64,000 nucleotides of DNA, taken from positions 292,226 through 356,225 of the forward strand of contig CP029803.1 in assembly GCA_003226295.1 (NCBI GenBank), read 5' to 3'. The notes below the pieces were generated by a model that saw only the letters and a list, made by a program, of their open reading frames with translations, ran no database searches and was not told the origin of the DNA. Origin of the DNA: Candidatus Moanabacter tarae (GTDB lineage Bacteria > Verrucomicrobiota > Verrucomicrobiia > Opitutales > UBA2987). Of this stretch, positions 1 through 64,000 are shown in pieces. A program made the translations under genes and the position numbers. Positions within the stretch are counted from its first letter, which is position 1. Each line of letters starts with the position of its first letter.

Positions 1-1454
1 CCTCCCGCTAGCTTCCCAATTAGTCCCCATCCGCTGATGAATGAGGAAGCAAAAAGTATTACGGTAGATATTATGCTACCAATAAGTACAAATTTATGGG
101 TTCGGTAGGGTGGAGGAAGCTTAAAGTTTAGGTAGAGGGCCCCTGCCATGATTAGGGCGATGGCGATGTTAGTGATGAGGAAGCCTGCCACCTGGGTAAG
201 GATATCGAAAGGAATATTATTCCATACGATGACCATGGTAGTAATGAATGTATAGAGGCAGATGATTTTCTTAAACTTGAGGTAGTCCCATTTACGATTA
301 GGCCAAATGGCCTGAAAGAATTCCTGTCCAACTCGGGCGTAGATCTCGGGAAGGGCCTGAAGGGTTCCCCAAAGGGCGGCGATAATACAAATATAGTAGA
401 TCCAGTTAAGGGAGGGATGAATATTATTCCAAACATCGGCTTGGTGTGTAAGCAAACTCCAGCCCTCGAACCGGGTTTCTAAGGGAAAAAGTACTGCGGC
501 TCCAGAGATCATGAAAGTTCCGGTGACAATAAAGAGAACAATTGCTCCCATTCCGACATCCCAGCGGAGTGGGGCAACAAGTTTTCGAAGTCGACTCACT
601 TGATCAGGATCCTCCGGGAGATAGTCAATAGAGTCGCTGGTGAATGCCTGGAGGCGGATCTTTTCGATCTCCTTATGGCCGGTTAATCCCCAACGACGAA
701 TACCGACCCAGTTGGAGTAGACGATATAGGCGATAACTGAGCCCCCAACATAGCCGAAAGTTGTTGCCATGGTAAGCATAGGGTGGCGGATAGCGTCCAC
801 GGGTGCCCACTCTGGGAAGGTTGGTATGTATCCGAAGCTAATTGTACCAATAAATGCCTTAACAAAATCCGGACGGACTAGAAGCGTGCCCAGAATGGTT
901 CCAGTAATCAGAATACCGCAGATTGTCAGTTGTTGTTTCTCGAGTCTTTCAAATGAGAGTCTAAGACTAAGGCCTAGAGCCAGGGCGATAAATATGGTAG
1001 TGATGATATTTTCCCAGGTGGATTCCTGGATGGAGGTGGAAAGAGTATCACTAAGGAGAAAATGGAATAGATCCCCGCAAGGCTTTGCGATCGGAACCCA
1101 TCCGAGAGGAGCTCCTATCATTTCGAGGATTAAGAGAGTAATGAGTAGCCAGCCCCTAGGGCCTGGTGCACGAACAAGGCGGTGGCCAATGTACTCTCCA
1201 CTGATGGCAGTGTAGCGACCGATCAAATAGGTTACGAATACGCCTTTGACTAGGCAGGCGAGGAGAACAAGCCATAGAAGATCGTAACCAGCCCACGTTC
1301 CGGCTCGTGTAACCACGATGGTTTCCCCCGCTCCAATAGCTACCGATGCTACGATTGCAGCAGGACCAAAAATTGCTAGGAGCCCGATGATTTTTTTGAA
1401 CGACCAAGGCTCATCAAAGACGCTCGGATCTTTTGGAATCTCGATTTTATTCAT
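1..1454 (-). CDS. NRAMP-like transporter, GxGE variant (3' end cut by window)
   Basis: This is a polytopic inner-membrane carrier of the NRAMP (APC-fold) superfamily. The reading frame is open from the ATG at 1454 (MNKIEIPKDPSVF) to the window edge, giving 484 residues without a stop, so the C-terminus is missing. After a short cytosolic head, the first helix runs GPAAIVASVAIGAGE. The spacing matches NRAMP helix 1, but the metal-binding DPGN is replaced by GAGE (residues 41-44). The region that should carry the helix-6 MPHN motif reads FGYVGGSVIAYIVY. At least nine further hydrophobic segments are visible. It is divergent from a distant paralogue at 1763 across a 308-base gap with palindromes. 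The substrate is unknown; the missing ligands argue against assuming Mn/Fe import. Family placement is fairly secure. Confidence 0.8.
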   Translation of the reverse strand, partial: MNKIEIPKDPSVFDEPWSFKKIIGLLAIFGPAAIVASVAIGAGETIVVTRAGTWAGYDLLWLVLLACLVKGVFVTYLIGRYTAISGEYIGHRLVRAPGPRGWLLITLLILEMIGAPLGWVPIAKPCGDLFHFLLSDTLSTSIQESTWENIITTIFIALALGLSLRLSFERLEKQQLTICGILITGTILGTLLVRPDFVKAFIGTISFGYIPTFPEWAPVDAIRHPMLTMATTFGYVGGSVIAYIVYSNWVGIRRWGLTGHKEIEKIRLQAFTSDSIDYLPEDPDQVSRLRKLVAPLRWDVGMGAIVLFIVTGTFMISGAAVLFPLETRFEGWSLLTHQADVWNNIHPSLNWIYYICIIAALWGTLQALPEIYARVGQEFFQAIWPNRKWDYLKFKKIICLYTFITTMVIVWNNIPFDILTQVAGFLITNIAIALIMAGALYLNFKLPPPYRTHKFVLIGSIISTVILFASSFISGWGLIGKLAG

Positions 1455-1538
1455 AGCCGAGTAATGGAGAGGTGTTGGGACCGAGGGATCGTGCAGTCTA
1501 GATGGTGGAAATCTAGATTGATAGGTCGGGATAGTAAT

Positions 1539-1558
1539 TTGATTACTCAAGTAATCAA
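1539..1558. promoter_or_regulatory. Perfect 9-bp inverted repeat, candidate operator
   Basis: Arms TTGATTACT and AGTAATCAA are exact reverse complements separated by CA. The compact two-fold symmetry fits a dimeric helix-turn-helix repressor site. It lies 85 bases from the start of the minus-strand transporter gene and about 200 bases from the plus-strand one. The regulator is not identifiable from the window. Confidence 0.45.
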
Positions 1559-1634
1559 GTCTCTGTTCTTATTTTAAGGATAGTATTATATTGGATGGTT
1601 ATTAGACTTTGTTACTTACATACACAGAATATTC

Positions 1635-1654
1635 AGTGTCCTAATTAAGACACT
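1635..1654. promoter_or_regulatory. Near-perfect 20-bp palindrome, candidate operator
   Basis: AGTGTCCTAA is followed directly by TTAAGACACT; nine of ten positions are symmetric. It sits about 110 bases upstream of the ATG at 1763 and could be an operator for the plus-strand transporter gene. The sequence differs from the dyad at 1539, so it would need a different protein. Confidence 0.4.
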
Positions 1655-1762
1655 TTAATAACGACCCTGATATTTTCCAGGTTTGAGGTTTTGACAGATG
1701 AATCGAAGTATTGAAGATTTTTGAAAGATCCGGGACATTCTTGTCCAAAAAACAACACTACC

Positions 1763-3214
1763 ATGGTTGAAAAATCTGTTCCGCACGAAGTTATCCCGTC
1801 TGATAATCTACCACCAGTTCGCTACCGTGATTTGCCGGAAGCTCCGTCATGGCGAAAACTGGTGGGACCGAGCGTATTGCTCTTAGGTTTGGCTTTGGGT
1901 AGTGGTGAGTTTGTGCTCTGGCCGTTTATCACCTATAAATATGGATTCACTATTTTCTGGGCCTGCATGTTGGGAGTGACAACTCAGTATTTCATTAACA
2001 TGGAAGTTGAGCGTTGGACTTTGGCAACAGGTGAGACCGCTGTGATCGGCTTCTGCCGACTTTGGAAACATTGGGCGTGGATCTTTCTCCTCTGCAATGT
2101 AATACCATGGATGTGGCCAGGTTGGGCATCGGGTGCAGCTACTCTCTTGACCTGGGAAATTGGCGGAGGTGAGGGAGTACGGGTTTTATACTCTATTTTG
2201 AGTTTGATCGTCGTAGGGTTGGCTCTGACTTTAGGACCGGTAGTTTACAATACCGTCGAGAGAATCCAGATGGTTCTGGTTGGCACGGTCATGGTGTTTC
2301 TCTTTGTGCTCTTTTTCCTCCTGGTTGATCTTGTTCATGTGGGAGATATGCTGAGAGGGATAGCCAGCATCGGTACCATTCCGGAAGGAATCAATACGCA
2401 ACTATTGCTAGGTGCGGTTGCGTTTGCCGGGGCTGGAGGGACGATGAACTTGGCGCAGAGTGATTTTTTGAGAGATAAGGGCTATGCCATGGGTGCCTAC
2501 ATTGGGCGTTTAACGAGTCCTTTAACCGGAAAGAAGGAAGTTGTTTCCGATATTGGCTATCATTTTGAACCTACTGAGGAGAATATCAACCGTTGGCGGG
2601 CCTGGTGGAAAGCAGCCAACGCAGAACATTTGATCACCTTCTTTCTCCTTTCCGTGCTTTCTCTTATGTTTCTCTCCCTTATTGCCTATGCAACCACTAG
2701 TGGGGAGCCTGGTTTGGAGCAGGGAATGGGGTTTATTGCTGTTCAAGGAGATTACATTGGTGCGCGATATGGGGGATTCTTTCGACATTTCTTTCACTGG
2801 ATGGGGATCGCTATTCTACTTACCACGGAACTGGGTATTCTCGATGCCGGAGCCCGGATTTCCTCGGACATTATTAAGGTTAACTGGTTGCGAAATAATG
2901 AAAAATGGACAGACGAACGGCTTTATTTTATTCTTCTTTGGGGTCAGATTGGATTAGGCTGTCTGATCATGATCCTAGGGTTGGTGATTGAGGGATTTAA
3001 TCAACCGCTTGTCCTTCTCGTTCTGAGTGCATCTCTAAATGGGGGAGTAATGTTGGTCTATTCGATCCTTCTTTTTTGGATGAATAACCGTGTTCTTCGT
3101 GGGCCGGTTGGAATGGGATTAATGCGTAAAATCGCGATTCTTTGGGCGTGCGGGTTCTTTGGCTTCTTTACCATTATGACGTTGATGGATCAACTGCCGA
3201 AATTGTGGAGGTAA
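1763..3214 (+). CDS. NRAMP-like transporter, GxGE variant
   Basis: This 483-residue polytopic membrane protein is distantly related to the divergent neighbour. I prefer the ATG at 1763 (MVEKSVPHEV) to an in-frame TTG at 1721, because the extra 14 residues look random and neither has a ribosome-binding site. Helix 1 reads GPSVLLLGLALGSGE, with GSGE (residues 46-49) in place of the metal-coordinating DPGN of NRAMP carriers. A helix-6-like segment contains GAGGTMNLAQSDF instead of an MPHN motif. A hydrophilic cytosolic loop with many charged residues follows (KKEVVSDIGYHFEP region). About eleven helices are apparent. Substrate unknown; a cation or a small organic solute is possible. Confidence 0.82.
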   Translation: MVEKSVPHEVIPSDNLPPVRYRDLPEAPSWRKLVGPSVLLLGLALGSGEFVLWPFITYKYGFTIFWACMLGVTTQYFINMEVERWTLATGETAVIGFCRLWKHWAWIFLLCNVIPWMWPGWASGAATLLTWEIGGGEGVRVLYSILSLIVVGLALTLGPVVYNTVERIQMVLVGTVMVFLFVLFFLLVDLVHVGDMLRGIASIGTIPEGINTQLLLGAVAFAGAGGTMNLAQSDFLRDKGYAMGAYIGRLTSPLTGKKEVVSDIGYHFEPTEENINRWRAWWKAANAEHLITFFLLSVLSLMFLSLIAYATTSGEPGLEQGMGFIAVQGDYIGARYGGFFRHFFHWMGIAILLTTELGILDAGARISSDIIKVNWLRNNEKWTDERLYFILLWGQIGLGCLIMILGLVIEGFNQPLVLLVLSASLNGGVMLVYSILLFWMNNRVLRGPVGMGLMRKIAILWACGFFGFFTIMTLMDQLPKLWR

Positions 3215-3302
3215 CAGTAATTGAGGAGGGAAAGGACAACTGGGAGGTAGGATAGGAGAGAGACAGGGTATTCGAATACAATATGAATTGTGATTGCCTC
3301 GA

Positions 3303-4331
3303 TCAGCCAAGCCACACCTCACGGCTGGTTATGGAAGAATGGCTAATAGCCTCAGTGATTTGGATTACTTGTCTTCCGTGGGCGCCAGTTATTGGGGGTT
3401 CAGTTCCATTTTGTACAGCGGACAGAAAGCCTTCAATTTCTCTTTTCAAGGAGTCTTGAGTGGTATCTAGCTCAACAGCAGAATACTTCTCTTCGCGTCC
3501 GATCCAAACTCCGCTTTCTCCATCCTTTCCGTAGGGCATCCTAAATTTAATTTGACCTTTGGTGCAGGTGATATCGCCGCCAAATACAGTTACTCCTGTA
3601 CTGTAAGCTTGTCGGCTGATGGTCGCGATTAAACCATTCTTCCAGCGTAAGAGTGCCATACTCGTATCATCCGCGTTGACTTGAGGAAAGGCCAAATTGC
3701 CCTCTGTTCCTGATACGCTAGTTACTTCAGGGCCAAAAAACCACAGTAGGCGGTCGATCATATGAGTGCCGTCCATGAGGGCCATGCCGCCTCCGGTCTC
3801 TTTACTCAACATCCACCTCGGACGTGATGCCAGGTTAAAGGGTTTATGCCAGTAGTCGATAGCCATGGTAGGCTTCCCGAGTTCACCCGAATCTAGGATT
3901 TCCTTCACTTTCCTAATATGAGGAAGAAAGCGCTGGGTGTGGGCGGGCATAACTGTTACCTTGTGATCCACAGCGGTCTTTAGGATTTCGTCACATTCAC
4001 TTACAGTGCAAGCGAGCGGTTTTTCGATAAGGATATGCTTTCCGGCACTTGCCGCGACGACTGCACAATCCCGGTGTATCCAGTGGGGAAGACAGATTAA
4101 GGCAATATGCACGTCGTCCCTTTGAAGAGCCGTAGAGTAATTCGTGTAACAGGAAACTTCGGGGAAACTCTTAGAAACTTCCTTAAGTCTTTCCTTATTT
4201 GTATCAACGAGTGCCTTGAGAGTAGCATGAGGGGATTCCGATACAATCTCTGCATGCCGTGGTCCAATGCGCCCCAGACCGATTACAGAGACCCCTGGTG
4301 ACTTAGGGAGTTTTGTTTGCTGGCTCATCAT
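3303..4331 (-). CDS. Gfo/Idh/MocA family oxidoreductase
   Basis: This 342-residue NAD(P)-dependent sugar or sugar-derivative dehydrogenase has the classical two-domain layout. The N-terminal Rossmann fold carries GLGRIG (residues 18-23). The conserved EKP (103-105) contacts nicotinamide and substrate. The C-terminal alpha/beta domain contains GGGMALMDGTHMIDRLLWF, holding the usual substrate-side histidine. Tandem ATGs at 4331 and 4328 are both possible starts; a weak AAAGGA lies upstream. It is divergent from the aldo/keto reductase at 4473 and convergent with the transporter gene ending at 3214. The exact substrate cannot be read from sequence; inositol or a hexose derivative would be typical. 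Confidence 0.9.
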   Translation of the reverse strand: MMSQQTKLPKSPGVSVIGLGRIGPRHAEIVSESPHATLKALVDTNKERLKEVSKSFPEVSCYTNYSTALQRDDVHIALICLPHWIHRDCAVVAASAGKHILIEKPLACTVSECDEILKTAVDHKVTVMPAHTQRFLPHIRKVKEILDSGELGKPTMAIDYWHKPFNLASRPRWMLSKETGGGMALMDGTHMIDRLLWFFGPEVTSVSGTEGNLAFPQVNADDTSMALLRWKNGLIATISRQAYSTGVTVFGGDITCTKGQIKFRMPYGKDGESGVWIGREEKYSAVELDTTQDSLKREIEGFLSAVQNGTEPPITGAHGRQVIQITEAISHSSITSREVWLG

Positions 4332-4472
4332 AGTCCTTTTTTCGAATGATTGGGAGAAGATTAGTTTTACGATTTATTAGACCAAGTGGGTCCAGGAATT
4401 TTCTAGAATGCACATGAAATTATTGAGTATTTAGTTAAAGATTCAAACATAACGGGAAAAAAGGAGGTTGAA

Positions 4473-5447
4473 ATGGAATATAGAAGATTACGTGGTACAG
4501 GGTGTAGAGTCTCTCGGCTGTGTTTAGGGACAATGACATTTGGGCAGCAAGCGGATGAGGGAGAGTCAGTCCGCATGATTGAGAGAGCAATTGATGGAGG
4601 GGTTAATTTCATAGATACTGCGGATGGATATGGCAAAGGTAAGAGTGAAGAAATAGTCGGGAAGGCACTTAAAAGAAAACGGGATGGGATTGTTGTTGCG
4701 AGCAAAGTGTGTAATCCGATGGGTCCAGACGAGTATCGAGATGCAGGTTTACATCGGTGGCATGTGATTCAGGGAGTAGAGGCCAGTCTCAAGCGTCTAT
4801 GTGTGGAAACCTTAGATATCTGTTATATGCACAAGCCGGATCGTGAGACACCAATCGAAGAGACTTTGGCTGCTTTCGATCTGTTAGTTCGTCAGGGGAA
4901 AGTGATGTATGTAGGGATGTCGAACTATGCATCTTGGCAGATGATGGAAGCGCGATTAAAAGCGGATCAGTTTCATTGGGCGAAGCCGGTCGTGATGCAG
5001 GTCCCTTACAACTTGATCACTCGTAGTATAGAGGAGGAATGTGTCGAATTTTCTGAATATGAGAAAATGGGGATGTGCGTCTATAATCCGCTGGCTGGAG
5101 GCCTCCTAACAGGGAAACACGATATTACTGTAGGTCCTGCTAGAGGTACGCGATTTGATTATAACGAAGAATACTATAGCCGGTTTTGGCAGAAGGTGAA
5201 TTTCGAAGTGGTGGAGCAGTTGGAAAGAATGGCAGATGATGCTGGCATTTCGTTAGGCGAGCTTTCTTTCAGGTGGCTCACTTCCCAGCCCTTTGTTGAT
5301 TCGATAATTATAGGCGTTTCAAAAATCGAGCACTTGGAAACGAATCTTAAGGCAATTGAGGCACGGAATTTAGGTGAAGGAATGCTTAAGGCCTGTGATG
5401 AATTATGGCAACGGATTCGAGGAGATCATTTCCAATATAATCGGTGA
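4473..5447 (+). CDS. Aldo/keto reductase
   Basis: This 324-residue NADPH-dependent carbonyl reductase has a TIM-barrel fold. The catalytic tetrad is visible as Asp48 and Tyr53 (IDTADGYGKG), Lys78 (ASKV) and His120 (YMHKPD). The start is supported by one of the best ribosome-binding sites in the window, AAGGAGGT ending five bases before the ATG at 4473. The sequence resembles the YajO/voltage-gated-potassium-channel beta-subunit branch that acts on sugars and small aldehydes. It is divergent from the Gfo/Idh/MocA gene, and a shared sugar-oxidation role is plausible but unproven. Confidence 0.9.
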   Translation: MEYRRLRGTGCRVSRLCLGTMTFGQQADEGESVRMIERAIDGGVNFIDTADGYGKGKSEEIVGKALKRKRDGIVVASKVCNPMGPDEYRDAGLHRWHVIQGVEASLKRLCVETLDICYMHKPDRETPIEETLAAFDLLVRQGKVMYVGMSNYASWQMMEARLKADQFHWAKPVVMQVPYNLITRSIEEECVEFSEYEKMGMCVYNPLAGGLLTGKHDITVGPARGTRFDYNEEYYSRFWQKVNFEVVEQLERMADDAGISLGELSFRWLTSQPFVDSIIIGVSKIEHLETNLKAIEARNLGEGMLKACDELWQRIRGDHFQYNR

Positions 5448-5790
5448 GTTCTATGTAGATGATAGTGAGCCGTGTACGCTAAAAATTAAAGAATCGGTCT
5501 CAGTAATGAATCGTAAATAGAAAGAAAATGTCACTACAAATGAATATAAAGCTAAGGAAAATAATTTTGGCTTTTGGTGCGCTCTTGATTTGTTATATTG
5601 AAGAAGACGAAAGGATAATAAATTAGCTCACTGCAATTATTCACGAGGCAGATTTAAAGACATCCAGTATCTTATAAGAAGCAAGCTGCCTGATAATCTG
5701 AGGTTTCTATCTTGGTGGGGATCGTTCGATTTAATGGGATGAGTGATGTTTTCTGCCAAATCCAAATGATAAGCTAAAAAGGTGCCTTCA
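5448..5790. other. Intergenic stretch without recognisable gene
   Basis: These 343 AT-rich bases separate the aldo/keto reductase from the RraA-like gene. The only open frame of note is a 32-codon ORF at 5528-5626 with a hydrophobic middle, which I do not trust as a gene. No clear terminator hairpin with a T-run was seen. Confidence 0.5.
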
Positions 5791-6510
5791 ATGAAAAAAA
5801 CAAATGTCTCTACTCAAACAGTTAACCAATTACTGGAGCCGAGCACCGCAACCATCACAACGGTGCTAAAGAACGCTGGAATTAGGCATAGTGCCATGTA
5901 TGGAGTCACTCCTCTTAGGACGAAGGCTAAAATGGCGGGGCCAGCATTTACACTCCGTTATATCCCGGCGCGAGAAGATCTCGACGATCTTCCGGTGGAT
6001 AATCTAACTAATGCCCAACGAGTTGGTATCGAGAGTATTTCTCCCGGCGATGTCTTTGTAATAGATGCTCGGGGCGATGATCGGGCTGGGGGATTAGGTG
6101 CCATTCTAGCAGCCCGGCTTCAAGTTCTTGGTGCAGCTGGTGTTGTAACGGATGGTGCCTATAGGGATAGTTTAGAAATAGAAAGAAGTGGATTTCCAGC
6201 CTTCGCTCGCTCGATGAATGCCCATGCTAATGTCACAGTACACCATCCAAGCGAAATCGAAGTACCGATTGCTTGTGGGGGCGTAGCGGTTTTCCCGGGA
6301 GATATTATTGTGGGTGATGGAGAAGGGGTAGTGGTGGTTCCCTCGCATTTGGCTGAACGGGTCGCTGAAGAGGCTAAAGAGATGGAAGATCAAGAAGAGT
6401 TTCTAATGGGAAAAATCCGGGCCGGAGCTTCTTTGAATGGCACTTATCCTCCGGGGGAAAAGCTTTTGGAGGAATATGAGGTTTTAAAAAGAAAGGAAAG
6501 TGAGGGGTGA
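5791..6510 (+). CDS. RraA-like protein / 4-hydroxy-4-methyl-2-oxoglutarate aldolase family
   Basis: This soluble protein of about 239 residues belongs to the RraA/HMG-aldolase family, whose enzymes are class II pyruvate aldolases or oxaloacetate decarboxylases and some of whose members bind RNase E. Family features are DRAGGLGAILAARLQVLGAAG, followed by TDGAYRD, whose Arg-Asp pair binds substrate and divalent metal. The C-terminal part VFPGDIIVGDGEGVVVVP is also typical. The ATG at 5791 is chosen over the GTG at 5782 because AAAAAGG lies at a suitable distance. The long C-terminal extension favours the catabolic aldolase branch over the short RraA regulator. Confidence 0.85.
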   Translation: MKKTNVSTQTVNQLLEPSTATITTVLKNAGIRHSAMYGVTPLRTKAKMAGPAFTLRYIPAREDLDDLPVDNLTNAQRVGIESISPGDVFVIDARGDDRAGGLGAILAARLQVLGAAGVVTDGAYRDSLEIERSGFPAFARSMNAHANVTVHHPSEIEVPIACGGVAVFPGDIIVGDGEGVVVVPSHLAERVAEEAKEMEDQEEFLMGKIRAGASLNGTYPPGEKLLEEYEVLKRKESEG

Positions 6511-7037
6511 ATAGGGAACGGTAGGCACTCCTGATTTTGGTCGGTTCACCCGGTCAAAAGGATCACTGAAACTGATTACTTCTAGCCCGGCTGTTAAATA
6601 TAGGCTATGGATAGGTTTGTGGAAGGGATAGATTAGGGGAGGAGTTTCTTGGTTGCCGATGGTTAATTCCCTTTAGGATCCCTTGTCGATATCGAAGGGT
6701 TTTTCGCTTGGGGGGTATCTTGATGATTCCTTCTATAGAGGCATAATAGAGGGAGTATGCTTTGGGGAAAATAAAGGTGGGTTACAGGATTTGATGGCCT
6801 TTTTAAAGAACACTTCTCAGAATTTTTTGATCGAATTCAGACGAAGGTAACAATTCAAGGTGACCTTGCACAGTGAATCCAATAAAGAGGAGACCAGGAG
6901 GATTTGAACCAAATGGGACAACCAAGACACCCCTTCGACTTCACGATCATCGGGTAGGGTGAGACTGACTGCCCTTAACTCATCGTCTGCCGTGAGGGCG
7001 CGAGACGCTTTGGAGTTGGAGTGTGTCTGTCTAACAG
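6511..7037. other. 527-base intergenic region
   Basis: This gap lies between the convergent RraA-like and PII genes. No ORF with coding character was found. A stretch near 6890-6960, read on the minus strand, contains a T-arm-like GGTTCAAATCC, but the arms needed for a tRNA do not pair. No terminator with a clear T-tract was seen for either gene. Confidence 0.5.
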
Positions 7038-7385
<348 letters not shown>

Positions 7386-7457
7386 TTATGTATTTAAGGG
7401 ATTTCGCGCAAGCATAAGAAACGGGTTTTGTTTAGCCTTTAGTCAGGAGGTGAGTGC

Positions 7458-8837
7458 TCAATGAGTGTATCCTGATTCCCCGTGTGTACTGAGATCGAGA
7501 CCGGTTTCTTCATCCTCCTCGCTTACCCTCAGACCGACGATTTTTCCGACTATGAAAAGGGCGACAATAGAGACGACACCACTCCAGATGATGGTGACAA
7601 TGACGCTCTTAATTTGGATCCAGGTCTGAGTCCCGATTTTAAAACTTTCCGCTCCCCCATCGGCGATAAATAGACAACCAGTGAGGATAGCACCAACGAT
7701 CCCTCCGATACCGTGGACCCCAAATACATCGAGGCTGTCATCGTAACCGAGCATACGTTTCAGGGAGGTGGCGGCAAAATAACAGCAGAAACCGGACGCA
7801 AAACCGATTACTAATGCACCGACTGGACCAACTGAACCAGAAGCGGGCGTAATCGCTACCAGTCCGGCGACGGCTCCGGTTGCCATCCCAACTGCAGTCG
7901 GAGCTTTATTTTTGATCCATTCAACTATCATCCAGGTAATGGCGGCTGTCGCGGTAGCGACTTGTGTGATAAGTAGGGCCATGCCGGCTGTGCCATCAGC
8001 CGCTAGCTCGCTACCAGCATTGAAGCCAAACCAACCAACCCAGAGCATAGAGGCCCCGATAACAGTGAGAGGTACGCTGTGTGGAGTAAGCGGTTCGACT
8101 CCGAATCCCCTACGTTTCCCAACCATAATACAGGCTATCAGGCCTGCTATTCCAGCGTTGATATGAACAACAGTGCCACCGGCAAAGTCGATCACTCCCC
8201 ATTCGGCAAAGAGGGCCCCATCACCAGCCCAGGCCATGTGACAGACAGGCAAATAGGAAAAGGTGAACCAGATGATGCAAAAAAGCAGCATTGCAGTGAA
8301 TTTCATTCGCTCAGCAAAGGCGCCAACAATCAGTGCCGGTGTTATGATTGCGAACGTCATTTGGAATGTGATAAAAACGCTTTCCGGTATGGTTCCGGAA
8401 ACGTTTTCAACTCCAACGCCAGATAGGAAAGCTGTGCCGAGTCCACCGAAAAATGAATGCAGATTGATCGTACCCGCTTCCATTCCTGACGAATTGAAGG
8501 CTACGCTATAGCCATAAATGACCCAAAGAATGGTCATAACGCCGGCCATGGCAAAACACTGCATGAGGACAGAAAGTACGTTTTTAGTACGGACTAGCCC
8601 CCCGTAGAAAAGTGCTAGACCTGGGATTGTCATGAAGAGAACAAGGACGGTTGCTACAATCATCCATGCGGTATCTCCAGAGTTTACGGCAGCGGGTGCT
8701 GCTTCAGCGGCTGCCGCTGCAAGGTGATCCTCCCCTTGAGCCGTGAGCCCTGAAGCAACAAAGAGGATAGGACTAAAGAGAAACAAGGCGAGGGCTTTGA
8801 GTCCTCTTGGGTAAGCTATTGTGTCAGAAGTATTCAT
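7458..8837 (-). CDS. amt: Ammonium transporter Amt
   Basis: This ammonium channel has about 459 residues from the ATG at 8837. An upstream GTG-type extension to 8930 lacks signal-peptide logic, whereas the chosen start gives MNTSDTIAYPRG followed by a hydrophobic leader and an Ala-rich linker, as in AmtB precursors with a cleaved signal peptide. Eleven membrane helices follow. Diagnostic segments are FYGGLVRTKNVLSVLMQ, CHMAWAGDG with the first pore histidine, and FGVHGIGGIVGAILTG with the second. The short C-terminal tail (GLRVSEEDEETGLDLSTH) is the region that contacts PII. Expression is probably nitrogen-controlled, given the -24/-12 element at 8894-8910. Confidence 0.96.
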   Translation of the reverse strand: MNTSDTIAYPRGLKALALFLFSPILFVASGLTAQGEDHLAAAAAEAAPAAVNSGDTAWMIVATVLVLFMTIPGLALFYGGLVRTKNVLSVLMQCFAMAGVMTILWVIYGYSVAFNSSGMEAGTINLHSFFGGLGTAFLSGVGVENVSGTIPESVFITFQMTFAIITPALIVGAFAERMKFTAMLLFCIIWFTFSYLPVCHMAWAGDGALFAEWGVIDFAGGTVVHINAGIAGLIACIMVGKRRGFGVEPLTPHSVPLTVIGASMLWVGWFGFNAGSELAADGTAGMALLITQVATATAAITWMIVEWIKNKAPTAVGMATGAVAGLVAITPASGSVGPVGALVIGFASGFCCYFAATSLKRMLGYDDSLDVFGVHGIGGIVGAILTGCLFIADGGAESFKIGTQTWIQIKSVIVTIIWSGVVSIVALFIVGKIVGLRVSEEDEETGLDLSTHGESGYTH

Positions 8838-8893
8838 TAAGAGGTCCGAATTCGTGTTTCGAGTCGAATGGTGAAAATCAGTCTCAGTTATTA

Positions 8894-8910
8894 AGCATAG
8901 ACCATGCCAA
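8894..8910 (-). promoter_or_regulatory. Sigma-54 type -24/-12 promoter for amt-PII
   Basis: Read on the minus strand the site is TTGGCATGGTCTATGCT. It has the invariant GG and GC separated by exactly ten bases and matches the TTGGCACG-N4-TTGC consensus except at two positions. A transcript starting about 12 bases downstream would have a leader of roughly 47 bases before the amt ATG at 8837. Sigma-54 control of amt/glnK is well known in other bacteria. Confidence 0.65.
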
Positions 8911-8921
8911 GCCAATATTCT

Positions 8922-8955
8922 TGGACCCAATGGTCAAAAATGACCATTGGGTCCA
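8922..8955. promoter_or_regulatory. Perfect 15-bp inverted repeat upstream of the amt promoter
   Basis: Arms TGGACCCAATGGTCA and TGACCATTGGGTCCA are exact reverse complements around AAAA. No T-run follows on either strand, so it is not a standard terminator. It lies 12 bases upstream of the -24 element and fits a binding site for a dimeric activator or repressor, although its sequence differs from the enterobacterial NtrC box. It also faces proS, 161 bases away. Confidence 0.5.
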
Positions 8956-9115
8956 GAGTCTTTCGAAAGCTATATTGCAAAATGAAGTTAAATTCGAGGT
9001 TGCAAGATTATTGGGGTTTCCGGATTTCTGTGTATGAATTATTTTGAGAATAAAAAAGGAATAATTCCGTTTTTTTCACGCTTCCATCTTTCGAATCTTT
9101 GTTTAGTAACTACTC

Positions 9116-10846
9116 ATGCGTTACAGTAGGATGTTGATTTCAACTCTTCGCGAAGCACCGGGCGATGCGGATCTGATTAGTCATCAGTTGTCCTTGCGAG
9201 CGGGGTTAATCCGTCCCTTGGCATCTGGGATTTTCAGCTATCTGCCTCTTGGATTGAGAGTGGTTCAAAAGATTGAAGCGATCCTCCGAGAGGAAATGGT
9301 AGCAATTGGCTGTGTTGAACTCAGTATGCCGGTTGTGCATCCGGCAGAACTCTGGAAGCGAAGTGGTCGATGGGAGGGAATCGGGCCGGAGCTCTTGAGG
9401 ATGGAAGATAGGACGGGTCGTGAAATTTGTCTGGCCATGACTCACGAAGAAGCGGTGGCAGACTTGGCTCGGTATGCGCTTCAAAGTTATAAAGAACTGC
9501 CCGTCTCAGTGTTCCAGATTCAGACCAAGTTCCGGGACGAACCCCGGAGTAGGGGAGGACTTATTCGGGTAAGAGAGTTTACGATGAAAGATGCGTACAG
9601 CTTCGATCTCGATAATGAAGGATTGGATGAGAGCTACAACAAGATGTTTCGGGCTTATGAGAGGGTGTTCCACCGTTCAGGGTTCGCTGAATCGGTTATA
9701 TCGGTTCAGAGTGACACGGGAATCATGGGGGGAAGTGGAGCGCATGAATTCATGTATCTAAATTCGGCAGGAGAGGACACCTTAATCATCTGCGATCAGT
9801 GTAATTATAGTGCAAATCGCGAGGCAGCAGTTTTTCGCAGGGAGTGTCCCGATCGAGTTGAGGCGTTACCTCTTGAAGAAGTGAATACGCCGGACTGCAA
9901 GACAATCAAGGAATTGACAACGTTTTTGAACATTCCGTCAAGTAGTACGGCGAAAGCGGTATTCTTTGTCGGTACGATTAATGGGGTGGAGCAGATGATA
10001 TTTGCTGTGATTCGAGGGGACTATGAATTAAACGAGACCAAGCTTTCGAATGCAGTTAAGGCTAAGGAACTGCGTCCTGCCACAGAGCAAGAAATTCGGA
10101 ATTCGGGGAGCGAGCCCGGCTATGGTTCCCCGATTGGTCTCGACAAAGAAGTAGTAGTTGTCGTGGACCCTATTGTTGCAGAAACTAGAAACCTGGTTTC
10201 GGGTGCTAACAAAGCAGATCATCATTTTCTGAATGTCAATGTGGGAAGAGATTATGAGGCAGATCTTGTTACCGACTTGGTTGCAGTGGAAGAGGGAATG
10301 CCTTGTGTCGCGTGTGGGTCACCTCTTTGTCGGACACGGGGTATAGAGGTGGGAAATATTTTCAAATTGGGAACCAAGTACAGCGAAGGTCTAGAAGCAG
10401 CTGTATTGGATGAATCTGGGAGATCGCGTCCATTAGTGATGGGATCATACGGGATTGGAGTTGGGCGCTTGATGGCGTGTGTAATTGAAGAGCATCACGA
10501 CGAACATGGGATCATTTGGCCTATGGAATTAGCTCCCTTTCAAGTTCATATGGTAGTGATTTCGAACAAGGAATTGGAAATAGCTGATAAGCTCTACCAG
10601 GATCTCGAGTCGGGTGGATTCGAAGTTCTGTTGGATGACCGCAGAGAACGTGCAGGAGTGAAATTTAACGATGCGGATCTGATTGGTATACCAATCAGGG
10701 TAACGTTAGCGCCAAGGGGGTTGGAGAAGGGTCAAGTTGAAGTGAAATTGCGAGGGGAAGAAAAGAAAATGGACATATCGATCGATCGACTAGTAGATCA
10801 TGTCGGATCATTGGTGGAGTCTTGCCTCGATCGAGTTTTGGCGTGA
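9116..10846 (+). CDS. proS: Prolyl-tRNA synthetase
   Basis: This 576-residue class II aminoacyl-tRNA synthetase charges tRNA-Pro with proline. The bacterial-type architecture is visible. The N-terminal catalytic part begins MRYSRMLISTLREAP. Motif 2 is FRDEPRSRGGLIRVREFTMKD (residues about 142-162). An inserted editing (INS) domain spans roughly residues 230-390. Motif 3 is SYGIGVGRLMA, followed by the anticodon-binding domain ending near residue 570. Length agrees with the bacterial family. A short AT-rich dyad at 9052-9077 precedes it. It is a single-copy housekeeping gene and the best phylogenetic marker in the window. Confidence 0.97.
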   Translation: MRYSRMLISTLREAPGDADLISHQLSLRAGLIRPLASGIFSYLPLGLRVVQKIEAILREEMVAIGCVELSMPVVHPAELWKRSGRWEGIGPELLRMEDRTGREICLAMTHEEAVADLARYALQSYKELPVSVFQIQTKFRDEPRSRGGLIRVREFTMKDAYSFDLDNEGLDESYNKMFRAYERVFHRSGFAESVISVQSDTGIMGGSGAHEFMYLNSAGEDTLIICDQCNYSANREAAVFRRECPDRVEALPLEEVNTPDCKTIKELTTFLNIPSSSTAKAVFFVGTINGVEQMIFAVIRGDYELNETKLSNAVKAKELRPATEQEIRNSGSEPGYGSPIGLDKEVVVVVDPIVAETRNLVSGANKADHHFLNVNVGRDYEADLVTDLVAVEEGMPCVACGSPLCRTRGIEVGNIFKLGTKYSEGLEAAVLDESGRSRPLVMGSYGIGVGRLMACVIEEHHDEHGIIWPMELAPFQVHMVVISNKELEIADKLYQDLESGGFEVLLDDRRERAGVKFNDADLIGIPIRVTLAPRGLEKGQVEVKLRGEEKKMDISIDRLVDHVGSLVESCLDRVLA

Positions 10847-10972
10847 AAGTTGGAAGTAACGGTGATCTCTAGCCAGCGTCATAGTCTTTTAATCTTCCCT
10901 CATGATTGAGGTATATGATATGAGACCTGGTTGTCTTTACTTAAGCCTCAAATAATTAAATTATTTCAGACG

Positions 10973-12808
10973 ATGTCCGACAAACGATCTACTTTTCTTG
11001 CTGAATCTATCACCTCCCCTCCGGATTGGGCGATAAGAGAGCGTCATCTCATACGGACAATGAACGAGGCAGCGCCCGTCTTCCAGTGTCGTTATACCCG
11101 AGCCGATGGAACCTTTGTCTGGCGCGAAGATTGGCCGGGAATGGATGGTTCAGACGATGGGTACGAGAGTTATCACAATTGGCCACTTTTTTATTCCCTT
11201 GGCGGCTCTGATAAGCTCCACGAAGAAAGCCGTTTCCTTTGGGAGTCTGTTACCCGTCAGTTTACTGAGTACGGTCAGGTATACAGAGAGTTCGATGCCT
11301 ATTATGATTGGATGCATCACGGTGAATCATCGATCTACTTTTACTATTTCGGCCTTGCTGATCCGAACCGTGAGCCGGATCGGTCAAGGGCGCTTCGTTT
11401 TGCTGGGTTTTACACTGGTGATGACCCTGATGCATTGAATTGGGACGCTGATAAGCGAATGATCCGATCCCCGATCAATGGTAGCCGCGGACCCCGGTTC
11501 GAAAACTCATGGGACGATTGGGCGACCCACCGATGGATTCTGGCCAACTATCCAGTTCCGTTTGATGACCTAGATGTTCCAACAACTCCACGTACGGGGT
11601 CTGAGGATACTGTCCGGATAGCTGATTGGAACGATGATGCGGTGTTCGAAGTTATCTTGAAAGCTCTTAATGACAGGCAGATGCGTTGTGATGTGCCCCT
11701 CAACTTGACCTGTACAAGTCTTGTCTCGCATGCTTACATATTAACCGGAGAAGATCGTTATCGAAGGTGGGTTCTCGACTATCTAGAGGCTTGGGCGGGC
11801 CGAATCAAAGCAAACGATGGGATTTGTCCGGATAACGTCGGTCCTTCGGGCCAGGTGGGTGAGACGATGGATGGTAAGTGGTGGGGTGGTTATTACGGAT
11901 GGCGCTGGCCTCATGGATTCATGTCGATTATCGAACCACTTACCATAGCGGCGATGAATGCAGTTCTTCTGACTGGTGACCTAACCTATCTTGATATCCC
12001 GCGTGGTCAACTCGATCGTATTTTAGATCTTGGTCGTGAAGAGGAAGGGAGGCTCATGGTTCCCTATCGTCATACCGACGAAGGTTGGACTTCCTATAGA
12101 CCCCTTTCACCACACCACGCGGCACAAATCTGGTACCTGTCACAGGAGGAAGGGGACCGGGAACGTCTCGAACGGATTCCCGAAACACAGACCGACTGGT
12201 TGGAAGTTAAACCCGGGAGAGGTAAAGGAGATGACATTCATTTTGGTCCTTGGTATTGCTATCTTGATGGCCGTAACGAGGATTACCCGGCTAAGATTCT
12301 TGATCAGCAGTACGCTGAAGTTTTAAGGCGGATGGATGCAATTCGCAATGATCATGGCGATCCCGAATCGTGGGACGTTCACCATTGGCAGGATCATAAC
12401 CCTGTTCATACTGAAGCGCTCTTACAGCTTACTTGTGGAGGGCCGCAGATCGTTTATCACGGGGGCCTGTTGCATGTTCGGTTGCGCTACTTCGATGGAG
12501 AACGAAATCGACCTGGTCTTCCGGACGGAGTGGCTGCGCTTGTGACACAAATGGATGCTGAGAGTACAACGGTGAAATTGGCCAATATCGACACGGTTGA
12601 GACTAGACAATTAATTCTACAGGGTGGCGCTTTTGGCGAACATCAGATCACTACTGTAGAGACTATCAATAGCCCAGACTGTACTAGAAGGGTCGTGGAT
12701 GTAAATTCATCTTGTTTTAGTGTAGAGCTACCTCCTGGTAGAAGCCTTGGATTGAAGATCGGAACGGAACGTTTTAGTCGTCGTCCCACATATGTCCAAC
12801 CAGTTTGA
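10973..12808 (+). CDS. Uncharacterised 611-residue protein, possible (alpha/alpha)-barrel carbohydrate-active enzyme
   Basis: I do not recognise a named family. The ATG at 10973 (MSDKRSTFLAES) is preferred to a TTG at 10931. There is no signal peptide, so the protein should be cytosolic. The first 480 or so residues are rich in Trp, Tyr, His and Asp, with helical repeats reminiscent of an alpha/alpha toroid (WPLFYSLGGSDKLHEESRFLW, TCTSLVSHAYILTGEDRYRRW, GGYYGWRWPHGFMSI). About 90 C-terminal residues look like a beta-sandwich (VELPPGRSLGLKIG). This combination is common in glycosidases and polysaccharide lyases. Catalytic residues cannot be assigned. It may follow proS but has its own 126-base leader. 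Confidence 0.75.
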   Translation: MSDKRSTFLAESITSPPDWAIRERHLIRTMNEAAPVFQCRYTRADGTFVWREDWPGMDGSDDGYESYHNWPLFYSLGGSDKLHEESRFLWESVTRQFTEYGQVYREFDAYYDWMHHGESSIYFYYFGLADPNREPDRSRALRFAGFYTGDDPDALNWDADKRMIRSPINGSRGPRFENSWDDWATHRWILANYPVPFDDLDVPTTPRTGSEDTVRIADWNDDAVFEVILKALNDRQMRCDVPLNLTCTSLVSHAYILTGEDRYRRWVLDYLEAWAGRIKANDGICPDNVGPSGQVGETMDGKWWGGYYGWRWPHGFMSIIEPLTIAAMNAVLLTGDLTYLDIPRGQLDRILDLGREEEGRLMVPYRHTDEGWTSYRPLSPHHAAQIWYLSQEEGDRERLERIPETQTDWLEVKPGRGKGDDIHFGPWYCYLDGRNEDYPAKILDQQYAEVLRRMDAIRNDHGDPESWDVHHWQDHNPVHTEALLQLTCGGPQIVYHGGLLHVRLRYFDGERNRPGLPDGVAALVTQMDAESTTVKLANIDTVETRQLILQGGAFGEHQITTVETINSPDCTRRVVDVNSSCFSVELPPGRSLGLKIGTERFSRRPTYVQPV

Positions 12809-13030
12809 TAATGATCTAGAAGTATCAAAATCTTTACTGCGGCGGTGAATCAAGAATTTGGCCGGGTATTCTTTCAGAGGGAATAGAGGAGAGGGTTCCC
12901 ACTGGATTTACGACTGACTTCTAAAGATCCAAATTACTTGGTTCAATTATTGTTTCCGAATCTTACCGTATTTCGATAAGGAAGTCCTGATTTTAGCCTG
13001 TTCTAGCTTTGAAACTCCCTGGAACTTGGG

Positions 13031-13915
13031 CTAGTTCATAGCAAAACCGCCATCCACGTTTAGTGTCTGACCGGTGATGTAGTCGGCATCGGACGAACAA
13101 AGGAAAATGATAGCTCCAGCGAGGTCATCAGGAGTGGAAACGCGATTGATTGGAACGGTTTTGACAATATTAGCCATTGCCTCACCGGGTTTCAATTTAA
13201 GCAGTTTAGCCCGATCTCGGTCAATGCCTTCCCACATGGGAGTGTTAACAACCCCAGGGGCTATGGCATTCACATTAATCCTATAAGGAGCAAGAGCCAA
13301 GGCGGCAGATTGGGTGATACTAATAACAGCGGCCTTGCTGGCTGCATAGTGTACTTGTGTAGGACGTCCGCTCCGACCAGAAATAGAAGAAAGACTTAAA
13401 ATTTTCCCCCAGCACCCGGTAATCCCTTTCTTTTGCCCCTCGCCTTCTTTTGGTACAGCTAGGGATTCAACCGGCCCAATAGCAGCTTTAAGTTCTTTAG
13501 GTATTCGTTCGATCATTTTCCTTGCTACCGCTTGTAGGCAGAAGAAAGTCCCACGCATATTGAGATCGATCACCCGGTCCCAATCCTTTTCGGTTACGTC
13601 CATCATCGGCTTGATCTGAATTGTTCCCGCGTTGTTGATCAGAATGTCGACATGTCCGAATTCAGTCACTGTGTCATCGGCCATTTGGTTCAATTGGGAA
13701 ACATTAGATATGTCGACAGGGTAAGAAAGAGCACGGCGACCAAGGCTTTTGATTTCAGAGGCTGTTTCTTCAGCGGTTTCAGGATTATAATCAGCCACAA
13801 CGACTTCAGCGCCCTCTTGGGCAAGACGTAGCGCGATGCCTTTCCCAATACCTTGTCCCGAACCGGTTACTATCGCAACCTTTCCTGACAGTCTTCCATT
13901 TTCTTTGTCAGACAT
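13031..13915 (-). CDS. Short-chain dehydrogenase/reductase, acetoin/butanediol dehydrogenase-like
   Basis: This 294-residue NAD(P)-dependent SDR carries the cofactor motif TGSGQGIG, the structural NNAG, a catalytic Ser in SLSSISG and YxxxK in YAASK. The C-terminal half (GVVNTPMWEGIDRDRAK, then TGQTLNVDGGF) resembles acetoin/diacetyl reductases and sorbitol dehydrogenases. An insertion of roughly 30 residues lies between helix 4 and strand 5 (after VARKMIERIPKEL, up to GCWGKIL), making it longer than the usual 250-260. It is last in an operon with E1alpha, E1beta and E2, 47 bases after E2. Oxidation of 2,3-butanediol or a related diol to the ketone used by the complex is a reasonable inference. 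Confidence 0.85.
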   Translation of the reverse strand: MSDKENGRLSGKVAIVTGSGQGIGKGIALRLAQEGAEVVVADYNPETAEETASEIKSLGRRALSYPVDISNVSQLNQMADDTVTEFGHVDILINNAGTIQIKPMMDVTEKDWDRVIDLNMRGTFFCLQAVARKMIERIPKELKAAIGPVESLAVPKEGEGQKKGITGCWGKILSLSSISGRSGRPTQVHYAASKAAVISITQSAALALAPYRINVNAIAPGVVNTPMWEGIDRDRAKLLKLKPGEAMANIVKTVPINRVSTPDDLAGAIIFLCSSDADYITGQTLNVDGGFAMN

Positions 13916-13962
13916 TTTTCAATAAGTAGTGGATAATGTCAGGTTCGAGATAATTAAGTCTA

Positions 13963-15147
13963 CTAGCCCAAATCAAAAAGAACATCAGGGCTTTCCAATT
14001 CTTCCCTAAGACGCTGGAGGAACTTGGCGGCAATAGCGCCGTCGATAATTTGGTGATCGACGGTTAAACTTAAGGTGATCATTTCTCGGATGACGATCTG
14101 CCCGTCTTTTACAGCTGGTTTTTCGGCTGAGCGCCCCGCACCGAGGATGGCACTTTGGCCTGGATTGAGAATTGGAGTGAATCCGTCGACCGTACCCAAG
14201 ACACTGATCGTAAAGGTACCACCTACTAGATCGTCAGAGGCGATTTCCCCCTTGCGGGCTTTGACTGCTAAATCATGGGTTGAGTTGGATATTTGGATGA
14301 TATCCATTTTCCCAACATCTCGGAGAACAGGAACGACGAGACCCTCTTTGAGAGCAACTGCCACACCCATGTTTATTTGATTAAAATGGAGAAGGTTTCT
14401 TTCAGAGAGCAAGGTGTTGAGAGCAGGTTCCTTTTCTAAGGCGACGGCACAGGCTTTGATTAACACATGGGGAAGGGTGACAACCTTATCCTCCTTTTTG
14501 AGGACGTTGCGTATCTTTTGAGCCTCTGTGATATCGATTTCGAGGAAGAAGCTAAGTTGTGCTGTCGAAGCGAGACTACTGCGCATATTTTCGGCGATTG
14601 CCTTACGCATTCCAGTGAGTGGAACAACTTCGGATGGTTTGGGGACTCCTTTTGGAAAAGATGGTGTTGGATCCGAGCCTTTTTCCTGTTCAGAGTAGGC
14701 TTGGACATCCGTTTCAACCACTCTTCCACGGGGTCCGGAGGGAGTGACTTGAGAAATATCCACGCCGAGACGGGAAGCGAGTCTTCGGGCACCCGGAGTT
14801 GACGGGACTACCTCTCCTGTTGCCTGTTGGCGAGGTGCCTTGGTAGCCTGTTGTTTAGATACCTGCTCCTTCCCTTTCTCAGTGTCCTTATTATCGGCAG
14901 GCGGCGATTCCCCTTCTGCTAGTAGATAAGCGATCGGCTCGTCCACACCAGCAGTTCCACCTTCGTCCACGATAGGGTGAAAAGTCCCTTCTCCTACGGC
15001 TTCAAGAGAATAGGTCACCTTCTCTGACTCGATTTCGGCGATAATCTCGTCACGCTGAACCAACTCGCCTGGCTTTTTAGACCATCCAGCCACAACTCCT
15101 TCAGTCATGAAGTCGCCTAACCGGGGCATAACTATGGTGACCGCCAT
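13963..15147 (-). CDS. Dihydrolipoamide acyltransferase E2, acetoin/2-oxoacid dehydrogenase type
   Basis: This 394-residue E2 core subunit transfers an acyl group from E1 to CoA. Its order is one lipoyl domain (residues 1-80, Lys43 in EIESEKVTY is the lipoylation site), an Ala/Gln-rich linker, a peripheral-subunit-binding domain (about 115-150, TPGARRLASRLGVDISQV), a second linker, and the catalytic domain with its HxxxDG signature (DHQIIDG) near the end. A single lipoyl domain and modest length suit acetoin or branched-chain complexes. It begins 12 bases after E1beta. A lipoamide dehydrogenase (E3) gene is absent nearby, so a shared cellular E3 is presumed. Substrate is not fixed by sequence. 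Confidence 0.9.
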   Translation of the reverse strand: MAVTIVMPRLGDFMTEGVVAGWSKKPGELVQRDEIIAEIESEKVTYSLEAVGEGTFHPIVDEGGTAGVDEPIAYLLAEGESPPADNKDTEKGKEQVSKQQATKAPRQQATGEVVPSTPGARRLASRLGVDISQVTPSGPRGRVVETDVQAYSEQEKGSDPTPSFPKGVPKPSEVVPLTGMRKAIAENMRSSLASTAQLSFFLEIDITEAQKIRNVLKKEDKVVTLPHVLIKACAVALEKEPALNTLLSERNLLHFNQINMGVAVALKEGLVVPVLRDVGKMDIIQISNSTHDLAVKARKGEIASDDLVGGTFTISVLGTVDGFTPILNPGQSAILGAGRSAEKPAVKDGQIVIREMITLSLTVDHQIIDGAIAAKFLQRLREELESPDVLFDLG

Positions 15148-15159
15148 TAGAAATCTCCT

Positions 15160-16191
15160 TTATTCAAGGACTTCTCGTGCTGCAGCAATGACTCGATTTT
15201 TATCTGGGACATAGTGTTTTTCAAGTGATCGGCTATAGGGGACTAGAGTGTGTGGAGGGGTTACTCGGCGAGGGGGGGCGTCGAGATAGTCAAAAGCTTC
15301 CTCTGCCACCAAAGCGGAAATATCAGTAGCGATGCTGCATCTAGGATAGTCTTCGTCCACGATCACGACCTTACGGGTTTTCTGGACAGATTCCAAGATA
15401 GCTGAATTATCCATCGGAGAAAGGGAGAGAAGATCAATTACTTCGGTAGAAATCCCCTGGCTTTCGAGATCTTCAGCAGCCTCTAAGCAGACGCGGGTTG
15501 TATACCCAATCCCAATAAGGGTTATATCGGAACCTTCGCGTGAAACAATAGCTTCCCCAATGGGTAGGGTGTAGGGCTCTTCTGGGACATGGTTATCGAA
15601 ACGCATACCCATCAACTGTCGGTTGTTGAATATAATTACAGGATCATCATCCCGAATTGCGGAAATGAAGAGGCCCTTAGCCGTGTAAGGGTTTGATGGA
15701 GCAACACACTTAAGTCCTGGGTAATGAGTGAAGATCGAGTAGAGGGTTTCCGAATGTTGCGCTGCTGAACCGGTCCCCGCCCCTGTCGCGGTCATGATTG
15801 TGATTGGCACTTTGACCTTTCCTCCAAACATATAATGAATTTTGGAAGCATTATTTGTGATCTGATCAGCACAAACCCCAAAAAAGCCAACATACATCAA
15901 ATCTACAACCGGCCGCATTCCGGTTGCGGCTGCCCCAACCCCGGCCCCTACGAAGCCCGCTTCGGAGATAGGGGTGTCTCGTACCCGTTCTGGACCGAAT
16001 TTATCGATTAGCCCCTTGGTTAATCTCATTGGCCCGCCCCATGCATCCTGTTTATCTGGGCGACCGGCGCCACCGGCAATGTCTTCACCCATGACGAAAA
16101 CGCGGTCGTCACGTTCCATTTCCTGTTCGATTGCTTCGTTGACGGCCTGAATAAAAGAAATCTGGCGGCTGCTAGTTTGGGTTTCGGTCAT
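15160..16191 (-). CDS. Thiamine-diphosphate-dependent dehydrogenase E1 beta subunit
   Basis: This 343-residue transketolase-like beta chain of an E1 heterotetramer completes the thiamine site formed with E1alpha. Typical segments are QAVNEAIEQEMERDDRVFVMGEDIAG, the phosphate-side DTPISEAGFVGAGVGAA and IMTATGAGTGSAAQHSETLYS. The C-terminal transketolase domain includes VIDLLSLSPMDNSAI. Length is standard. Nine bases separate it from E1alpha, so the pair should be translated together and in balance. It resembles AcoB/PdhB; the acetoin assignment depends on the operon as a whole. Confidence 0.93.
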   Translation of the reverse strand: MTETQTSSRQISFIQAVNEAIEQEMERDDRVFVMGEDIAGGAGRPDKQDAWGGPMRLTKGLIDKFGPERVRDTPISEAGFVGAGVGAAATGMRPVVDLMYVGFFGVCADQITNNASKIHYMFGGKVKVPITIMTATGAGTGSAAQHSETLYSIFTHYPGLKCVAPSNPYTAKGLFISAIRDDDPVIIFNNRQLMGMRFDNHVPEEPYTLPIGEAIVSREGSDITLIGIGYTTRVCLEAAEDLESQGISTEVIDLLSLSPMDNSAILESVQKTRKVVIVDEDYPRCSIATDISALVAEEAFDYLDAPPRRVTPPHTLVPYSRSLEKHYVPDKNRVIAAAREVLE

Positions 16192-16200
16192 GGTACGATG

Positions 16201-17175
16201 TTACGGATAGGAAACGTAGACTTCTGTAGTAAGTTCTTCTGGATCAGGTAAGGGACTGTCATCGGCGAACTTAGTTGCTTCGCCAACTGCGTTTGCAGCT
16301 TTATTAGCAATAGATTCAAGGTCTTCTTCAGTGGCGGTATCGTTATCTAAAATGTGAGTCTTAAGTCTTCCGATACAATCTCTTTTTTCGTAATAGTCTT
16401 CCTCTTCTTGAGTTCGGTATGCAAGTGGATCATCAGCTCCAAAGTGGCCCATGTAGCGATAGGTTTGGGCTTCGATAAGTGTCGGCCCTTTTCCGCTTCT
16501 AGCGCGATCGACTGCCTCTCGAGCGACTTCAAAAACCTCCAGGACCGACTGCCCGTCTACAATAACACCCGGCATATCGTAGCCGCCAGCCCGATTTGCC
16601 ACGGAGGCGCCAGCCACGGAATATTCAAATGGTGTTGCTTCAGCGTAGCGGTTATTCTCACAAACAAAAAGGACCGGGAGTTTCCAGATGCTAGCGAGGT
16701 TCATCGATTCATGCAGGGTCCCCTGATTAGAGCCTCCATCTCCAAAAAATGCAGCGCTTACCTGATCACTACCTCGAATTCTAGCACTTAAGGCGACACC
16801 TGCGGCAACTGGTATACTTGAACCGACGATGCCATTTGCTCCCAGCATACCTTTATTGATGTCGGCAATATGCATTGTCCCACCCTTACCCTTATTGGTA
16901 CCAGTGGCTTTCCCCAATAGCTCCGCCATCATTTCATTCAAATCAACTCCCTTGGCGATACAATGATGATGGCTCCGATGGGTTCCCAGGATGTAATCGT
17001 CGTCCCTGAAATGGGCACAGATTCCGGTTGGCACCGCTTCCTGGCCGATGGATGAATGCATACCACGTAACTTTCCTGCATCCGCCTCTCGTCTTGCCTG
17101 CTCCTCGAAAAGTCGAATCGTTACCATTGTCTCATACATCCACAGGAGGGTTTCCGTCGTTAGTTCTGTGTGCAT
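16201..17175 (-). CDS. Thiamine-diphosphate-dependent dehydrogenase E1 alpha subunit, acetoin dehydrogenase (AcoA)-like
   Basis: This 324-residue alpha chain decarboxylates or cleaves the substrate with thiamine diphosphate. The cofactor motif begins GDGGSNQGTLHES and ends at ENN (VLFVCENN). Other hallmarks are THRSHHHCIAKGVDLNEMMAE and LIEAQTYRYMGHFGADD, both close to the AcoA pattern in acetoin dehydrogenases. It is first in the operon, with the promoter presumably in 17176-17428, which is shared divergently with thrC. No sigma-54 site is evident, although acetoin operons elsewhere are often sigma-54/AcoR controlled. Pyruvate or a branched 2-oxoacid remain possible substrates. Confidence 0.9.
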   Translation of the reverse strand: MHTELTTETLLWMYETMVTIRLFEEQARREADAGKLRGMHSSIGQEAVPTGICAHFRDDDYILGTHRSHHHCIAKGVDLNEMMAELLGKATGTNKGKGGTMHIADINKGMLGANGIVGSSIPVAAGVALSARIRGSDQVSAAFFGDGGSNQGTLHESMNLASIWKLPVLFVCENNRYAEATPFEYSVAGASVANRAGGYDMPGVIVDGQSVLEVFEVAREAVDRARSGKGPTLIEAQTYRYMGHFGADDPLAYRTQEEEDYYEKRDCIGRLKTHILDNDTATEEDLESIANKAANAVGEATKFADDSPLPDPEELTTEVYVSYP

Positions 17176-17428
17176 TGTGATATAGGCTCGATTTTTAAAT
17201 ATCGGTCGGGGGATAATTAGACTCCCAAAGAGAGGCAGTTAGAATTTACTGAGTTTGTAAAGTTAAAACGGGATATGTGATAAAATCTCCGAGATCTTGG
17301 CCGGTAAATTTTGGCACTGGGGGAATAGGGATCAAGCAGATTTAGGGGAGCCTTAATGAATTTCATGTTGAATCATATGCATTCGTGGTGTCGTATCTTC
17401 CTTTCTTTACTTTCGATATTCCCTTAAA

Positions 17429-18649
17429 ATGTCTTTTGTCACTCATTTAGAATGCGCTAACTGCGGTGAAGAATATTTGGCTGGAAAAGTGCATAATCTA
17501 TGCACGGCTTGCCACCGACCGCTTTTGGTTAATTTCGACCTCCAGGCCATCCGGAGGACTGTTGAACGAGATAAACTAGCTGATCGAACGGCTACGATGT
17601 GGAGGTTTCTGGAATTGCTCCCGGTTGTCAATCCGGCTAATATTGTGAGTCTGACGGAAGGCACTACTCCGCTTCTTGAAGCAAGGAGACTTGGTGAGCA
17701 GTTCGGCCTCAGCAACCTTCTCATTAAAGATGAGAGTAGGCTTCCAACGGGAAGCTTCAAGGCTCGCGGGATGGCTATGGCTGTTACCATGGCTCGGGAA
17801 TTGGGTCTTGAGAGGCTAGCTGCGCCCACTGCAGGGAATGCAGGTGGAGCCCTGGCCTCCTATGCTGCCCGGGCGGGCATGGAGGCGTGGGTTTTTATGC
17901 CTCAAGACACTCCGGTTATTAACAAAATGGAAATTGTCCTGGCAGGAGCAAGGGTCTATGAGGTCAATGGACTGATCGATGACTGCGGAAAGATTGTTGC
18001 ACAAGGTGAAACGAACAAGGGCTGGTTCAATGTTTCGACTTTGAAAGAACCCTATCGGATTGAAGGTAAGAAGACAATGGGGCTCGAATTAGCGGAACAG
18101 CTAGAATGGAAACTGCCGGATGCCATTCTCTACCCAACCGGGGGCGGGACCGGATTGATTGGAATGTGGAAAGCCTTCATTGAGTTAGAGGCTCTTGGAT
18201 GGCTTGATTCAGAGAAAAAACCGCGGATGATAGCATGTCAAAGCAGCGGCTGTTCCCCTATTGTTGAGGCCTTTAAGAAGGGCAAACGATTCGCGGAGAG
18301 GTTTGAAAATGCACAGACCATAGCCAGCGGACTCCGCGTACCTTCAGCCGTGGGTGACTTTATGGTCCTTGATGCGGTAAGGGAAAGCGGTGGAATGGCA
18401 ATGGCGGCGCCCGAGACGGTTATCGGGAAATGGATGAGAAAAGCCGCATCTCTTGAAGGTATTTCCCTCTGTCCTGAAACAGCTATTTGCTTGGGCGTTC
18501 TCGAACAACTTGTCAAAGAAGGTGAATTAGGGTCGAGTGATCAGGTCGTAGTGTTCAATACCGGGGCGTCTCAAAAATACCCTGAGTCGCTGAAGATAAA
18601 GTTACCTAAAATCGATTTAAACAAGTCGATTGTTTGGGATAAAATATAG
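17429..18649 (+). CDS. thrC: Threonine synthase
   Basis: This 406-residue PLP enzyme of fold type II converts O-phosphohomoserine to threonine. An N-terminal zinc-ribbon-like head carries Cys9, Cys12, Cys25 and Cys28, common in the short threonine-synthase class. Lys111 in PTGSFKARG is the Schiff-base lysine, and the phosphate-binding loop is PTGGGTG. The stretch APTAGNAGGALASYAARAG fits the conserved Asn/Gly region. It is monocistronic, divergent from the acetoin-type operon and convergent with the tdh-kbl threonine-degradation pair. A threonine dehydratase or other fold II enzyme is less likely because of the zinc ribbon. Confidence 0.92.
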   Translation: MSFVTHLECANCGEEYLAGKVHNLCTACHRPLLVNFDLQAIRRTVERDKLADRTATMWRFLELLPVVNPANIVSLTEGTTPLLEARRLGEQFGLSNLLIKDESRLPTGSFKARGMAMAVTMARELGLERLAAPTAGNAGGALASYAARAGMEAWVFMPQDTPVINKMEIVLAGARVYEVNGLIDDCGKIVAQGETNKGWFNVSTLKEPYRIEGKKTMGLELAEQLEWKLPDAILYPTGGGTGLIGMWKAFIELEALGWLDSEKKPRMIACQSSGCSPIVEAFKKGKRFAERFENAQTIASGLRVPSAVGDFMVLDAVRESGGMAMAAPETVIGKWMRKAASLEGISLCPETAICLGVLEQLVKEGELGSSDQVVVFNTGASQKYPESLKIKLPKIDLNKSIVWDKI

Positions 18650-18880
18650 TCCTGGAGATCTTGTTTGAGGGCGCATCCCACCTATTATCTTTACACATTG
18701 TTGATTGATCTGCCGATTCCCAAAACAAACTATGCTGAGCTAATAGATAGTTGTAGCCCGATTGCTTTTAGGTCTTTTAAAGGTGGAGGCTAAATAAGTC
18801 CCAAGTTTCAAAATGGTCTGAACCGGATTCGATGCAAACTTTTACACAAAGTAGTGAAATGATTGCTCAGAATCGTCATT

Positions 18881-20050
18881 TCAACGTACTTCCGAGAATT
18901 TTTGCAGAGCGAAATCCAGATCCTCTCTCGTGTGTACAGAGGAGATCTGAACCCTGATACGGGCTTCACCTTGTGGCACAACGGGATAGAAGAATCCAAT
19001 AACATAGACACCTTTTTGGATAAGGCGGGTTGCCGTATCCTGCGCCAATTGTGCGTCACCAAGCATAATCGGTACGATTGGATGTTCTCCCGGCTTAATC
19101 TTGAATCCCAGCGCCTCTATTTTCTCTCTAAAATAGGCTGTGTTTTTGTATAATTTATCACGCAGGTCGCTCGACGATTGAATAAGTTCCAGTGCTTTTA
19201 AGGAAGCGGTGACAATGCTTGGGGTCAACGTATTTGAGAAAAGATAGGGGCGAGATCGTTGTCGTAGGAGATCAATTATTTCCTTTCGGCCGGAGGTGTA
19301 TCCTCCGCTAGCGCCGCCCAACGCTTTCCCGAGTGTACCGGTGATAATATCCACTTGACCCATGACGTTGCAGTGTTCGTGGGTTCCGCGCCCCTGTGCC
19401 CCGAGAAAACCCACTGAGTGTGAATCGTCAATCATCACCATGGCATCATACTTTTCGGCAAGGCGACAGATTTCGGATAGTCGCGCTATATAACCGTCCA
19501 TCGAAAAGACTCCATCGGTGGCTATGAGCCGGTTTCGGCTGGAAGCCGATTCTTTAAGTCTTTCCTCTAGATGGCCCATATCCCGGTTGTTGAATCGTAG
19601 ACATCTGGCTTTACAGAGACGAATCCCATCAATGATGCTGGCATGGTTGAGTTGATCGCTAATTACTACGTCTTCCTTAGTCAAAAGTGTTTCGAAAAAA
19701 CCGGTATTGGCGTCGAAACATGAGGAATAGAGAATCGTATCTTCGGTTCCAAGGAATCTGGATAGAGCTTCTTCCAATTCTCGATGCACCATTTGGGTTC
19801 CGCAGATGAAACGCACCGAGGATAGACCAAATCCCCAGCGTTCCAGTCCCTCTCTAGCGGCTGCGACAATCTTCGGATGGTTAGCCAGGCCTAGGTAGTT
19901 GTTGGCGCACATATTGAGCACGGATTGACCATCTTTTAGATAAATCCGGGCCCCTTGTTGGCTGGAGAGAACACGTTCTTTCTTATAGAGACCACTTTTA
20001 TCGATTTTTGAGAGCGACTCTGTTAAATGGCCTCTGATGCTTTCAATCAT
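18881..20050 (-). CDS. kbl: 2-amino-3-ketobutyrate CoA ligase (glycine C-acetyltransferase)
   Basis: This 389-residue fold type I PLP enzyme cleaves 2-amino-3-oxobutyrate with CoA into glycine and acetyl-CoA. Family signatures include [16 protein letters not shown] near the N-terminus, [26 protein letters not shown] and the PLP lysine in [15 protein letters not shown]. It ends [14 protein letters not shown]. Length matches E. coli Kbl (398). Its start overlaps the stop of tdh by four bases (ATGA), indicating translational coupling in a tdh-kbl operon, which rules out the related serine palmitoyltransferase and AONS roles with good confidence. Confidence 0.95.
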
Positions 20051-21078
20051 AGACTTTGCCAGTTAAGTATTACCTTCCCGGACTCTCCCGATCTCATCGC
20101 TTCGAAACCTTCCTCGAAGGAAAGGCAGTTTAATCGATGGGTGATAACGGGTGAAATATCGAGACCTGTTTGGAGCATACTCGTCATCTTGTACCAGGTC
20201 TCATACATTTCTCGCCCATAGATTCCTTTGATATGGAGGCCATTTAGGATAACTTCATTCCAGTCTACTGCCATTTCACGATTAGGGATCCCAAGCAAGG
20301 CGATCTTTCCACCGTGACACATGGTACGAAACATGTCTTGTAAGGCTGATCCATTTCCCGACATCTCCATACCAACATCAAACCCCTCTTGCATACCGAG
20401 TTCGGACAGAACTTCTTCGAGTGATTCTGTTCTCACATTGACAACCCGAGTAGCCCCCATCTTTGCTGCTAGTTTGAGACGATAAGAATTGGTGTCAGTA
20501 ACGACCACAAAACGTGCTCCGGCATGTTTGGCGATAGCAGTAGCCATAATGCCAATCGGACCTGCTCCCGTGATTAGGACATCTTCTCCCAGAACATCAA
20601 AGGAAAGCGCCGTGTGTGTAGCGTTTCCTAAAGGATCAAAGCATGTTATTATGTCGGTGGAGATGTTTGCATCGCAGTACCAGACGTTAGTTACTGGAAT
20701 GCTCAAATATTCGGCAAAGGCTCCAGTTCGATTGACTCCAACACCTTGCGTGTGGGCACAAAGATGTCGGCGGCCAGCGAGGCAGTTGCGACAGCTTCCG
20801 CAAACAATATGTCCCTCGCCGCTGACCAGGTCACCTTCTTTGAAATCGTGGACATTATTCCCAATTTCAGAGACCCTACCGACGAATTCATGTCCAATCA
20901 CCATTGGAGTGGGAATAGTCTTTTGGGCCCACTGGTCCCAATCGTAGATATGGAGGTCTGTTCCGCAGATCGAAGTTTTTTCAATTTTGATCAGAACATC
21001 GTTGATTCCAATTTTCGGTTTGGGTACCTCCTCAAGCCAGAGACCAGGTCCAGCACGTTTTTTGATTAGTGCAAGCAT
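20047..21078 (-). CDS. tdh: L-threonine 3-dehydrogenase
   Basis: This 343-residue zinc-dependent medium-chain dehydrogenase oxidises threonine to 2-amino-3-oxobutyrate, the substrate of the coupled kbl product. The catalytic zinc site has Cys38 ([13 protein letters not shown]) and His in GHEFVG. The structural zinc loop is [15 protein letters not shown]. The NAD-binding segment reads [17 protein letters not shown]. Length and motifs match E. coli Tdh closely. It is first in the two-gene operon; its promoter should lie in 21079-21246, where no clear operator was found. Together the genes send threonine to glycine and acetyl-CoA. Confidence 0.95.
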
Positions 21079-21246
21079 CTTTATGTAAGACGATTCGATT
21101 GAAAGTAATTGGTTTCCTAAGAGATGTGTTTTAGATCGGGGCGAAGAGCAAGTTTTCGACGATTTATTTCCGCTGGATTATAAATCCTGTAATTACGTTG
21201 GGACCTAGTAAGAATTTCAGAGGTGAGAGTTGTGTTGGAAATGGTG

Positions 21247-22038
21247 TTAAATTCTGGTTTCAGATGGGTGTTTGATGGTAGATTTATGGTAATCTTTTGA
21301 GCTGATTTTTTCCAGAGGTTCCTTGATATTTACGCATTTGCTCGGTTCTAATGGTTGTGTATTTCCCTTTAAAGTGGCCCACTTTACGCTGTTTGTTAGA
21401 ACTCTGAGTATCTCCTCGTTATAGTAGATGGGATAGGTTTCATGACCGGGACGGAAGTAGAAGATACGACCTTTCCCACGATGCCAGGTGCATCCGCTGC
21501 GAAAAATATCACCACCTTCGAACCAACTGATAAATATAAGCTCATCTGGATTTGGGATGTCGAAGTATTCTCCGTACATCTCAGCACAGGGAAGCTCTAT
21601 GTAGGATCCGATTCCTTCGGTTATTGGATGGCTGGGATTGACAACCCAGAGGCGTTCCCGTTCTTCCGCCTCCCGCCAAAAGAGTCCGCAGCCGGTGCCC
21701 ATGAGTTGCTTAAATACTTTAGAGAAGTGGCTGGAATGGAGGACTATCAATCCCATTCCCTCCAATACGCGTCTTTGGACGCGATCGACAACTGAATCAT
21801 TCACCTGTCCGTGGGCAGCGTGTCCCCACCATATTAGAACATCTGTGCCAGTTAAAACATCCTCTGAAAGTCCGTGTTCTGGCATTTCAAGGGTGGCAAT
21901 TTGGGTTATAATATCTGGGTCTCCATGGAGGTGGTTGGCGATAGCTCCATGAATCCCTTCAGGGTAGATCTTGGCGACTGATTCGCTGGTTTTCTCGTGA
22001 ACGAATTCGTTATATATGGTGACTCTTATTTGTGACAT
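21247..22038 (-). CDS. ThuA-like domain protein
   Basis: This protein of about 263 residues belongs to the ThuA/trehalose-utilisation family, a class I glutamine-amidotransferase-like fold. The ATG at 22038 ([15 protein letters not shown]) matches the family N-terminus; an open extension to 22155 is probably untranslated. Typical segments are [42 protein letters not shown] and [19 protein letters not shown]. No amidotransferase cysteine is present at the nucleophile position, as usual in ThuA. ThuA proteins occur with sugar dehydrogenases and may act on disaccharides or glycosides. Here the neighbours are threonine genes, so no specific role is suggested. Confidence 0.88.
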
Positions 22039-22231
22039 ACGATTTTTTGTTGTGAATTTTTTATTGCTGATAGATCCTGGTATTTGGGTGATTAATGATT
22101 TTATCAATTTAGGTGGCAGATTGGAGATCAGGACCCAGGCCGCAATTGAATTCACTAAACCGGATTGAGTTTTGATTTATCTAAGCCTGCTAGCGAATAT
22201 TTTCTCCAATCTAATGAAGAACGGTTGTGAA

Positions 22232-22254
22232 CCCGGGACTCGTCACGTCCTGGG
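22232..22254 (+). other. GC-rich hairpin before threonine aldolase
   Basis: CCCGGGAC and GTCCTGGG can pair over eight positions, one of them a G-U wobble, around a seven-base loop. It lies 34 bases before the aldolase start with no T-run, so it is more likely a leader structure than a terminator. Function unknown. Confidence 0.3.
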
Positions 22255-22288
22255 CTACTGCAATAGCTGCTCTTTAAACCCTTACTGA

Positions 22289-23341
22289 ATGATGTTGAAT
22301 TTCCCTATCGACCTTCGCAGTGATACTGTGACTGAGCCAACTCCGGCGATGCGTAAGGCCATAGCGGATGCGGAAGTAGGTGATGATGTTTTTAGTGACG
22401 ATCCAACAGTTCTCCGACTCCAGGAGAAGACGGCTGAGATTCTTGGTAAAGAGGCAGCGATATACGTTCCTTCGGGGACCATGTCGAATCAGATCGGGGT
22501 TCGGTTGCACTGCCGACCAGGCGACGAGCTGATTTGCGAAAAGGACAGTCATCTCTACAATTATGAACAAGGAGGCTACACGCAACTGAGTGGTGTTTCC
22601 GCTCGGCCAATCGAAGGTAAGGAAGGTGTTCTTAAGGTTGAGCAACTAAGGGGTGCGATTCGGCCCGATGATGAACACCAGACAAGGACTCGTCTTGTTT
22701 GCTTGGAGAATACGCACAATCGTGCGGCAGGGCGGATTCTACCCTACGATGAGACCAAGGAGATTTGTGACTGGGGCCACGAAAACAACCTCCGAATGCA
22801 TCTCGATGGAGCTCGGCTTTTCAATGCAGTGGTTGGGTCTAATATTTCTGCTGATCGATGGGCTTGCCATTTTGATACTGTAAGCGTCTGCTTTAGCAAG
22901 GGACTAGGTGCGCCGGTTGGGTCGGCACTTGCTGGATCAGAGGAGCTGATTAGAGAGGCGCGGCGACACCGAAAGCTCTTCGGTGGAGGGATGAGACAAG
23001 TTGGGATCATTGCAGTTGCTGCGCTTTACGCACTGGATAACAATATTGACCGTCTCGCAGAAGATCACACCAACGCTCAGATCATAGCTGATGCAGTGAG
23101 TTCGAACGAGTTCCTAAAGTTGGATTCTGAGCGGATAGACACCAACATTATTTTTATTAAGGTTGACCCCCGTCTCGGGACGGCTGCTCAGTTTACGGGT
23201 GCCTTGGAAAATGAGGGTGTTAGGGCCCTTGTTCTTGCTGCTGATCTAGTCCGAATGGTGACAAATCTTCAAGTGTCTCAAGAAGCAGCTCGAAGGGTTG
23301 CCGATGTCATCCGAAGGGTTGGAGAGGATGGCCTCAGATAG
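22289..23341 (+). CDS. ltaE: Low-specificity L-threonine aldolase
   Basis: This 350-residue fold type I PLP enzyme cleaves L-threonine or L-allo-threonine into glycine and acetaldehyde. It opens with IDLRSDTVTEPTPAMRKA, the family's N-terminal signature. GDDVFSDDPTVLRLQEKTAEILGKEAA follows, and the PLP lysine is in SVCFSKGLGAPVGS. HLDGARLFNA supplies the Asp-Arg pair near PLP. The C-terminal domain has normal length. Tandem ATGs at 22289 and 22292 leave the exact start ambiguous by one codon. It gives the cell a second route from threonine to glycine beside tdh-kbl. Beta-eliminating lyases are relatives, but the motifs favour the aldolase. Confidence 0.92.
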   Translation: MMLNFPIDLRSDTVTEPTPAMRKAIADAEVGDDVFSDDPTVLRLQEKTAEILGKEAAIYVPSGTMSNQIGVRLHCRPGDELICEKDSHLYNYEQGGYTQLSGVSARPIEGKEGVLKVEQLRGAIRPDDEHQTRTRLVCLENTHNRAAGRILPYDETKEICDWGHENNLRMHLDGARLFNAVVGSNISADRWACHFDTVSVCFSKGLGAPVGSALAGSEELIREARRHRKLFGGGMRQVGIIAVAALYALDNNIDRLAEDHTNAQIIADAVSSNEFLKLDSERIDTNIIFIKVDPRLGTAAQFTGALENEGVRALVLAADLVRMVTNLQVSQEAARRVADVIRRVGEDGLR

Positions 23342-23527
23342 CTTTGCCCATGTAAGTCTGAGTAGAAAAAGTATTTCTATACCGAGTGCCAAGTCCCATC
23401 AATTGTTTTCCTCAAGCTTCGTCAACGTTGATATATAGTATAGCTTGCTGTGCTAATGGGTTCGCCGTCTCCCGTGTCAGTAACAGATTTTGTATCGAAA
23501 TAAGATTTAGTTCGTAATGGAACAGAT

Positions 23528-24394
23528 ATGCCCATTGAAATCCCAGTAGCAGCTATGGAAGAACGTGATTTGAGTTTCGAACTGGTTAACAATCTCTCCC
23601 CTCGAAATCTGACGAGCGAGCAGATTTCACATTATAATGAGGAGGGTTATATTCAACCGATTGACGTCTTCACTGAGTCTGAGATCACTGCTCATCGAGA
23701 CTACTTCAATCGGCTATTGCAGAAGTTAAATAATCTCAACGATGGACGGGATTCCTATGCTCTTAATTGCTACCAAGCTCTTTGCGAAGGAATCTGGGAT
23801 CTTTGCACTGAATCGCGAATACTTGATTATGTTGAAGACATAGTTGGCCCCAATATTATCGCATGGGCATCTCATTACTTTTGCAAACTGCCTAGGGACA
23901 GGAAGAGAGTTCCTTGGCATCAAGATGCTTCCTATTGGCATCTGACTCCAGCGCGTACGGTCACAGCTTGGGTAGCAATCGATGATGCTGACAAGGATAA
24001 TGCTGCGATGAAATTCATTCCTGGAACCCATAAAGCTGGTCATCTTGAGTGGCGCAAAGCTGAAGGTGAGGTGGTGCTCGGTCAGGAAATAATCGATATT
24101 GGTAAATTCAAAAAACCGATCTATAATTGCCTGAAGGCGGGTCAAATGTCACTTCATGCCGACATGTTGGTACACGGCTCCGACTTGAATGAATCATCAC
24201 GCCGGCGCTGTGGTTTCACTATACGTTTTTGTCCACCGTTGGTGCGGACGACATCTGGCTGGAATGTTGACTCAATAATTGCGAGAGGAAGCGATCCTAC
24301 GGGACATTGGGCGGACAAACCGCGACCCTTAGGGGATACGGTATATCCGAGAGATGAACGCAAAAAGCGGCCAAAATCAATCGGCGGGAATTAG
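23528..24394 (+). CDS. Phytanoyl-CoA dioxygenase (PhyH) family protein
   Basis: This non-haem Fe(II)/2-oxoglutarate dioxygenase has 288 residues. The iron-binding facial triad is His131 and Asp133 (PWHQD) with distal His216 (LVHGSD). The 2-oxoglutarate arginine follows in RRRCGFTIRF. The jelly-roll core also contains TAWVAIDDADKDNAAMKFIPGTH, very typical of PhyH-type proteins from marine bacteria. The substrate is not readable; related enzymes hydroxylate lipids, small alkaloid-like molecules or ectoine. The neighbours give no pathway link. A second, unrelated-looking PhyH protein is encoded at 26047. Confidence 0.92.
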   Translation: MPIEIPVAAMEERDLSFELVNNLSPRNLTSEQISHYNEEGYIQPIDVFTESEITAHRDYFNRLLQKLNNLNDGRDSYALNCYQALCEGIWDLCTESRILDYVEDIVGPNIIAWASHYFCKLPRDRKRVPWHQDASYWHLTPARTVTAWVAIDDADKDNAAMKFIPGTHKAGHLEWRKAEGEVVLGQEIIDIGKFKKPIYNCLKAGQMSLHADMLVHGSDLNESSRRRCGFTIRFCPPLVRTTSGWNVDSIIARGSDPTGHWADKPRPLGDTVYPRDERKKRPKSIGGN

Positions 24395-24410
24395 TCTGAT
24401 AGATTCTTTT

Positions 24411-24938
24411 CTATTCTCCTTCAAACTCGACTAGAGTACGTACGGGTACGCCCAGTTCCTCGAGTTTAATGCGGCCCCCGAGCTCAGGTAAATCGATGGC
24501 GAAGCTTGCGCCAAGAACTTCTGCCCCGGCTTTTCTTATGAGATTCACAGCGGCGCAAGCAGTGCCGCCAGTAGCTATTAGGTCGTCAATGAGGATAACC
24601 CGATCACTTTTTTCCAAACTGTCTATATGAATCTCCATTTCATCAATGCCATATTCTAGCTCGTATTCCACGGCAATCGTTTGCCAGGGTAATTTGCCTT
24701 TTTTCCGGATGGCTACAAATCCCGCGGAGAGCTGATGAGCGACGGAGCCTCCAAGAATAAATCCTCGAGCTTCGATCCCTGCTACTCGATTGATATCAGT
24801 TCCGGAAAATGGTTGCACCATCTGGTCGATAGTGTAGCGGAATCCCACCGGGTTTTCGAGGAGAGTGGTAATGTCTCGAAAGATGATGCCTGGCTTTGGG
24901 TATTCAGGAATCGATCGTATCAAACCTTTAATGTCCAT
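24411..24938 (-). CDS. apt: Adenine phosphoribosyltransferase
   Basis: This 175-residue purine-salvage enzyme makes AMP from adenine and PRPP. The start [18 protein letters not shown] and the downstream [11 protein letters not shown] are classical for bacterial Apt. The PRPP loop is [13 protein letters not shown], and [11 protein letters not shown] is the conserved hood/PPi loop. It begins 30 bases after mtnP on the same strand, so adenine released from methylthioadenosine is directly recaptured. It is convergent with the PhyH gene, with only 16 bases between the stops. Confidence 0.97.
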
Positions 24939-24968
24939 TATACTAAGGGGCTCAATGTTGATAAATCC

Positions 24969-25856
24969 CTATTTGTCGAGAATCCTATTCGCGATAGAAC
25001 CAAGTTTTTTAAATGCAGTCGGGTTACGAGCTGCTGGTGCTGTGATCAGAGCCTGATCCAAAACCCTGTCGTCTCCCGATGGGCAAATAGATGGACGGTT
25101 CTTCATCTTCGGCGTTACACCCTTTACAAGCTTACGAGCGTTTTCAGCATTCTCCGAAAGTACTCTAACAACTGTTTCAACCTGAACGTTGTCGTGATCC
25201 GGATGCCAGCAGTCAAAGTCAGTGACCATGGCCACCGTGCAGTACGGGATCTCTGCTTCTCGTGCCAGCTTAGCTTCCGGCATATTAGTCATGCCGATCA
25301 CTGCACAACCCCACTGGCGATAGATGTTGGATTCGGCCAGAGTGGAAAATTGAGGACCTTCCATGACTAGATAGGTCCCTCCTCGCTGGTAGGCGATGTT
25401 TTCACTTATGCATACCTCTTCACACCAACCACCCAAGCGAGCATTCGTAGGGTGTGCCATAGATACATGGGATACCAGGCCATTGTCGAAAAAACTCTTT
25501 TCTCGTGCAAAGGTTCGATCGATAAACTGATCTACTATAACAAATGTTCCTGGTTCCAGATCCTCGCGTAGAGAACCGACTGCAGAAAGCGAGATGATGT
25601 CGGTTACGCCGGCACGCTTCATTACGTCGATATTGGCGCGATAGTTGATCTTTGTTGGGCTCAATCGGTGGCCACGGCCATGTCTCGGCAGGAAGGCCAT
25701 CGGGATCCCATCTAGGCTGCCTAGCAATAATTTGTCAGAAGCTTCTCCCCAGGGAGTTTCAAGCCGCTGCCACCCGACATTTTCCAGTCCATCGATTTCG
25801 TAAAGGCCGCTACCGCCAATAATACCAAGCATGGGTGAGGAGTGGAAATCGGTCAT
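24969..25856 (-). CDS. mtnP: S-methyl-5'-thioadenosine phosphorylase
   Basis: This 295-residue phosphorylase splits methylthioadenosine into adenine and 5-methylthioribose 1-phosphate. It opens MLGIIGGSGLYEIDGL, has the phosphate-binding LPRHGRGH, and carries MEGPQFSTLAESNIYRQWG followed by GMTNMPEAKLAREAEIPY, the MTAP signature. The TDFDCW segment favours MTA over guanosine. It is first in a two-gene operon with apt. No other methionine-salvage gene (mtnA, mtnB) is in the window. Confidence 0.95.
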   Translation of the reverse strand: MTDFHSSPMLGIIGGSGLYEIDGLENVGWQRLETPWGEASDKLLLGSLDGIPMAFLPRHGRGHRLSPTKINYRANIDVMKRAGVTDIISLSAVGSLREDLEPGTFVIVDQFIDRTFAREKSFFDNGLVSHVSMAHPTNARLGGWCEEVCISENIAYQRGGTYLVMEGPQFSTLAESNIYRQWGCAVIGMTNMPEAKLAREAEIPYCTVAMVTDFDCWHPDHDNVQVETVVRVLSENAENARKLVKGVTPKMKNRPSICPSGDDRVLDQALITAPAARNPTAFKKLGSIANRILDK

Positions 25857-26046
25857 ATTTAATCGTAATGGGAAAGGGTTCTGTTTACATTTGTCCGGAG
25901 CACTGATGGACGAGAGAGGTGCCTACTCTCCTTGCCTCTATCCCCATGGTCAACTTATATATACTGGATAGATATTGTGTTGCGTGCCCCATAAGGAGGG
26001 TTCTAAATTCATCATGATCGTCTTGGATTTAGGTCTTGCGAGTCTA

Positions 26047-27024
26047 TTAGCAGATCATGCCTATTTTTCCCCTGATTCCGTGGCCGGCAGGATCAGAGCC
26101 GATCCACCTTTGATCAGCGGGTTCAGACGCTAGTTGGTAGCGTGTGTCGGAAGAGATTCTCACTCTATTGCTTCGATTGTCGGAACTGGCGTGTAGGATG
26201 TGCATGCTGAAGATAAGAAGGTCACCTAATTTATAATCGGTGGTTAACCAGCGACCGCCTAATTTACGCCTTACTTCCAACGCGTTCCGCGAATAGTAAC
26301 CAGTCGAATTCCATTGAATAGTGGACTTCTCTTCTGATGTAAGATTTCTTTCCTCTGACTGGGCATTTTGAACGATAGTTTTCGCATTCCCTAAGTTTTC
26401 GCAATAGAGGTCGACATCGCTCGAACCGTAGCCTGATCTTAGCTCCTCGAGCTGATGCGATCCCTCTAGCAGCATAAGGCCACCCATTTCATAAGGAACA
26501 TCGCCATAAGGGACCCAAGAGGTGAATAATTTGTGGGTCCCTCTCCCCATGAAGACGATATCGCAATGGGGTGAGGTTGGTTCCGTTTTGCCCGGAAATT
26601 TGGTTCGAAACCAGGTATAATCAAAATAGCGTATCGGTCCGTCCAGGAAGAATTGGTAAAAATCAATTATTGGTCCTCGATGTATGACTTGGTCAAGAGG
26701 CGGATTATTTAGGGCCAGATGAGGCATGAACGAATCTATCGTCTTTGTTTCTGTTTTAGGATGGGCGACTCCTTCAATTACGGGGTAGGTCGGATCCAGT
26801 TTCCCATATTCCATAAGCCGTTTCATTATCTCTTCTCGGGCTGCCAGTACTTCATCTTTGTGCAATAACCCTGGCAGATAAAGATATCCATTTTCCGCCA
26901 TCCGGCGGTGCAACTCGTCACGGTCTTCCAATGCGTCGATTGAAGATTTCAGTTCTCCAATATCAACCGATGAATACCCTAGTCGATTTCCATTGTAAGT
27001 AAGTTCTAGACCTTTCTGGTTCAT
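26047..27024 (-). CDS. Phytanoyl-CoA dioxygenase (PhyH) family protein
   Basis: This 325-residue Fe(II)/2-oxoglutarate dioxygenase is distinct in length and sequence from the PhyH protein at 23528. Iron ligands are proposed in SPHCDIVFMGRG (HxD) and in the later MHILHASSDNRSNRVRIS, where the histidine is followed by the arginine that holds 2-oxoglutarate. The N-terminal domain contains AENGYLYLPGLLHKDEVLAAREE, a frequent PhyH opening. The ATG at 27024 is preferred to a GTG at 27033. It is divergent from the NHL-propeller gene at 27229. Substrate unknown. Confidence 0.88.
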   Translation of the reverse strand: MNQKGLELTYNGNRLGYSSVDIGELKSSIDALEDRDELHRRMAENGYLYLPGLLHKDEVLAAREEIMKRLMEYGKLDPTYPVIEGVAHPKTETKTIDSFMPHLALNNPPLDQVIHRGPIIDFYQFFLDGPIRYFDYTWFRTKFPGKTEPTSPHCDIVFMGRGTHKLFTSWVPYGDVPYEMGGLMLLEGSHQLEELRSGYGSSDVDLYCENLGNAKTIVQNAQSEERNLTSEEKSTIQWNSTGYYSRNALEVRRKLGGRWLTTDYKLGDLLIFSMHILHASSDNRSNRVRISSDTRYQLASEPADQRWIGSDPAGHGIRGKIGMIC

Positions 27025-27228
27025 AATTCCCACAATTTTATTCGTATTGGATATATTAGACCAAGAAACTTAGACAATAAAAATATAGTTCGGGATCTCC
27101 CATTCTCCCAAGGTCGGTCCATCAGCATCCATGATATGGTGGATAATGTTTATCAAGATCCAGTTTGACTTAACTTTTTGTTTCAGATGTGAATCCATCA
27201 AATAAATTTTATATGGGAGGGTGTGCGA

Positions 27229-28095
27229 ATGACATTTGGATCGGGAGAGTATAGGTACGAATTGGTGGAAGGATGGGACAAATTGCCGAAGGGGTGGGAA
27301 TGGGGATGGATACCCGCAGTCGCATGTGATTCTCAAGATCGAGTATTCGTTAATTCGCGGAGTGAACATCCATTGGTAATATTTGATCGAGAGGGGAACT
27401 TTCTAGAATCATGGGGTGAGGATATTCTAAAGGATGCCCACGGGATTTTTATTGATAAAGAAGACAACGTTTATTGTACCGAGTGGGAAACTCACTGTGT
27501 CTATAAGTTTAGTTCCTCAGGGGAATTGCTGATGACCCTGGGTACTCCGGGGCAACCGGGTTTAGAAGACGGGAAGGTTTTCAGAAAACCGACCGACCTC
27601 GCGGTAGCCTCAACCGGTGATATTTTCGTTTCGGATGGATACGAAAATGCCCGTGTTCACAAGTATTCTCCGAATGGCACCCTGCTGAAATCATGGGGAG
27701 AGTGGGGAGCAGGGCCCGGGCAATTCGAACTCTCACATTGCGTACGTATTGACAAAGACGATCGGGTATGGGTCTGCGATCGGACTAACAATCGGATTCA
27801 GATTTTTAATCTGGAAGGTGAATTCATGACGCAGTGGAGAAATCTTCTGCATCCAGATACTATCTACTTCGATCCCACTGAAGACGTCGTCTATATTGCA
27901 GAGATGGATCATCAGGTCAGCATTTATACCATGGAGGGGGAGTTGATTACGAAATGGGGCGGGGCTCAGAAAAGTAAAAACCCAGGGGAGTTTTCCGGCT
28001 TCCCTCACGGTATCTGGGCTGACTCACTGGGTGATCTCTATGTTGGGCAGGTCCAAGTCGATGCGGGCTTACAAAAGTTCGCTCGAGTTCGGTGA
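27229..28095 (+). CDS. NHL-repeat / six-bladed beta-propeller protein
   Basis: This soluble protein of about 288 residues is built from NHL-type repeats. Each blade has a DxxGxxYVxD-like core and a following YxFxxxGELLxxWG strand, seen in NVYCTEWETHCVYKFSSSG, DIFVSDGYENARVHKYSPNG, RVWVCDRTNNRIQIFNLEG and VVYIAEMDHQVSIYTMEG. The ATG at 29 of this line of sequence (27229) has GGAGG eight bases upstream and is preferred to the GTG at 27223. No signal peptide is present. Peptidyl-alpha-hydroxyglycine alpha-amidating lyases and gluconolactonase-like enzymes share this fold. The following gene overlaps it, so both probably handle one sugar-like compound. Confidence 0.85.
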   Translation: MTFGSGEYRYELVEGWDKLPKGWEWGWIPAVACDSQDRVFVNSRSEHPLVIFDREGNFLESWGEDILKDAHGIFIDKEDNVYCTEWETHCVYKFSSSGELLMTLGTPGQPGLEDGKVFRKPTDLAVASTGDIFVSDGYENARVHKYSPNGTLLKSWGEWGAGPGQFELSHCVRIDKDDRVWVCDRTNNRIQIFNLEGEFMTQWRNLLHPDTIYFDPTEDVVYIAEMDHQVSIYTMEGELITKWGGAQKSKNPGEFSGFPHGIWADSLGDLYVGQVQVDAGLQKFARVR

Positions 28096-28937
28096 TCCCA
28101 GGGATGCATATAGATCCTCTAAGCGATCTCGCTCGATGCGCTGTCCATACTATTACTACTAAGCCCTGGAGTTTACGCGAGGCTGCAGAGAGTTATTTCC
28201 GTGAGGGTATAAGGGGAATCACGGTATGGCTCGATGCTCTGAAGGGTACTACATCAGGTGCGGCGCGGAGAATTTTGGATGATAATGGATTGACGATTGC
28301 GGCCCTGTGTCGAGGAGGGTTTTTCCCAAACAAAGAGGCTTCCTTACGACAGAACTCGTTTGATGAAAACCGGGATACGATTGATATCGCTGCCGAGATC
28401 GGAGCGCCACTTGTTGTTCTTGTCTGCGGAGCGGATAATAGCCAATCTCTGGAGGAGTCGCGGAAGCAAATCCGGGAGGGGATAGAAGCGATTTTACCCC
28501 ATGCTGAAGCTAATCGAGTTCAGTTGGGAATTGAGCCGTTGCATCCGATGTACGCCGACGATCGGTCTGCCATAAACACCCTTCGAGAAGCGAACGAGAT
28601 GGCCGAGTATTTCGACTCAGAATGGGTTGGGGTCACGGTTGACGTCTATCATCTTTGGTGGGATCCAGATCTTCGGTCCGAGATTCGACGATGTGGTGAA
28701 AACGGGAACCTTTTTTCATTTCACGTTTGCGACTGGCGGACTCCCACAGAAGATCTACTTTTGGACCGTGGAGTCATGGGAGAAGGGTGCATCAATATAC
28801 CCGAGATCAGGAGTTGGGTAGAAGAAGCGGGATTTACAGGCTTTATCGAGGTAGAGATTTTCTCCACGCGCTATTGGGCAATGGATCAGAGAAATTACTT
28901 AAAGAGGATAGTAGCGGCATATAAGAATTATGTGTAA
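28092..28937 (+). CDS. Sugar phosphate isomerase/epimerase family TIM barrel
   Basis: This 281-residue protein has the AP-endonuclease-2-like (xylose isomerase-like) barrel. Metal-binding acidic and histidine residues are visible in LGIEPLHPMYADD, GVTVDVYHLWWDPDL and FSFHVCDWRTP, and the last strand has GFIEVEIFSTRYW. Such proteins isomerise or epimerise ketoses, inosose or related acids with a divalent metal. A GTG at 28092 overlaps the preceding stop (GTGA), suggesting coupling; an ATG at 28104 is the alternative start. It forms a two-gene unit with the NHL propeller. Confidence 0.88.
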   Translation: MIPGMHIDPLSDLARCAVHTITTKPWSLREAAESYFREGIRGITVWLDALKGTTSGAARRILDDNGLTIAALCRGGFFPNKEASLRQNSFDENRDTIDIAAEIGAPLVVLVCGADNSQSLEESRKQIREGIEAILPHAEANRVQLGIEPLHPMYADDRSAINTLREANEMAEYFDSEWVGVTVDVYHLWWDPDLRSEIRRCGENGNLFSFHVCDWRTPTEDLLLDRGVMGEGCINIPEIRSWVEEAGFTGFIEVEIFSTRYWAMDQRNYLKRIVAAYKNYV

Positions 28938-29014
28938 GGCCTCTTTTCAGATTACGAGTACAAGGACGGAATAGGGGCATCTGCCCAACGTTTTCTGGTC
29001 AGTAGGAGAACAGG

Positions 29015-29764
29015 CTAGTGAAATGTCCGGCCCGAATCGATTGCTAGAGTCTGTCCGGTGATGCTATCAGTCCTACAAAACTCGACGACCTGAGAGGCGA
29101 CATCGTCCTTATTCGCCGCACGACCGAGAAGGGATGAATGGACAGATTGATGTATTTGCTCGGGAGCAAGGTTTGAAGACATTAGCGTCCCCTCAAGATA
29201 ACCGGGAGCGACACAATTAACCAAGATTTCCGGTGCTAAAGCGACGGCCAGACACCGAGTGAGATGGTTGAGTCCGGCTTTCGATACGGCGTATGCTATA
29301 GAAGAGCCATGAGGCGCAATACCTGCCACTGACGAGATGTTAATAATACGGCCGTTTCCTTGGGATTTCATTATCGGGGCGACGGCTTTTGACATGAGTA
29401 AAGGTCCAGTCAGATTGATGCTTAGTATTTTAGACCACTCTTCAAAAGTAAGAGCATCGAGGTCATCGAAGGGAATGCTTATATTGTAAGCGCCGTCATT
29501 GACCAGAATGTCGATTTTCCCGAATCTGTCAATCGCTGCAGAAACAGCTTCTGTTACTTGCTCTGGTTTGGTAACGTCACAGGCAATTGCTTGCGTCTCG
29601 ACTCCGGATCCTTTCAACTCTTCCGAAATTTTTCTGGCACGTGTTTCATTTCCACAGTACCCGACTGCCAGATTGACACCCTCTCTAGCGAGCGTCCGAC
29701 AGATTCGTCCACCGAGAACTCCACTTCCTCCAGTAATAATGGCAGTTGTTCCCTTAAGGTTCAT
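29015..29764 (-). CDS. Short-chain dehydrogenase/reductase
   Basis: This 249-residue SDR of classical length has TGGSGVLGG as the cofactor loop, a serine in NISSVAG, and YAVSK as the catalytic YxxxK. The usual structural NNAG is altered to NDGAYN, a change at a position that helps place the catalytic tetrad. The end reads TGQTLAIDSGRTF rather than the common VDGG. Specific substrate unknown; FabG-like or sugar-alcohol oxidoreductase activity is possible. It is divergent from the Gfo/Idh/MocA gene at 29879. Confidence 0.9.
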   Translation of the reverse strand: MNLKGTTAIITGGSGVLGGRICRTLAREGVNLAVGYCGNETRARKISEELKGSGVETQAIACDVTKPEQVTEAVSAAIDRFGKIDILVNDGAYNISIPFDDLDALTFEEWSKILSINLTGPLLMSKAVAPIMKSQGNGRIINISSVAGIAPHGSSIAYAVSKAGLNHLTRCLAVALAPEILVNCVAPGYLEGTLMSSNLAPEQIHQSVHSSLLGRAANKDDVASQVVEFCRTDSITGQTLAIDSGRTFH

Positions 29765-29878
29765 GTTCCGGATGGTTAAATTACTGACACGGATTTAGTC
29801 GAGAAAATCCCTATGTTACCCAGGTCGGGGTAGCCTAACCAAGAATTTTTCTGTTCCTCAGATAATTAGAACTCAAAA

Positions 29879-30919
29879 ATGATCAACGTAGCGATAGTAG
29901 GATATGGGTATTCTTGTCGTACCATTCAGAGCTATCTTATTAGTCTGACGCAAGGATTGAATCTGTATGGTGTTTACACCCGCGACCCAGGACGCCAGAA
30001 AGATGCGAGAGAAAGCTATCCGAAGGCAAAGATCTACTCGGATTATAGTGATCTTCTCGATGATGGGAATGTACAATTGATTGTAATTGGAACTCCCCAT
30101 GACACTCATCACGACTTAGCTGTGAAGGCGATGGATGCTGGGAAGCATGTAGTCACCGACAAGGTGATGTGTCTAACAGCAAGAGAAGCCCAATCGATGA
30201 TAGAGGCACGCGATCGAAACCAAGTGGTCCTCTCAGTTTTTCATAACAGACGTTGGGATTGGGATTACCTAACCGTAAAAAAGGCAATACAAGATGGCCT
30301 GATTGGTGATCCATATCTCTATCAGGTTGCTGTGATGCGCTATAAAAAACCAGTTTCTTGGCGGGCGGATAGGGAAGCAAGTGGGGGAATCCTTTATGAC
30401 TGGCCGGCACACCTTATTGATCAAGCGCTCCAATTGGTACCGGCCTCTCCCAGGGATGTGTTCTGTCAGGTTGTCTATGGAGAAGGTTGGGAAACTGATA
30501 TCGGTAATTACGGGAATCTTTTAATTCGATTCGATAACGGTACGCTATACCAGATTGAAATAGGCAATTTGGCCGCGATTGAAAAACCACGTTGGTACGT
30601 GTGTGGCAAAGACGGATCTCTAATCAAATATGGCATGGATCCTCAGGAAGAATTCGTGAAGAAGGGAAGAATTCTGGAGGCCAAAGAGGACCCTGAGGGG
30701 TGTGTTAGAGCCGTACGCTTAAAAGATGAGATTTTACAAGAGGTCTCTCTGGAAAGCATTCGCGGAACTTGGACTTCCTACTACCAGAATATCTCAAACG
30801 TGTTGAACAGAGGATTTGAACTCGAGGTCAAACCTGAACAGACCCTGCTTCAAATGAAGGTTTTTGACGCAGCTATTATTTCTATTGAATTGGGCAAGTT
30901 CGTTCCGGTTGGAAGATGA
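29879..30919 (+). CDS. Gfo/Idh/MocA family oxidoreductase with DKV in place of EKP
   Basis: This 346-residue protein has the Rossmann domain (VAIVGYGYSCRTIQS) and the C-terminal domain of the family. The conserved EKP reads DKV (HVVTDKVMC), keeping the catalytic-side lysine but losing Glu and Pro. FHNRRWDWDYLTVKKAI and GGILYDWPAHLIDQAL are typical of the branch related to scyllo-inositol or glucose-fructose oxidoreductases, and the latter holds the active-site Asp/His. Probable NAD(P)-dependent oxidation of a sugar or cyclitol. Its own promoter would lie in 29765-29878. Confidence 0.88.
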   Translation: MINVAIVGYGYSCRTIQSYLISLTQGLNLYGVYTRDPGRQKDARESYPKAKIYSDYSDLLDDGNVQLIVIGTPHDTHHDLAVKAMDAGKHVVTDKVMCLTAREAQSMIEARDRNQVVLSVFHNRRWDWDYLTVKKAIQDGLIGDPYLYQVAVMRYKKPVSWRADREASGGILYDWPAHLIDQALQLVPASPRDVFCQVVYGEGWETDIGNYGNLLIRFDNGTLYQIEIGNLAAIEKPRWYVCGKDGSLIKYGMDPQEEFVKKGRILEAKEDPEGCVRAVRLKDEILQEVSLESIRGTWTSYYQNISNVLNRGFELEVKPEQTLLQMKVFDAAIISIELGKFVPVGR

Positions 30920-31032
30920 CTCCTCGAAGATCTTCTTGAGGCCGTTATCTAATACGGTCCGAATTGACATCCTGAATGCATTTTAGAAAGTCAGAAACGA
31001 TGACGATCAAGGAGGAGAAAAAAAGCGGATAC

Positions 31033-32247
31033 ATGGAGCTGCGGGCTGAGTTAGTCATGATTGGTACGGAGCTTTTATTGGGTGAGATTGTCGATACGAA
31101 TGCGAATAAGCTATCTTTAGCTCTTCGTGATATTGGGATGGATCTTTACTATAAGACGACGGTTGGAGATAATGAGCAACGGATCATCGAAGTACTCAAT
31201 CAGGCTTTGGATCGATCTGATGTAGTGATAACCTCGGGAGGGATTGGTCCGACGGTTGACGACATTACTCGTCAGGCAGTGGCGGTGGCGACTGGGCGGC
31301 GACTTGTATACAGCGAAGAGCTAGAGCGACAAATAGCGGAGCGATTTGGGAGAATTGGTCGAGAAATGGCGGAGAACAACAAACGGCAAGCCTACCTCCC
31401 GGAGGGAGCGCTTGCGCTGGAGAATCCGGTGGGGACGGCTCCCTGTTTTCTGAGCGAAGATATCCGAGATCGCGGATTTATCATCGTCTTACCAGGAGTT
31501 CCCCGCGAATTGGACCACATGATGCAGAACGTGGTGAAGCCTATTTTGATTGAACATATGGGGGGAATTAAGTCGACTCGCGTTCGGGTTCTGCGGACCT
31601 GTGCAGTTGGTGAAAGCAATATTGATCGGGTTATTGGTAGCCTGATGACAAGTTCTAATCCAACGGTTGGGTTGGCAGCTCATGCCGGGCAGACTGATGT
31701 GAGGATTACGGCGAAAGCAGACGAAGAGCGTGAGGCCGACCTCCGTGTCTCCGAGATGGAGAGAGCAGTCCGGGAAAAGTTAGGGGTTGCAATATACGGT
31801 GTAGGAAAGGAGACGGTAGCTGGAGTGGTGGGAGAACTCTTGCAGACGCGGGGACTCAAACTTAACATAGCAGATGCATTGACCGGAGGGCAGCTGGGCC
31901 GCGAATTGATGGAATCTGGTATGAGCGAGGTGATTGGGCAGGTGATAGAGCTAAGTGTGGAGGAAGTTTGTGGCCTATTGTCTATACAGGGAATATCAAC
32001 AGGGGAGGTGATGGCCTCAGGGTTGGCATTGCATGTTGCGTCAGAAGGCTCCATGAGCCTGGCAGTTGTGGGCCCTCTGTCCGAGCGATTAACATATGTT
32101 GCAGTACAGGGGCCAGATGGCCTCGCTTTCTGTCGACAAGGGCGTAATTTTCAAGATTCTGATCACATAAGGCGGTGGCTTGTGATCCAAGCCCTGGATT
32201 GGGTTCGCCGGAGTCTTCTCGGAGAGATGGTGTCACCGGCTGATTGA
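31033..32247 (+). CDS. cinA: CinA-like protein with degenerate C-terminal domain
   Basis: This protein of about 404 residues is of the CinA family. The N-terminal MoaB/MogA-like COG1058 domain hydrolyses ADP-ribose. Signatures are AELVMIGTELLLGEIVDTNANKLS and SGGIGPTVDDITRQAVA, then LPGVPRELDHMM. The C-terminal domain corresponds to the NMN deamidase PncC, but its usual ESCTGG and TG motifs read DALTGGQLG, so deamidase activity is doubtful. The ATG at 31033 (MELRAELVM) aligns with the family start; an ATG at 30976 would add 19 residues. GGAGGAG lies about 15 bases before 31033. It is first in a same-strand run with dgcN, dgcA and the aminotransferase. Confidence 0.88.
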   Translation: MELRAELVMIGTELLLGEIVDTNANKLSLALRDIGMDLYYKTTVGDNEQRIIEVLNQALDRSDVVITSGGIGPTVDDITRQAVAVATGRRLVYSEELERQIAERFGRIGREMAENNKRQAYLPEGALALENPVGTAPCFLSEDIRDRGFIIVLPGVPRELDHMMQNVVKPILIEHMGGIKSTRVRVLRTCAVGESNIDRVIGSLMTSSNPTVGLAAHAGQTDVRITAKADEEREADLRVSEMERAVREKLGVAIYGVGKETVAGVVGELLQTRGLKLNIADALTGGQLGRELMESGMSEVIGQVIELSVEEVCGLLSIQGISTGEVMASGLALHVASEGSMSLAVVGPLSERLTYVAVQGPDGLAFCRQGRNFQDSDHIRRWLVIQALDWVRRSLLGEMVSPAD

Positions 32248-32312
32248 ATTGGCTATATTTGGTTCACATGATTTGAAGAAATGAGAACTAGAATTAATTG
32301 TACCCCTAAGGT

Positions 32313-33374
32313 TTGAGCGAAGTGAAATTGGATCTGACCAAGGAGAAACGTATTGTTATTTTGGCGGAGGGTGAGCTAGATCCCTTTACGGCCAAGACGG
32401 CGGCGGGGATAATTCGCTACCGGCGGGGCGAGGTGGTGGGAATACTAGATTCCAACCACCTCGGAGAGCGGTTGGAGGATCTGCTTGGGGTGGGAGAAGG
32501 AATTCCAATTGTAGCTAATCTCTCTGATCTTGAGAAGTACGAACCCGATACTTTGATCATTGGTGTCGCAACGCCAGGAGGGCAATTCCCGGATAGCTGG
32601 ATGAGGCATTTGAAAGAAGCAATTGAGAAGGGTATGGCAATTGTTAGTGGTTTACATACGATGCTGGGAGATGATCCCCTTCTCTCGGAACTAGCTCGTC
32701 GGAAAGGTGTTCCAATTTGGGATGTTCGACGACCTCCGGAACAGACCGAAGTAGGAATGGCCCAGGCGCGAGATTTGAGTGGCAATACAGTCCTAACAGT
32801 GGGGACCGATTGTAACATCGGTAAGAAAGTATGCACTATTGAATTAAACAATGAGTGTAGTCGAAGGGGGAAAAACACAGTCTTTCTTCCTACTGGGCAG
32901 ACTGGAGTTATGATTAGCGGCCGAGGAGTTGCAATCGACCGAGTCATCTCAGATTTTGTTTCAGGAGTTGTGGAGAAAATGGTTTTAGAATATGGAGATC
33001 GTGAGTGGATTTTCATAGAAGGACAAGGTGCCATTTTCCATCCCTCGTACTCCGGAGTCACACTGGGGCTGATGCACGGGGCTTGTCCCAAGGCAATGAT
33101 ACTCTGTCATCAACCGAGTAGGTCTAATCTACGTCACACGAATATTCCGCTGTCCTCGCTCGAGGAAACGATCATAATACATGAAGCGCTTTTGAGGCCG
33201 ATCGCGCCTTCTAAAATAGTAGGGATTAGCCTTAACTGCTCTGACCTCTCGGATGAGGGAGCTAGAAGCGAAATTAAGAGGGTCGAGGAAGAAACTGGAA
33301 TTCCGACGACCGACTGTATTCGTTTTAGCGCTGGTCGACTAGTGGATGCTCTAGAGGAGTATTTCGGTCCATGA
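32313..33374 (+). CDS. dgcN: DUF1611 family protein, DgcN-like D-glutamate N-acetyltransferase
   Basis: This 353-residue protein has a P-loop-like domain: LTVGTDCNIGKKVCTIEL begins the nucleotide-type loop, and the FLPTGQTGVMISGRGVAIDRVISDFVSG and FIEGQGAIFHPSYSGVTLGLMHG segments are hallmarks of DUF1611. In marine bacteria the family member DgcN acetylates D-glutamate using acetyl-CoA. The following gene overlaps it by four bases (ATGA) and encodes the matching enolase-superfamily racemase, the arrangement of the described DgcN-DgcA pair. The start is a TTG at 32313 or a GTG at 32322; neither has a strong ribosome-binding site. Confidence 0.88.
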   Translation: MSEVKLDLTKEKRIVILAEGELDPFTAKTAAGIIRYRRGEVVGILDSNHLGERLEDLLGVGEGIPIVANLSDLEKYEPDTLIIGVATPGGQFPDSWMRHLKEAIEKGMAIVSGLHTMLGDDPLLSELARRKGVPIWDVRRPPEQTEVGMAQARDLSGNTVLTVGTDCNIGKKVCTIELNNECSRRGKNTVFLPTGQTGVMISGRGVAIDRVISDFVSGVVEKMVLEYGDREWIFIEGQGAIFHPSYSGVTLGLMHGACPKAMILCHQPSRSNLRHTNIPLSSLEETIIIHEALLRPIAPSKIVGISLNCSDLSDEGARSEIKRVEEETGIPTTDCIRFSAGRLVDALEEYFGP

Positions 33375-34390
33375 AGCTGAGAGTTTCTCTCCTTAAGTTG
33401 AGACTGAGACATCCTTTTCGTATTTCAAGGGAGGTTAGCGAACAGAAATACAATGTCATTCTGAGATTAACCGATGAGGATGGCGTCTATGGGTTGGGGG
33501 AGGCTGCTCCCAGTGTCTATTACAACCAGTCGGCGGAATCTGTTCGGGAGCACTTGAGTGGTCTTGATGAAACTGATTTCAGCGATCCCTATTTACGATC
33601 TCGGATTATCGAGCGGGTTGGAGTGAAACTAGGTGGTCAACGGTCAGCCCTAGCGGCGGTGGATATGGCGCTACATGATTGGATTGGAAAACGCCTACGT
33701 GTACCTCTATATCGACTATTCGGTTTGGATCCTTCACAGACGCCTTTAAGTTCATTCACGATAGGATTAGCTAAAGGTGACGAATTGGAAAGGAAGTTGA
33801 TTGAGGCTAAGAATTTCCCGATCTTGAAGCTCAAACTGGGAACAGAAATGGATCAGGAGATTGTCACATCTGTACGTGCTGTAACATCGGTTCCATTATG
33901 GGTCGATGCGAATGCGGCATGGGAATTTGAGGAGGCCCAGCAGAAAATTTTCTGGCTTGCGGATAGGGGAGTCGCGTTAGTCGAACAACCCTTGTCAGCA
34001 GGTAATTTAGAGGGTCTGAAGCGGCTTACTAAATTGAGTCCTATTCCGATTATTGCTGATGAAAGTGTTTGTAATTCGAAGGATGTTCTTCGTCTTAACG
34101 GATGTGTCCATGGGATTAACATCAAGCTGTCTAAGTGTGGAGGTTTGAGCGAGGCGTTGAGGATGATTCACATAGCCCAATGTCAGGATATGAAGATTAT
34201 GTTGGGTTGTTTTATCGAAAGCAGCCTTAGCATTACAGCCGCAGCTCATCTATGTTCCCTAGTTGATTTTCCTGATCTCGACGGCAATCTTCTGATCAAA
34301 AATGATCCGTATGTTGGTGTGGAAGCCGAGGGTGGTAGACTTGTTTTGCCAGATCGCCCTGGGGTGGGTGTGGAAGATCGACGTTGCTAA
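33371..34390 (+). CDS. dgcA: Enolase-superfamily racemase, DgcA-like N-acetyl-D-glutamate racemase
   Basis: This 339-residue mandelate racemase/muconate-lactonising-type enzyme interconverts N-acetyl-D- and L-glutamate in the DgcA group; relatives epimerise L-Ala-D/L-Glu. The capping domain covers about the first 110 residues. Barrel motifs are LKLKLG (KxK catalytic lysines), WVDANAAWEFEEA (metal Asp), VEQPL (metal Glu), IIADESVC (metal Asp) and INIKLSKCGG (second-face lysine). Overlap with dgcN strongly favours DgcA over a cell-wall dipeptide epimerase. Product N-acetyl-L-glutamate would need a deacetylase; the M20-family gene at 63011 is far away and not obviously linked. Confidence 0.88.
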   Translation: MKLRVSLLKLRLRHPFRISREVSEQKYNVILRLTDEDGVYGLGEAAPSVYYNQSAESVREHLSGLDETDFSDPYLRSRIIERVGVKLGGQRSALAAVDMALHDWIGKRLRVPLYRLFGLDPSQTPLSSFTIGLAKGDELERKLIEAKNFPILKLKLGTEMDQEIVTSVRAVTSVPLWVDANAAWEFEEAQQKIFWLADRGVALVEQPLSAGNLEGLKRLTKLSPIPIIADESVCNSKDVLRLNGCVHGINIKLSKCGGLSEALRMIHIAQCQDMKIMLGCFIESSLSITAAAHLCSLVDFPDLDGNLLIKNDPYVGVEAEGGRLVLPDRPGVGVEDRRC

Positions 34391-34472
34391 TATTGGGATA
34401 CGAAGGTTTTAGAGTGATTGATAAGTTGGTTCCGGACTTGCCAGCTGAATTACTTTTTGGGAGACTCATAGA

Positions 34473-35411
34473 ATGTCAGATAGGGTAGTTTATTTTAACG
34501 GAGATTTTATTTCCGAGAAGGAGGCTCGGATCTCTATATTTGATTGTTCCCTCTTGTATGGAGATATGGTGTTCGAAATGACGCGCACTTTTAATCAAAA
34601 ACCCTTTCGGCTGCGCGAACACCTTGAGCGACTCTACGCTTCGATGCTTTATGCCGAGATTGATTGCGGCCTAACGATCGATGAAATGGAGAGGGTAACT
34701 TACGAGACGATTGATCGGAATCGCCCCACATTGAATGGATGTGACATTCAGATTATGCACGATGTGACTCGCGGTGGAATGCCTCTTTACGAAAGTATCG
34801 TCAAAGAGGGTACCCGGCCAATTATCTCAATAAACGTCTTTCCGTTGATTCGGCACACGGGAGGGCAGGCAGAGGCATACGAAAGAGGATCCCATTTTGT
34901 GGTAACGCCACAGCAGTCGGTTCCCGCACGTTATATAGATCCAAAAGCGAAGAATCGAAGCCGCATATTCTACAAGATCGCTGAGCTCCAAGCAAACCAT
35001 ATGGAAAACGGTGCTCAAGCTCTACTTACCGATGAACGGGGATATATTACCGAAGGAACAGGAAACAATTTCTTTATGGCACGTAATGGGATTATTTATA
35101 CTCCCAAACCTCATGATATTCTTCGGGGAGTTTCCAGAGGCGCTTGTATGGATCTGGCTAAATCCCTTGATATCGAAGTTCAGGAAACTGATATTGAACC
35201 TTACGATGTCCGGATAGCTGATGAAGCTTGGTGGACCAGCACTACGGTTTGTATGGTACCCATTACCCGGTTTAATTTTTATCCGGTTGGGGATGGAAAG
35301 CCAGGGCCGATTTACCGGAGATTATTGGCCGCTTGGTCCGAGGAAGTGGGTGTCGATATCGTTGCCCAGGCCAGGGAATATGCGGAGATTGGGAAAAATT
35401 GGAAACCGTAG
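34473..35411 (+). CDS. Class IV PLP aminotransferase (BCAT / D-amino acid transaminase fold)
   Basis: This 312-residue fold type IV PLP enzyme matches branched-chain, D-alanine or aminodeoxychorismate lyase relatives. The start reads VVYFNGDFISEKEARISIFDCSLLYGDMVFEMTRTFN, including the class's FD..llyGDgvFE element. The PLP lysine is in DPKAKNRSRIFYK, and TEGTGNNFFMA is the phosphate-side loop. It follows dgcA by 82 bases on the same strand. A D-amino acid transaminase that feeds D-glutamate to DgcN would explain the cluster, but BCAT activity cannot be excluded from sequence. Confidence 0.88.
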   Translation: MSDRVVYFNGDFISEKEARISIFDCSLLYGDMVFEMTRTFNQKPFRLREHLERLYASMLYAEIDCGLTIDEMERVTYETIDRNRPTLNGCDIQIMHDVTRGGMPLYESIVKEGTRPIISINVFPLIRHTGGQAEAYERGSHFVVTPQQSVPARYIDPKAKNRSRIFYKIAELQANHMENGAQALLTDERGYITEGTGNNFFMARNGIIYTPKPHDILRGVSRGACMDLAKSLDIEVQETDIEPYDVRIADEAWWTSTTVCMVPITRFNFYPVGDGKPGPIYRRLLAAWSEEVGVDIVAQAREYAEIGKNWKP

Positions 35412-35490
35412 CTACTTCCTCTTTATTATCCGGCTGATGAAACAGAGGTATTTATGGTCGGCTTCTTCAGCTTCAAATATAAAATCAGCG

Positions 35491-36579
35491 CTACTGTGAG
35501 GCGTCTTCGGCCGTAAGATTCAGATGGATGTCGAGTGGCGTTGAAACCGGAGCTTCGTCGCCGTTGGGCCGCCCATCCGAATTAGTTGTCCATGTCCATA
35601 TACGCCATAGCCGCCGCTCACCAGTGTTAAACGCCTCGCGGGAGTGCAGAACACGGTAGTTATCGACACAGACGGCCTCACCCTTTTCTAGCCGGACCCG
35701 ACCAGCAATCTCTGACTCTGCGTGGATGGCAATGTCAACTCGTCGTAGCATTTCCTCGGGTGTGATTTTGGCGCCGAGCTCGGCCGCCATGGTACGGGTC
35801 TCAGGCATGACGGCCCAGCAACTGCGTGGGATGGGAACGGCTTGCATGTCCTCCCTTGTCTGCATCTGGTCCTTCCCAAGCATACGCTTCCACTGCAGCC
35901 GGCCATCTGGTCGGCGCACGAAAAGCGGTCCCTTTGAGCTTCGCCCTTGGAATATTCCTCCGTTCGCGGCACTCTCAGTCTGATCATACACTAGGGTATT
36001 AAGCAGCGGCAGTAGGTTGGCAGCATCGGGGTCGGCAGACAGCCGCTCGAGTACCGCCTCTCCGTCCACGAAGAACGACTCGCCACCGGTGTTTGCCTGC
36101 TGCTCAACAAGCAGGAAGAGGTAGTCAGGTACATGGTCGCCGTACACATAACCATCCGTGTGCGGGTTCTGCCGTAAGCCCCGTATCCAAGGAATCTTGG
36201 TGAAGTGTGGCAGCCCCTCTTGCTCCGCTTTCGCGAGCAGTTCATCCTCCGCTGCCTTGCTGAGCACGGCGCCTTCCTTTCCGTACGCGGCTTGCAGGGT
36301 CTGCAGCTGTTCCAAATGGGCGGACTCATGGTGAAGACAAGCCACTGGCGGCTCGCCTGGTATCAAATTAGTGTCGCCGAGGCAAAGCGCTGGTAGGTCT
36401 CCTGCGATGTTCTCCCAGTAGCCCGGCGAGTGCTCGTCGCCTGGTAAGTTGGTGAGGATAACTACACCGTCGCGCTTCAGAGCATCCTTGATAGAGCCCC
36501 GGTCGGATATCGACACGCGCGCCGTATTGGGGAGAATACGGTTGCTCATCGGACTAGATTTCGACGGAACGAAAGGCAT
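35491..36579 (-). CDS. TauD/TfdA-family Fe(II)/2-oxoglutarate dioxygenase
   Basis: This 362-residue dioxygenase of the TauD/TfdA/gamma-butyrobetaine-hydroxylase type has the HxD pair in NPHTDGYVYGDHVPDY, the distal histidine in RVLHSREAF and the 2-oxoglutarate-binding arginine in RRLWRIWTW. TGGESFFVDGEAV is another family hallmark. Start at 36579 or at the second Met (36549). Two hand-counted 60-base lines give 58 and 63 percent GC, compared with 37 percent in a line from dgcA, so it looks recently acquired. It is convergent with the aminotransferase and lies at the edge of the GC-rich block. Substrate unknown. Confidence 0.88.
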   Translation of the reverse strand: MPFVPSKSSPMSNRILPNTARVSISDRGSIKDALKRDGVVILTNLPGDEHSPGYWENIAGDLPALCLGDTNLIPGEPPVACLHHESAHLEQLQTLQAAYGKEGAVLSKAAEDELLAKAEQEGLPHFTKIPWIRGLRQNPHTDGYVYGDHVPDYLFLLVEQQANTGGESFFVDGEAVLERLSADPDAANLLPLLNTLVYDQTESAANGGIFQGRSSKGPLFVRRPDGRLQWKRMLGKDQMQTREDMQAVPIPRSCWAVMPETRTMAAELGAKITPEEMLRRVDIAIHAESEIAGRVRLEKGEAVCVDNYRVLHSREAFNTGERRLWRIWTWTTNSDGRPNGDEAPVSTPLDIHLNLTAEDASQ

Positions 36580-36988
36580 TTCTTTAACGCTGATTTTCTC
36601 ACACTGATTTTCACACTAGACAATACTAAATATAGGGAACCCTATGCCGAGGGCTACTTTATCGCATAATAGGAAAATGAAGGAGAGACAGGGAGATTCG
36701 AAACTCGGATGAAATGCAGGAGCGAATTCATGTGCCTATATTATTATAATCCAAATAATTATAATTCATAGCCAAGCTTGAAAGACTACGTAATTCTTGA
36801 CCGTATATCTTTACCGAAATCTCGATTTGGAAACATCCGAAGATCATATTAGATGGTGTCCTTCAAAGATCATACGGGAAGATAGAGCAAGAAGACTGAT
36901 CTCTTCTAAAATAAACTAAGATCGCGCAGCGCTTTTTGCATGAGCTTCTCGAGTTTGATAAGGATCTTTAAACCTGACTCACCCGGAG
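36580..36988. other. AT-rich intergenic gap with tRNA-like repeat
   Basis: This 409-base AT-rich gap lies between two GC-rich minus-strand genes. It contains a short dyad ATAGGG/CCCTAT at 36632-36645, upstream of the dioxygenase, and the tRNA-Ser-3'-end-like sequence at 36673-36708. A GACTC/GAGTC dyad (36974-36988) adjoins the sulfatase stop, but no T-run accompanies it. No gene was recognised. Confidence 0.5.
36673..36708 (-). repeat. Degenerate copy of the tRNA-Ser 3' end and flank, candidate att site
   Basis: Compared with 40311-40345, both sequences share the leading GAAAATG, then GGAGAGA, then AGGGA, then TTCGAA and a closing CGG, in the same order and nearly the same spacing. Differences are a GC/AA change, a G/C change, a two-base insertion before TTCGAA and a changed C-run. 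The shared part includes the seven bases just 3' of the tRNA, which argues against chance T-arm similarity. It would be an old attachment-site remnant. Confidence 0.45.
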
Positions 36989-38560
36989 TCATACGTAACG
37001 AACAGCCTCTTTCTGCACGCGACACTTATCGAACCAGTCCGTCCAAAGCCGATCGAGCTCCGCAACCAAATCCGGGTGTTTTGTTGACACATCGTTGGTC
37101 TCGCAGCGGTCGGCTTCTGTGTCGTAGAGTTCCCATCCATCGTGGCCCGCGGAAATGTAGTGGCCGGTATGCGCTCTCTCTGATCCCAGACTGACAGCCT
37201 TCCAACGCCCTTTTCGGACAGCGCGACATCCTCGTATCTCCCAGAAAAGTGCTTCATGGCCCTGCCGTTCCTCCCCGCAAAAAATCGGTACCAGACTCGC
37301 CCCATCGTGGGGATGTATATCGTTCCCATTGTAGCGTTCCGGATAGACAGTACCCGCCACTTCCACAAACGTGGGAAGGAAATCGATAACATGGCCGACT
37401 TGGTCTGTAATGGTGTCTGCAGCGATTATCCTCGGCCAGTATGCGATCAACGGAGTAGCGATGCCGCCCTCATGGTCAAAAACTTTGTATTTGCGGAATG
37501 GGGTATTGCTGGCGTTGGCCCATGGCGCATCGACGGTAGTATAGGTGTCAACGCTTCCGGGCGCCTTGCCCGGCGAGTGATCGATATGCTCTCCGCAGGC
37601 ACCGTTGTCGGAGAGAAATAGTACGAGTGTATTCTCTTCTTTCCCAAGCGCTCTGATCTTTTTGAGTACCCTCCCGATTCCCGCATCCATTCGGTCGATC
37701 ATTGCCGCATACACAGCCATCTTCCTGTCCCATCGCTTCTTATCTTGTGTTTCGTCCCAGGACGGATTGATGGCATCGCGATCAGAGAGACCCCAGTGCT
37801 CTTTAGCAAGGCCCAGCTCAACCAGCTGCTTGCTTCGCCTACGTCTGATCTCATCCCAGCCAATCATATAGCGCCCTTCGTATCGTGCGATGTCCTTAGA
37901 CCTGGCATGCAGTGGGAAATGGGGGGCGGTATAGGGGAGGTAGAGGAGAAAAGGTCGTTTCTCCTCACCATATTGATCAAGAAACGATAACGCCTTGTCT
38001 GTAAATGCATCAGTCGCATAAAAGTCAGGATCGCTAGGCGTAAATTGTTTCAGCACCGTTTCCTCATCACACCAATCCCTGTAATCATGCAGTGCCTTGT
38101 GCACCGGCTCAGATTCGCCCGCCCTCTGAGTGCCTGGATTGAAATAGTTGCTGCATCCGGATAGCAGTCCCCAATAACGGTCAAATCCTCTATCGACTGG
38201 AATCTCTCCTCGTACCGGTCGGTTGTGCCATTTCCCTGATATGAGTGTGCGATATCCTGATTCTCTTAGAATCTCAGCAAATGTTACATTGTTTCCGCCT
38301 GCGCGCAACCCGCCGCCCAGAGGGGATAGTCCGACTCTGTGGCAGTATTGGCCGGTCAAGAGTGAAGCTCGTGTGGCGACACACACCGCATTATTGTAGA
38401 AATGAGTGAATCGTAATCCACCCGAGGCAAGACGGTCGAGGTTCGGGGTTGATATCTCGCCACCGTAGCAGCCCAAATCGCTAAAGCCCATGTCGTCCGC
38501 CATGATTAGTACGATATTTGGCCTTTCGGCCGATGGGAATGCAGCTCTTTTCGTCATCAT
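36989..38560 (-). CDS. Sulfatase (formylglycine-dependent, S1 family)
   Basis: This 523-residue arylsulfatase-type hydrolase of sulfate esters carries calcium ligands Asp22-Asp23 in MADDMG. The activation motif is CVATRASLLTG with Cys60, which conforms to C-x-(P/A)-x-R but departs from the usual C-x-P-S-R. Other active-site pieces are SGKWH and LSDNGACGEH. The protein starts MMTKRAAFPSAERPN with no signal peptide, unusual for a polysaccharide sulfatase that works outside the cytoplasm. GC-rich codons match the surrounding block. No FGE/anSME maturase is visible in the window. A broken second sulfatase lies immediately upstream. Confidence 0.92.
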   Translation of the reverse strand: MMTKRAAFPSAERPNIVLIMADDMGFSDLGCYGGEISTPNLDRLASGGLRFTHFYNNAVCVATRASLLTGQYCHRVGLSPLGGGLRAGGNNVTFAEILRESGYRTLISGKWHNRPVRGEIPVDRGFDRYWGLLSGCSNYFNPGTQRAGESEPVHKALHDYRDWCDEETVLKQFTPSDPDFYATDAFTDKALSFLDQYGEEKRPFLLYLPYTAPHFPLHARSKDIARYEGRYMIGWDEIRRRRSKQLVELGLAKEHWGLSDRDAINPSWDETQDKKRWDRKMAVYAAMIDRMDAGIGRVLKKIRALGKEENTLVLFLSDNGACGEHIDHSPGKAPGSVDTYTTVDAPWANASNTPFRKYKVFDHEGGIATPLIAYWPRIIAADTITDQVGHVIDFLPTFVEVAGTVYPERYNGNDIHPHDGASLVPIFCGEERQGHEALFWEIRGCRAVRKGRWKAVSLGSERAHTGHYISAGHDGWELYDTEADRCETNDVSTKHPDLVAELDRLWTDWFDKCRVQKEAVRYV

Positions 38561-39078
38561 CTATTCTATCAGCTAATCCGGTTTAAGACACAACCCACAA
38601 GACCAATTGTTGTGTTTTCGCATGAAAAAACAATCCGAGATTGACCTATTCACTCAAATACCCCCAACGGAGCCTCTGCCCCGCCCGGTTTATTTGCTGT
38701 ACCTCCCGAGTTGACTGATTTTCAGCTTCTCGAATCCACGTCTTTAAACGTTCGAAACTCACGGGCCGTAGGGCCTAGCACAATGAACAGTCGGGTCCGA
38801 TTGAAACCAAGGACAAGCCTGAGCGGCAGATAGGGATAGCGCTGATATCCCTGTGCCGACGTCGGAACCATTGGTCACGCATCGTCAGTATCATAAAGCG
38901 AACAATCCGACCGAACTCCTTAAGCCACCACTTCGAGCCAGGCCGTCAAGGACAGGGGTACGGACTATCGACTTGCCGCTGTAGCTGAGAGCGCCTGATC
39001 GCACATGATCCAGGCGATGTTGGGTCGTGCCATTACTGGGGAGTCGGATAGATAGTGGGTTCCGGTTCCTGTTGAATT
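38561..39078. other. 518-base gap between sulfatase and lactonase genes
   Basis: Besides the sulfatase remnant at 38893-39033, this stretch shows no intact gene. The part from 38620 to 38890 has open minus-strand pieces without a family I recognise and may hold further gene debris. Confidence 0.45.
38893..39033 (-). pseudogene. Sulfatase gene remnant (frameshifted and truncated)
   Basis: Translated from the ATG at 39033 the minus strand gives MARPNIAWIMCDQA, a textbook sulfatase N-terminus with its metal Asp. It then hits a stop, while a neighbouring frame continues as ALSYSGKSIVRTPVLDGLARSGG, matching the next conserved stretch (ScYG.p.vRTPnlDrLA..G). So a frameshift, probably with a small deletion, lies near 38990, and everything after the first helix, including the formylglycine cysteine, is gone. 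The sequence differs from the intact sulfatase downstream, so it is a separate gene and not a local duplicate. Confidence 0.7.
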
Positions 39079-40242
39079 TTAGTGAGTTGACTTTGGGAGT
39101 GCCCAAACGGATGACACCGTTGGAAATTCTAAGCGTGCTGCTGATAAGTTTAGCAGTCCGGTGGGTGCATCTCGCCGAAACACCACCACGCTGTCTGGGC
39201 CCGTCTCATTCGCCCGAGTGTGATTATTTTGTACTACTATAAAGCGGCCGTCTTCGCTCAAACAAAACACCCAAGGAATTCGGCCCCGTGTTGGCTCAAA
39301 CTGCAATGGCGTAAGTGTTCCGTCCAATGCATTTATTTCAAAAACTGCAATTGAATCATGTCCGCGGTTGCTGGCGTATACAAAGCGATCATCAGGCGAG
39401 AGCAGTAACTCGGAAGCATGCGAAGGCTTGGAGTAAACTTCGTTTGGGAACGTCGCAGGGTCAGCGTGGGCCTCGGCCCATCCTTGTGGCAACGAGGAAA
39501 GAGTCTGGACCAGCGAGAGTTTCCCTGCCTCAGCAGCTTCACGTCGTAACACACAGAGCGTATTATCAAGTTCATTTAGAACAAATCCCAAATCACCACT
39601 ACGCGTGAACTGGATGTGTCGAGGTCCCGCAAGGTCGTGTAATGTGATGGCGCTTGAAGGGCGCAGCATATGATTGTCAAAATCGATGGTCCAGCAGACG
39701 ACCTGATTCGTACCCAGGTCCGCTACGTAGAGCTGTCCGCCACATACTACTACTCCGTGAGGGTGTGCTGACTCTTGCCGGAATTTTGGTCCATCGCCCC
39801 AACTTCCAGTAACACCGTCATGAGCTCCTGGACCATGAGAATAAACCCTCCCCTCAACTAGAGCACCATCCCCGGAGATAGGCATCAAAGACACTGTGCC
39901 GCTGCCATAATTTGCTGTAAATAATAGACGGGCAGTGCTATCTGTACACAAATGTGAGGCGCCGTTGCTGCCCGTTGGAGCATTACCGCATAACTCTACC
40001 TTTCCGTCGTCACCAATCGAGAACCACGATATGTCCGCGCCACTCGTAGCGTAGAGAATATTCTTTCCAGATAGTGTTTGGGTAACAGTCAGATATCCAG
40101 GGGCAGTACTAGGTAACCCTGTCGTGCTCACAACGCGAATTTGACTACCATTCGAGTCGAGTCGGCACGTGTACAGTGTGCCGCCATTCTTGTGCTGACC
40201 ACCACCCGCTGCCACGCAGAAGTCGTAATATGGCTGTGTCAT
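39079..40242 (-). CDS. YbhE/Pgl-type lactonase, seven-bladed beta-propeller
   Basis: This 387-residue protein resembles the lactonase family that includes 6-phosphogluconolactonase of the YbhE type. Blade-like repeats include GYLTVTQTLSGKNILYATSG, TDSTARLLFTANYGSGTVSLMPI, SAHPHGVVVCGGQLYVADLGTNQVVCWTID, DLAGPRHIQFTRSGDLGFVLNELDNTLCVL and LSPDDRFVYASNRGHDSIAVF. The AHPHG and conserved Asn/Asp motifs of the propeller are present. There is no signal peptide. It is GC-rich, and its start is 77 bases from the tRNA-Ser 3' end, so it is the gene next to the presumed integration point. Hydrolysis of a sugar lactone is the likely activity. Confidence 0.88.
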   Translation of the reverse strand: MTQPYYDFCVAAGGGQHKNGGTLYTCRLDSNGSQIRVVSTTGLPSTAPGYLTVTQTLSGKNILYATSGADISWFSIGDDGKVELCGNAPTGSNGASHLCTDSTARLLFTANYGSGTVSLMPISGDGALVEGRVYSHGPGAHDGVTGSWGDGPKFRQESAHPHGVVVCGGQLYVADLGTNQVVCWTIDFDNHMLRPSSAITLHDLAGPRHIQFTRSGDLGFVLNELDNTLCVLRREAAEAGKLSLVQTLSSLPQGWAEAHADPATFPNEVYSKPSHASELLLSPDDRFVYASNRGHDSIAVFEINALDGTLTPLQFEPTRGRIPWVFCLSEDGRFIVVQNNHTRANETGPDSVVVFRRDAPTGLLNLSAARLEFPTVSSVWALPKSTH

Positions 40243-40315
40243 ATTAGTATTCTACTTTAGGTTGCCTCCTGTTTTAAACTACTTAGAGATTCCACTCTAT
40301 CGAATAAGGGGAAAA

Positions 40316-40405
40316 TGGCGGAGAGAGAGGGATTCGAACCCCCGGTACCCTTTCGGGCACTCCGGTTTTCAAGACCGGTGCAATCGGCCGCTCTGCCATC
40401 TCTCC
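40316..40405 (-). tRNA. tRNA-Ser (anticodon UGA)
   Basis: Read on the minus strand the gene begins GGAGAGATGGCAGAG and ends with TCTCTCC-G-CCA, so the seven-base acceptor stem is perfect and CCA is encoded (40316-40318). The anticodon arm is CGGTCTTGAAAACCG with anticodon TGA. A long variable arm follows, as expected for serine. The T-arm has TTCGAAT. About 87 bases plus CCA. It is intact and presumably functional; its 3' end borders the GC-rich block. Confidence 0.97.
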
Positions 40406-40810
40406 AAATTGAATGTCAGGTTAGAAAATCTAGCTTGGGAATAGGGGTTGTATTGTCAGCATAATTTTCTGGTTAATCAATATGACTAAACTCTGCGGAG
40501 AGGTAGACAGCAATTGAGTCATAAGGTGAGAGAACTAAAGAGCCAGGGATAACATGAGGAAAATCGGGAATTATTTGGTTAAAGTCCTTAATGGTGCTCA
40601 GTGTGACTTTACGACCGAGGTCCCATGTTTGTCCGATTATCAGCTACTTGAAGAGATAAAGTTTCGCGTTTTAGGATTGTAATGAAACTATTGTAAAAAC
40701 TTTACTCTTATAATTGATTTTCCCTCAGCCCGAGATTAAATTTTACACAGAAGAGCGCCGCCTTTCCGTGGTTCCGGCTGCAAAGGGGGCGTATAATTGG
40801 CGTTAATTTT
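40406..40810. other. 405-base intergenic region upstream of the NYN gene
   Basis: This region should hold the tRNA-Ser promoter, reading leftward, and the promoter of the NYN-domain gene. One small ORF at 40554-40682 encodes 42 residues (MRKIGNYLVKVLNGAQC...), without similarity that I recognise; it may be chance. No repeat or terminator was recognised. Confidence 0.4.
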
Positions 40811-41305
40811 TTGGTGACAACTGAACATCTTTTAGTTGACGGGTACAATGTTATCCACGATTGGCCCGAAATGCGAGAGGCGATGAAGAAGGATGTCAAC
40901 ATTGCGTGTCAGAACCTGGCGGATAGGTTGCGTATTTTACACGACTTTGAAGGTATCAGGGTTACTATAGTATTCGATGGCCGAGGAGAGGGTGTGGAGA
41001 TCCTTCGTCCTGGTAATGAACAGACCTTCTCCCTCGTCTATGCTCCTGGTAACAGTAGCGCGGATGAGATCATCATCCAATTAGTCCAAATCTCGAAGAA
41101 TCCTAACAAGTTGACCGTAGTTTCGAGAGATCATATTATCAGAAATTTGGTGCGAGAGGATGGGTCTAAACTCCATACTCCAAGTGACCTTTTGGCTAGG
41201 ATAGAGGCTTGTGAACGGAGACAGAGTCAAGCGCTGTATCGGCGTAATCGAGAGGTTGAAAAGGAATGGAAGGAGACGGAAAGAGACGGGGAAGAAGTCG
41301 AATAA
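40811..41305 (+). CDS. NYN-domain (YacP-like) RNA-processing protein
   Basis: This protein of about 164 residues has the PIN-like NYN fold of YacP/Rae1-type ribonucleases. It opens HLLVDGYNVIHDWPEM, with the first metal Asp, followed by VTIVFDGRGEGVE and YAPGNSSADEIIIQL, which supply the other acidic residues, and TVVSRDHIIRNLVREDG. The C-terminal tail is highly charged. Bacillus Rae1 cleaves ribosome-bound mRNA; function here is inferred from family only. The start is uncertain: TTG at 40811 or GTG at 40814, without a clear ribosome-binding site. Confidence 0.85.
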   Translation: MVTTEHLLVDGYNVIHDWPEMREAMKKDVNIACQNLADRLRILHDFEGIRVTIVFDGRGEGVEILRPGNEQTFSLVYAPGNSSADEIIIQLVQISKNPNKLTVVSRDHIIRNLVREDGSKLHTPSDLLARIEACERRQSQALYRRNREVEKEWKETERDGEEVE

Positions 41306-41376
41306 ATAATAGAAGGTCTCCAGTTGATAGAATAGGTAGAGTTTTGTGATGCGAGCTGTGAGCCTAAATACGCAGC

Positions 41377-43512
41377 TTAGAGGTTCCTTTCTGAGGGGGC
41401 TATATGAGGTTCGAAGGCGACGGGTCTGGAAGAGCGGACCTGTCGAATTGAGTCCTCAACTTGGCGGTAAATTTTTTCTTGGCTACGACAACTCTCCCGT
41501 TTGTTTTTTGGAGAATTGATCCTATGGTATTGGCCGGTTAAATTGAGTTCCCAGGCGTTAGTATTATCTCTAAAATAGGTCTTAAGAATAGATACAAGAC
41601 GGTCACGGAGGGAGCGTGTCTCAATTGGGATGAGCAGTTCGATTCGACGGTCCAAATTGCGTGGCATCCAGTCGGCGCTGGAGATGAAGGTCAGTCTCTC
41701 TCCACCATGGTGGAAATAAAAAAGACGACTGTGTTCGAGAAATCGATCGACTATGCTGATCACTCTGATGTTCTCGCTGAGTTTCGGGATTCCGGGTTGC
41801 AGGCAACAGGTGCCGCGGATATTAAGATCGATTTTGACACCGGCAATTGATGCTTGGTAGAGAGCTTTGATTATCTGAGGATCGACCAACGAATTCGCCT
41901 TTGCCATGATATGGGCCTCTTGGCCTTGTTTCTTCCGCTCCACCTCACTCTCAATAAGTGCTAGAATTTTTGATCGCATACCAGTAGGAGAGGCCTCAAG
42001 TTTTTTGTACGGCTGAGGTTGAGAGAGGCCGGAAATCGTATTGAAGAAGCACGAAGCATCTTGTCCTAGTTCCTCGTTACACGTCAGATAGCTGACATCG
42101 CTGTAAAGTTTTGCGGTTGATTCGTTGTAGTTTCCCGTTCCGAAGTGCATGTAACGGACAATTCCGTGTGCTTCGCGTCGCAGTATGATGCAGAGTTTAG
42201 CATGTGTTTTGAATCCTTTAATCCCATAGATAACCTGGACACCACTATGTTCCAGCGATTCAGCCCACTCGATATTCTGTTCTTCATCGAATCTTGCTTT
42301 GAGCTCTACAATAACTGTGACAGTTTTACCTCGTTCGGAAGCTCTCTTTAGGGCTGCAGCAATGGAACTGTTCGCGCTCGTCCGATACAGTGTTTGCTTA
42401 ATGGACAAAACATCGGGATCGTTAGCAGACTCTGTGATAAGGCGCACCACAGGGTCAAAGCTTTCGTAGGGATGGAGCAAGAGAACATCATGATCCGAGA
42501 GGGCTTCGAACATACTTTCAGTTGGTTCGATTTCCATTGATTGGAGAGGAGTCCAAGGCTTGAACTTGAGATCCGAATAGCCTTGTAGGCCGGATAGGGC
42601 AGTGAATTCGCTAAGCGCAAGGGGGCCAGATATTGGATATACGTCCTTCTCTTTAACTTTTAAGATTCGCTTTAAAAAGGTGATTATCGTTAATGTTGCG
42701 GATTGGGAGATCTCTAATCGTAGGCAATCGCCTGTTTTACGAGCGAGAATGACCTCTTTCATTTCATTCAAAAGATCAGGGGCCAAGTCTTCTTCAATAT
42801 CCAGATCTGCATTCCTGGTAATCCTAAAGGCGATACATTCTAAGATGACCTCTTTCGGGAAATATTTCCCAAGAAAGAGTTTCACAAGATCCTCACACAA
42901 AAGGTATTCGTAGCCTCCTGTTCCGGGTAGTGTTACGAACCGACTAATAGCTTTACTAATAGGTAAAATCACAACACGCGCTTCGTGAGCTTTATTCCCT
43001 TTGGGTTTCACTCTGACGGCCAGGTAAATATCGCCGTTTGTAAGAAGGGGAATTCTCATACTCGGATCAACCAGCATGGGGGTTACGACAGGCATTACTT
43101 CGGTATCGAAGTAGCGTTCTGCGTACTCCAGCTGCTGTGAATTAAGCATGTTTGAAGCCACTCGCTTGATGCCGCGTTTAACGAGCTTGGGAATGAGATC
43201 AAGAAGAAAACAATGGTATTGATCTTCGATCATGCAATGGGCACGTTTGCTAATAGCATCTATTTGCTGATTGGGAGAATATCCGGCTGGATCCAACTTC
43301 GTCTTCTGTTTCTGTTCCAGGATCTTGAGACGACCGACGCGGACCATAAAAAATTGGTCCAGATTAGAACTCGAGATTGAGAGGAATTTTAGTCGCTCAA
43401 ATAGAGGTATTGTTGGATCGAAAGCCTGGTCGAGAACACGTTGATTAAATTCGAGCCAGTTCAACTCGCGGTTGAGGAATTTAGCTTTTTTTGTCTTTTT
43501 TTGCATCCTCAA
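41377..43512 (-). CDS. ppk1: Polyphosphate kinase 1
   Basis: This 711-residue membrane-associated enzyme builds polyphosphate from ATP. The N-domain starts FLNRELNWLEFNQRVLDQA, then SSSNLDQFFMVRVGRL. The catalytic autophosphorylated histidine lies in KGFKTHAKL, followed by MHFGTGNYNESTAKLYSDV. A second conserved histidine is in FLEHSRLFYFHHGG, and SSADWMPRNLDRRIE closes the phospholipase-D-like core. Length matches the family. It is the last gene of a ROK-Ppx-Ppk operon, 41 bases downstream of the Ppx/GppA gene. Confidence 0.96.
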   Translation of the reverse strand: MRMQKKTKKAKFLNRELNWLEFNQRVLDQAFDPTIPLFERLKFLSISSSNLDQFFMVRVGRLKILEQKQKTKLDPAGYSPNQQIDAISKRAHCMIEDQYHCFLLDLIPKLVKRGIKRVASNMLNSQQLEYAERYFDTEVMPVVTPMLVDPSMRIPLLTNGDIYLAVRVKPKGNKAHEARVVILPISKAISRFVTLPGTGGYEYLLCEDLVKLFLGKYFPKEVILECIAFRITRNADLDIEEDLAPDLLNEMKEVILARKTGDCLRLEISQSATLTIITFLKRILKVKEKDVYPISGPLALSEFTALSGLQGYSDLKFKPWTPLQSMEIEPTESMFEALSDHDVLLLHPYESFDPVVRLITESANDPDVLSIKQTLYRTSANSSIAAALKRASERGKTVTVIVELKARFDEEQNIEWAESLEHSGVQVIYGIKGFKTHAKLCIILRREAHGIVRYMHFGTGNYNESTAKLYSDVSYLTCNEELGQDASCFFNTISGLSQPQPYKKLEASPTGMRSKILALIESEVERKKQGQEAHIMAKANSLVDPQIIKALYQASIAGVKIDLNIRGTCCLQPGIPKLSENIRVISIVDRFLEHSRLFYFHHGGERLTFISSADWMPRNLDRRIELLIPIETRSLRDRLVSILKTYFRDNTNAWELNLTGQYHRINSPKNKRESCRSQEKIYRQVEDSIRQVRSSRPVAFEPHIAPSERNL

Positions 43513-43553
43513 GACATCAAATCAATAACGATGGGATGTGTTGAATGTTAAAC

Positions 43554-45152
43554 CTATATTGCGTCAATCTTAGCACCTCGGAGTCGAACTTCCATGCCGT
43601 AGACTTCATCGAAGAGGGGACCCTTTTGACTGAGGGAAATCTGTTCCAAGGACAGGTCACTTATGCAGGGCGCAGAAATTTCGAAGCATCCGTTTCTCCT
43701 GCTGCACTGGAGGTCTTTGAGCCGCTGATTGTGTGACTGATCCAATGCGTCGGCAACCCTCAAAATAGCAGCCAGTTTCGAAACTATAATTCGGCTCATC
43801 CGATCAAGATTAGCGTAGCCCTCGTGAGTGTTTCTTGGGGTGTTTCCTCGATGGTACCGGGCAAGAAGGGCTACAAGAATCAAATCTTTAGGATTAATGC
43901 CGAAGAGATAACTGTTGCGGATTAGGTACATGGAGTGCTTGTGATGACCTTTTAGGTCGATGAATGTTCCGATCTCGTGCAGAATCGCAGCTACTTTGAG
44001 GATCAGTTCGTAGTGGTGGGCAAGATTGTGTTCTCCCTGGAGGCTCTGAAAAATCGAAGTACAAAGGTTGGCCACATGCAAGGCGTGAGGTTCATCAAAA
44101 TTGAACTTTCTGCCGAGTTCGATGGCAGACCGGATTGTCTGTTCTCGAAACATGTCTTTCCCCTCCCTTTTTTCTGTCATCTCTTCCAGGAGTCCGTCCC
44201 GCAGAGTCAAGTTTGAAACGAGGAGTTCTTTAACCTGCAATGATCTACCGAGAATAAGATGAGTGAGAAGAGCCGGTCCCAGAGATTCTGCCGCAGGGTA
44301 CGAAAGCTGGTACTGACCGACCAGATCATCAACTGACATCGCGAGCACTTTGTCGGTAAGTCGAGAGACGCTGGACAGGCTTATTCGTGCTAGTTTTCCT
44401 GGATTCCAATCGGAGATAATCCGGTTAGCGGCGAAGCGAGCGTCCCCTCCAAGGACGATAATGTCAGGTGGTTCTTTGAGAGAAAATTCATTACGCAGTT
44501 GGGCTACCGTTCGGTCGATGTAGTTCTCCATGATTTCCTTTCGGCTCGATATCGGCGCACCGTAGGATTCCAACATTTGGCGCAATCGGAATGATCCGAG
44601 AGCGTATGTGTGTGAGAAGACAACACTTCCAGATTGGATAAGGAGTATTTCGGTACTACCTCCTCCAACTTCCACAATGAGGTAATCCGAATTAAGGGGT
44701 TTGCTTTCGGAATTTAAAGAGGAGGCTACCGTCAAGTACATGAGGCGTGGCACCTCAGCCTCTTCTACTGCTTCGACTTCAATATTGGTTGCAATGTACA
44801 AACGATCGAGGAAAGCGTCGCGATTGCTAGCTTCCCGAACCGCGCTGGTAGCGACGGCACGGATGTTTTTCTGCTCGTCGATTTGATATTCTCGGATTAC
44901 CTTCTTGAAACTCATTAGGGCCTGAACACACTCTTCCGCAGTGGTTTTTTTAATAGCTCCAAGAGTGAAGGTATCTTTGCCCAAATTAACTGCTTGATCA
45001 AGTTGTTCCATTATCTTGATTCCCCCAGGACCCCCAATTTGGGCGATCGCCATACGGATGGAGGTAGTACCAACATCAATCACGGCAACCGACTTGGAGG
45101 ACATTCTCCCCATTTTGGAAATCACTTTAGATTCCTTTGGAACGTCATTCAT
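43554..45152 (-). CDS. ppx: Exopolyphosphatase / pppGpp phosphohydrolase (Ppx/GppA)
   Basis: This 532-residue protein has the actin-like ASKHA core with AVIDVGTTSIRMAIAQIG and VEVGGGSTEILL, the phosphate-binding loops. It has a C-terminal HD-type domain marked by AAILHEIGTFIDLKGHHKHSMYLI. It degrades polyphosphate from chain ends and may also convert pppGpp to ppGpp. The length with the HD domain matches long E. coli Ppx. It overlaps the ROK gene by four bases and precedes ppk1, so synthesis and breakdown are coordinated at the transcript level. Confidence 0.94.
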   Translation of the reverse strand: MNDVPKESKVISKMGRMSSKSVAVIDVGTTSIRMAIAQIGGPGGIKIMEQLDQAVNLGKDTFTLGAIKKTTAEECVQALMSFKKVIREYQIDEQKNIRAVATSAVREASNRDAFLDRLYIATNIEVEAVEEAEVPRLMYLTVASSLNSESKPLNSDYLIVEVGGGSTEILLIQSGSVVFSHTYALGSFRLRQMLESYGAPISSRKEIMENYIDRTVAQLRNEFSLKEPPDIIVLGGDARFAANRIISDWNPGKLARISLSSVSRLTDKVLAMSVDDLVGQYQLSYPAAESLGPALLTHLILGRSLQVKELLVSNLTLRDGLLEEMTEKREGKDMFREQTIRSAIELGRKFNFDEPHALHVANLCTSIFQSLQGEHNLAHHYELILKVAAILHEIGTFIDLKGHHKHSMYLIRNSYLFGINPKDLILVALLARYHRGNTPRNTHEGYANLDRMSRIIVSKLAAILRVADALDQSHNQRLKDLQCSRRNGCFEISAPCISDLSLEQISLSQKGPLFDEVYGMEVRLRGAKIDAI

Positions 45153-46147
45153 ACGTTATTCTTGGTATCGATTTCTTCTTCCGCTAGTGCTGCAGCTCCC
45201 ATGACAGCTGCGGCGTCTCCCAAGGTCGCTATTCTGACTTCGTAAGTGTTCTTGAAGGAATCCATAAGATTCTTGTTTAGACCGAATGTTACTTCTTCTT
45301 TCATCAGCTTTGGCATTGCTTCGACTAGACCGCCTCCAACGACTACTACATCAGGAGCGAGCAGGTGGACAACTCCTGCCATAGCGTATCCAGTCCATTG
45401 GGCTGCATCTCGGACAATTTTTTCTACCGTTTCGTCCCCGGCCTCGATGGAAGCAGCAAGATCTTTGCTACGGATTTGACCGAGATCTGTCCCCTTTAAA
45501 GACAGAAGATGTGGAGCTTCTCCACGATATGCGGCAGCAGCTGCGGCAGAGGAAATAGCGAGCCGGCTGGCAACCGATTCTAGGTTCCCACGTAAACCAG
45601 AACCTGAGAGGGGCCCTTGTGGAAGAATAGGGATTTGACCAATTTCCATACAGGAATTTCGTTCACCACGAATTAGATTTCCTTCGTAGACGCAACCGCC
45701 GCCGATTCCCGTTCCAGAGAAGACGCCAACGGAACAACGGGAGCCCCGTGCGGCCCCGAATCTGTATTCCCCAAAAACCCCAGCATCGACATCATTAGCT
45801 ACAACTACGGGACACCTGAAGCTGTCTTCGAGGTAGGTTTTTAGTTTAACGTCTTTCCATCCGAGATTTGGAGCTTCATTTATTGTTCCTTCTTTCAGAT
45901 CTAGAGGGCCTGGCGAGCCAATTCCGATTCCTGCCACACGGTCTATTGGGATGCCAGCCTCTTCTAGAACATCCGCGATTGTCGCGGTCAATCGTTGAAG
46001 GCCTGACTCTTTACCAAGATACCCTTTAGTCTTTCGCTTTTTCGTCGCAATAGCTTTAAAGCAAGAGTCAAATACGGTGGCCAGCAATTTGGTCCCACCG
46101 ATATCAAATCCTACCCAATATTTACAGTTTTTGGATTCTTCTGGCAT
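45149..46147 (-). CDS. ROK family sugar kinase lacking the zinc-site cysteines
   Basis: This 332-residue ROK kinase (glucokinase/N-acyl-hexosamine kinase type) has phosphate loop GFDIGGTKLLATVFD, catalytic-side ANDVDAGVFGEYRFGAARG and VGVFSGTGIGGG. In typical ROK proteins EIGH is followed by CGCGxxGCxE, which binds zinc. Here the segment is MEIGQIPILPQGPLSGSGLRGNLESVASR: the histidine is Gln and all three cysteines are replaced by Ser, Ser and Asn. The remaining frame is well preserved, so it should be folded and expressed. As first gene of the polyphosphate operon it may use polyphosphate as phosphoryl donor, an idea that is inference only. Confidence 0.9.
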   Translation of the reverse strand: MPEESKNCKYWVGFDIGGTKLLATVFDSCFKAIATKKRKTKGYLGKESGLQRLTATIADVLEEAGIPIDRVAGIGIGSPGPLDLKEGTINEAPNLGWKDVKLKTYLEDSFRCPVVVANDVDAGVFGEYRFGAARGSRCSVGVFSGTGIGGGCVYEGNLIRGERNSCMEIGQIPILPQGPLSGSGLRGNLESVASRLAISSAAAAAAYRGEAPHLLSLKGTDLGQIRSKDLAASIEAGDETVEKIVRDAAQWTGYAMAGVVHLLAPDVVVVGGGLVEAMPKLMKEEVTFGLNKNLMDSFKNTYEVRIATLGDAAAVMGAAALAEEEIDTKNNV

Positions 46148-46343
46148 TTCCTTCGGTATTGGTCGCGGAGGGCAATCTTGAACGGTGATTACTAACCCTT
46201 TTCTGACAATACGTAGTGCAAACTATCGTTCAGACTTTATTGTTAGGTGGATAATTCGAATAAGCAATTGTATAATCCCCATCCAGGAAGTAACCTAACA
46301 CTCAATTTGGATTGGGTTAACGCTCGCAATTTTTTAGCAGATC

Positions 46344-46361
46344 CTTTGTTTTCGAACAAAG
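46344..46361 (+). other. Hairpin with TTCG loop abutting a start codon
   Basis: CTTTGTT and AACAAAG pair perfectly over seven bases around TTCG, one base before the ATG at 46363 of the M14-like gene. No Shine-Dalgarno is visible, so the structure occupies the place of the ribosome-binding site and may restrain translation. Confidence 0.4.
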
Positions 46362-46362
46362 T

Positions 46363-48921
46363 ATGAAAAGCTCTCTCAAAACCCCGGATTCCTTTTTTGG
46401 TTTTCAACTTGGCAGCGACCGAAAGATGGCACGTTGGGACCGTATAGTGGAATACCTAATGGAGTTGAATGAAGAGAGTGATCGGATTCAAGTTATGGAA
46501 ATGGGACCTTCTACCGAGGGATATCCCTTTCTGCTGGTCGTGGTTTCCTCTCCGGAAAATCTTGTAGATTTGGATAGATTGAAATCGATCAACGATTGTA
46601 TAAAAGATCCTCGTGGAGAGATGGAGGATGCGATCGAGGGACTGATTGAGACTGGGAAAGCGATTATTTTGCAGTCGATGGGTCTGCATGCTTCGGAAAT
46701 CGGCAGTACTCAGATGGCGCCCGAATTAATTTACGAATTGGTCTCCAGCGAGGATAGGGAAGCAGTCCGAATACGCGAGGAGGTGATTTCGCTTTTTATT
46801 CCCTGTTTTAATCCTGACGGGCAAATTAAGGTTACGGATTGGTATAACGAGTACTTGGATACCGAGTATGAAGGTTGCGCACTGCCTTGGCTCTACCACA
46901 AGTACGCAGGTCACGACAATAACCGAGACGCTTTCATGTTTAACCTGATTGAGTCCCGTTATGTTGCTAGTATAATGTATCAGGATTGGCATCCACACGC
47001 CTACCAGGATCATCACGAAATGGGTCCCTACGGGGCTCGCCTCTGGATATGTCCCTATGCTGAACCGCTTCATCCTCACGGTGACCCGCTGGTATGGAGA
47101 GAACTCAGTTGGTACGGAGCACACATGGCCTATAGATTGGAAGAAGCAAATAAAACAGGTGTTCTTAATGCTTCTATCTTTCCCGCTTGGAGCCATCTTG
47201 GATTCCATTGGATGGGAAATTATCACAACATTGCCAGTATGCTGACCGAATCAGCTCACGCTAAACTAGCGACCCCGCTTTATGTCCATACGGGCCAATT
47301 GAAAGGTCAAGATGACCGAAAAAAGGCTGAGGGTGCCGAAGGAAATACATTGAGAGGATTTCCTGAATACAAACCACAGACAAATTTCCCTCATCCATGG
47401 CCGGGAGGATGGTGGCGGCTTCGCGACATTGTCGAGCAGCAGAAAATTGCCGCTTGGGGGCTGTTAGATATGGCAGCAAGGAACCGGGACGTCATCCTTC
47501 GGAATGCCTATCTAAAGGCGCAGCGACAGATGGAACTGGGCACTAAGGGTCGGTTCCTCGGCTATCTTGTTTCTGCTGATCAGCATGATTGGCCCACAAC
47601 CTTGTTAATGATTGAAAAGCTTTTGGTTCAGGGAATAGAGATTAAGAAAGCAGCTCAAAATATTTTGGTTGGAGGGGTTATATATCCGGCCGGTTCCTTT
47701 TGGTTATCTCTGAACCAACCCAAGATGGGCGTTATAAAAACTCTCCTTGGGCAGACCCAATATCCAGACAACGTCTGGACTCGTCAACCGGATGGAAGCC
47801 CAGAAAGACCCTATGATTCTGCGACCGACACGATCGCGGAATTTATGGGTGTGGATGTAGTTCCAGTTGATAGCGAACCTGTCGGAACCCTCGAAATAGT
47901 GTCTGAGTTAGAGCCGCCTGTTGGAGAGGTTATTGGCTCCTCAAACTTTGGCTATCTTTTTGACGGGAGGCTGAATGAAAGCTACCGAGTCCTGAATCAA
48001 CTTTGGGACAAAGACTTAAAGTTGACCCGTGTTATTGAAGCCTGTTCAATACGCGAAAGAAATTTTCCGCCAGGTGCATTCGTCGTGGAAAAAAAAGGTT
48101 TGCAATCAATTGAGCAAATTTCTCGAGAATCCTGCGTCACTTTCCATGGACTTGAGAGGGAATTGAAGGTTGAGCAGTATAAGATTTGTAGGCGGAAAGT
48201 AGGGATCTATCAACGATATTGGGGCGGGAACATGGATGAGGGTTGGACCCGTTTAGTTTTAGAGCAATTCGGTTTTCCTTTCCAGGTATTGCATGACGAG
48301 GAGATCAAGCAAGGCAAACTAGAGAATTCTATTGATGTGCTTATTTTGCCAGATGATACGATCGACATGATCACGGGAAAAAAAACAGCAGAACGGCTTA
48401 AATCAAATCCGGTTCCCCCTGAGTATCGTAGTGGAATTGGTAAAAAGGGGATCAAGGCGATTCGTAATTTTGTTGAGAGTGGGGGGATGCTAGTGTGTCT
48501 TAACCAGGCCTGTGATTTTGCGATCGAAAAGTTAGATCTTCAATTAAAGAACCTTCTCCGTAATCTACCAAGTAAGGATTTTTTCTGCCCCGGATCTACC
48601 TTGAAAGCTCGAATTGAGATTGGCCATCCTCTGACATTTGGAATGCCGGAGGAACTACTGGTTCTGTTTTGGAACGGAGCTGCTTTCGAGATTCTCCCAT
48701 CCTTCTCTAATGATCACTACGAAGTTTTGATGCAGTACCCTGATTCAAATATTCTACAAAGTGGTTGGTTGGTTGGTGAGGATCGGGTCGCCGGGAAGGC
48801 AGCGATGGTTTCAGCTCATTTGGGTGATGGCGAGGTCGTTCTTTTCGGTTTTAGACCACAACACCGGGCACAGACTCACGGGACTTACAAGCTGCTATTT
48901 AACACGTTGATAGGAGCCTAA
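46363..48921 (+). CDS. M14 zinc carboxypeptidase-like protein with C-terminal amidotransferase-like domain
   Basis: This 852-residue protein has an N-terminal M14 metallopeptidase region. The zinc ligands are proposed as His109 and Glu112 (GLHASE), with a third His among 210-218 (DWHPHAYQDHHEMG). NNRD supplies the substrate-binding arginine, and Glu296 (MLTESAH) the general base. Residues from about 520 to 852 look like a flavodoxin/class I amidotransferase-like domain (IDVLILPDDTID, FVESGGMLVCLNQACDFA). No signal peptide is visible, so action inside the cell or at an unconventional location is implied. A TTCG hairpin precedes the ATG at 46363. Cleavage target unknown. Confidence 0.85.
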   Translation: MKSSLKTPDSFFGFQLGSDRKMARWDRIVEYLMELNEESDRIQVMEMGPSTEGYPFLLVVVSSPENLVDLDRLKSINDCIKDPRGEMEDAIEGLIETGKAIILQSMGLHASEIGSTQMAPELIYELVSSEDREAVRIREEVISLFIPCFNPDGQIKVTDWYNEYLDTEYEGCALPWLYHKYAGHDNNRDAFMFNLIESRYVASIMYQDWHPHAYQDHHEMGPYGARLWICPYAEPLHPHGDPLVWRELSWYGAHMAYRLEEANKTGVLNASIFPAWSHLGFHWMGNYHNIASMLTESAHAKLATPLYVHTGQLKGQDDRKKAEGAEGNTLRGFPEYKPQTNFPHPWPGGWWRLRDIVEQQKIAAWGLLDMAARNRDVILRNAYLKAQRQMELGTKGRFLGYLVSADQHDWPTTLLMIEKLLVQGIEIKKAAQNILVGGVIYPAGSFWLSLNQPKMGVIKTLLGQTQYPDNVWTRQPDGSPERPYDSATDTIAEFMGVDVVPVDSEPVGTLEIVSELEPPVGEVIGSSNFGYLFDGRLNESYRVLNQLWDKDLKLTRVIEACSIRERNFPPGAFVVEKKGLQSIEQISRESCVTFHGLERELKVEQYKICRRKVGIYQRYWGGNMDEGWTRLVLEQFGFPFQVLHDEEIKQGKLENSIDVLILPDDTIDMITGKKTAERLKSNPVPPEYRSGIGKKGIKAIRNFVESGGMLVCLNQACDFAIEKLDLQLKNLLRNLPSKDFFCPGSTLKARIEIGHPLTFGMPEELLVLFWNGAAFEILPSFSNDHYEVLMQYPDSNILQSGWLVGEDRVAGKAAMVSAHLGDGEVVLFGFRPQHRAQTHGTYKLLFNTLIGA

Positions 48922-49194
48922 TACCACAGAGGCTAGAAATTGAACTAGCGATACGGGTATTTTTGAAATCAGCCTTCTGATCGGTTTCTGCACTGAGTCA
49001 GCTATTCCCTTCGGGATAGGTATTGAGGCTATGACTTCAATAGGTTTGGGGATCACGGAATCATAGTTGCGATATGCATATGGGGTGGACGAAACCCCAT
49101 GCAAGAACAGTACCCTTATAAAACATGTTGGGGAAGGGGATAGCAAACCCTCTCCGAAGTTGCAGAAGAGGGAAGGACAACTTATGAAGTTACC
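48922..49194. other. Intergenic gap with a GC-rich hairpin
   Basis: ATGGGGT and ACCCCAT pair at 49080-49086 and 49094-49100 around seven bases, without a T-run. No promoter or gene was recognised; GAGGGAAGGACAA before the next start may act as ribosome-binding site. Confidence 0.4.
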
Positions 49195-50139
49195 ATGAAA
49201 ATACTGGCAACACTCGATTTGACTCCACGCCATTGTGAAGAAATTCAATCAAGCGTCGATAATGTAGAAATTCTCCAAGCATCGTCATTAGATGATGCAG
49301 AACGCCTAATTCCTGAGGTCGAGATCTTGATTGGGGAATTTAGCCCAGAACTTTTTGGAAGAGCGAAGAATCTGCGGTGGGTACAGACTTGGGGCGCCGG
49401 TGTAGACGGCCTACTATTTAAAGAATTTGTGGAAAGCGAAATCATTCTCACTAGTGCTAAAGGAACGGTGGGGGTGCACTTGGCAGAGCATGCCATGGCT
49501 TTATTGCTTTCATTATCTCGCGGTATCACTCAGGCAGTTAGAGGACCACAGTGGGGGAACCGGATGCTTATACGGCAGGCCTCGTGGGAGTTGATCGGAA
49601 AGACGTTGGGAATTATTGGAATGGGGGGAACAGGGCTGGATGTTGCCAAGCGGGCTAATGCCTTCGGGATGCGGATAATCGCAGTAGATCCGGAAGATGT
49701 ACAACTTCCAAATTATGTGTCATGGTGCCGACGCATGGACGCTTTTCACAATTTGCTAGGAGAATCTGATGTAGTGGTGATCTGCGCACCGCTCACGCGA
49801 GAGACAGAAAGGATGTTTAACCATGCTGCTTTTAATGTGATGCGTGCCCAAGCATTTCTAATCAATGTGACTCGCGGGAAAATTGTGGACGAAGATGCTC
49901 TTATGGAAGCGTTGAGAAGACAAAAAATTGGAGGCGCAGGGCTCGATGTCACTCCACAGGAACCATTGCCCGATGGCCATCCTCTTTGGCAGATGTCTAA
50001 TGTTATTATTACCCCGCATACGGCAGGGGGTTCGCCCAATCGTGATGATCGCCTGGTGGATCTTTTCTGCCAAAATTTGAAACGATATATGGCCGGAGAG
50101 CCATTGTTGAGCGTGATTGATAAGAGAAAGGAATACTAA
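49195..50139 (+). CDS. D-isomer-specific 2-hydroxyacid dehydrogenase
   Basis: This 314-residue NAD(P)-dependent oxidoreductase belongs to the D-2-hydroxyacid family (glyoxylate/hydroxypyruvate or phosphoglycerate dehydrogenase relatives). The cofactor motif is GIIGMGGTGLDVAKR, and the catalytic triad is Arg in NVTRGKIVDE, Glu in TPQEPLPDGHPLW and His in TPHTAGGSP. Length suits the single-domain-pair form without an ACT tail. The substrate is not identifiable; hydroxypyruvate would fit the serine/glycine flavour of the window. Confidence 0.92.
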   Translation: MKILATLDLTPRHCEEIQSSVDNVEILQASSLDDAERLIPEVEILIGEFSPELFGRAKNLRWVQTWGAGVDGLLFKEFVESEIILTSAKGTVGVHLAEHAMALLLSLSRGITQAVRGPQWGNRMLIRQASWELIGKTLGIIGMGGTGLDVAKRANAFGMRIIAVDPEDVQLPNYVSWCRRMDAFHNLLGESDVVVICAPLTRETERMFNHAAFNVMRAQAFLINVTRGKIVDEDALMEALRRQKIGGAGLDVTPQEPLPDGHPLWQMSNVIITPHTAGGSPNRDDRLVDLFCQNLKRYMAGEPLLSVIDKRKEY

Positions 50140-50189
50140 AAGTTGGGATAGTATTGATCTTTTAAAATTAGATCAACTCCTGGCGCTTA

Positions 50190-53100
50190 TCACACTGTTT
50201 GCTCTGACGAGTCTTCGATAGAAGAGTTTTCAGCAAGCTTCTCCAGGGCCTCGTGTAGCATTTCTTCTCGCTCTTCAGTATCTACGATCCGCCAATGCAA
50301 GAAATGTGTTCTGATCAGGGCGACGAAGCTGTTGTTGAGCCGAAGCCATGATTCGCGTGTGCCCGAAAGGTGATATAAACTAATGTTGGCCCGGAACTGA
50401 TCGGTGAGCGTGTGCTTTGGTAAGGATATGGTTAATTGCTGTGAAACGCCCAGATCAAAGGGTTTGAGCCAAATGGGGGCGCTGATATTTGGGATCAGAT
50501 CTTTTTTAGAGTTGGGATCTAGAGCCTCCGCTAGACTGATTTTAGGGATTCCAGAAAAAAATCGCCCGGAACTTCCTTCACCCTGATTCCTAAGATATCG
50601 ATCAAAGAAGGCTAGGACGGCAAAACGTTCTCTTTGGCTGAAGATAAACGGGAGATCAAATTCTAAGATCTCGGCGTTCGCACCGGTCGGTTTTGGTAAG
50701 TTCCATCCAGCGTCTTCCGATGGAGTCGCAATTTCTGCTGCAGTTCGGGCAGGAAACCATGAAGATAAGATTACTACCCCGCCTAAGGCTATTGAGGCGT
50801 AGACAGTGGTAATTGAGGTAAAGGTCATGTTCATACCCCCAGTTAGATCTAGCGTGGTTAGGATACGTCCCATTCCCTGACTGAGAAGATAACCAAGGAG
50901 TGAGCTGACCACCAAATACACCAGAGATTCAGCAAAAAAGATAAAGAAGACAAAACGAGGTGCGATGCCAACAGCATTGTAGACATAGATTTCATCACGT
51001 CTTTCGAACACGGAACCACGGATTGTATTTAGTACGGTCAGAGAGGCCAGTACCAGAGGGATCAGCAAATCGATTAGACCTGCCAAGGACAGTTTTCGAG
51101 TACGCCAGCCTTTGTAGGCAACTCCATCTATACCATAGTAGACGGGAGCTGCCTTTTGTTCTAGAAAATCATTAACTTCTGTACGCATCATCTGGTAGTC
51201 CAGTTCTGACATAACGACTGCGACGGAAAAAGTACGGTCTTGAGAATTAGAGGCACCTAGGCTCAGTTCTCTCATTGGTGCCAGAATCACTCTATCGGCA
51301 GAAATTCTTGGGTCTTCATCATTTGCTAGGATGGCGGTTCCATCTTTACGATATTTGACAATTACTTCCATTGCTTCGATGTCGAAAGGCAAAAGATCTC
51401 TACCGTCGAGGTCCCGTAATGCGGTGAGTGATTCAGAATCGAATATACCCCTTACACGGCACCTTCGACCCCCAATTGTAATATAAACCTCAGATTGATC
51501 TACGACATATGGTATGATCCCAAGCCGGCTAGCCATTCCATCTGGAATGATTACTGGAAATTGTTCTGTGGTGCTATCTTCATCAACCGTTGAAAACCAC
51601 CAGGGATTAGTGAGAAACTTTAATTGCTCTCGCAAGGGTTCTCTGTGGCTGAACTGAATGACCGAATCAAACTTCACCTTTCTTTTTGTCTGGCTTCTTT
51701 CGTAGACCGCCTCGAGGTCCGGATTCCTACGGCTTTTGTCAGAAGCGTGTTCCATACCCACAAGAAATTTCCGGGGACAGACGGCGTAGTGATCGCCAAA
51801 CTGTTCCTGGAGAGCCATTACTTCGGATTGGGTGGTTGGTTCCATCAGTTCTCCAGCCTTAATGAGAAAGCCTTGATAGGAAGCTTTACCTAACGCAAAG
51901 GACTCATCCACGATATCGTTTTTCACAGTGGTAAAACAGATCATGGCCAAAATGAGTAGGGTGAGCGTGGCGCAGGTGAGACCGGTGCGCATCCGGCGCC
52001 GGTGCATGTTATTCAGTCCTAACATAAAGGCTGAACCGACGACCCCCAGTGGATTTACCGTTGCCTGAGCCACTTTCCCAGCCTGACGTTGAAGATCCTC
52101 AAGGTTTTCTTGGAACTTTGAGGAAAAAAGAACGGTGACGCCAAAAGTAATGAGAATGATTATGAAGCCCAACAGAATCATCAGCGATGAGCGGACCATG
52201 GCAAAGGCAGGATGGAGCAAACGCAAGAGGACAAAGACAACGAGGAAAATAACGGCTTGTGAAATCAGTTGTTTGCGAATGTCGGGATAACAGAAAACCA
52301 ATTTTTCAAAGAAAAAGACAAAAGGAACGAGGAGAGCAAGATACCACAGAATACTGATTATTGCTTCGAAGACGGATTCCCTTAGGATTGGATGGTTCAA
52401 AATTCCATAGACGTTCGCCTTCCGGGCATACCTCATGCTTTCATGTTGGATCTCCGATTTATTCTCGGCCTTTTTTAGATTAAACAGCATTCGGTTGTGG
52501 TGCTCATTGGTACGGGAATCTGCCATGGCGTAACTGTTCTGTAGACTCAATCGATGGGCATTTACGGATGCCATAGATTGAGCTACCCGGTGGGGTACCC
52601 GGAGTACAAAAGGATGGTCTGCAACAAGAAAGCCAGGGCCTTCAATGTCTTTTTTTCTACGCGCGTTGATAGGAATTTTCGGTCCTAACATGAATGCTCG
52701 TGTCACTTGGACGAGTTCATTGTCTACTGCTCCGGCCTGCAGTTCAATGTACACATGTTCGTCTGGTTCCAGGAAAGTGACGTCAATGCTAGGATCTCGG
52801 AAATTACAGAGTTTTTTGGCCATTGCCATACCATCTGAATCGATCATTGAAATAGCAGAGTAATCTTTGAGTGTTTGTGGATTGATAAGGTCGATTACCG
52901 CCATGGGAGACGCGCGGAAGGTGACGATAGATATATCTTTTGTAGCCGACTTCCTAGTTCCCAAATCAACCGATTTAAATAGACGCTGGGCCTCTTCACC
53001 CTCGTCCTTTATGTAATTCACGAGCCCGGTCTTATCGTAGGTGGCTGCAATGGGGTTGTACTTATTGACCGTAACAACGAAGCGAGAGCTATTGTGAGGG

Positions 53101-55391
53101 AGATTAAATTCTCCGTAGACATCGGTCATTACAAGCGGATGGGCATAGTGGCCAGGATAGCTGAAAGAGTCATCATCTGGCTCAGGGCGCCCTCCAATGA
53201 CAGCCCCACTGATGGGGTAATCTGGAACCATTGATCTACCGACATTTGAAGCTAGCACCCTTCCATTGAATGCTCTCTGTTCCTCGTCGTGGGGAGTTAC
53301 AGGACCAACCAGTCCAGCCCCATGGGCCATCGAGAGGAATGATTCTCCGATAACAGAGAGGCTGTTTTTTAAAGAGGCTACTGACTTTAGGGGAAGTACA
53401 GTGACCGGGTCGTGGAAGTGGCTATAGGATCCACGGCGGTCGAAATTAACAAATGTGTGAGAGGCATAGCCATAATTAGTCCACATTCGTCCAGAATAAT
53501 TGGGTATTGGACCTATATTCTGCGCAACTCGTTCGTACTGAGTCTGGGAGAGAGAGGGAATATACACGCTTTCCTCATCCTTTCTCAAACGGCGTTTGGC
53601 ATTTGAAAGCACGCTTAGAATACTAAAAGCGTCAGTTTCAACATGTACGGTTCCAGTGTCGAAGCTAAGGACCTCAGCTTGAGATTCACCGCTCTTGGCA
53701 GGCGCGAGTTTCGCTTCAAGAATCGCTATATTATCGTAGTCTGAAAGTTCCCTCGCGATATTAATGTCGGCGGATATTTGGGTGGCACGCTTCTCGTGGT
53801 GTGCTTTGATTTCGAGTATGCGTCGGAGGGTACGGCCCCTAACATCTTGTGACCGGACATAATCTGGTTTAGCTACAGCTAGATTCATCGCGCGGTACCC
53901 GCTTGCCGACATTGCCGTTTCGTATTCACGGCGTAATTGCTGATACTGTAGAAAGATCGGATCTTTTGCCGACGTTTTGGGATTGCGAAGAAAAGCCAAA
54001 CGCGCTTGAAGGAGGGGCTCTTTTTTCTCAAATACGAGGGTATCGAGGACGAACTCAAATTGAGACTCAAACTCCTCGCGAGTTCCTCTATCCAGTTTCC
54101 CAAGAAGGGTTTTTGTTACTTCAGAGTTGAGGAGAAATTTCCTGTTTTCAAAGAGTGGTAATATCGATTGGATCCTTCCAAGTTCCGTTGCGTTGGACTC
54201 CCTATCCTCAATGAGGGGGGCGAGTCGGCGTGAAGCATCGATACTTAAAGCCTGATTTTCGTAACCAAGTGGGGGGGTCTGTGATTTTGCCGATCCAGAG
54301 CCTTTTACCGCATTCGTTTGGAGTACCCTTATGAGATTGTTGGTACCATCTTCTGCCATGACTCGGGCTCCAGAGCTGACAAAGAAAATATCGCGCGCAA
54401 GAGTGTCTCGATAGGATAAGAATCCTTTGAGTAGCTGAAGCTGGACCGCTGGCCCCAGGGCTTGGAGAGTTCCAGGAGCACGATCAGGAAGAATCGAAGT
54501 AGCTCCGTGGGAAGTGAACAAGACCAAGGCCTCACGTGCCTTTTGCTCGGCTCTAAGGATCCCGATAACGGTTTGATTCGGAATGTTGTCGTAAGTGACT
54601 CGAATCTTCAAACGAAGTCGCTTCCCGACATGACTAAAAATACCTGGGGTTGCGGCGAGCCTTACGTAGTTAACGGGAGCGCTTGATACCATACCGGACT
54701 TGCGGCTTGCTACTGAAATCCATGGTACTTGTTCAAACCCGTCAGGATGGGAAACGATGAGCGCTTTGATTCCAAGTCTTGCATATGTTGTCCAGCGGAA
54801 TTCGTACCGTTTATCGATTTGTGCTTGGCGAACATCGAGGAGGCCTATGCAGTCGTCGAATTGTCCTCGAGTATTAAGTGTCTCGGGGGTGAGTAGAATT
54901 AGTTCGCCGGTTATTCCTTCCTCAGGAGTGACGGAGGGTTGAAGATAATTGGGCATGAAGGGATAGACCTCAACATCTGGTACGGGTACATCTTGGGGGA
55001 AGCCGTCAGGTCCAGTACGTATGATAGAAATTTCTCGTTGGTGAGTGATAGGCACAGTAGATAGAAGATCCTGTGTTAGAATCTCCAGGCCTGCATCCTT
55101 GTAAGCCTTTTCCATAAACTCTTCTGCGGCATAGAAGCCGGGTTGACCAAGGAATCTAGATCCCAAGGTGAGGATCTCTTCCTGCCGCTTCTCTATCATG
55201 TCCGATTGCATAGCTTGTTGCATTGGCAGGGGATCGTAGGCATCGGAGGGGAAGACAAGGCCTGACCGGGGCTCCTTTGTGAAGCGGAAAGCGTAACAAA
55301 CAAGAGCGACAAATGCGAGTACAACAAAAACGGTTCCGATGATGGTATCACTGATAAACCGACCAGATGATTCTTGTTTTTCGCACCCCAT
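50190..55391 (-). CDS. Giant 1733-residue M28-like/FtsX-like permease fusion protein
   Basis: This very large membrane protein has a transmembrane anchor at about residues 11-36, then an extracytoplasmic region. A PA-like insert precedes an M28-aminopeptidase-like fold around residue 295 (LFTSHGATS), whose HxD and EE metal motifs are degenerate. Middle parts include a coiled segment and a carboxypeptidase-regulatory-like Ig domain (MTDVYGEFNLPHNSS). Three helices lie near 1005-1085. A MacB-type FtsX module follows: RRRMRTGLTCATLTLLILAM (about 1140), periplasmic core, then helices near 1447, 1489 and 1535 with VLNTIRGSVFERRDEIYVYNAVG. About 170 cytosolic residues end it. No ABC ATPase gene is nearby. 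It is downstream of the DUF6785-type gene by 86 bases. Confidence 0.85.
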   Translation of the reverse strand: MGCEKQESSGRFISDTIIGTVFVVLAFVALVCYAFRFTKEPRSGLVFPSDAYDPLPMQQAMQSDMIEKRQEEILTLGSRFLGQPGFYAAEEFMEKAYKDAGLEILTQDLLSTVPITHQREISIIRTGPDGFPQDVPVPDVEVYPFMPNYLQPSVTPEEGITGELILLTPETLNTRGQFDDCIGLLDVRQAQIDKRYEFRWTTYARLGIKALIVSHPDGFEQVPWISVASRKSGMVSSAPVNYVRLAATPGIFSHVGKRLRLKIRVTYDNIPNQTVIGILRAEQKAREALVLFTSHGATSILPDRAPGTLQALGPAVQLQLLKGFLSYRDTLARDIFFVSSGARVMAEDGTNNLIRVLQTNAVKGSGSAKSQTPPLGYENQALSIDASRRLAPLIEDRESNATELGRIQSILPLFENRKFLLNSEVTKTLLGKLDRGTREEFESQFEFVLDTLVFEKKEPLLQARLAFLRNPKTSAKDPIFLQYQQLRREYETAMSASGYRAMNLAVAKPDYVRSQDVRGRTLRRILEIKAHHEKRATQISADINIARELSDYDNIAILEAKLAPAKSGESQAEVLSFDTGTVHVETDAFSILSVLSNAKRRLRKDEESVYIPSLSQTQYERVAQNIGPIPNYSGRMWTNYGYASHTFVNFDRRGSYSHFHDPVTVLPLKSVASLKNSLSVIGESFLSMAHGAGLVGPVTPHDEEQRAFNGRVLASNVGRSMVPDYPISGAVIGGRPEPDDDSFSYPGHYAHPLVMTDVYGEFNLPHNSSRFVVTVNKYNPIAATYDKTGLVNYIKDEGEEAQRLFKSVDLGTRKSATKDISIVTFRASPMAVIDLINPQTLKDYSAISMIDSDGMAMAKKLCNFRDPSIDVTFLEPDEHVYIELQAGAVDNELVQVTRAFMLGPKIPINARRKKDIEGPGFLVADHPFVLRVPHRVAQSMASVNAHRLSLQNSYAMADSRTNEHHNRMLFNLKKAENKSEIQHESMRYARKANVYGILNHPILRESVFEAIISILWYLALLVPFVFFFEKLVFCYPDIRKQLISQAVIFLVVFVLLRLLHPAFAMVRSSLMILLGFIIILITFGVTVLFSSKFQENLEDLQRQAGKVAQATVNPLGVVGSAFMLGLNNMHRRRMRTGLTCATLTLLILAMICFTTVKNDIVDESFALGKASYQGFLIKAGELMEPTTQSEVMALQEQFGDHYAVCPRKFLVGMEHASDKSRRNPDLEAVYERSQTKRKVKFDSVIQFSHREPLREQLKFLTNPWWFSTVDEDSTTEQFPVIIPDGMASRLGIIPYVVDQSEVYITIGGRRCRVRGIFDSESLTALRDLDGRDLLPFDIEAMEVIVKYRKDGTAILANDEDPRISADRVILAPMRELSLGASNSQDRTFSVAVVMSELDYQMMRTEVNDFLEQKAAPVYYGIDGVAYKGWRTRKLSLAGLIDLLIPLVLASLTVLNTIRGSVFERRDEIYVYNAVGIAPRFVFFIFFAESLVYLVVSSLLGYLLSQGMGRILTTLDLTGGMNMTFTSITTVYASIALGGVVILSSWFPARTAAEIATPSEDAGWNLPKPTGANAEILEFDLPFIFSQRERFAVLAFFDRYLRNQGEGSSGRFFSGIPKISLAEALDPNSKKDLIPNISAPIWLKPFDLGVSQQLTISLPKHTLTDQFRANISLYHLSGTRESWLRLNNSFVALIRTHFLHWRIVDTEEREEMLHEALEKLAENSSIEDSSEQTV

Positions 55392-55476
55392 GAACTAGTC
55401 TTACTCCGGTAGCGAGCTATCGGTGGTAGATGCTTCGCGGGTAACAATCATCAGGTTTCTGCGTTTGAACTCTCTC

Positions 55477-58065
55477 TCAGCTTCCAGTAGGAGCGGGGCC
55501 GAAAAGCAAAGGGATACCCCAAGTTCCGGGTTGGTAGTGATAGAGCCAAGCATTTACTATAAAGAACCCCGCATGTGCCGTTACACTTCCAAGAAGAATT
55601 CCAATAGCTGCAGGATACAGTTTTTCTCTGACCATCTGAGCACTTCCAAGCTTTAAAACAAGAAATCTGATTAGAAAGGCCAAAAATATAGCCCCCCAAG
55701 TTTGCTGCATCATTACTGAGGGTGCAAGGATGAAACCAATTGGATGAAACCAGAATCCGGCAAAGGCTTGTCTTAGCAATGTTACTACGGCAGTCCCACC
55801 TCCAGAGACAATGAGTGCCCATGTGGGTCCACCTAATCCCCGATCAACTTGAGATCCATCACCTGTTTCAAGGAAATCTTCCGTCGCTTTCGCATGCCAG
55901 CCGACGAACTCTCCGAAATTTTCAATCTCAAGGTCATAGCTGTTCATGTCTCCATAATAGTTAGCACCTGTACCGTAAAGTCCAATTAGGTACATCCAAC
56001 CCCCAACCGCTAAACCGCCAAAAAGTCCCATCAGGCCAGTGTATAAGATGTGCCTAGGACGAACCTTTAAGCGTCGCCCTGATTCCAGCATCTCGAACTG
56101 GAGACCGGGAACATTAAAAAAGGCCCGGACTCCGATGGTAATAGAAAAGATCAACCATATGATTGAGCCTTGTGGCCCGAGAAAGGCAGCACCTCCAATG
56201 ATCGGCACCATGAACCAGAATCGGATTGGATAGGCGAACCCATGTACGACTCCACATTCTGCCCTCAGTTTTATGGTAACGATGGTGATGGCTAGAAGAA
56301 AAGCGAAATAGGTCAAAAGACCCTGAAGCTTTATATCCATCCACTGTGACCAGAGAGCTACACCAGCAAAGCTAGCGATGATAATAACAACAGCTGTACG
56401 GGAAGAAAAAACTTCATCCGGTTGTTTGATGCCGCGAATTGCTTCCTTCAGAACCCCCACGATATGTCTATGTGAGAGAATGAGAATGAGTATCGCATAG
56501 GTTATGAAGTTACCCGCGATTTGTTCATTGAACCATGGGTAGCCCGCGTTAACATTCCAGCCGTAGGCCTCACCAAACCAGTACTGTGATCGAAAGAGAA
56601 AATAGCCTAGGACCAGACTCATGGTGATGTTCAGGTCCATAAAGAGGGCCAGACCCAGGAAGAAGGCTGGAGCTGTTAAGTTTACTCCACTCATCATTGC
56701 TGCCATGGCGGGATCGGTGAAATAAGATTTAAGATTAAGATTAATGCTTAAATTGGGGAATGAAGAATCGAGATAGGCATAGCCCCGTAAAAGACACCAT
56801 ATAAGTGCAGGGACAAAGGCAGCCCACATTACCCAGTTCTTCCAGATCGGAGGAAAGGCCTTAGATTCATCACCTTCTCCATCAAAGCCAATGAGAAAAC
56901 GAGGTATCTGCATCAAGGGGAGGAGAAAGCGCTCTCGGTCAACCCATTGACGACGCATGATGACGGAGAAGGCAAAGCTAGCGGCAATTAGACAAAAAAG
57001 TAGGGATCCCCAAGCACAGAATGGTCCTACCCATTGCTTTAGGGGAACATAAGCAGACAGGAGAAATCGAATTCCCTCAAAGCTTAGAAGCTTATCGGGT
57101 CGAACTCTTTTCCCGATGCGATGAGAGGCCGGTAGTCGCGCATACTCGGCCTCAGTGATAGCTTCTGCTCCCCCGTAGGCATCATTTATAGCTGCAACGT
57201 TCATTATTTGGAGATCGCGGAAGACTGCTTTACCTCTTCCTGACAATCCAAATTGGAGTCGGATTTTCTCCTCGGTTTCGAATGGCACAACAAGACCGTA
57301 AGTTCCAAATCGCTGAAAGCCGGTCTTTTGCAGGTAAGTTCTTGGCGTATCACCTGAACCTAAAAAGGCTTCCTCAAGGAATTGCTCTTGATCGTCCAGA
57401 AAGACACGGCAAAAATAAGTTGAAGTAGCATCAACGTTTTGGGTCCGTATAAGAATGCTAAGTATATAAGGTTGCCCCGGGGTAATTTGCCATTTCCCGT
57501 CGCGCTTTAAGGGAAGTAGTATTTCAAAGGATGAAAAGTCGCCGAGATCGCTGTTTTCCAGAGTTGGGATATTTGCCCAGACCCCTTGCGTGATTTCAGC
57601 CTGGGCTATCGAAAAATTGCCCTTTGCTTCAAAATTTCCAACCGATGATAATTCAAGCAATCCCTGCGTAATATTGGGTCCGTGAGCCCAGAGTTTTTCA
57701 TTCAAGGCATCAATTTTTTCGAAATCTGCTGATTTTGGAACGGTTGATAAACGACCAAGCATATAACGCCAGAAACCAGCATTTACGAGTGGCGAAGCGA
57801 TCAGACACGAAAAAAGGATAAAAAACATCTCAGCCCGCGTAAAAAGGCGCTTTCGCGTGGCTAAGAAGACAAGGCCAGATACTAAAGTGAAAGCAATGCA
57901 CATCCAGAGAGCGGGAATGGGCATCGCCTCTTCTCCGACAAATAGAAATGCCCCTTCAATGGATCCTCCGAAATGGATTATCCCCCCCATCATCACCATC
58001 GCAAAGAGGCTCGCTCCAAAGGAGCGAATGGTTAGGGCGCGACGGAACGGGGTTTCCTTTGCCAT
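55477..58065 (-). CDS. DUF6785/DUF6784-type polytopic membrane protein
   Basis: This 862-residue membrane protein has about 14 helices. It begins with a hydrophobic hairpin (SFGASLFAMVMMGGIIHFGG, then WMCIAFTLVSGLVFLA), and a non-membrane beta-rich region spans about residues 95-330 (SVGNFEAKGNFSIAQAE, YGLVVPFETEEKIRLQFGLSG). Two dense helix bundles with GAEAIT and LNINLN stretches follow. It looks like the family annotated DUF6785 (N-part) with DUF6784 (C-part) in PVC bacteria, which resembles oligopeptide-type transporters in layout. The ATG at 58065 is preferred to a TTG at 58074. It precedes the FtsX-like giant, suggesting a joint envelope function. Confidence 0.8.
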   Translation of the reverse strand: MAKETPFRRALTIRSFGASLFAMVMMGGIIHFGGSIEGAFLFVGEEAMPIPALWMCIAFTLVSGLVFLATRKRLFTRAEMFFILFSCLIASPLVNAGFWRYMLGRLSTVPKSADFEKIDALNEKLWAHGPNITQGLLELSSVGNFEAKGNFSIAQAEITQGVWANIPTLENSDLGDFSSFEILLPLKRDGKWQITPGQPYILSILIRTQNVDATSTYFCRVFLDDQEQFLEEAFLGSGDTPRTYLQKTGFQRFGTYGLVVPFETEEKIRLQFGLSGRGKAVFRDLQIMNVAAINDAYGGAEAITEAEYARLPASHRIGKRVRPDKLLSFEGIRFLLSAYVPLKQWVGPFCAWGSLLFCLIAASFAFSVIMRRQWVDRERFLLPLMQIPRFLIGFDGEGDESKAFPPIWKNWVMWAAFVPALIWCLLRGYAYLDSSFPNLSINLNLKSYFTDPAMAAMMSGVNLTAPAFFLGLALFMDLNITMSLVLGYFLFRSQYWFGEAYGWNVNAGYPWFNEQIAGNFITYAILILILSHRHIVGVLKEAIRGIKQPDEVFSSRTAVVIIIASFAGVALWSQWMDIKLQGLLTYFAFLLAITIVTIKLRAECGVVHGFAYPIRFWFMVPIIGGAAFLGPQGSIIWLIFSITIGVRAFFNVPGLQFEMLESGRRLKVRPRHILYTGLMGLFGGLAVGGWMYLIGLYGTGANYYGDMNSYDLEIENFGEFVGWHAKATEDFLETGDGSQVDRGLGGPTWALIVSGGGTAVVTLLRQAFAGFWFHPIGFILAPSVMMQQTWGAIFLAFLIRFLVLKLGSAQMVREKLYPAAIGILLGSVTAHAGFFIVNAWLYHYQPGTWGIPLLFGPAPTGS

Positions 58066-58160
58066 TTTTAACAATTAATGGGTGCTGCTCCCTTCCCGGC
58101 AAGGGGAAAGGCAAAGGAAAGGGATAGAAATAGAGGAGTAGGAGATGGGGGTATGGGAGT

Positions 58161-58238
58161 CATGAGGCCCGAAGACAGATAAGAGGGTGCGGGAATTTCG
58201 ATACAAACTTAAAGGGTTAATTATTTTGGGGCCTCATG
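58161..58238 (-). other. Ten-base inverted repeat around the ACT/DUF6785 gap
   Basis: CATGAGGCCC at 58161-58170 and its exact reverse complement at 58229-58238 flank 58 bases, the right arm overlapping the stop of the ACT-domain gene. It could form a long stem in the transcript between the two minus-strand genes. Function unknown. Confidence 0.3.
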
Positions 58239-58650
58239 CTTTCCTCGATTTTTCAATTGATAAGGGAAACCCGAGTTCACGGAGTGCGGTTATGGCCGTA
58301 TCTATACATTCTTCTCGCACGAGGAAATAGTCCTTGGAGAAAGTAGATACTACCAGAACGTTTAGATCCCGTTCTGATATAGCCTGAGTAATACGCGAAA
58401 TAAAGCCTTTTGCGACAAATGGTTGCGAGACTCGTACTTCAATTAGATTAAACCATCCAACCTCTTTTTCGAAAGATGTTTGTGGAATGTTTTCTTCCTC
58501 GGTGACAATAGTAATTTCGTCCTTATCCCTCGCGATTAAAAAATGTCGCGTGGACACCGTTTCAGTCTGAGTTTTTAGGTAAGCGTATCGTCCACTTCGA
58601 ACTATTACCCGACTTGATTGGATTACATCAGTTAGATCTATATTGTCCAT
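58234..58650 (-). CDS. ACT-domain protein (CASTOR-like)
   Basis: This 138-residue cytosolic protein is built from an N-terminal beta-rich part (RVIVRSGRYAYLKTQTE) and an ACT domain at about residues 67-130 (NLIEVRVSQPFVAKGFISRITQAISERDLNVLVVSTFSKDYFLV). ACT domains bind amino acids and regulate enzymes. It lacks any catalytic domain, so it may be a free-standing amino-acid sensor. It lies 154 bases after the DapA-superfamily gene and 168 bases before the DUF6785-type gene on the same strand. Confidence 0.87.
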   Translation of the reverse strand: MDNIDLTDVIQSSRVIVRSGRYAYLKTQTETVSTRHFLIARDKDEITIVTEEENIPQTSFEKEVGWFNLIEVRVSQPFVAKGFISRITQAISERDLNVLVVSTFSKDYFLVREECIDTAITALRELGFPLSIEKSRKA

Positions 58651-58804
58651 TATTCTATCAATATCGTTGCCGAGTGAGATCCCCAGGCAAATGCGGTTAC
58701 TGGATGCATGTTTTTCGGGTATCCGACAGTCTCATCGTAGGCCGAATAAATCTAGAGCGAAAGTAATTGATTCGGTTACAAAACTTCAGGGTGATGCTCC
58801 CAGG

Positions 58805-59758
58805 TCAGACGGATTCCAGGGGGTAACTGACTGGCCAGCCCCAATTGATCATTATAGCGCACAATTGGGCCAGTTCTTCTTCATTCATAGCAACTGAAGG
58901 GGGTCGGGGTGGCCCCAAGTCGAAACCCATAATCTTAGACATTCCTTTGGCAACCTTTGCGTCGCTACCGGATCGGCCAACCACTTTTTCAAAGAATGGA
59001 TCAAAGGGTCTGATGAATCGATTCCATTCGCCTGTGGCTTCCTCGTATTTTCCCTGAGTCATAAGATCCCAGAGTTGGAGGTAATAGGGGGGATAGGATT
59101 CAATTCCATCGATCAGGTATCCATGGCCACCTAGCATATGGCAGCGAATGGGGACATTATCGTTGTCGAGAATATTAAACCGATTTGCGAGGGCGAATAC
59201 GTCCGAGTAATCGATCCCATTGGGAGCGGACCACTTGATGGCGACAACGTGTTCAAAGTCAACCATGCGGGCAAGTGTCGATGGAAAGATTGCACCGTGT
59301 TTTAGCCAGTGCGTGTTGTAGACAACAATGCCGATTTGAATTTTTTCAGAAATAGTACCGTAATAGCGAAGTAGATCGTCCTGGTTTGGAAGGTTGAAGA
59401 TAGGTGGAGAGATTTGTACGGCTAATGCGCCTAGGTCGGCGGCACACTTGGCATCCTCAATAGTCCGGATTGTGTCTTTGTGGTGGATCGCTCCCAGAAT
59501 TGGCACTCGTCCACGCGCAGCTTTAACAACCGTCTGCAATAGACGTGGCAATTCGGCCTCCCGCAGACATTGTCCTTCGCCAATTGATGCTGCCACTTTT
59601 AAAGCAGACCGACCGTTGACAAGACCTGCCTCGATCCAGAGCTCGGTAGCGGCTGCCATGAGGCCGTAGTCAATTTCGTAGCTGTCGTTAAATGCGGTAG
59701 GTATCGTAGCAATTGGACCTACGATAAGTTTCCTGAGTTCTTCACTTACTGTTGGCAT
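58805..59758 (-). CDS. Dihydrodipicolinate synthase (DapA) superfamily lyase/aldolase
   Basis: This class I TIM-barrel lyase of about 317 residues has the Schiff-base lysine in VAIKWSAPNG and the catalytic-side tyrosine in VVYNTHW. The start at the ATG 59758 (MPTVSEEL) is preferred to a GTG at 59770. The GTAGE-like signature of true DapA is replaced by AASIGEGQCLREAE, so it is more likely a sugar-acid or hydroxyproline-type aldolase or dehydratase than a lysine-pathway enzyme. Both neighbours on the strand, the Gfo/Idh/MocA gene upstream and the ACT gene downstream, are compatible with sugar-acid catabolism. Confidence 0.88.
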   Translation of the reverse strand: MPTVSEELRKLIVGPIATIPTAFNDSYEIDYGLMAAATELWIEAGLVNGRSALKVAASIGEGQCLREAELPRLLQTVVKAARGRVPILGAIHHKDTIRTIEDAKCAADLGALAVQISPPIFNLPNQDDLLRYYGTISEKIQIGIVVYNTHWLKHGAIFPSTLARMVDFEHVVAIKWSAPNGIDYSDVFALANRFNILDNDNVPIRCHMLGGHGYLIDGIESYPPYYLQLWDLMTQGKYEEATGEWNRFIRPFDPFFEKVVGRSGSDAKVAKGMSKIMGFDLGPPRPPSVAMNEEELAQLCAIMINWGWPVSYPLESV

Positions 59759-59970
59759 GATCACATCCACTGATGTTTATACAGCGGACGAAAGTACGAA
59801 AAAGAATGATGAGGAAAAGAGTGTAGAAAGGTATAAATTTTGAATAGAGAGTGGAGCTTAATCTCAGTAACAACAGGGAAGAACTTAAAATTAAAAGGGA
59901 AAACATTTCTTCTCTTAGAAATGGGTTTGCTGAAAACAGAAACCTGCTGTTGATTGCGATTTTGTATATT

Positions 59971-61122
59971 CTAAGCGATTCGGTTGTCTTCGTGAGATAA
60001 CCATTCTTTATAGGGTCGCGGTACATCCTGAGGGAGAGTTGCTAATCCTGCTTCTTCGCGCCAGCGTAGAAGAGGGTGATGTCGATTTTTCTGAGGTAAT
60101 TTGATTCGACGATGGTGAGCAGCTGACTCAAAGATGCCCATCATAATTTCCAGGACGTGTAAGCCTTCTGGTCCGCTGCAGGTATGCTCCCTGCCCTCAT
60201 CGAGAGCGGCAACATATTCGTGGGTAAAGGCGTAATCCAGCTCATTTGCGAAACCTTTTGTGTCAAAAGAATCCGGAGGGTTTTTAGGTAAGGCTTTCCA
60301 AGAGTAACTTCCATCGGGCAGAAAATAAGCCGAAGGAAGGTGCCAGGCAGAATTTTGAGCCCAATATAGTCTTCCCTTAGAACCGTGGATTTCTATGCGA
60401 GAGGTCCCCGGATTTACTTTGTGAAAGCGATGTTGCAGGAGAGTCGCAGTCAGGTTGTTTTCAAATTCCAATGTGGCAGTAATGCGTTCGCCAACTATGG
60501 CCCCCATCCCGTTCGGGGCATGAACGACATCCTCAGGTTTGACGGGGTGTCCTGCCGTAAGCGCGACTGCGGAAACTGCACTGCAGTGGCCCGCGATTCC
60601 AATCATCCCGTTGAGCAGATGGGTTCCGATATTCATTAAACCGTAGCCGCCGTAATAGCCCTTGCCGCTGGCTAGAATGTGGATGGGTTCCCCTATTAGG
60701 CCATTGGAAATCGCCTCCCTGACAGCTGCCATAGAGGGGCTGGTTCGGCCCTGATGGTGTACAGCGATATTGACGTTTTTTTCGTTGGCTTTCGCCAGCA
60801 CTTCGTCGGCTTGCTTGAGATCAACACAGAGGGGCTTCTCGATATCGATGTGCACCCCGTGTTCGAGTACCCGCATGGCGAGAGGGTGGTGGAATTCAGT
60901 TCCGGTTGGTATGGCCACTATATCAGGGTTGGTTTCAGTGATCATCAGATCGAGATCATTGTATCTCGCTTTAACCCCTAACTCTTCGCCCAAAGTATCC
61001 AAGCGCTCTGTGAGTAGGTCACAGAGACCAACGACCTCGGTACGTGGATGTTGATGATAGGCGTGTGCGGCTGCTGAGCCTCGGCTTCTACAGCCCAGTA
61101 TAGCTACTTTATAGGTTCTCAT
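59971..61122 (-). CDS. Gfo/Idh/MocA family oxidoreductase
   Basis: This 383-residue NAD(P)-dependent oxidoreductase starts MRTYKVAILGCRSRGSAAAHAY, whose GCRSRG is the cofactor turn. It keeps the canonical EKP in DIEKPLCVDL and has GYGLMNIGTHLLNGM where substrate-binding residues sit. A 20-30 residue C-terminal tail with HHRRIKLPQ and PYKEWLSHE exceeds many relatives. It is upstream of the DapA-superfamily gene on the same strand, with 212 bases between them. Substrate unknown. Confidence 0.9.
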   Translation of the reverse strand: MRTYKVAILGCRSRGSAAAHAYHQHPRTEVVGLCDLLTERLDTLGEELGVKARYNDLDLMITETNPDIVAIPTGTEFHHPLAMRVLEHGVHIDIEKPLCVDLKQADEVLAKANEKNVNIAVHHQGRTSPSMAAVREAISNGLIGEPIHILASGKGYYGGYGLMNIGTHLLNGMIGIAGHCSAVSAVALTAGHPVKPEDVVHAPNGMGAIVGERITATLEFENNLTATLLQHRFHKVNPGTSRIEIHGSKGRLYWAQNSAWHLPSAYFLPDGSYSWKALPKNPPDSFDTKGFANELDYAFTHEYVAALDEGREHTCSGPEGLHVLEIMMGIFESAAHHRRIKLPQKNRHHPLLRWREEAGLATLPQDVPRPYKEWLSHEDNRIA

Positions 61123-61551
61123 GGTCCTCCAGGCTACTGTTCTAAATTTTCCGTTAATGGATCCAAAGTTACAAAAGGGCTCGTGGCTTTTTTCGTAGAA
61201 ACATTTTCTACTGACAATCGAATCGTCATTTTCAGGTTTGTCAACTTGCTGCTGTTGCTGGTCCTTGGATTTCAGCCTTCCAGGAGGTAACTAACTGGAT
61301 TCAAAGCGGTCTTGGTTTTTAATAACGTGAGTTGCTTATTATATCTTGTTCCACCATTTCCTTTAGTCTATCCGAGCTTTACGTTTGCATATAGCGACAT
61401 TTTCTTTGCATTTCAGGTTTTCCCTAGGGTCCTTGCTGTGGCCGAGGGGGGGAGAATCCAGATTAGATTTGGTCCGCAGCACGTTTAGGATTCAACCTCT
61501 GCATGGGTTGCTCTTTTGATTTACTTATTTTTATGGGAGTAGAACGATTTT
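61123..61551. other. 429-base divergent intergenic region
   Basis: This gap lies between the Gfo/Idh/MocA gene and the SHMT-like gene and should contain both promoters. I searched by eye for a glycine riboswitch or other conserved leader and saw none. No repeats stand out; an open G-run (GGGGGGGAGAA) lies near 61450. Confidence 0.45.
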
Positions 61552-62790
61552 ATGAATTTACGGGAGAGAATAGTAGAAATTACGTCTCTGATAAAAAAAC
61601 ACCGCGAGTACCGTGAGGCATGCTTGAACCTGATTGCATCGGAAAATACGCCAAGTCCTCTAGTTGATCGTCTCTATTCGGCTGAGCTGAATCATCGGTA
61701 CGGTAATTATACGGGCATCGATATCGAGGCCAGAGAATATCAGGGAAACCGGTACATAACTCGAATTGAAGGTTTGGCTCAGAACTTAGCGAAGGAACTC
61801 TTCGGAGCGGAATACGTCGATTTGCGTCCCTTGTCTGGCAACATCGCCGGCCTTGCTGCAACTTTGGCAACCGTTGGTCCCGGAGACTGCGTGCTTGAAG
61901 CACCGAACGGCCATCGATATGCCAAAAAGTTGGCCTCTTCTCGTCTAAAGGTGGATCTTAGCGCGAGGCCCCTCCCGTGGGATGGGCCCAATTCAAATAT
62001 CGATCTCGAAAAGACAAAAGAACTCATTCGCCGTCACAAACCAACTGTCGTGACGGTTGGTTCTGGTATCTTTCTTTTTCCCCAACCGGTGCGGGAGATC
62101 CGGGAAGAAATGGATCGTTCGGCTCCGGATTCGACCCTAATCTATGATGCTGCCCATGTTATGGGTCTAATTGCGGGAAAACGGTTTCAAGATCCATTGC
62201 GAGAAGGGGCGGATATCGTTGTCTCAAGTACCCATAAAACTTTAGCAGGTCCGCAGGGAGGAATGATTCTAACAAATGACCGGAATCTAGCTGAGCGTAT
62301 CGGTAATGCTATTGCACCGTTGCTGGAGAGTAATCACCATCTCGGGCGTCTTCCTGCTCTGGCGGCAACGTTTCAGGAATGGCTTGCTTGTGGTGAGGAG
62401 CATGCAAGTAGCATCATAGAGAATGCTCGGGCCCTGGGGAAGGAATTACAAGTCCGGGGTTTACCGATGGTTGGTGAATCCTGTGGAATTACAAACTCTC
62501 ATACTTTACACCTTATCACTGATGCCTACGGAGCAGATAAGGTGATAGAAGATCGTTTGGAAACTTGCGGTATTATTGTGGGGGCGGTAGGAGCACCCGA
62601 AGAGTTGGGAAAGTTCGGGTTGAGACTGGGAGTACAGGAAGTGACTCGCAAGGGTATGACCCTGGTGCACGCTCCGGCTATCGCTGACTGTATTATCGAT
62701 GCAATGAACGGCGTGAACCCGGAAAGCGTTTTGAATCGGGTAAGGAATATGGCACAGAAGTTTAATCAGGTTCGGTTTACGTTGGAGTAG
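61552..62790 (+). CDS. Serine hydroxymethyltransferase-like PLP enzyme (divergent)
   Basis: This 412-residue fold type I PLP protein of the SHMT family keeps NLIASEN, the LRPLSGNIAGLAATLA stretch (usually QPxSG), YDAAHVMGLIAG with the PLP Asp and His, and SSTHKTLAGPQGG with the Schiff-base lysine (GPRGG is usual). The substrate and folate region differs: after LIASEN the text is TPSPLVDRLYSAELNHRYGNYTG instead of the common AVLEAxGSxLTNKYAEGYPG. So it may be an SHMT paralogue, an archaeal-type SHMT, or an SHMT-fold aldolase/transaldolase. No ribosome-binding site is obvious at the ATG 61552. Confidence 0.85.
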   Translation: MNLRERIVEITSLIKKHREYREACLNLIASENTPSPLVDRLYSAELNHRYGNYTGIDIEAREYQGNRYITRIEGLAQNLAKELFGAEYVDLRPLSGNIAGLAATLATVGPGDCVLEAPNGHRYAKKLASSRLKVDLSARPLPWDGPNSNIDLEKTKELIRRHKPTVVTVGSGIFLFPQPVREIREEMDRSAPDSTLIYDAAHVMGLIAGKRFQDPLREGADIVVSSTHKTLAGPQGGMILTNDRNLAERIGNAIAPLLESNHHLGRLPALAATFQEWLACGEEHASSIIENARALGKELQVRGLPMVGESCGITNSHTLHLITDAYGADKVIEDRLETCGIIVGAVGAPEELGKFGLRLGVQEVTRKGMTLVHAPAIADCIIDAMNGVNPESVLNRVRNMAQKFNQVRFTLE

Positions 62791-63010
62791 CTATCATTTG
62801 GATCATATGTTTGTTTAGGTTTGGGTGTCCTGAAACTCTGTCATGATCCTCTAATAAGTATCGAAATCCAAGTGTCTTGCAACAGGAGAGCAATTGAGCA
62901 GGCAATAGTCCGAAAGTCTTGGAATTTCGGTTTTCTAATTTCCTCTCCGTTTTCAACTACGCGCAATACACAGCTTATTTAAAAAAGGCAGTATGAGATG
63001 CATACGGCCT

Positions 63011-64000
63011 TCAGGCCTCAATATTTACACAAAAATAATCAATAAAGCGACTGTAGATATCGACGGCTTTATGAAGTTGCTTGACCTCAATCCACTCATC
63101 CACGGTGTGAGCCTGAGAGATACTTCCGGGTCCCAGTACAATCAGTCGTTTCATTTTAGTTGAGTAAGCAACACCGTCAGTCCCGTAAGGAACTGTTTTG
63201 GGCTTACGGGTTCCTGTAAGTTTCAGGGCAGTTTGGACGAGGGGCGAATCCGGGGGAGTGTAGAGTGGCTTATGTTGTTTTAAAATTCTGCACTTGAGTC
63301 CGTTTTTTGCCGCACAACTTTTTGTCCTGTCGATCAGTGGTGCAGCATTCACACCGGGCATTAGCCGGTAAGCGAGTTGACAGATGCTTTGAACGGGAGA
63401 GACATTCATAGCTGGGTTGTGGTCGTTGATGCCGATACACCATTCCGAACTAGGTGGATCAAACTCTTCGTTACGATACTGTTTTGATGACAGCACTAAC
63501 TTATTGATTTTCGTCATCTCCCCCAAAAACGGGATCATTTTCAGATTAGCATTGGATCCCTTTAACGTACTCGTGTGTGCCGCCCGACCTTTAGATTCGA
63601 TACGAATCGATAGTCCGCCCTTATGGGCATATACGACTCGAAGACCTGTAGGCTCACAGATCAGGCCACTCCCATCCTTCGCTTCCTTAAAAAAGTCCGA
63701 GTGATTCGTGATGTCGTAGGCACCCCGAGCGTTAACTTCTTCATCAGCCGCGACAACGATGTAGACCGGCGCATTGAGTTTTTTAGCTTTAAAATGGGCT
63801 GCGGCACAAATGGAGGCAGCGAGTGGGCCCTTCATATCCGCTGCCCCTCTACCGTACAATCTGCCATCAGAAAGTCGGGCACTAAAAGGACTGCCAGTCC
63901 AGTCTTCGGCGTTGACGGCCGGGACGACATCGTTGTGGCTCATCAAGGTCAACCCTCCTGTCCCCTTGCCTAATTTCCCTATGATGGAAAGCTTATCTAC
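63011..64000 (-). CDS. M20/ArgE-DapE family peptidase or deacylase (5' end beyond window)
   Basis: The frame stays open from 63011 to the window edge, so the N-terminus is cut; 329 residues are present. Metal sites are visible as LTLMSHNDVVP (usual GHxDVVP, here SHND), GRGAADMKG with the bridging Asp, DEEVNARGA with the catalytic and metal glutamates and a final HTVDEW. The dimerisation lid domain spans about residues 160-280. Length and layout fit acetylornithine deacetylase/succinyl-diaminopimelate desuccinylase relatives. It is convergent with the SHMT-like gene. The substrate could be an N-acyl amino acid; a link to N-acetylglutamate from dgcA is speculative. Confidence 0.88.
   Translation of the reverse strand, partial: VDKLSIIGKLGKGTGGLTLMSHNDVVPAVNAEDWTGSPFSARLSDGRLYGRGAADMKGPLAASICAAAHFKAKKLNAPVYIVVAADEEVNARGAYDITNHSDFFKEAKDGSGLICEPTGLRVVYAHKGGLSIRIESKGRAAHTSTLKGSNANLKMIPFLGEMTKINKLVLSSKQYRNEEFDPPSSEWCIGINDHNPAMNVSPVQSICQLAYRLMPGVNAAPLIDRTKSCAAKNGLKCRILKQHKPLYTPPDSPLVQTALKLTGTRKPKTVPYGTDGVAYSTKMKRLIVLGPGSISQAHTVDEWIEVKQLHKAVDIYSRFIDYFCVNIEA

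Follow-up and report, generated by a model that had tools for sequence, protein, structure and literature searches.

A direct repeat of a tRNA-Ser(TGA) 3' end in Candidatus Moanabacter tarae as a probable relic of integration

The 3' end of the tRNA-Ser(TGA) gene of Candidatus Moanabacter tarae, together with the sequence that follows it, is repeated 3.6 kb downstream of the gene in the same orientation, and this direct repeat is real and far above chance. The two copies, of which the distal one is here called the ghost, enclose two intact genes, encoding a sulfatase and a lactonase. We consider the ghost and the segment it bounds to be, on balance, a decayed and now immobile scar of integration at tRNA-Ser, from which the integrase was later lost and in which two cargo genes were kept. 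The scar is perhaps one of two successive insertions. The window, the whole stretch of 64 kb that was analysed, corresponds to positions 292226–356225 of the single-contig genome (2,633,965 bases), and ARAGORN, run over all of it, found one tRNA gene, tRNA-Ser(TGA) with an encoded CCA. The features in and around the segment, in window positions, are:

35491–36579, minus strand: TauD/TfdA-family dioxygenase gene, outside the ghost (Pfam TauD; GC 0.583, GC3 0.642)
36656–36702, minus strand: ghost copy, a decayed and putatively displaced tRNA-Ser 3' end with flank; left (distal) end (alignments; BLASTN)
36989–38560, minus strand: intact sulfatase gene, 523 aa, putative cargo (Pfam Sulfatase, 6.4e-56; GC 0.531, GC3 0.55)
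38915–39033, minus strand: what may be left of the N-terminal part of another sulfatase, with a broken reading frame (seen by eye, without support from profile searches)
39079–40242, minus strand: intact gene for a lactonase-type 7-bladed propeller protein, 387 aa, putative cargo, adjoining the tRNA 3' end (Pfam Lactonase, 1.6e-67)
40294–40338, minus strand: repeat copy at the tRNA gene, from the T-loop TTCGAA to the CCA plus 22 bp of 3' flank (40294–40315) (local alignment; BLASTN)
40316–40405, minus strand: intact tRNA-Ser(TGA) gene with encoded CCA; the regenerated target and right (proximal) end if integration is the correct reading (ARAGORN; Rfam tRNA, 57.7 bits)

Because the tRNA gene is on the minus strand, its 3' end points left and an element inserted there would lie to its left. 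The displaced fragment would then be at the far end in the same orientation, which is where the left copy sits. The ghost falls between the ORFs at 35491–36579 and 36989–38560 and is not inside a Pfam domain. A local alignment of 36656–36702 with 40294–40338 (score 28.5) has 47 columns, of which 38 are identical and seven mismatched, the rest being a single 2-nt gap. The gap is an insertion in the ghost relative to the tRNA copy, and identity is about 80 %, not exact. A preliminary description had placed the shared tRNA-Ser end at 36673–36708 and 40311–40345. A direct repeat is indeed present from 36673, but its extent had to be revised, as it reaches 17 bp further out, a continuation first shown by a global alignment, and the similarity ends at the TTCGAA of the T-loop, with the final CGG contributing nothing clear. 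Of the seven bases that had been assigned to the outside of the tRNA, GAAAA lies there while TG is part of the encoded CCA, and the 17 additional bp follow beyond GAAAA. Over the whole flank outside the tRNA gene, 18 of 22 bp agree between the copies.

Some other short features were seen around the ghost. When 35400–40900 was searched with Rfam for another known RNA at this position, the only three matches fell on the tRNA gene. Next to the ghost, at the inner edge of the segment, an AT-rich 14-mer is present twice at 36740–36768 (ATTATTATAATCCA and ATAATTATAATTCA, starts 15 bp apart), and a short direct repeat (CTGATTTTCTCACA, CTGATTTTCACAC) is found at 36590–36617, upstream of the TauD-family gene.

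Neither Pfam nor PHROGs identified an integrase in either of the intact ORFs of the segment, and no integrase remnant was detected by Pfam in 10 of the 38 intergenic pieces, where the one match (E 0.14) was meaningless. When the whole genome was searched for the recombinase families PF00589 and PF00239, the latter was not represented and the former yielded two proteins, both Xer-like and both outside the segment. One of these passes the NCBIfam cut-off for XerD, and the other matches XerC best but falls below the XerC cut-off. According to the Islander account, islands that depend on Xer enter dif sites rather than tDNA sites (PMC4383910), which makes the Xer-like proteins poor candidates for an integrase acting here.

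This outcome is also what would be expected if no integrase had been involved, that is, if the tRNA end and its flank had been duplicated, for example as a truncated tandem tRNA-Ser, and the genes gained by ordinary recombination. The 22 bp past the end of the gene would be expected from a plain duplication too. On the other hand, the similarity stops sharply at the T-loop and alignment of both copies gave no clear trace of other parts of the tRNA to the right of 36702, while the part of the gene that is preserved, its side and its orientation are those of an attachment-site fragment. Duplication is thus a possible explanation of the repeat, and a rather unlikely one.

The preliminary description had asked for alignment statistics against shuffled sequence, and in these the repeat was rarely matched by chance. 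With the originally proposed 36-nt query (40311–40346) the ghost had a local score of 19.5. When the whole window was dinucleotide-shuffled and scored on both strands, 1 of 500 trials came up to this value, against none of 500 for the 10.3-kb neighbourhood and none of 2000 in a later run on the 10 kb beside the tRNA. Shuffling the query itself gave a maximum of 19.0 in 3000 trials, and under three other scorings the ghost score was reached in 2, 2 and 0 of 1000 shuffles. Among 500 random 36-mers from the window, one had a partner scoring at least 19.5. For the extended repeat, at 28.5, no shuffled sequence did as well, neither in 2000 trials with the 10 kb next to the tRNA (mean 14.6, maximum 22.5) nor in 300 with the whole window.

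The outward extension is an independent test, as it played no part in the original choice of the site. Over the 17 bp beyond the repeat as first drawn, 13 match in register, and only one other place in the window, not fully intergenic, does equally well. Counted outward from 36672, with the number of equal or better window places in brackets, the agreement was 9/12 (34), 11/15 (12), 13/17 (1), 14/19 (2), 14/21 (8), 14/24 (37) and 15/30 (210). The lengths were chosen by us and the best of them, 13/17, overstates the case. BLASTN with 61 nt of tRNA end and flank found the ghost at E 4e-7, the next match being at 0.03. With the tRNA gene alone and settings near but not identical to those of Islander, the ghost (36702–36682, tRNA positions 68–86 of 90) was found at E 0.59–1.6, level with noise, and the case for it therefore rests on the flank. 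When 36650–36730 was used to search its own genome the tRNA copy was not among the matches, presumably lost in the first look of the search.

A chance resemblance between a purine-rich intergenic stretch and the tRNA end, with the neighbouring genes acquired independently, would account for the noise-level rank of the ghost in BLASTN with the gene alone. The site was also picked by eye, and one in 500 window shuffles or random 36-mers does as well with the short query. Set against this are the independent extension by 17–22 bp, the shuffles in which the extended score was never reached and the BLASTN match obtained when the flank was included, as well as the location of the copy on the right side and in the right orientation. 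We regard coincidence as improbable.

Further copies in the window were rejected. A weaker copy at 3255–3276, previously put forward as the trace of an older insertion, scored 14.5 with the 36-nt query, a value reached in 213 of 500 window shuffles and hence at chance level. Compared with the ghost itself it scored 15.0, which was equalled elsewhere in the window on the opposite strand, and with the extended query it was absent among the window places with a score of at least 18. An outer copy to the left of the TauD-family gene was also sought, and the best candidate (11.5, at 35376) lies inside an aminotransferase ORF.

The other tRNA genes of the genome were examined in 40 stretches of 20 kb around tRNA genes, in which ARAGORN found 44; Rfam found 43 in the genome. 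Forty-one genes with at least 9.5 kb on each side were tested over about 10 kb, the other three being dropped for short flanks. When the query consisted of the final 30 nt of the gene and 6 nt beyond it, tRNA-Ser(TGA) had a downstream match in the same orientation scoring 20.5, the next gene reaching 14.5 and the three control classes a maximum of 17.0. When about 30 nt of flank were included the scores were 28.5 for tRNA-Ser(TGA), 21.0 for the next in the class and at most 17.5 in the control classes. Only tRNA-Ser(TGA) among the 41 has a copy of such score within 10 kb, and the uniqueness of this copy is a further point against plain duplication.

Weaker and heavily gapped downstream matches were seen for tRNA-Arg(CCG) (21.0, L110 7575), tRNA-Met(CAT) (19.0, L112 80) and tRNA-Thr(CGT) (18.0, L099 13405); when the neighbourhood of each was shuffled 300 times, these scores were reached 0, 2 and 1 times, respectively. 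These three, the best after tRNA-Ser(TGA), all belong to the downstream same-orientation class, where attachment-site fragments would lie. They are probably chance matches among 164 comparisons.

In related genomes, no downstream copy scoring above 13.5 was found for 11 tRNA-Ser genes (nine TGA and two CGA) from nine other genomes of the family and order, out of 52, in up to 10 kb of downstream sequence, two of the genes having just 0.5 and 1.8 kb. The nearest genomes compared were from the same family. In three family members the YacP gene and tRNA-Ser(TGA) are on separate contigs, and synteny with these three is not kept in the stretches seen. A polyphosphate kinase query against the genome contigs found 29 loci, with identities of at most 52 %.

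The repeat had been described as bounding a 3.6-kb segment with a sulfatase, its broken relative and a lactonase. The sulfatase and lactonase genes are present and intact, and it is the broken relative that could not be substantiated. Its evidence is two short stretches in two frames (MARPNIAWIMCDQ, RTPVLDGLARSGG) recognized by eye at about 38.9–39.03 kb, where a profile of 20 sulfatases gave only E values of 0.14 and 2.2 and Pfam detected no sulfatase. A remnant of a second sulfatase at 38915–39033 is plausible. Each of the intact genes has a match among PHROGs families whose function is unknown (E 4.4e-53 for the sulfatase and 5.8e-24 for the lactonase), meaning that relatives exist in phage genomes; this is compatible with carriage by a phage but does not establish it. 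The sulfatase has matches in 87 of 132 genomes of the order, including all three other family members, and 16 in its own genome; the best by E-value (52 % identity) is from another family of the order. As sulfatases are common in the order, the presence of one says little on foreign origin. The lactonase had no match in the three family members and no relative among viral contigs. Some match to it was found in 54 of the 132 genomes of the order, its own included, the best having 35 % identity (E 5.5e-37), and its own genome contains five further, weaker matches. The two genes between the copies were probably acquired. Elsewhere in the window, two long ORFs at 1721–3214 (497 aa) and 10931–12808 (625 aa) had no Pfam or PHROGs match at the cut-offs used.

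The composition of the segment was compared with sample windows drawn from the stretches around tRNA genes, which partly overlap one another. At 0.508, the GC content of 36709–40310 exceeds the sample mean of 0.463, and 2 of 400 sample windows were at least as high, one of which was the segment's own (1 of 390 outside its own stretch). The GC3 of the lactonase gene, 0.466, is ordinary. It is the TauD-family gene, beyond the ghost, that looks most foreign. Its GC and GC3 are the highest of the 44 ORFs tabulated, and with its own stretch left out, none of the 1365 sample windows had as high a GC. It has a match in one of 131 other genomes of the order, with no relative in viral contigs and no plasmid match. 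The foreign-looking block, 35491–40242, has a GC of 0.525, which was not reached by any of 280 sample windows. As this block takes in the TauD-family gene, the ghost is not its outer edge, an arrangement that speaks for the duplication explanation. The TauD-family gene is likely to be a separate acquisition; it either arrived earlier at the same tRNA gene and was pushed outward, or came by another route.

A more far-reaching proposal is that the lineage gains metabolic genes as small integrase-free units, inserted serially at one tRNA-Ser (TauD, then sulfatase–lactonase) by an integrase from outside the chromosome, with decaying tRNA ends left between them. We put this forward as speculation with little chance of being correct. 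About as doubtful is a cargo-only unit moved by an integrase acting from elsewhere (satellite or tycheposon-like), as opposed to an element that lost its own. Two intact genes in 3.6 kb, a tRNA-bounded repeat and the lack of an integrase remnant in the 10 intergenic pieces scanned would suit it, but the PF00589 proteins found in the genome are only Xer-like, the ghost is decayed, the unit looks fixed and, in the 10 kb around each of the 41 tRNA genes tested, no second clear unit was seen.

The proposed identity of the ghost as a left attachment site is accordingly retained in part. The side, the orientation, the part of the gene preserved and its singularity are the features that fit a displaced attachment-site fragment, whereas no integrase was found and the TauD-family gene lies outside the ghost. 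In the integration reading, which we favour, a DNA element would have entered the 3' end of tRNA-Ser(TGA) by recombination of the tyrosine-integrase type, bringing with it a copy of the tRNA end, from the T-loop to the CCA and about 22 bp beyond, that restored the gene at 40316–40405. The original end would have been moved 3.6 kb away and, released from selection, may have decayed there to about 80 % identity. With the integrase subsequently lost, what remains would be a fixed cargo unit in which the sulfatase and lactonase genes are still intact. The TauD-family gene may have reached this site first and been displaced outward by the later insertion, an order of events that we infer.

Insertion targeted to tRNA genes is an ordinary and already known route of gene acquisition. 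If the integration reading is right, such an acquisition can be recognized even after the integrase has been lost and the fragment has decayed, provided that the 3' flank is included in the query. The sulfatase and lactonase would then be an old acquisition that has been kept, in a genome where only Xer-like integrases were found.

Several known systems share parts of this arrangement. In mycobacteriophage Ms6 the attB site is in the T-loop of a tRNA-Ala gene and integration occurs at the 3' end of the gene, as proposed here, though the Ms6 system, as set out in the relevant part of its description, is a functional phage system (PMC1762012) while the tRNA-Ser site is probably only a relic. Tycheposons likewise carry metabolic cargo beside a tRNA gene. 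As they are briefly described in PMC10872708, they are 4–200 kb long and combine a tRNA gene with a tyrosine recombinase, whereas the segment is 3.6 kb with no such recombinase found, which places it outside that definition. The additive flexible island of Ca. Methylopumilus contains repeats of the last 20 bp of tRNA-Lys, and there, as here, partial tRNA copies mark acquired cargo. In the passage on that island the repeats recur (PMC10872708), while here there is a single decayed copy and no second joint was found to the left of the TauD-family gene.

The closest comparison is with the tDNA islands of Islander, whose signature, in the portion of the account that defines it, is a tDNA and a displaced fragment with the island between them (PMC4383910). 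Of the 3919 tDNA islands enumerated there, 3760 have a 3' fragment and 1836 are in the T-loop/T-stem-junction class (PMC4383910). An intact tRNA gene at one end and a displaced 3' fragment at the other, on the expected side and in the expected orientation, are common to those islands and to the segment, as are a length within 2–200 kb, a site in the T-loop region and a fragment outside ORFs (PMC4383910). The differences are that the fragment here is decayed, carries a 2-nt insertion and does not rise above noise when BLASTN is run with just the tRNA gene, and that no non-Xer tyrosine integrase was found in the segment. Islander requires an integrase there, and its filter would reject the segment for that reason (PMC4383910). 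The segment is therefore not a tDNA island by the Islander definition, but it resembles the relic of one.

Follow-up and report, generated by a model that had tools for sequence, protein, structure and literature searches.

A giant M28-like/FtsX protein of Candidatus Moanabacter tarae as a candidate permease subunit of a conserved type VII ABC system with OPT-like partners

We analysed a 64,000-nucleotide stretch of DNA (the window) from Candidatus Moanabacter tarae, whose genome assembly is a 2.63-Mb single contig, 98% complete. Two genes on the same strand, 85 bp apart, together with two features within the first of them, are the subject of this work:

50190..55391, minus strand: candidate giant permease subunit (the giant), 1733 aa, ATG start, uninterrupted ORF
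50733..51086, minus strand: FtsX C-terminal domain of the giant, residues ~1436-1553, containing the conserved ERRDEIYVYNAVGIAPR stretch
54504..54512, minus strand: SHG codons, residues 294-296 of the giant, at the place of the HxD zinc motif in active M28 enzymes
55477..58065, minus strand: DUF6785/DUF6784 protein, 862 aa, in-frame ATG at 58065 within the ORF 55477-58074

The 1733-residue protein and its 862-residue polytopic upstream neighbour were found where the initial annotation, made from the DNA letters and a list of ORFs, had placed them. At the sequence level a chance ORF is excluded for the giant because full-length homologues occur in many phyla. Neither the ORF list nor Pfam showed an ABC ATPase adjoining the pair in the window, and a promoter and terminator scan gave no signal above shuffles. 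The giant also has, one gene away and on the opposite strand (46363-48921, plus), a neighbour that encodes an M14 zinc carboxypeptidase-like protein of 852 aa (Pfam Peptidase_M14, 3e-13); a recurrent link of this gene with the operon described below was not seen.

The giant was divided as follows, the positions of its transmembrane helices (TMs) coming from hydropathy averaged over 42 homologues:

Residues ~16-34: N-terminal TM helix
Residues ~50-695: PA-M28 pseudo-peptidase ectodomain
Residues ~700-930: beta-rich region in the predicted model
Between the beta-rich region and the three-TM block: helical stalk
Residues ~1010-1095: three TMs
TM at ~1138-1156, periplasmic core, TMs at ~1436-1548: MacB/LolC-type FtsX module
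Residues ~1573-1710: C-terminal domain

AlphaFold2 models, with 41 homologues as input, reached a pLDDT of 88 and a pTM of 0.85 for residues 1-1130, and a pLDDT of 88 and a pTM of 0.66 for residues 1000-1733; a long helical stalk is visible in them. The N-terminal TM and the three TMs ahead of the FtsX module correspond to the extra helices of the initial annotation, and no Ig-type Pfam match was found in region 700-930 of any homologue. The last ~140 residues gave a weak helix-grip (START/Bet v 1) match (Z 8.1, 122 aa, 3.2 A), near background. The TM block at 1000-1110 was considered as a second degenerate FtsX module and rejected (hhalign probability 0.8, versus 0.5 for the reversed control); its topology of one TM, an ectodomain and three TMs is still suggestive of such a module.

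A sequence-only profile of 33 N-terminal regions of giants matched the PA-M28 aminopeptidase 2ek8 (E 3.5e-15) as well as transferrin receptor, nicastrin and nicalin, and Pfam Peptidase_M28 directly matched 15 of 41 homologues. Structural matches of the N-terminal model were likewise dominated by the M28 fold: the ectodomain aligned with 2ek8 (Foldseek 3.2e-13), with BSAP 6hc7 (Z 26.0, rmsd 5.4 A, 379 residues aligned) and with transferrin receptor 1 (TfR1; Z ~24, 405 aa, 7 A). Among 42 giants, the zinc-ligand His of HxD is kept in one, the bridging position is Asp in none, and the first Glu of the EE pair is kept once and the second never; the zinc-site test, which covered HxD, the bridging D and EE as the ligands other than D179 and H256 (Aeromonas enzyme numbering), found these motifs absent as motifs in 42/42. 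The proposed catalytic degeneracy is thus borne out and, as the tested motifs are gone across the 42 homologues, the dead site is an old property of the family. On sequence grounds the M28-like domain is predicted to be a metal-less pseudo-peptidase.

The other half of the giant carries the permease module. Pfam FtsX matched residues 1446-1552 with 43.5 bits (cut-off 25.5) and was found in 41/41 homologues. The architecture first described, an anchored M28-like region joined to a MacB-type FtsX module, is confirmed. The C-terminal half aligned with MacB 5gko (Foldseek 2.9e-11) and more generally with MacB, LolC/E, YtrF and HrtB structures (VIA Z 13-17), and YbbP aligned with this half only (Z 10.3). 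The arrangement of one TM, a periplasmic core and three TMs that marks the type VII ABC permease fold was found in the giant by homologue Pfam matches and in the model. The ERRDEIYVYNAVGIAPR stretch, which makes up, in type VII permeases, the coupling helix on which the ATPase docks, is conserved in it. With the MacB equivalog the giant scored 29 of 966 bits, below the cut-off.

Homologous loci show the setting in which giants usually occur. In G005, a genome of the same order as the window genome, the DUF6785-giant pair is followed by an OPT-like gene, a gene for a 346-aa FtsX permease and two genes for LolD-like ATPases with a PqqD-like gene between them. Profiles from the genes of such operons were searched against six-frame translations of 52 loci, taken from named genome contigs of several phyla. 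The usual order is DUF6785, giant, OPT-like (~700 aa), small FtsX, ATPase 1, PqqD-like and ATPase 2, and giant and small FtsX are related to each other (hhalign probability 98). DUF6785 lies directly 5' of the giant at 35 of the 39 loci with enough flank, a conserved pairing, and the OPT-like gene, which the initial annotation had missed, lies 3' of it at 40 of 42. Where the flank is long, an ATPase is present at 21 of 26 giant loci, the other five being from Gemmatimonadota or Hydrogenedentota. Order varies while membership is constant: in Opitutales the ATPases stand ahead of DUF6785, and three loci (L094, L095, L098) read DUF6785-FtsX-ATPase 1-giant. The system occurs in many environmental bacteria, with records labelled Verrucomicrobiota, Lentisphaerota, Kiritimatiellota, Planctomycetota, Sumerlaeota, Armatimonadota, Hydrogenedentota, Latescibacterota and Gemmatimonadota.

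Several features of single operons or lineages were also recorded. Many operons carry the PqqD-like gene of ~130 aa between the two ATPases (for example L042:5511-5900, minus strand; similar in 14 loci). Proteins of 117-158 aa from one family, which presumably resemble the "four helix bundle"/23S rRNA intervening-sequence proteins, are encoded inside operons (L060:4346-4741, L060:6957-7310, L080:18323-18676, L081:12143-12502, L090:15281-15757), L060 having two such inserts. In one Verrucomicrobiota subgroup (L090, L091, L093; for example L091:1299-3631), a run of pseudopilin-like genes with N-terminal GFTLxE motifs stands ahead of the operon, upstream of ATPase 2. In three genomes (G158, G104, G196) the complete system is present three or four times, every copy with an ATPase pair to itself. 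An eighth, recurrent accessory gene was sought and rejected, as clustering of neighbours returned mostly antisense operon shadows and small lineage-specific groups.

Co-inheritance was assessed in an evenly drawn set of 288 Verrucomicrobiota genomes with a completeness of 85% or more. The giant was present in 51 of them; the OPT-like gene was found in 50 of these 51 and in none of the other 237. It lies directly 3' of the giant on the same strand for 67 of 73 giants (median gap 55 bp), the six exceptions being two in the window genome and four in draft assemblies, several at contig ends. Judging from gene content, the OPT-like transporter is the most strongly conserved partner of the giant. 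Dedicated ATPases were present in 51/51 giant genomes and 0/237 others (Fisher p 6e-58), dedicated being defined as a score of 328 bits or more with the ATPase 1 profile, a cut-off chosen afterwards between the dedicated (332-477 bits) and generic (at most 265 bits) scores of six genomes. In 43 of the 51 genomes the ATPase genes number exactly twice the giants; the eight others are six drafts with one giant and one ATPase, G309 with three giants and five ATPases, and the window genome. A maximum-likelihood tree placed the ATPases of operons and those encoded in trans on one side of a branch (support 98/96) from generic LolD-like ATPases; seven of the generic rows are long branches, which leaves the exact outgroup order unsure. 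Broad clades agree among the trees of giant, OPT-like protein, DUF6785 and ATPase, and the gene composition of the system is well supported by these sequence comparisons.

These data bear on the central reading of the initial annotation, a permease that works without an ATPase. Such a machine would explain why none is encoded near the pair in the window, and the DUF6785-giant-OPT-like clusters of Gemmatimonadota, Latescibacterota and Hydrogenedentota also have no local ATPase. Yet those genomes, where tested, encode in trans both ATPase 1 and the small FtsX, dedicated ATPases accompany the giant in all sampled Verrucomicrobiota genomes that have one, and the coupling-helix stretch is conserved. 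We regard this reading as largely refuted, with next to no chance of being right: the absence of an ATPase beside the pair stands, but a set in trans was found in the window genome itself:

C1:1690880-1695609, ~1.3 Mb from the window pair: OPT-like, small FtsX, ATPase 1 and ATPase 2 genes, all full-length uninterrupted ORFs
C1:1694132-1695609 (G000, the window genome), within this block: ATPase 1 and ATPase 2, nucleotide-binding motifs intact

Both ATPases have Walker A (GPSGSGKST), an LSGGQQQR signature, Walker B (..ADEPT.NLD) and THD, and like those of the orthologous operons they are LolD-like and accompanied by a second FtsX. The ATPase tree places them with their counterparts from the complete operon L051, and the giants and two DUF6785 genes of the window genome fall within a clade holding L051 whose inner supports are low. 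With the motor block intact and grouped with L051, the operon in the window genome was split rather than lost. A PqqD-like gene was not found by profile in the stretches of this genome that were examined.

The window genome has three DUF6785 genes, one of them paired with the window giant, and two giants, 45% identical to each other. That the window pair is instead a decaying leftover of a broken operon, no longer working with the distant motor block, we consider very unlikely. In its favour, nearly all relatives have the operon intact while it is split here, full-length giants are missing from three genomes of the same family, and residue 296 of the window giant is Gly, a position held by Asp in 38 of 42 giants. 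Against it, two giants have been retained, their ORFs and those of the motor block run uninterrupted over the full length, with 45% identity between the giants, and a pattern of several giants with one motor also occurs in unrelated genomes.

Giants and motors stand 1:1 in typical operon genomes. Giants outnumber ATPase pairs (two versus one) only in the window genome among the 51, and this is a single-contig assembly. Further genomes with several giants and one motor, from outside this sample, are drafts, in which second motor copies may be hidden: the Kiritimatiellae genome G326 has four giant loci and one each of the OPT-like, ATPase 1 and ATPase 2 genes; the Gemmatimonadota G328, G329 and G331 have five to seven giant matches each (partial ones included for G328), with one ATPase 1 beside a small FtsX and one ATPase 2 elsewhere; and bin.579 (G325) has two giants and one OPT-like gene. 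The giant-to-motor counts are 2:1 for G000, 4:1 for G326, 6:1 for G329 and 5:1 for G331. The multi-giant, one-motor pattern thus recurs in unrelated groups, and from it we infer that one motor set may serve several giants.

The membrane partners were then compared with known carriers. The 862-aa neighbour matched Pfam DUF6785 (161.5 bits, cut-off 25) and DUF6784 (51.9 bits, cut-off 26.4), families on which the open-licence papers searched had nothing, and its large insert, noted from the start, is a ~240-aa stretch with no predicted TM between the TMs at 80-98 and 352-370. By hhalign, genuine OPT proteins aligned with DUF6785 (probability 97, E 1.2e-11) and with the OPT-like family (probability 95, E 2.5e-8), which aligned with each other at probability 88; reversed-profile controls against OPT gave E values of at least 0.059, and the membrane half of the giant also had no OPT match. 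Pfam OPT (PF03169) gave any match for two of 37 OPT-like members and none for the window genome's own member, and one OPT-like protein scored 43 bits (cut-off 25.8); a sequence search returned no solved structure for the family. DUF6785 and OPT-like proteins are probably remote carriers of the OPT superfamily. Substrates of OPT proteins elsewhere are peptides, glutathione and metal chelates. In Gemmatimonadota and Latescibacterota (L084, L085, L086, L097, L100; for example L085:13000-15675) the OPT-like proteins reach ~890 aa or more, ~200 aa longer than elsewhere.

The whole is best explained, with what we put at an even chance, by the giant being the permease subunit of a type VII (MacB/LolCDE-like) ABC machine that depends on ATPases encoded elsewhere. 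The giant and the small FtsX would pair as a permease heterodimer above an ATPase 1/ATPase 2 heterodimer, and ATP-driven mechanotransmission would move the periplasmic domains. The metal-less PA-M28 domain would recognise cargo, most likely peptides or peptide-bearing cell-wall fragments, much as the inactive M28 folds of transferrin receptor and nicastrin serve as recognition domains. Cargo would then be handed to the OPT-like subunits for movement across the membrane, probably inward, and a single motor set could serve several giants. PqqD-like domains often bind peptides, and their presence in the operon would suit cargo of that kind. Composition and co-inheritance are seen in the sequences themselves, whereas how the parts assemble, what they carry, in which direction, and whether a motor is shared are points that we infer from the genes. 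The idea of an envelope machine, first suggested for the pair, is upheld.

An alternative that we judge unlikely is lipid or lipoprotein extraction as in LolCDE or YbbAP-TesA, in which the giant/small-FtsX pair, powered by the ATPases, would take a lipidic molecule out of the inner membrane and present it to the M28-like domain; the OPT-like proteins would then be membrane partners and not transporters. The FtsX half does resemble LolC/E, MacB, YtrF and HrtB, and the ATPases score best against LolD, but their 225-238 bits fall short of the LolD equivalog cut-off (307.75), as do 205-208 bits of that for FtsE (264.85), and the LolC/E cut-offs are also missed. The weak START/Bet v 1-like matches of the C-terminal domain could point to lipids instead of peptides, and YbbAP-TesA does join a type VII ABC permease to a periplasmic hydrolase (PMC12646458). 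The M28 domain of the giant is dead, however, so no hydrolysis would be expected, and extraction leaves the OPT-like gene in 50 of 51 giant genomes unexplained. The initial annotation had also envisaged orthologues with a cognate ATPase and a macrolide-export-like role; the ATPase exists, but nothing indicates such a role, since the MacB cut-off is missed along with those of LolD and FtsE.

Transmission of force or signals to the cell wall, as by FtsEX-EnvC, would mean that ATP hydrolysis moves the ectodomain of the giant and so controls wall enzymes, nothing being carried across the membrane. The type VII fold and the long stalk would suit this role, and two LysM repeats inserted within the M28 region of six Opitutales-type giants suggest contact with the wall. 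We nevertheless hold it to be decidedly unlikely, since the LysM pair is limited to that subgroup, clustering of operon neighbours gave no recurrent wall hydrolase gene, and two OPT-like subunits would have no explanation.

Returning to the ABC machine with OPT-like partners, a bolder and more tentative extension, possible by analogy though we would not expect it to hold in full, is a new ABC-powered class in which OPT-family transporters draw their energy from LolCDE-type motors and giant pseudo-peptidase receptors can be exchanged on a shared motor, like the S-components of group II ECF transporters. If so, the window genome, with two giants and one motor, would be a natural example of plug-in receptors, and a truly shared motor would add a second modular design to the ABC transporters, next to that of ECF. 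The system would join two transport principles usually kept apart, ABC mechanotransmission and OPT carriers, and it supplies a functional context for DUF6785/DUF6784. An isolated oddity thereby becomes a defined, testable seven-gene system. Open-licence papers contained nothing relevant on the system or on the FtsX/M28 combination, nor a described function for it, in agreement with the initial annotation, and the conserved type VII ABC/OPT system is apparently undescribed.

Compared with MacAB-TolC, the giant has the same MacB/LolC/YtrF/HrtB permease fold in its C-terminal half, but the ATPases are separate genes, 1000 extra N-terminal residues and OPT-like partners are present, and there is no equivalog match. 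LolCDE likewise combines two different FtsX permeases with LolD-like ATPases, and LolD is the best match of the nucleotide-binding domains; here, however, two distinct ATPases take the place of the single LolD, the cut-offs for LolD and for LolC/E are not reached, and the operon ATPases stand apart in the tree. Among characterised systems YbbAP-TesA (PMC12646458) comes nearest, in that its type VII ABC permease works with a periplasmic partner of hydrolase fold; there the esterase is active and separate, whereas the M28 fold of the giant is metal-less and fused. Group II ECF transporters have one module for which several membrane S-components compete (PMC7755397); several recognition subunits with one shared ATP module offer a works-like analogy that the gene counts of the giants fit, with no sequence kinship claimed and sharing by giants read from those counts. 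The DUF6785 and OPT-like partners align with genuine OPT (PF03169) proteins but are obligately co-inherited with ABC genes, most lie below Pfam detection, and DUF6785 has its large extra region. Finally, the ectodomain has a fold in common with PA-M28 aminopeptidases (BSAP, AM-1 aminopeptidase) and with the inactive transferrin receptor and nicastrin; in the giant this fold is fused to an ABC permease and the tested zinc motifs are absent throughout the family, which would make it a bacterial counterpart of the dead M28 peptidases that have been reused as receptors.
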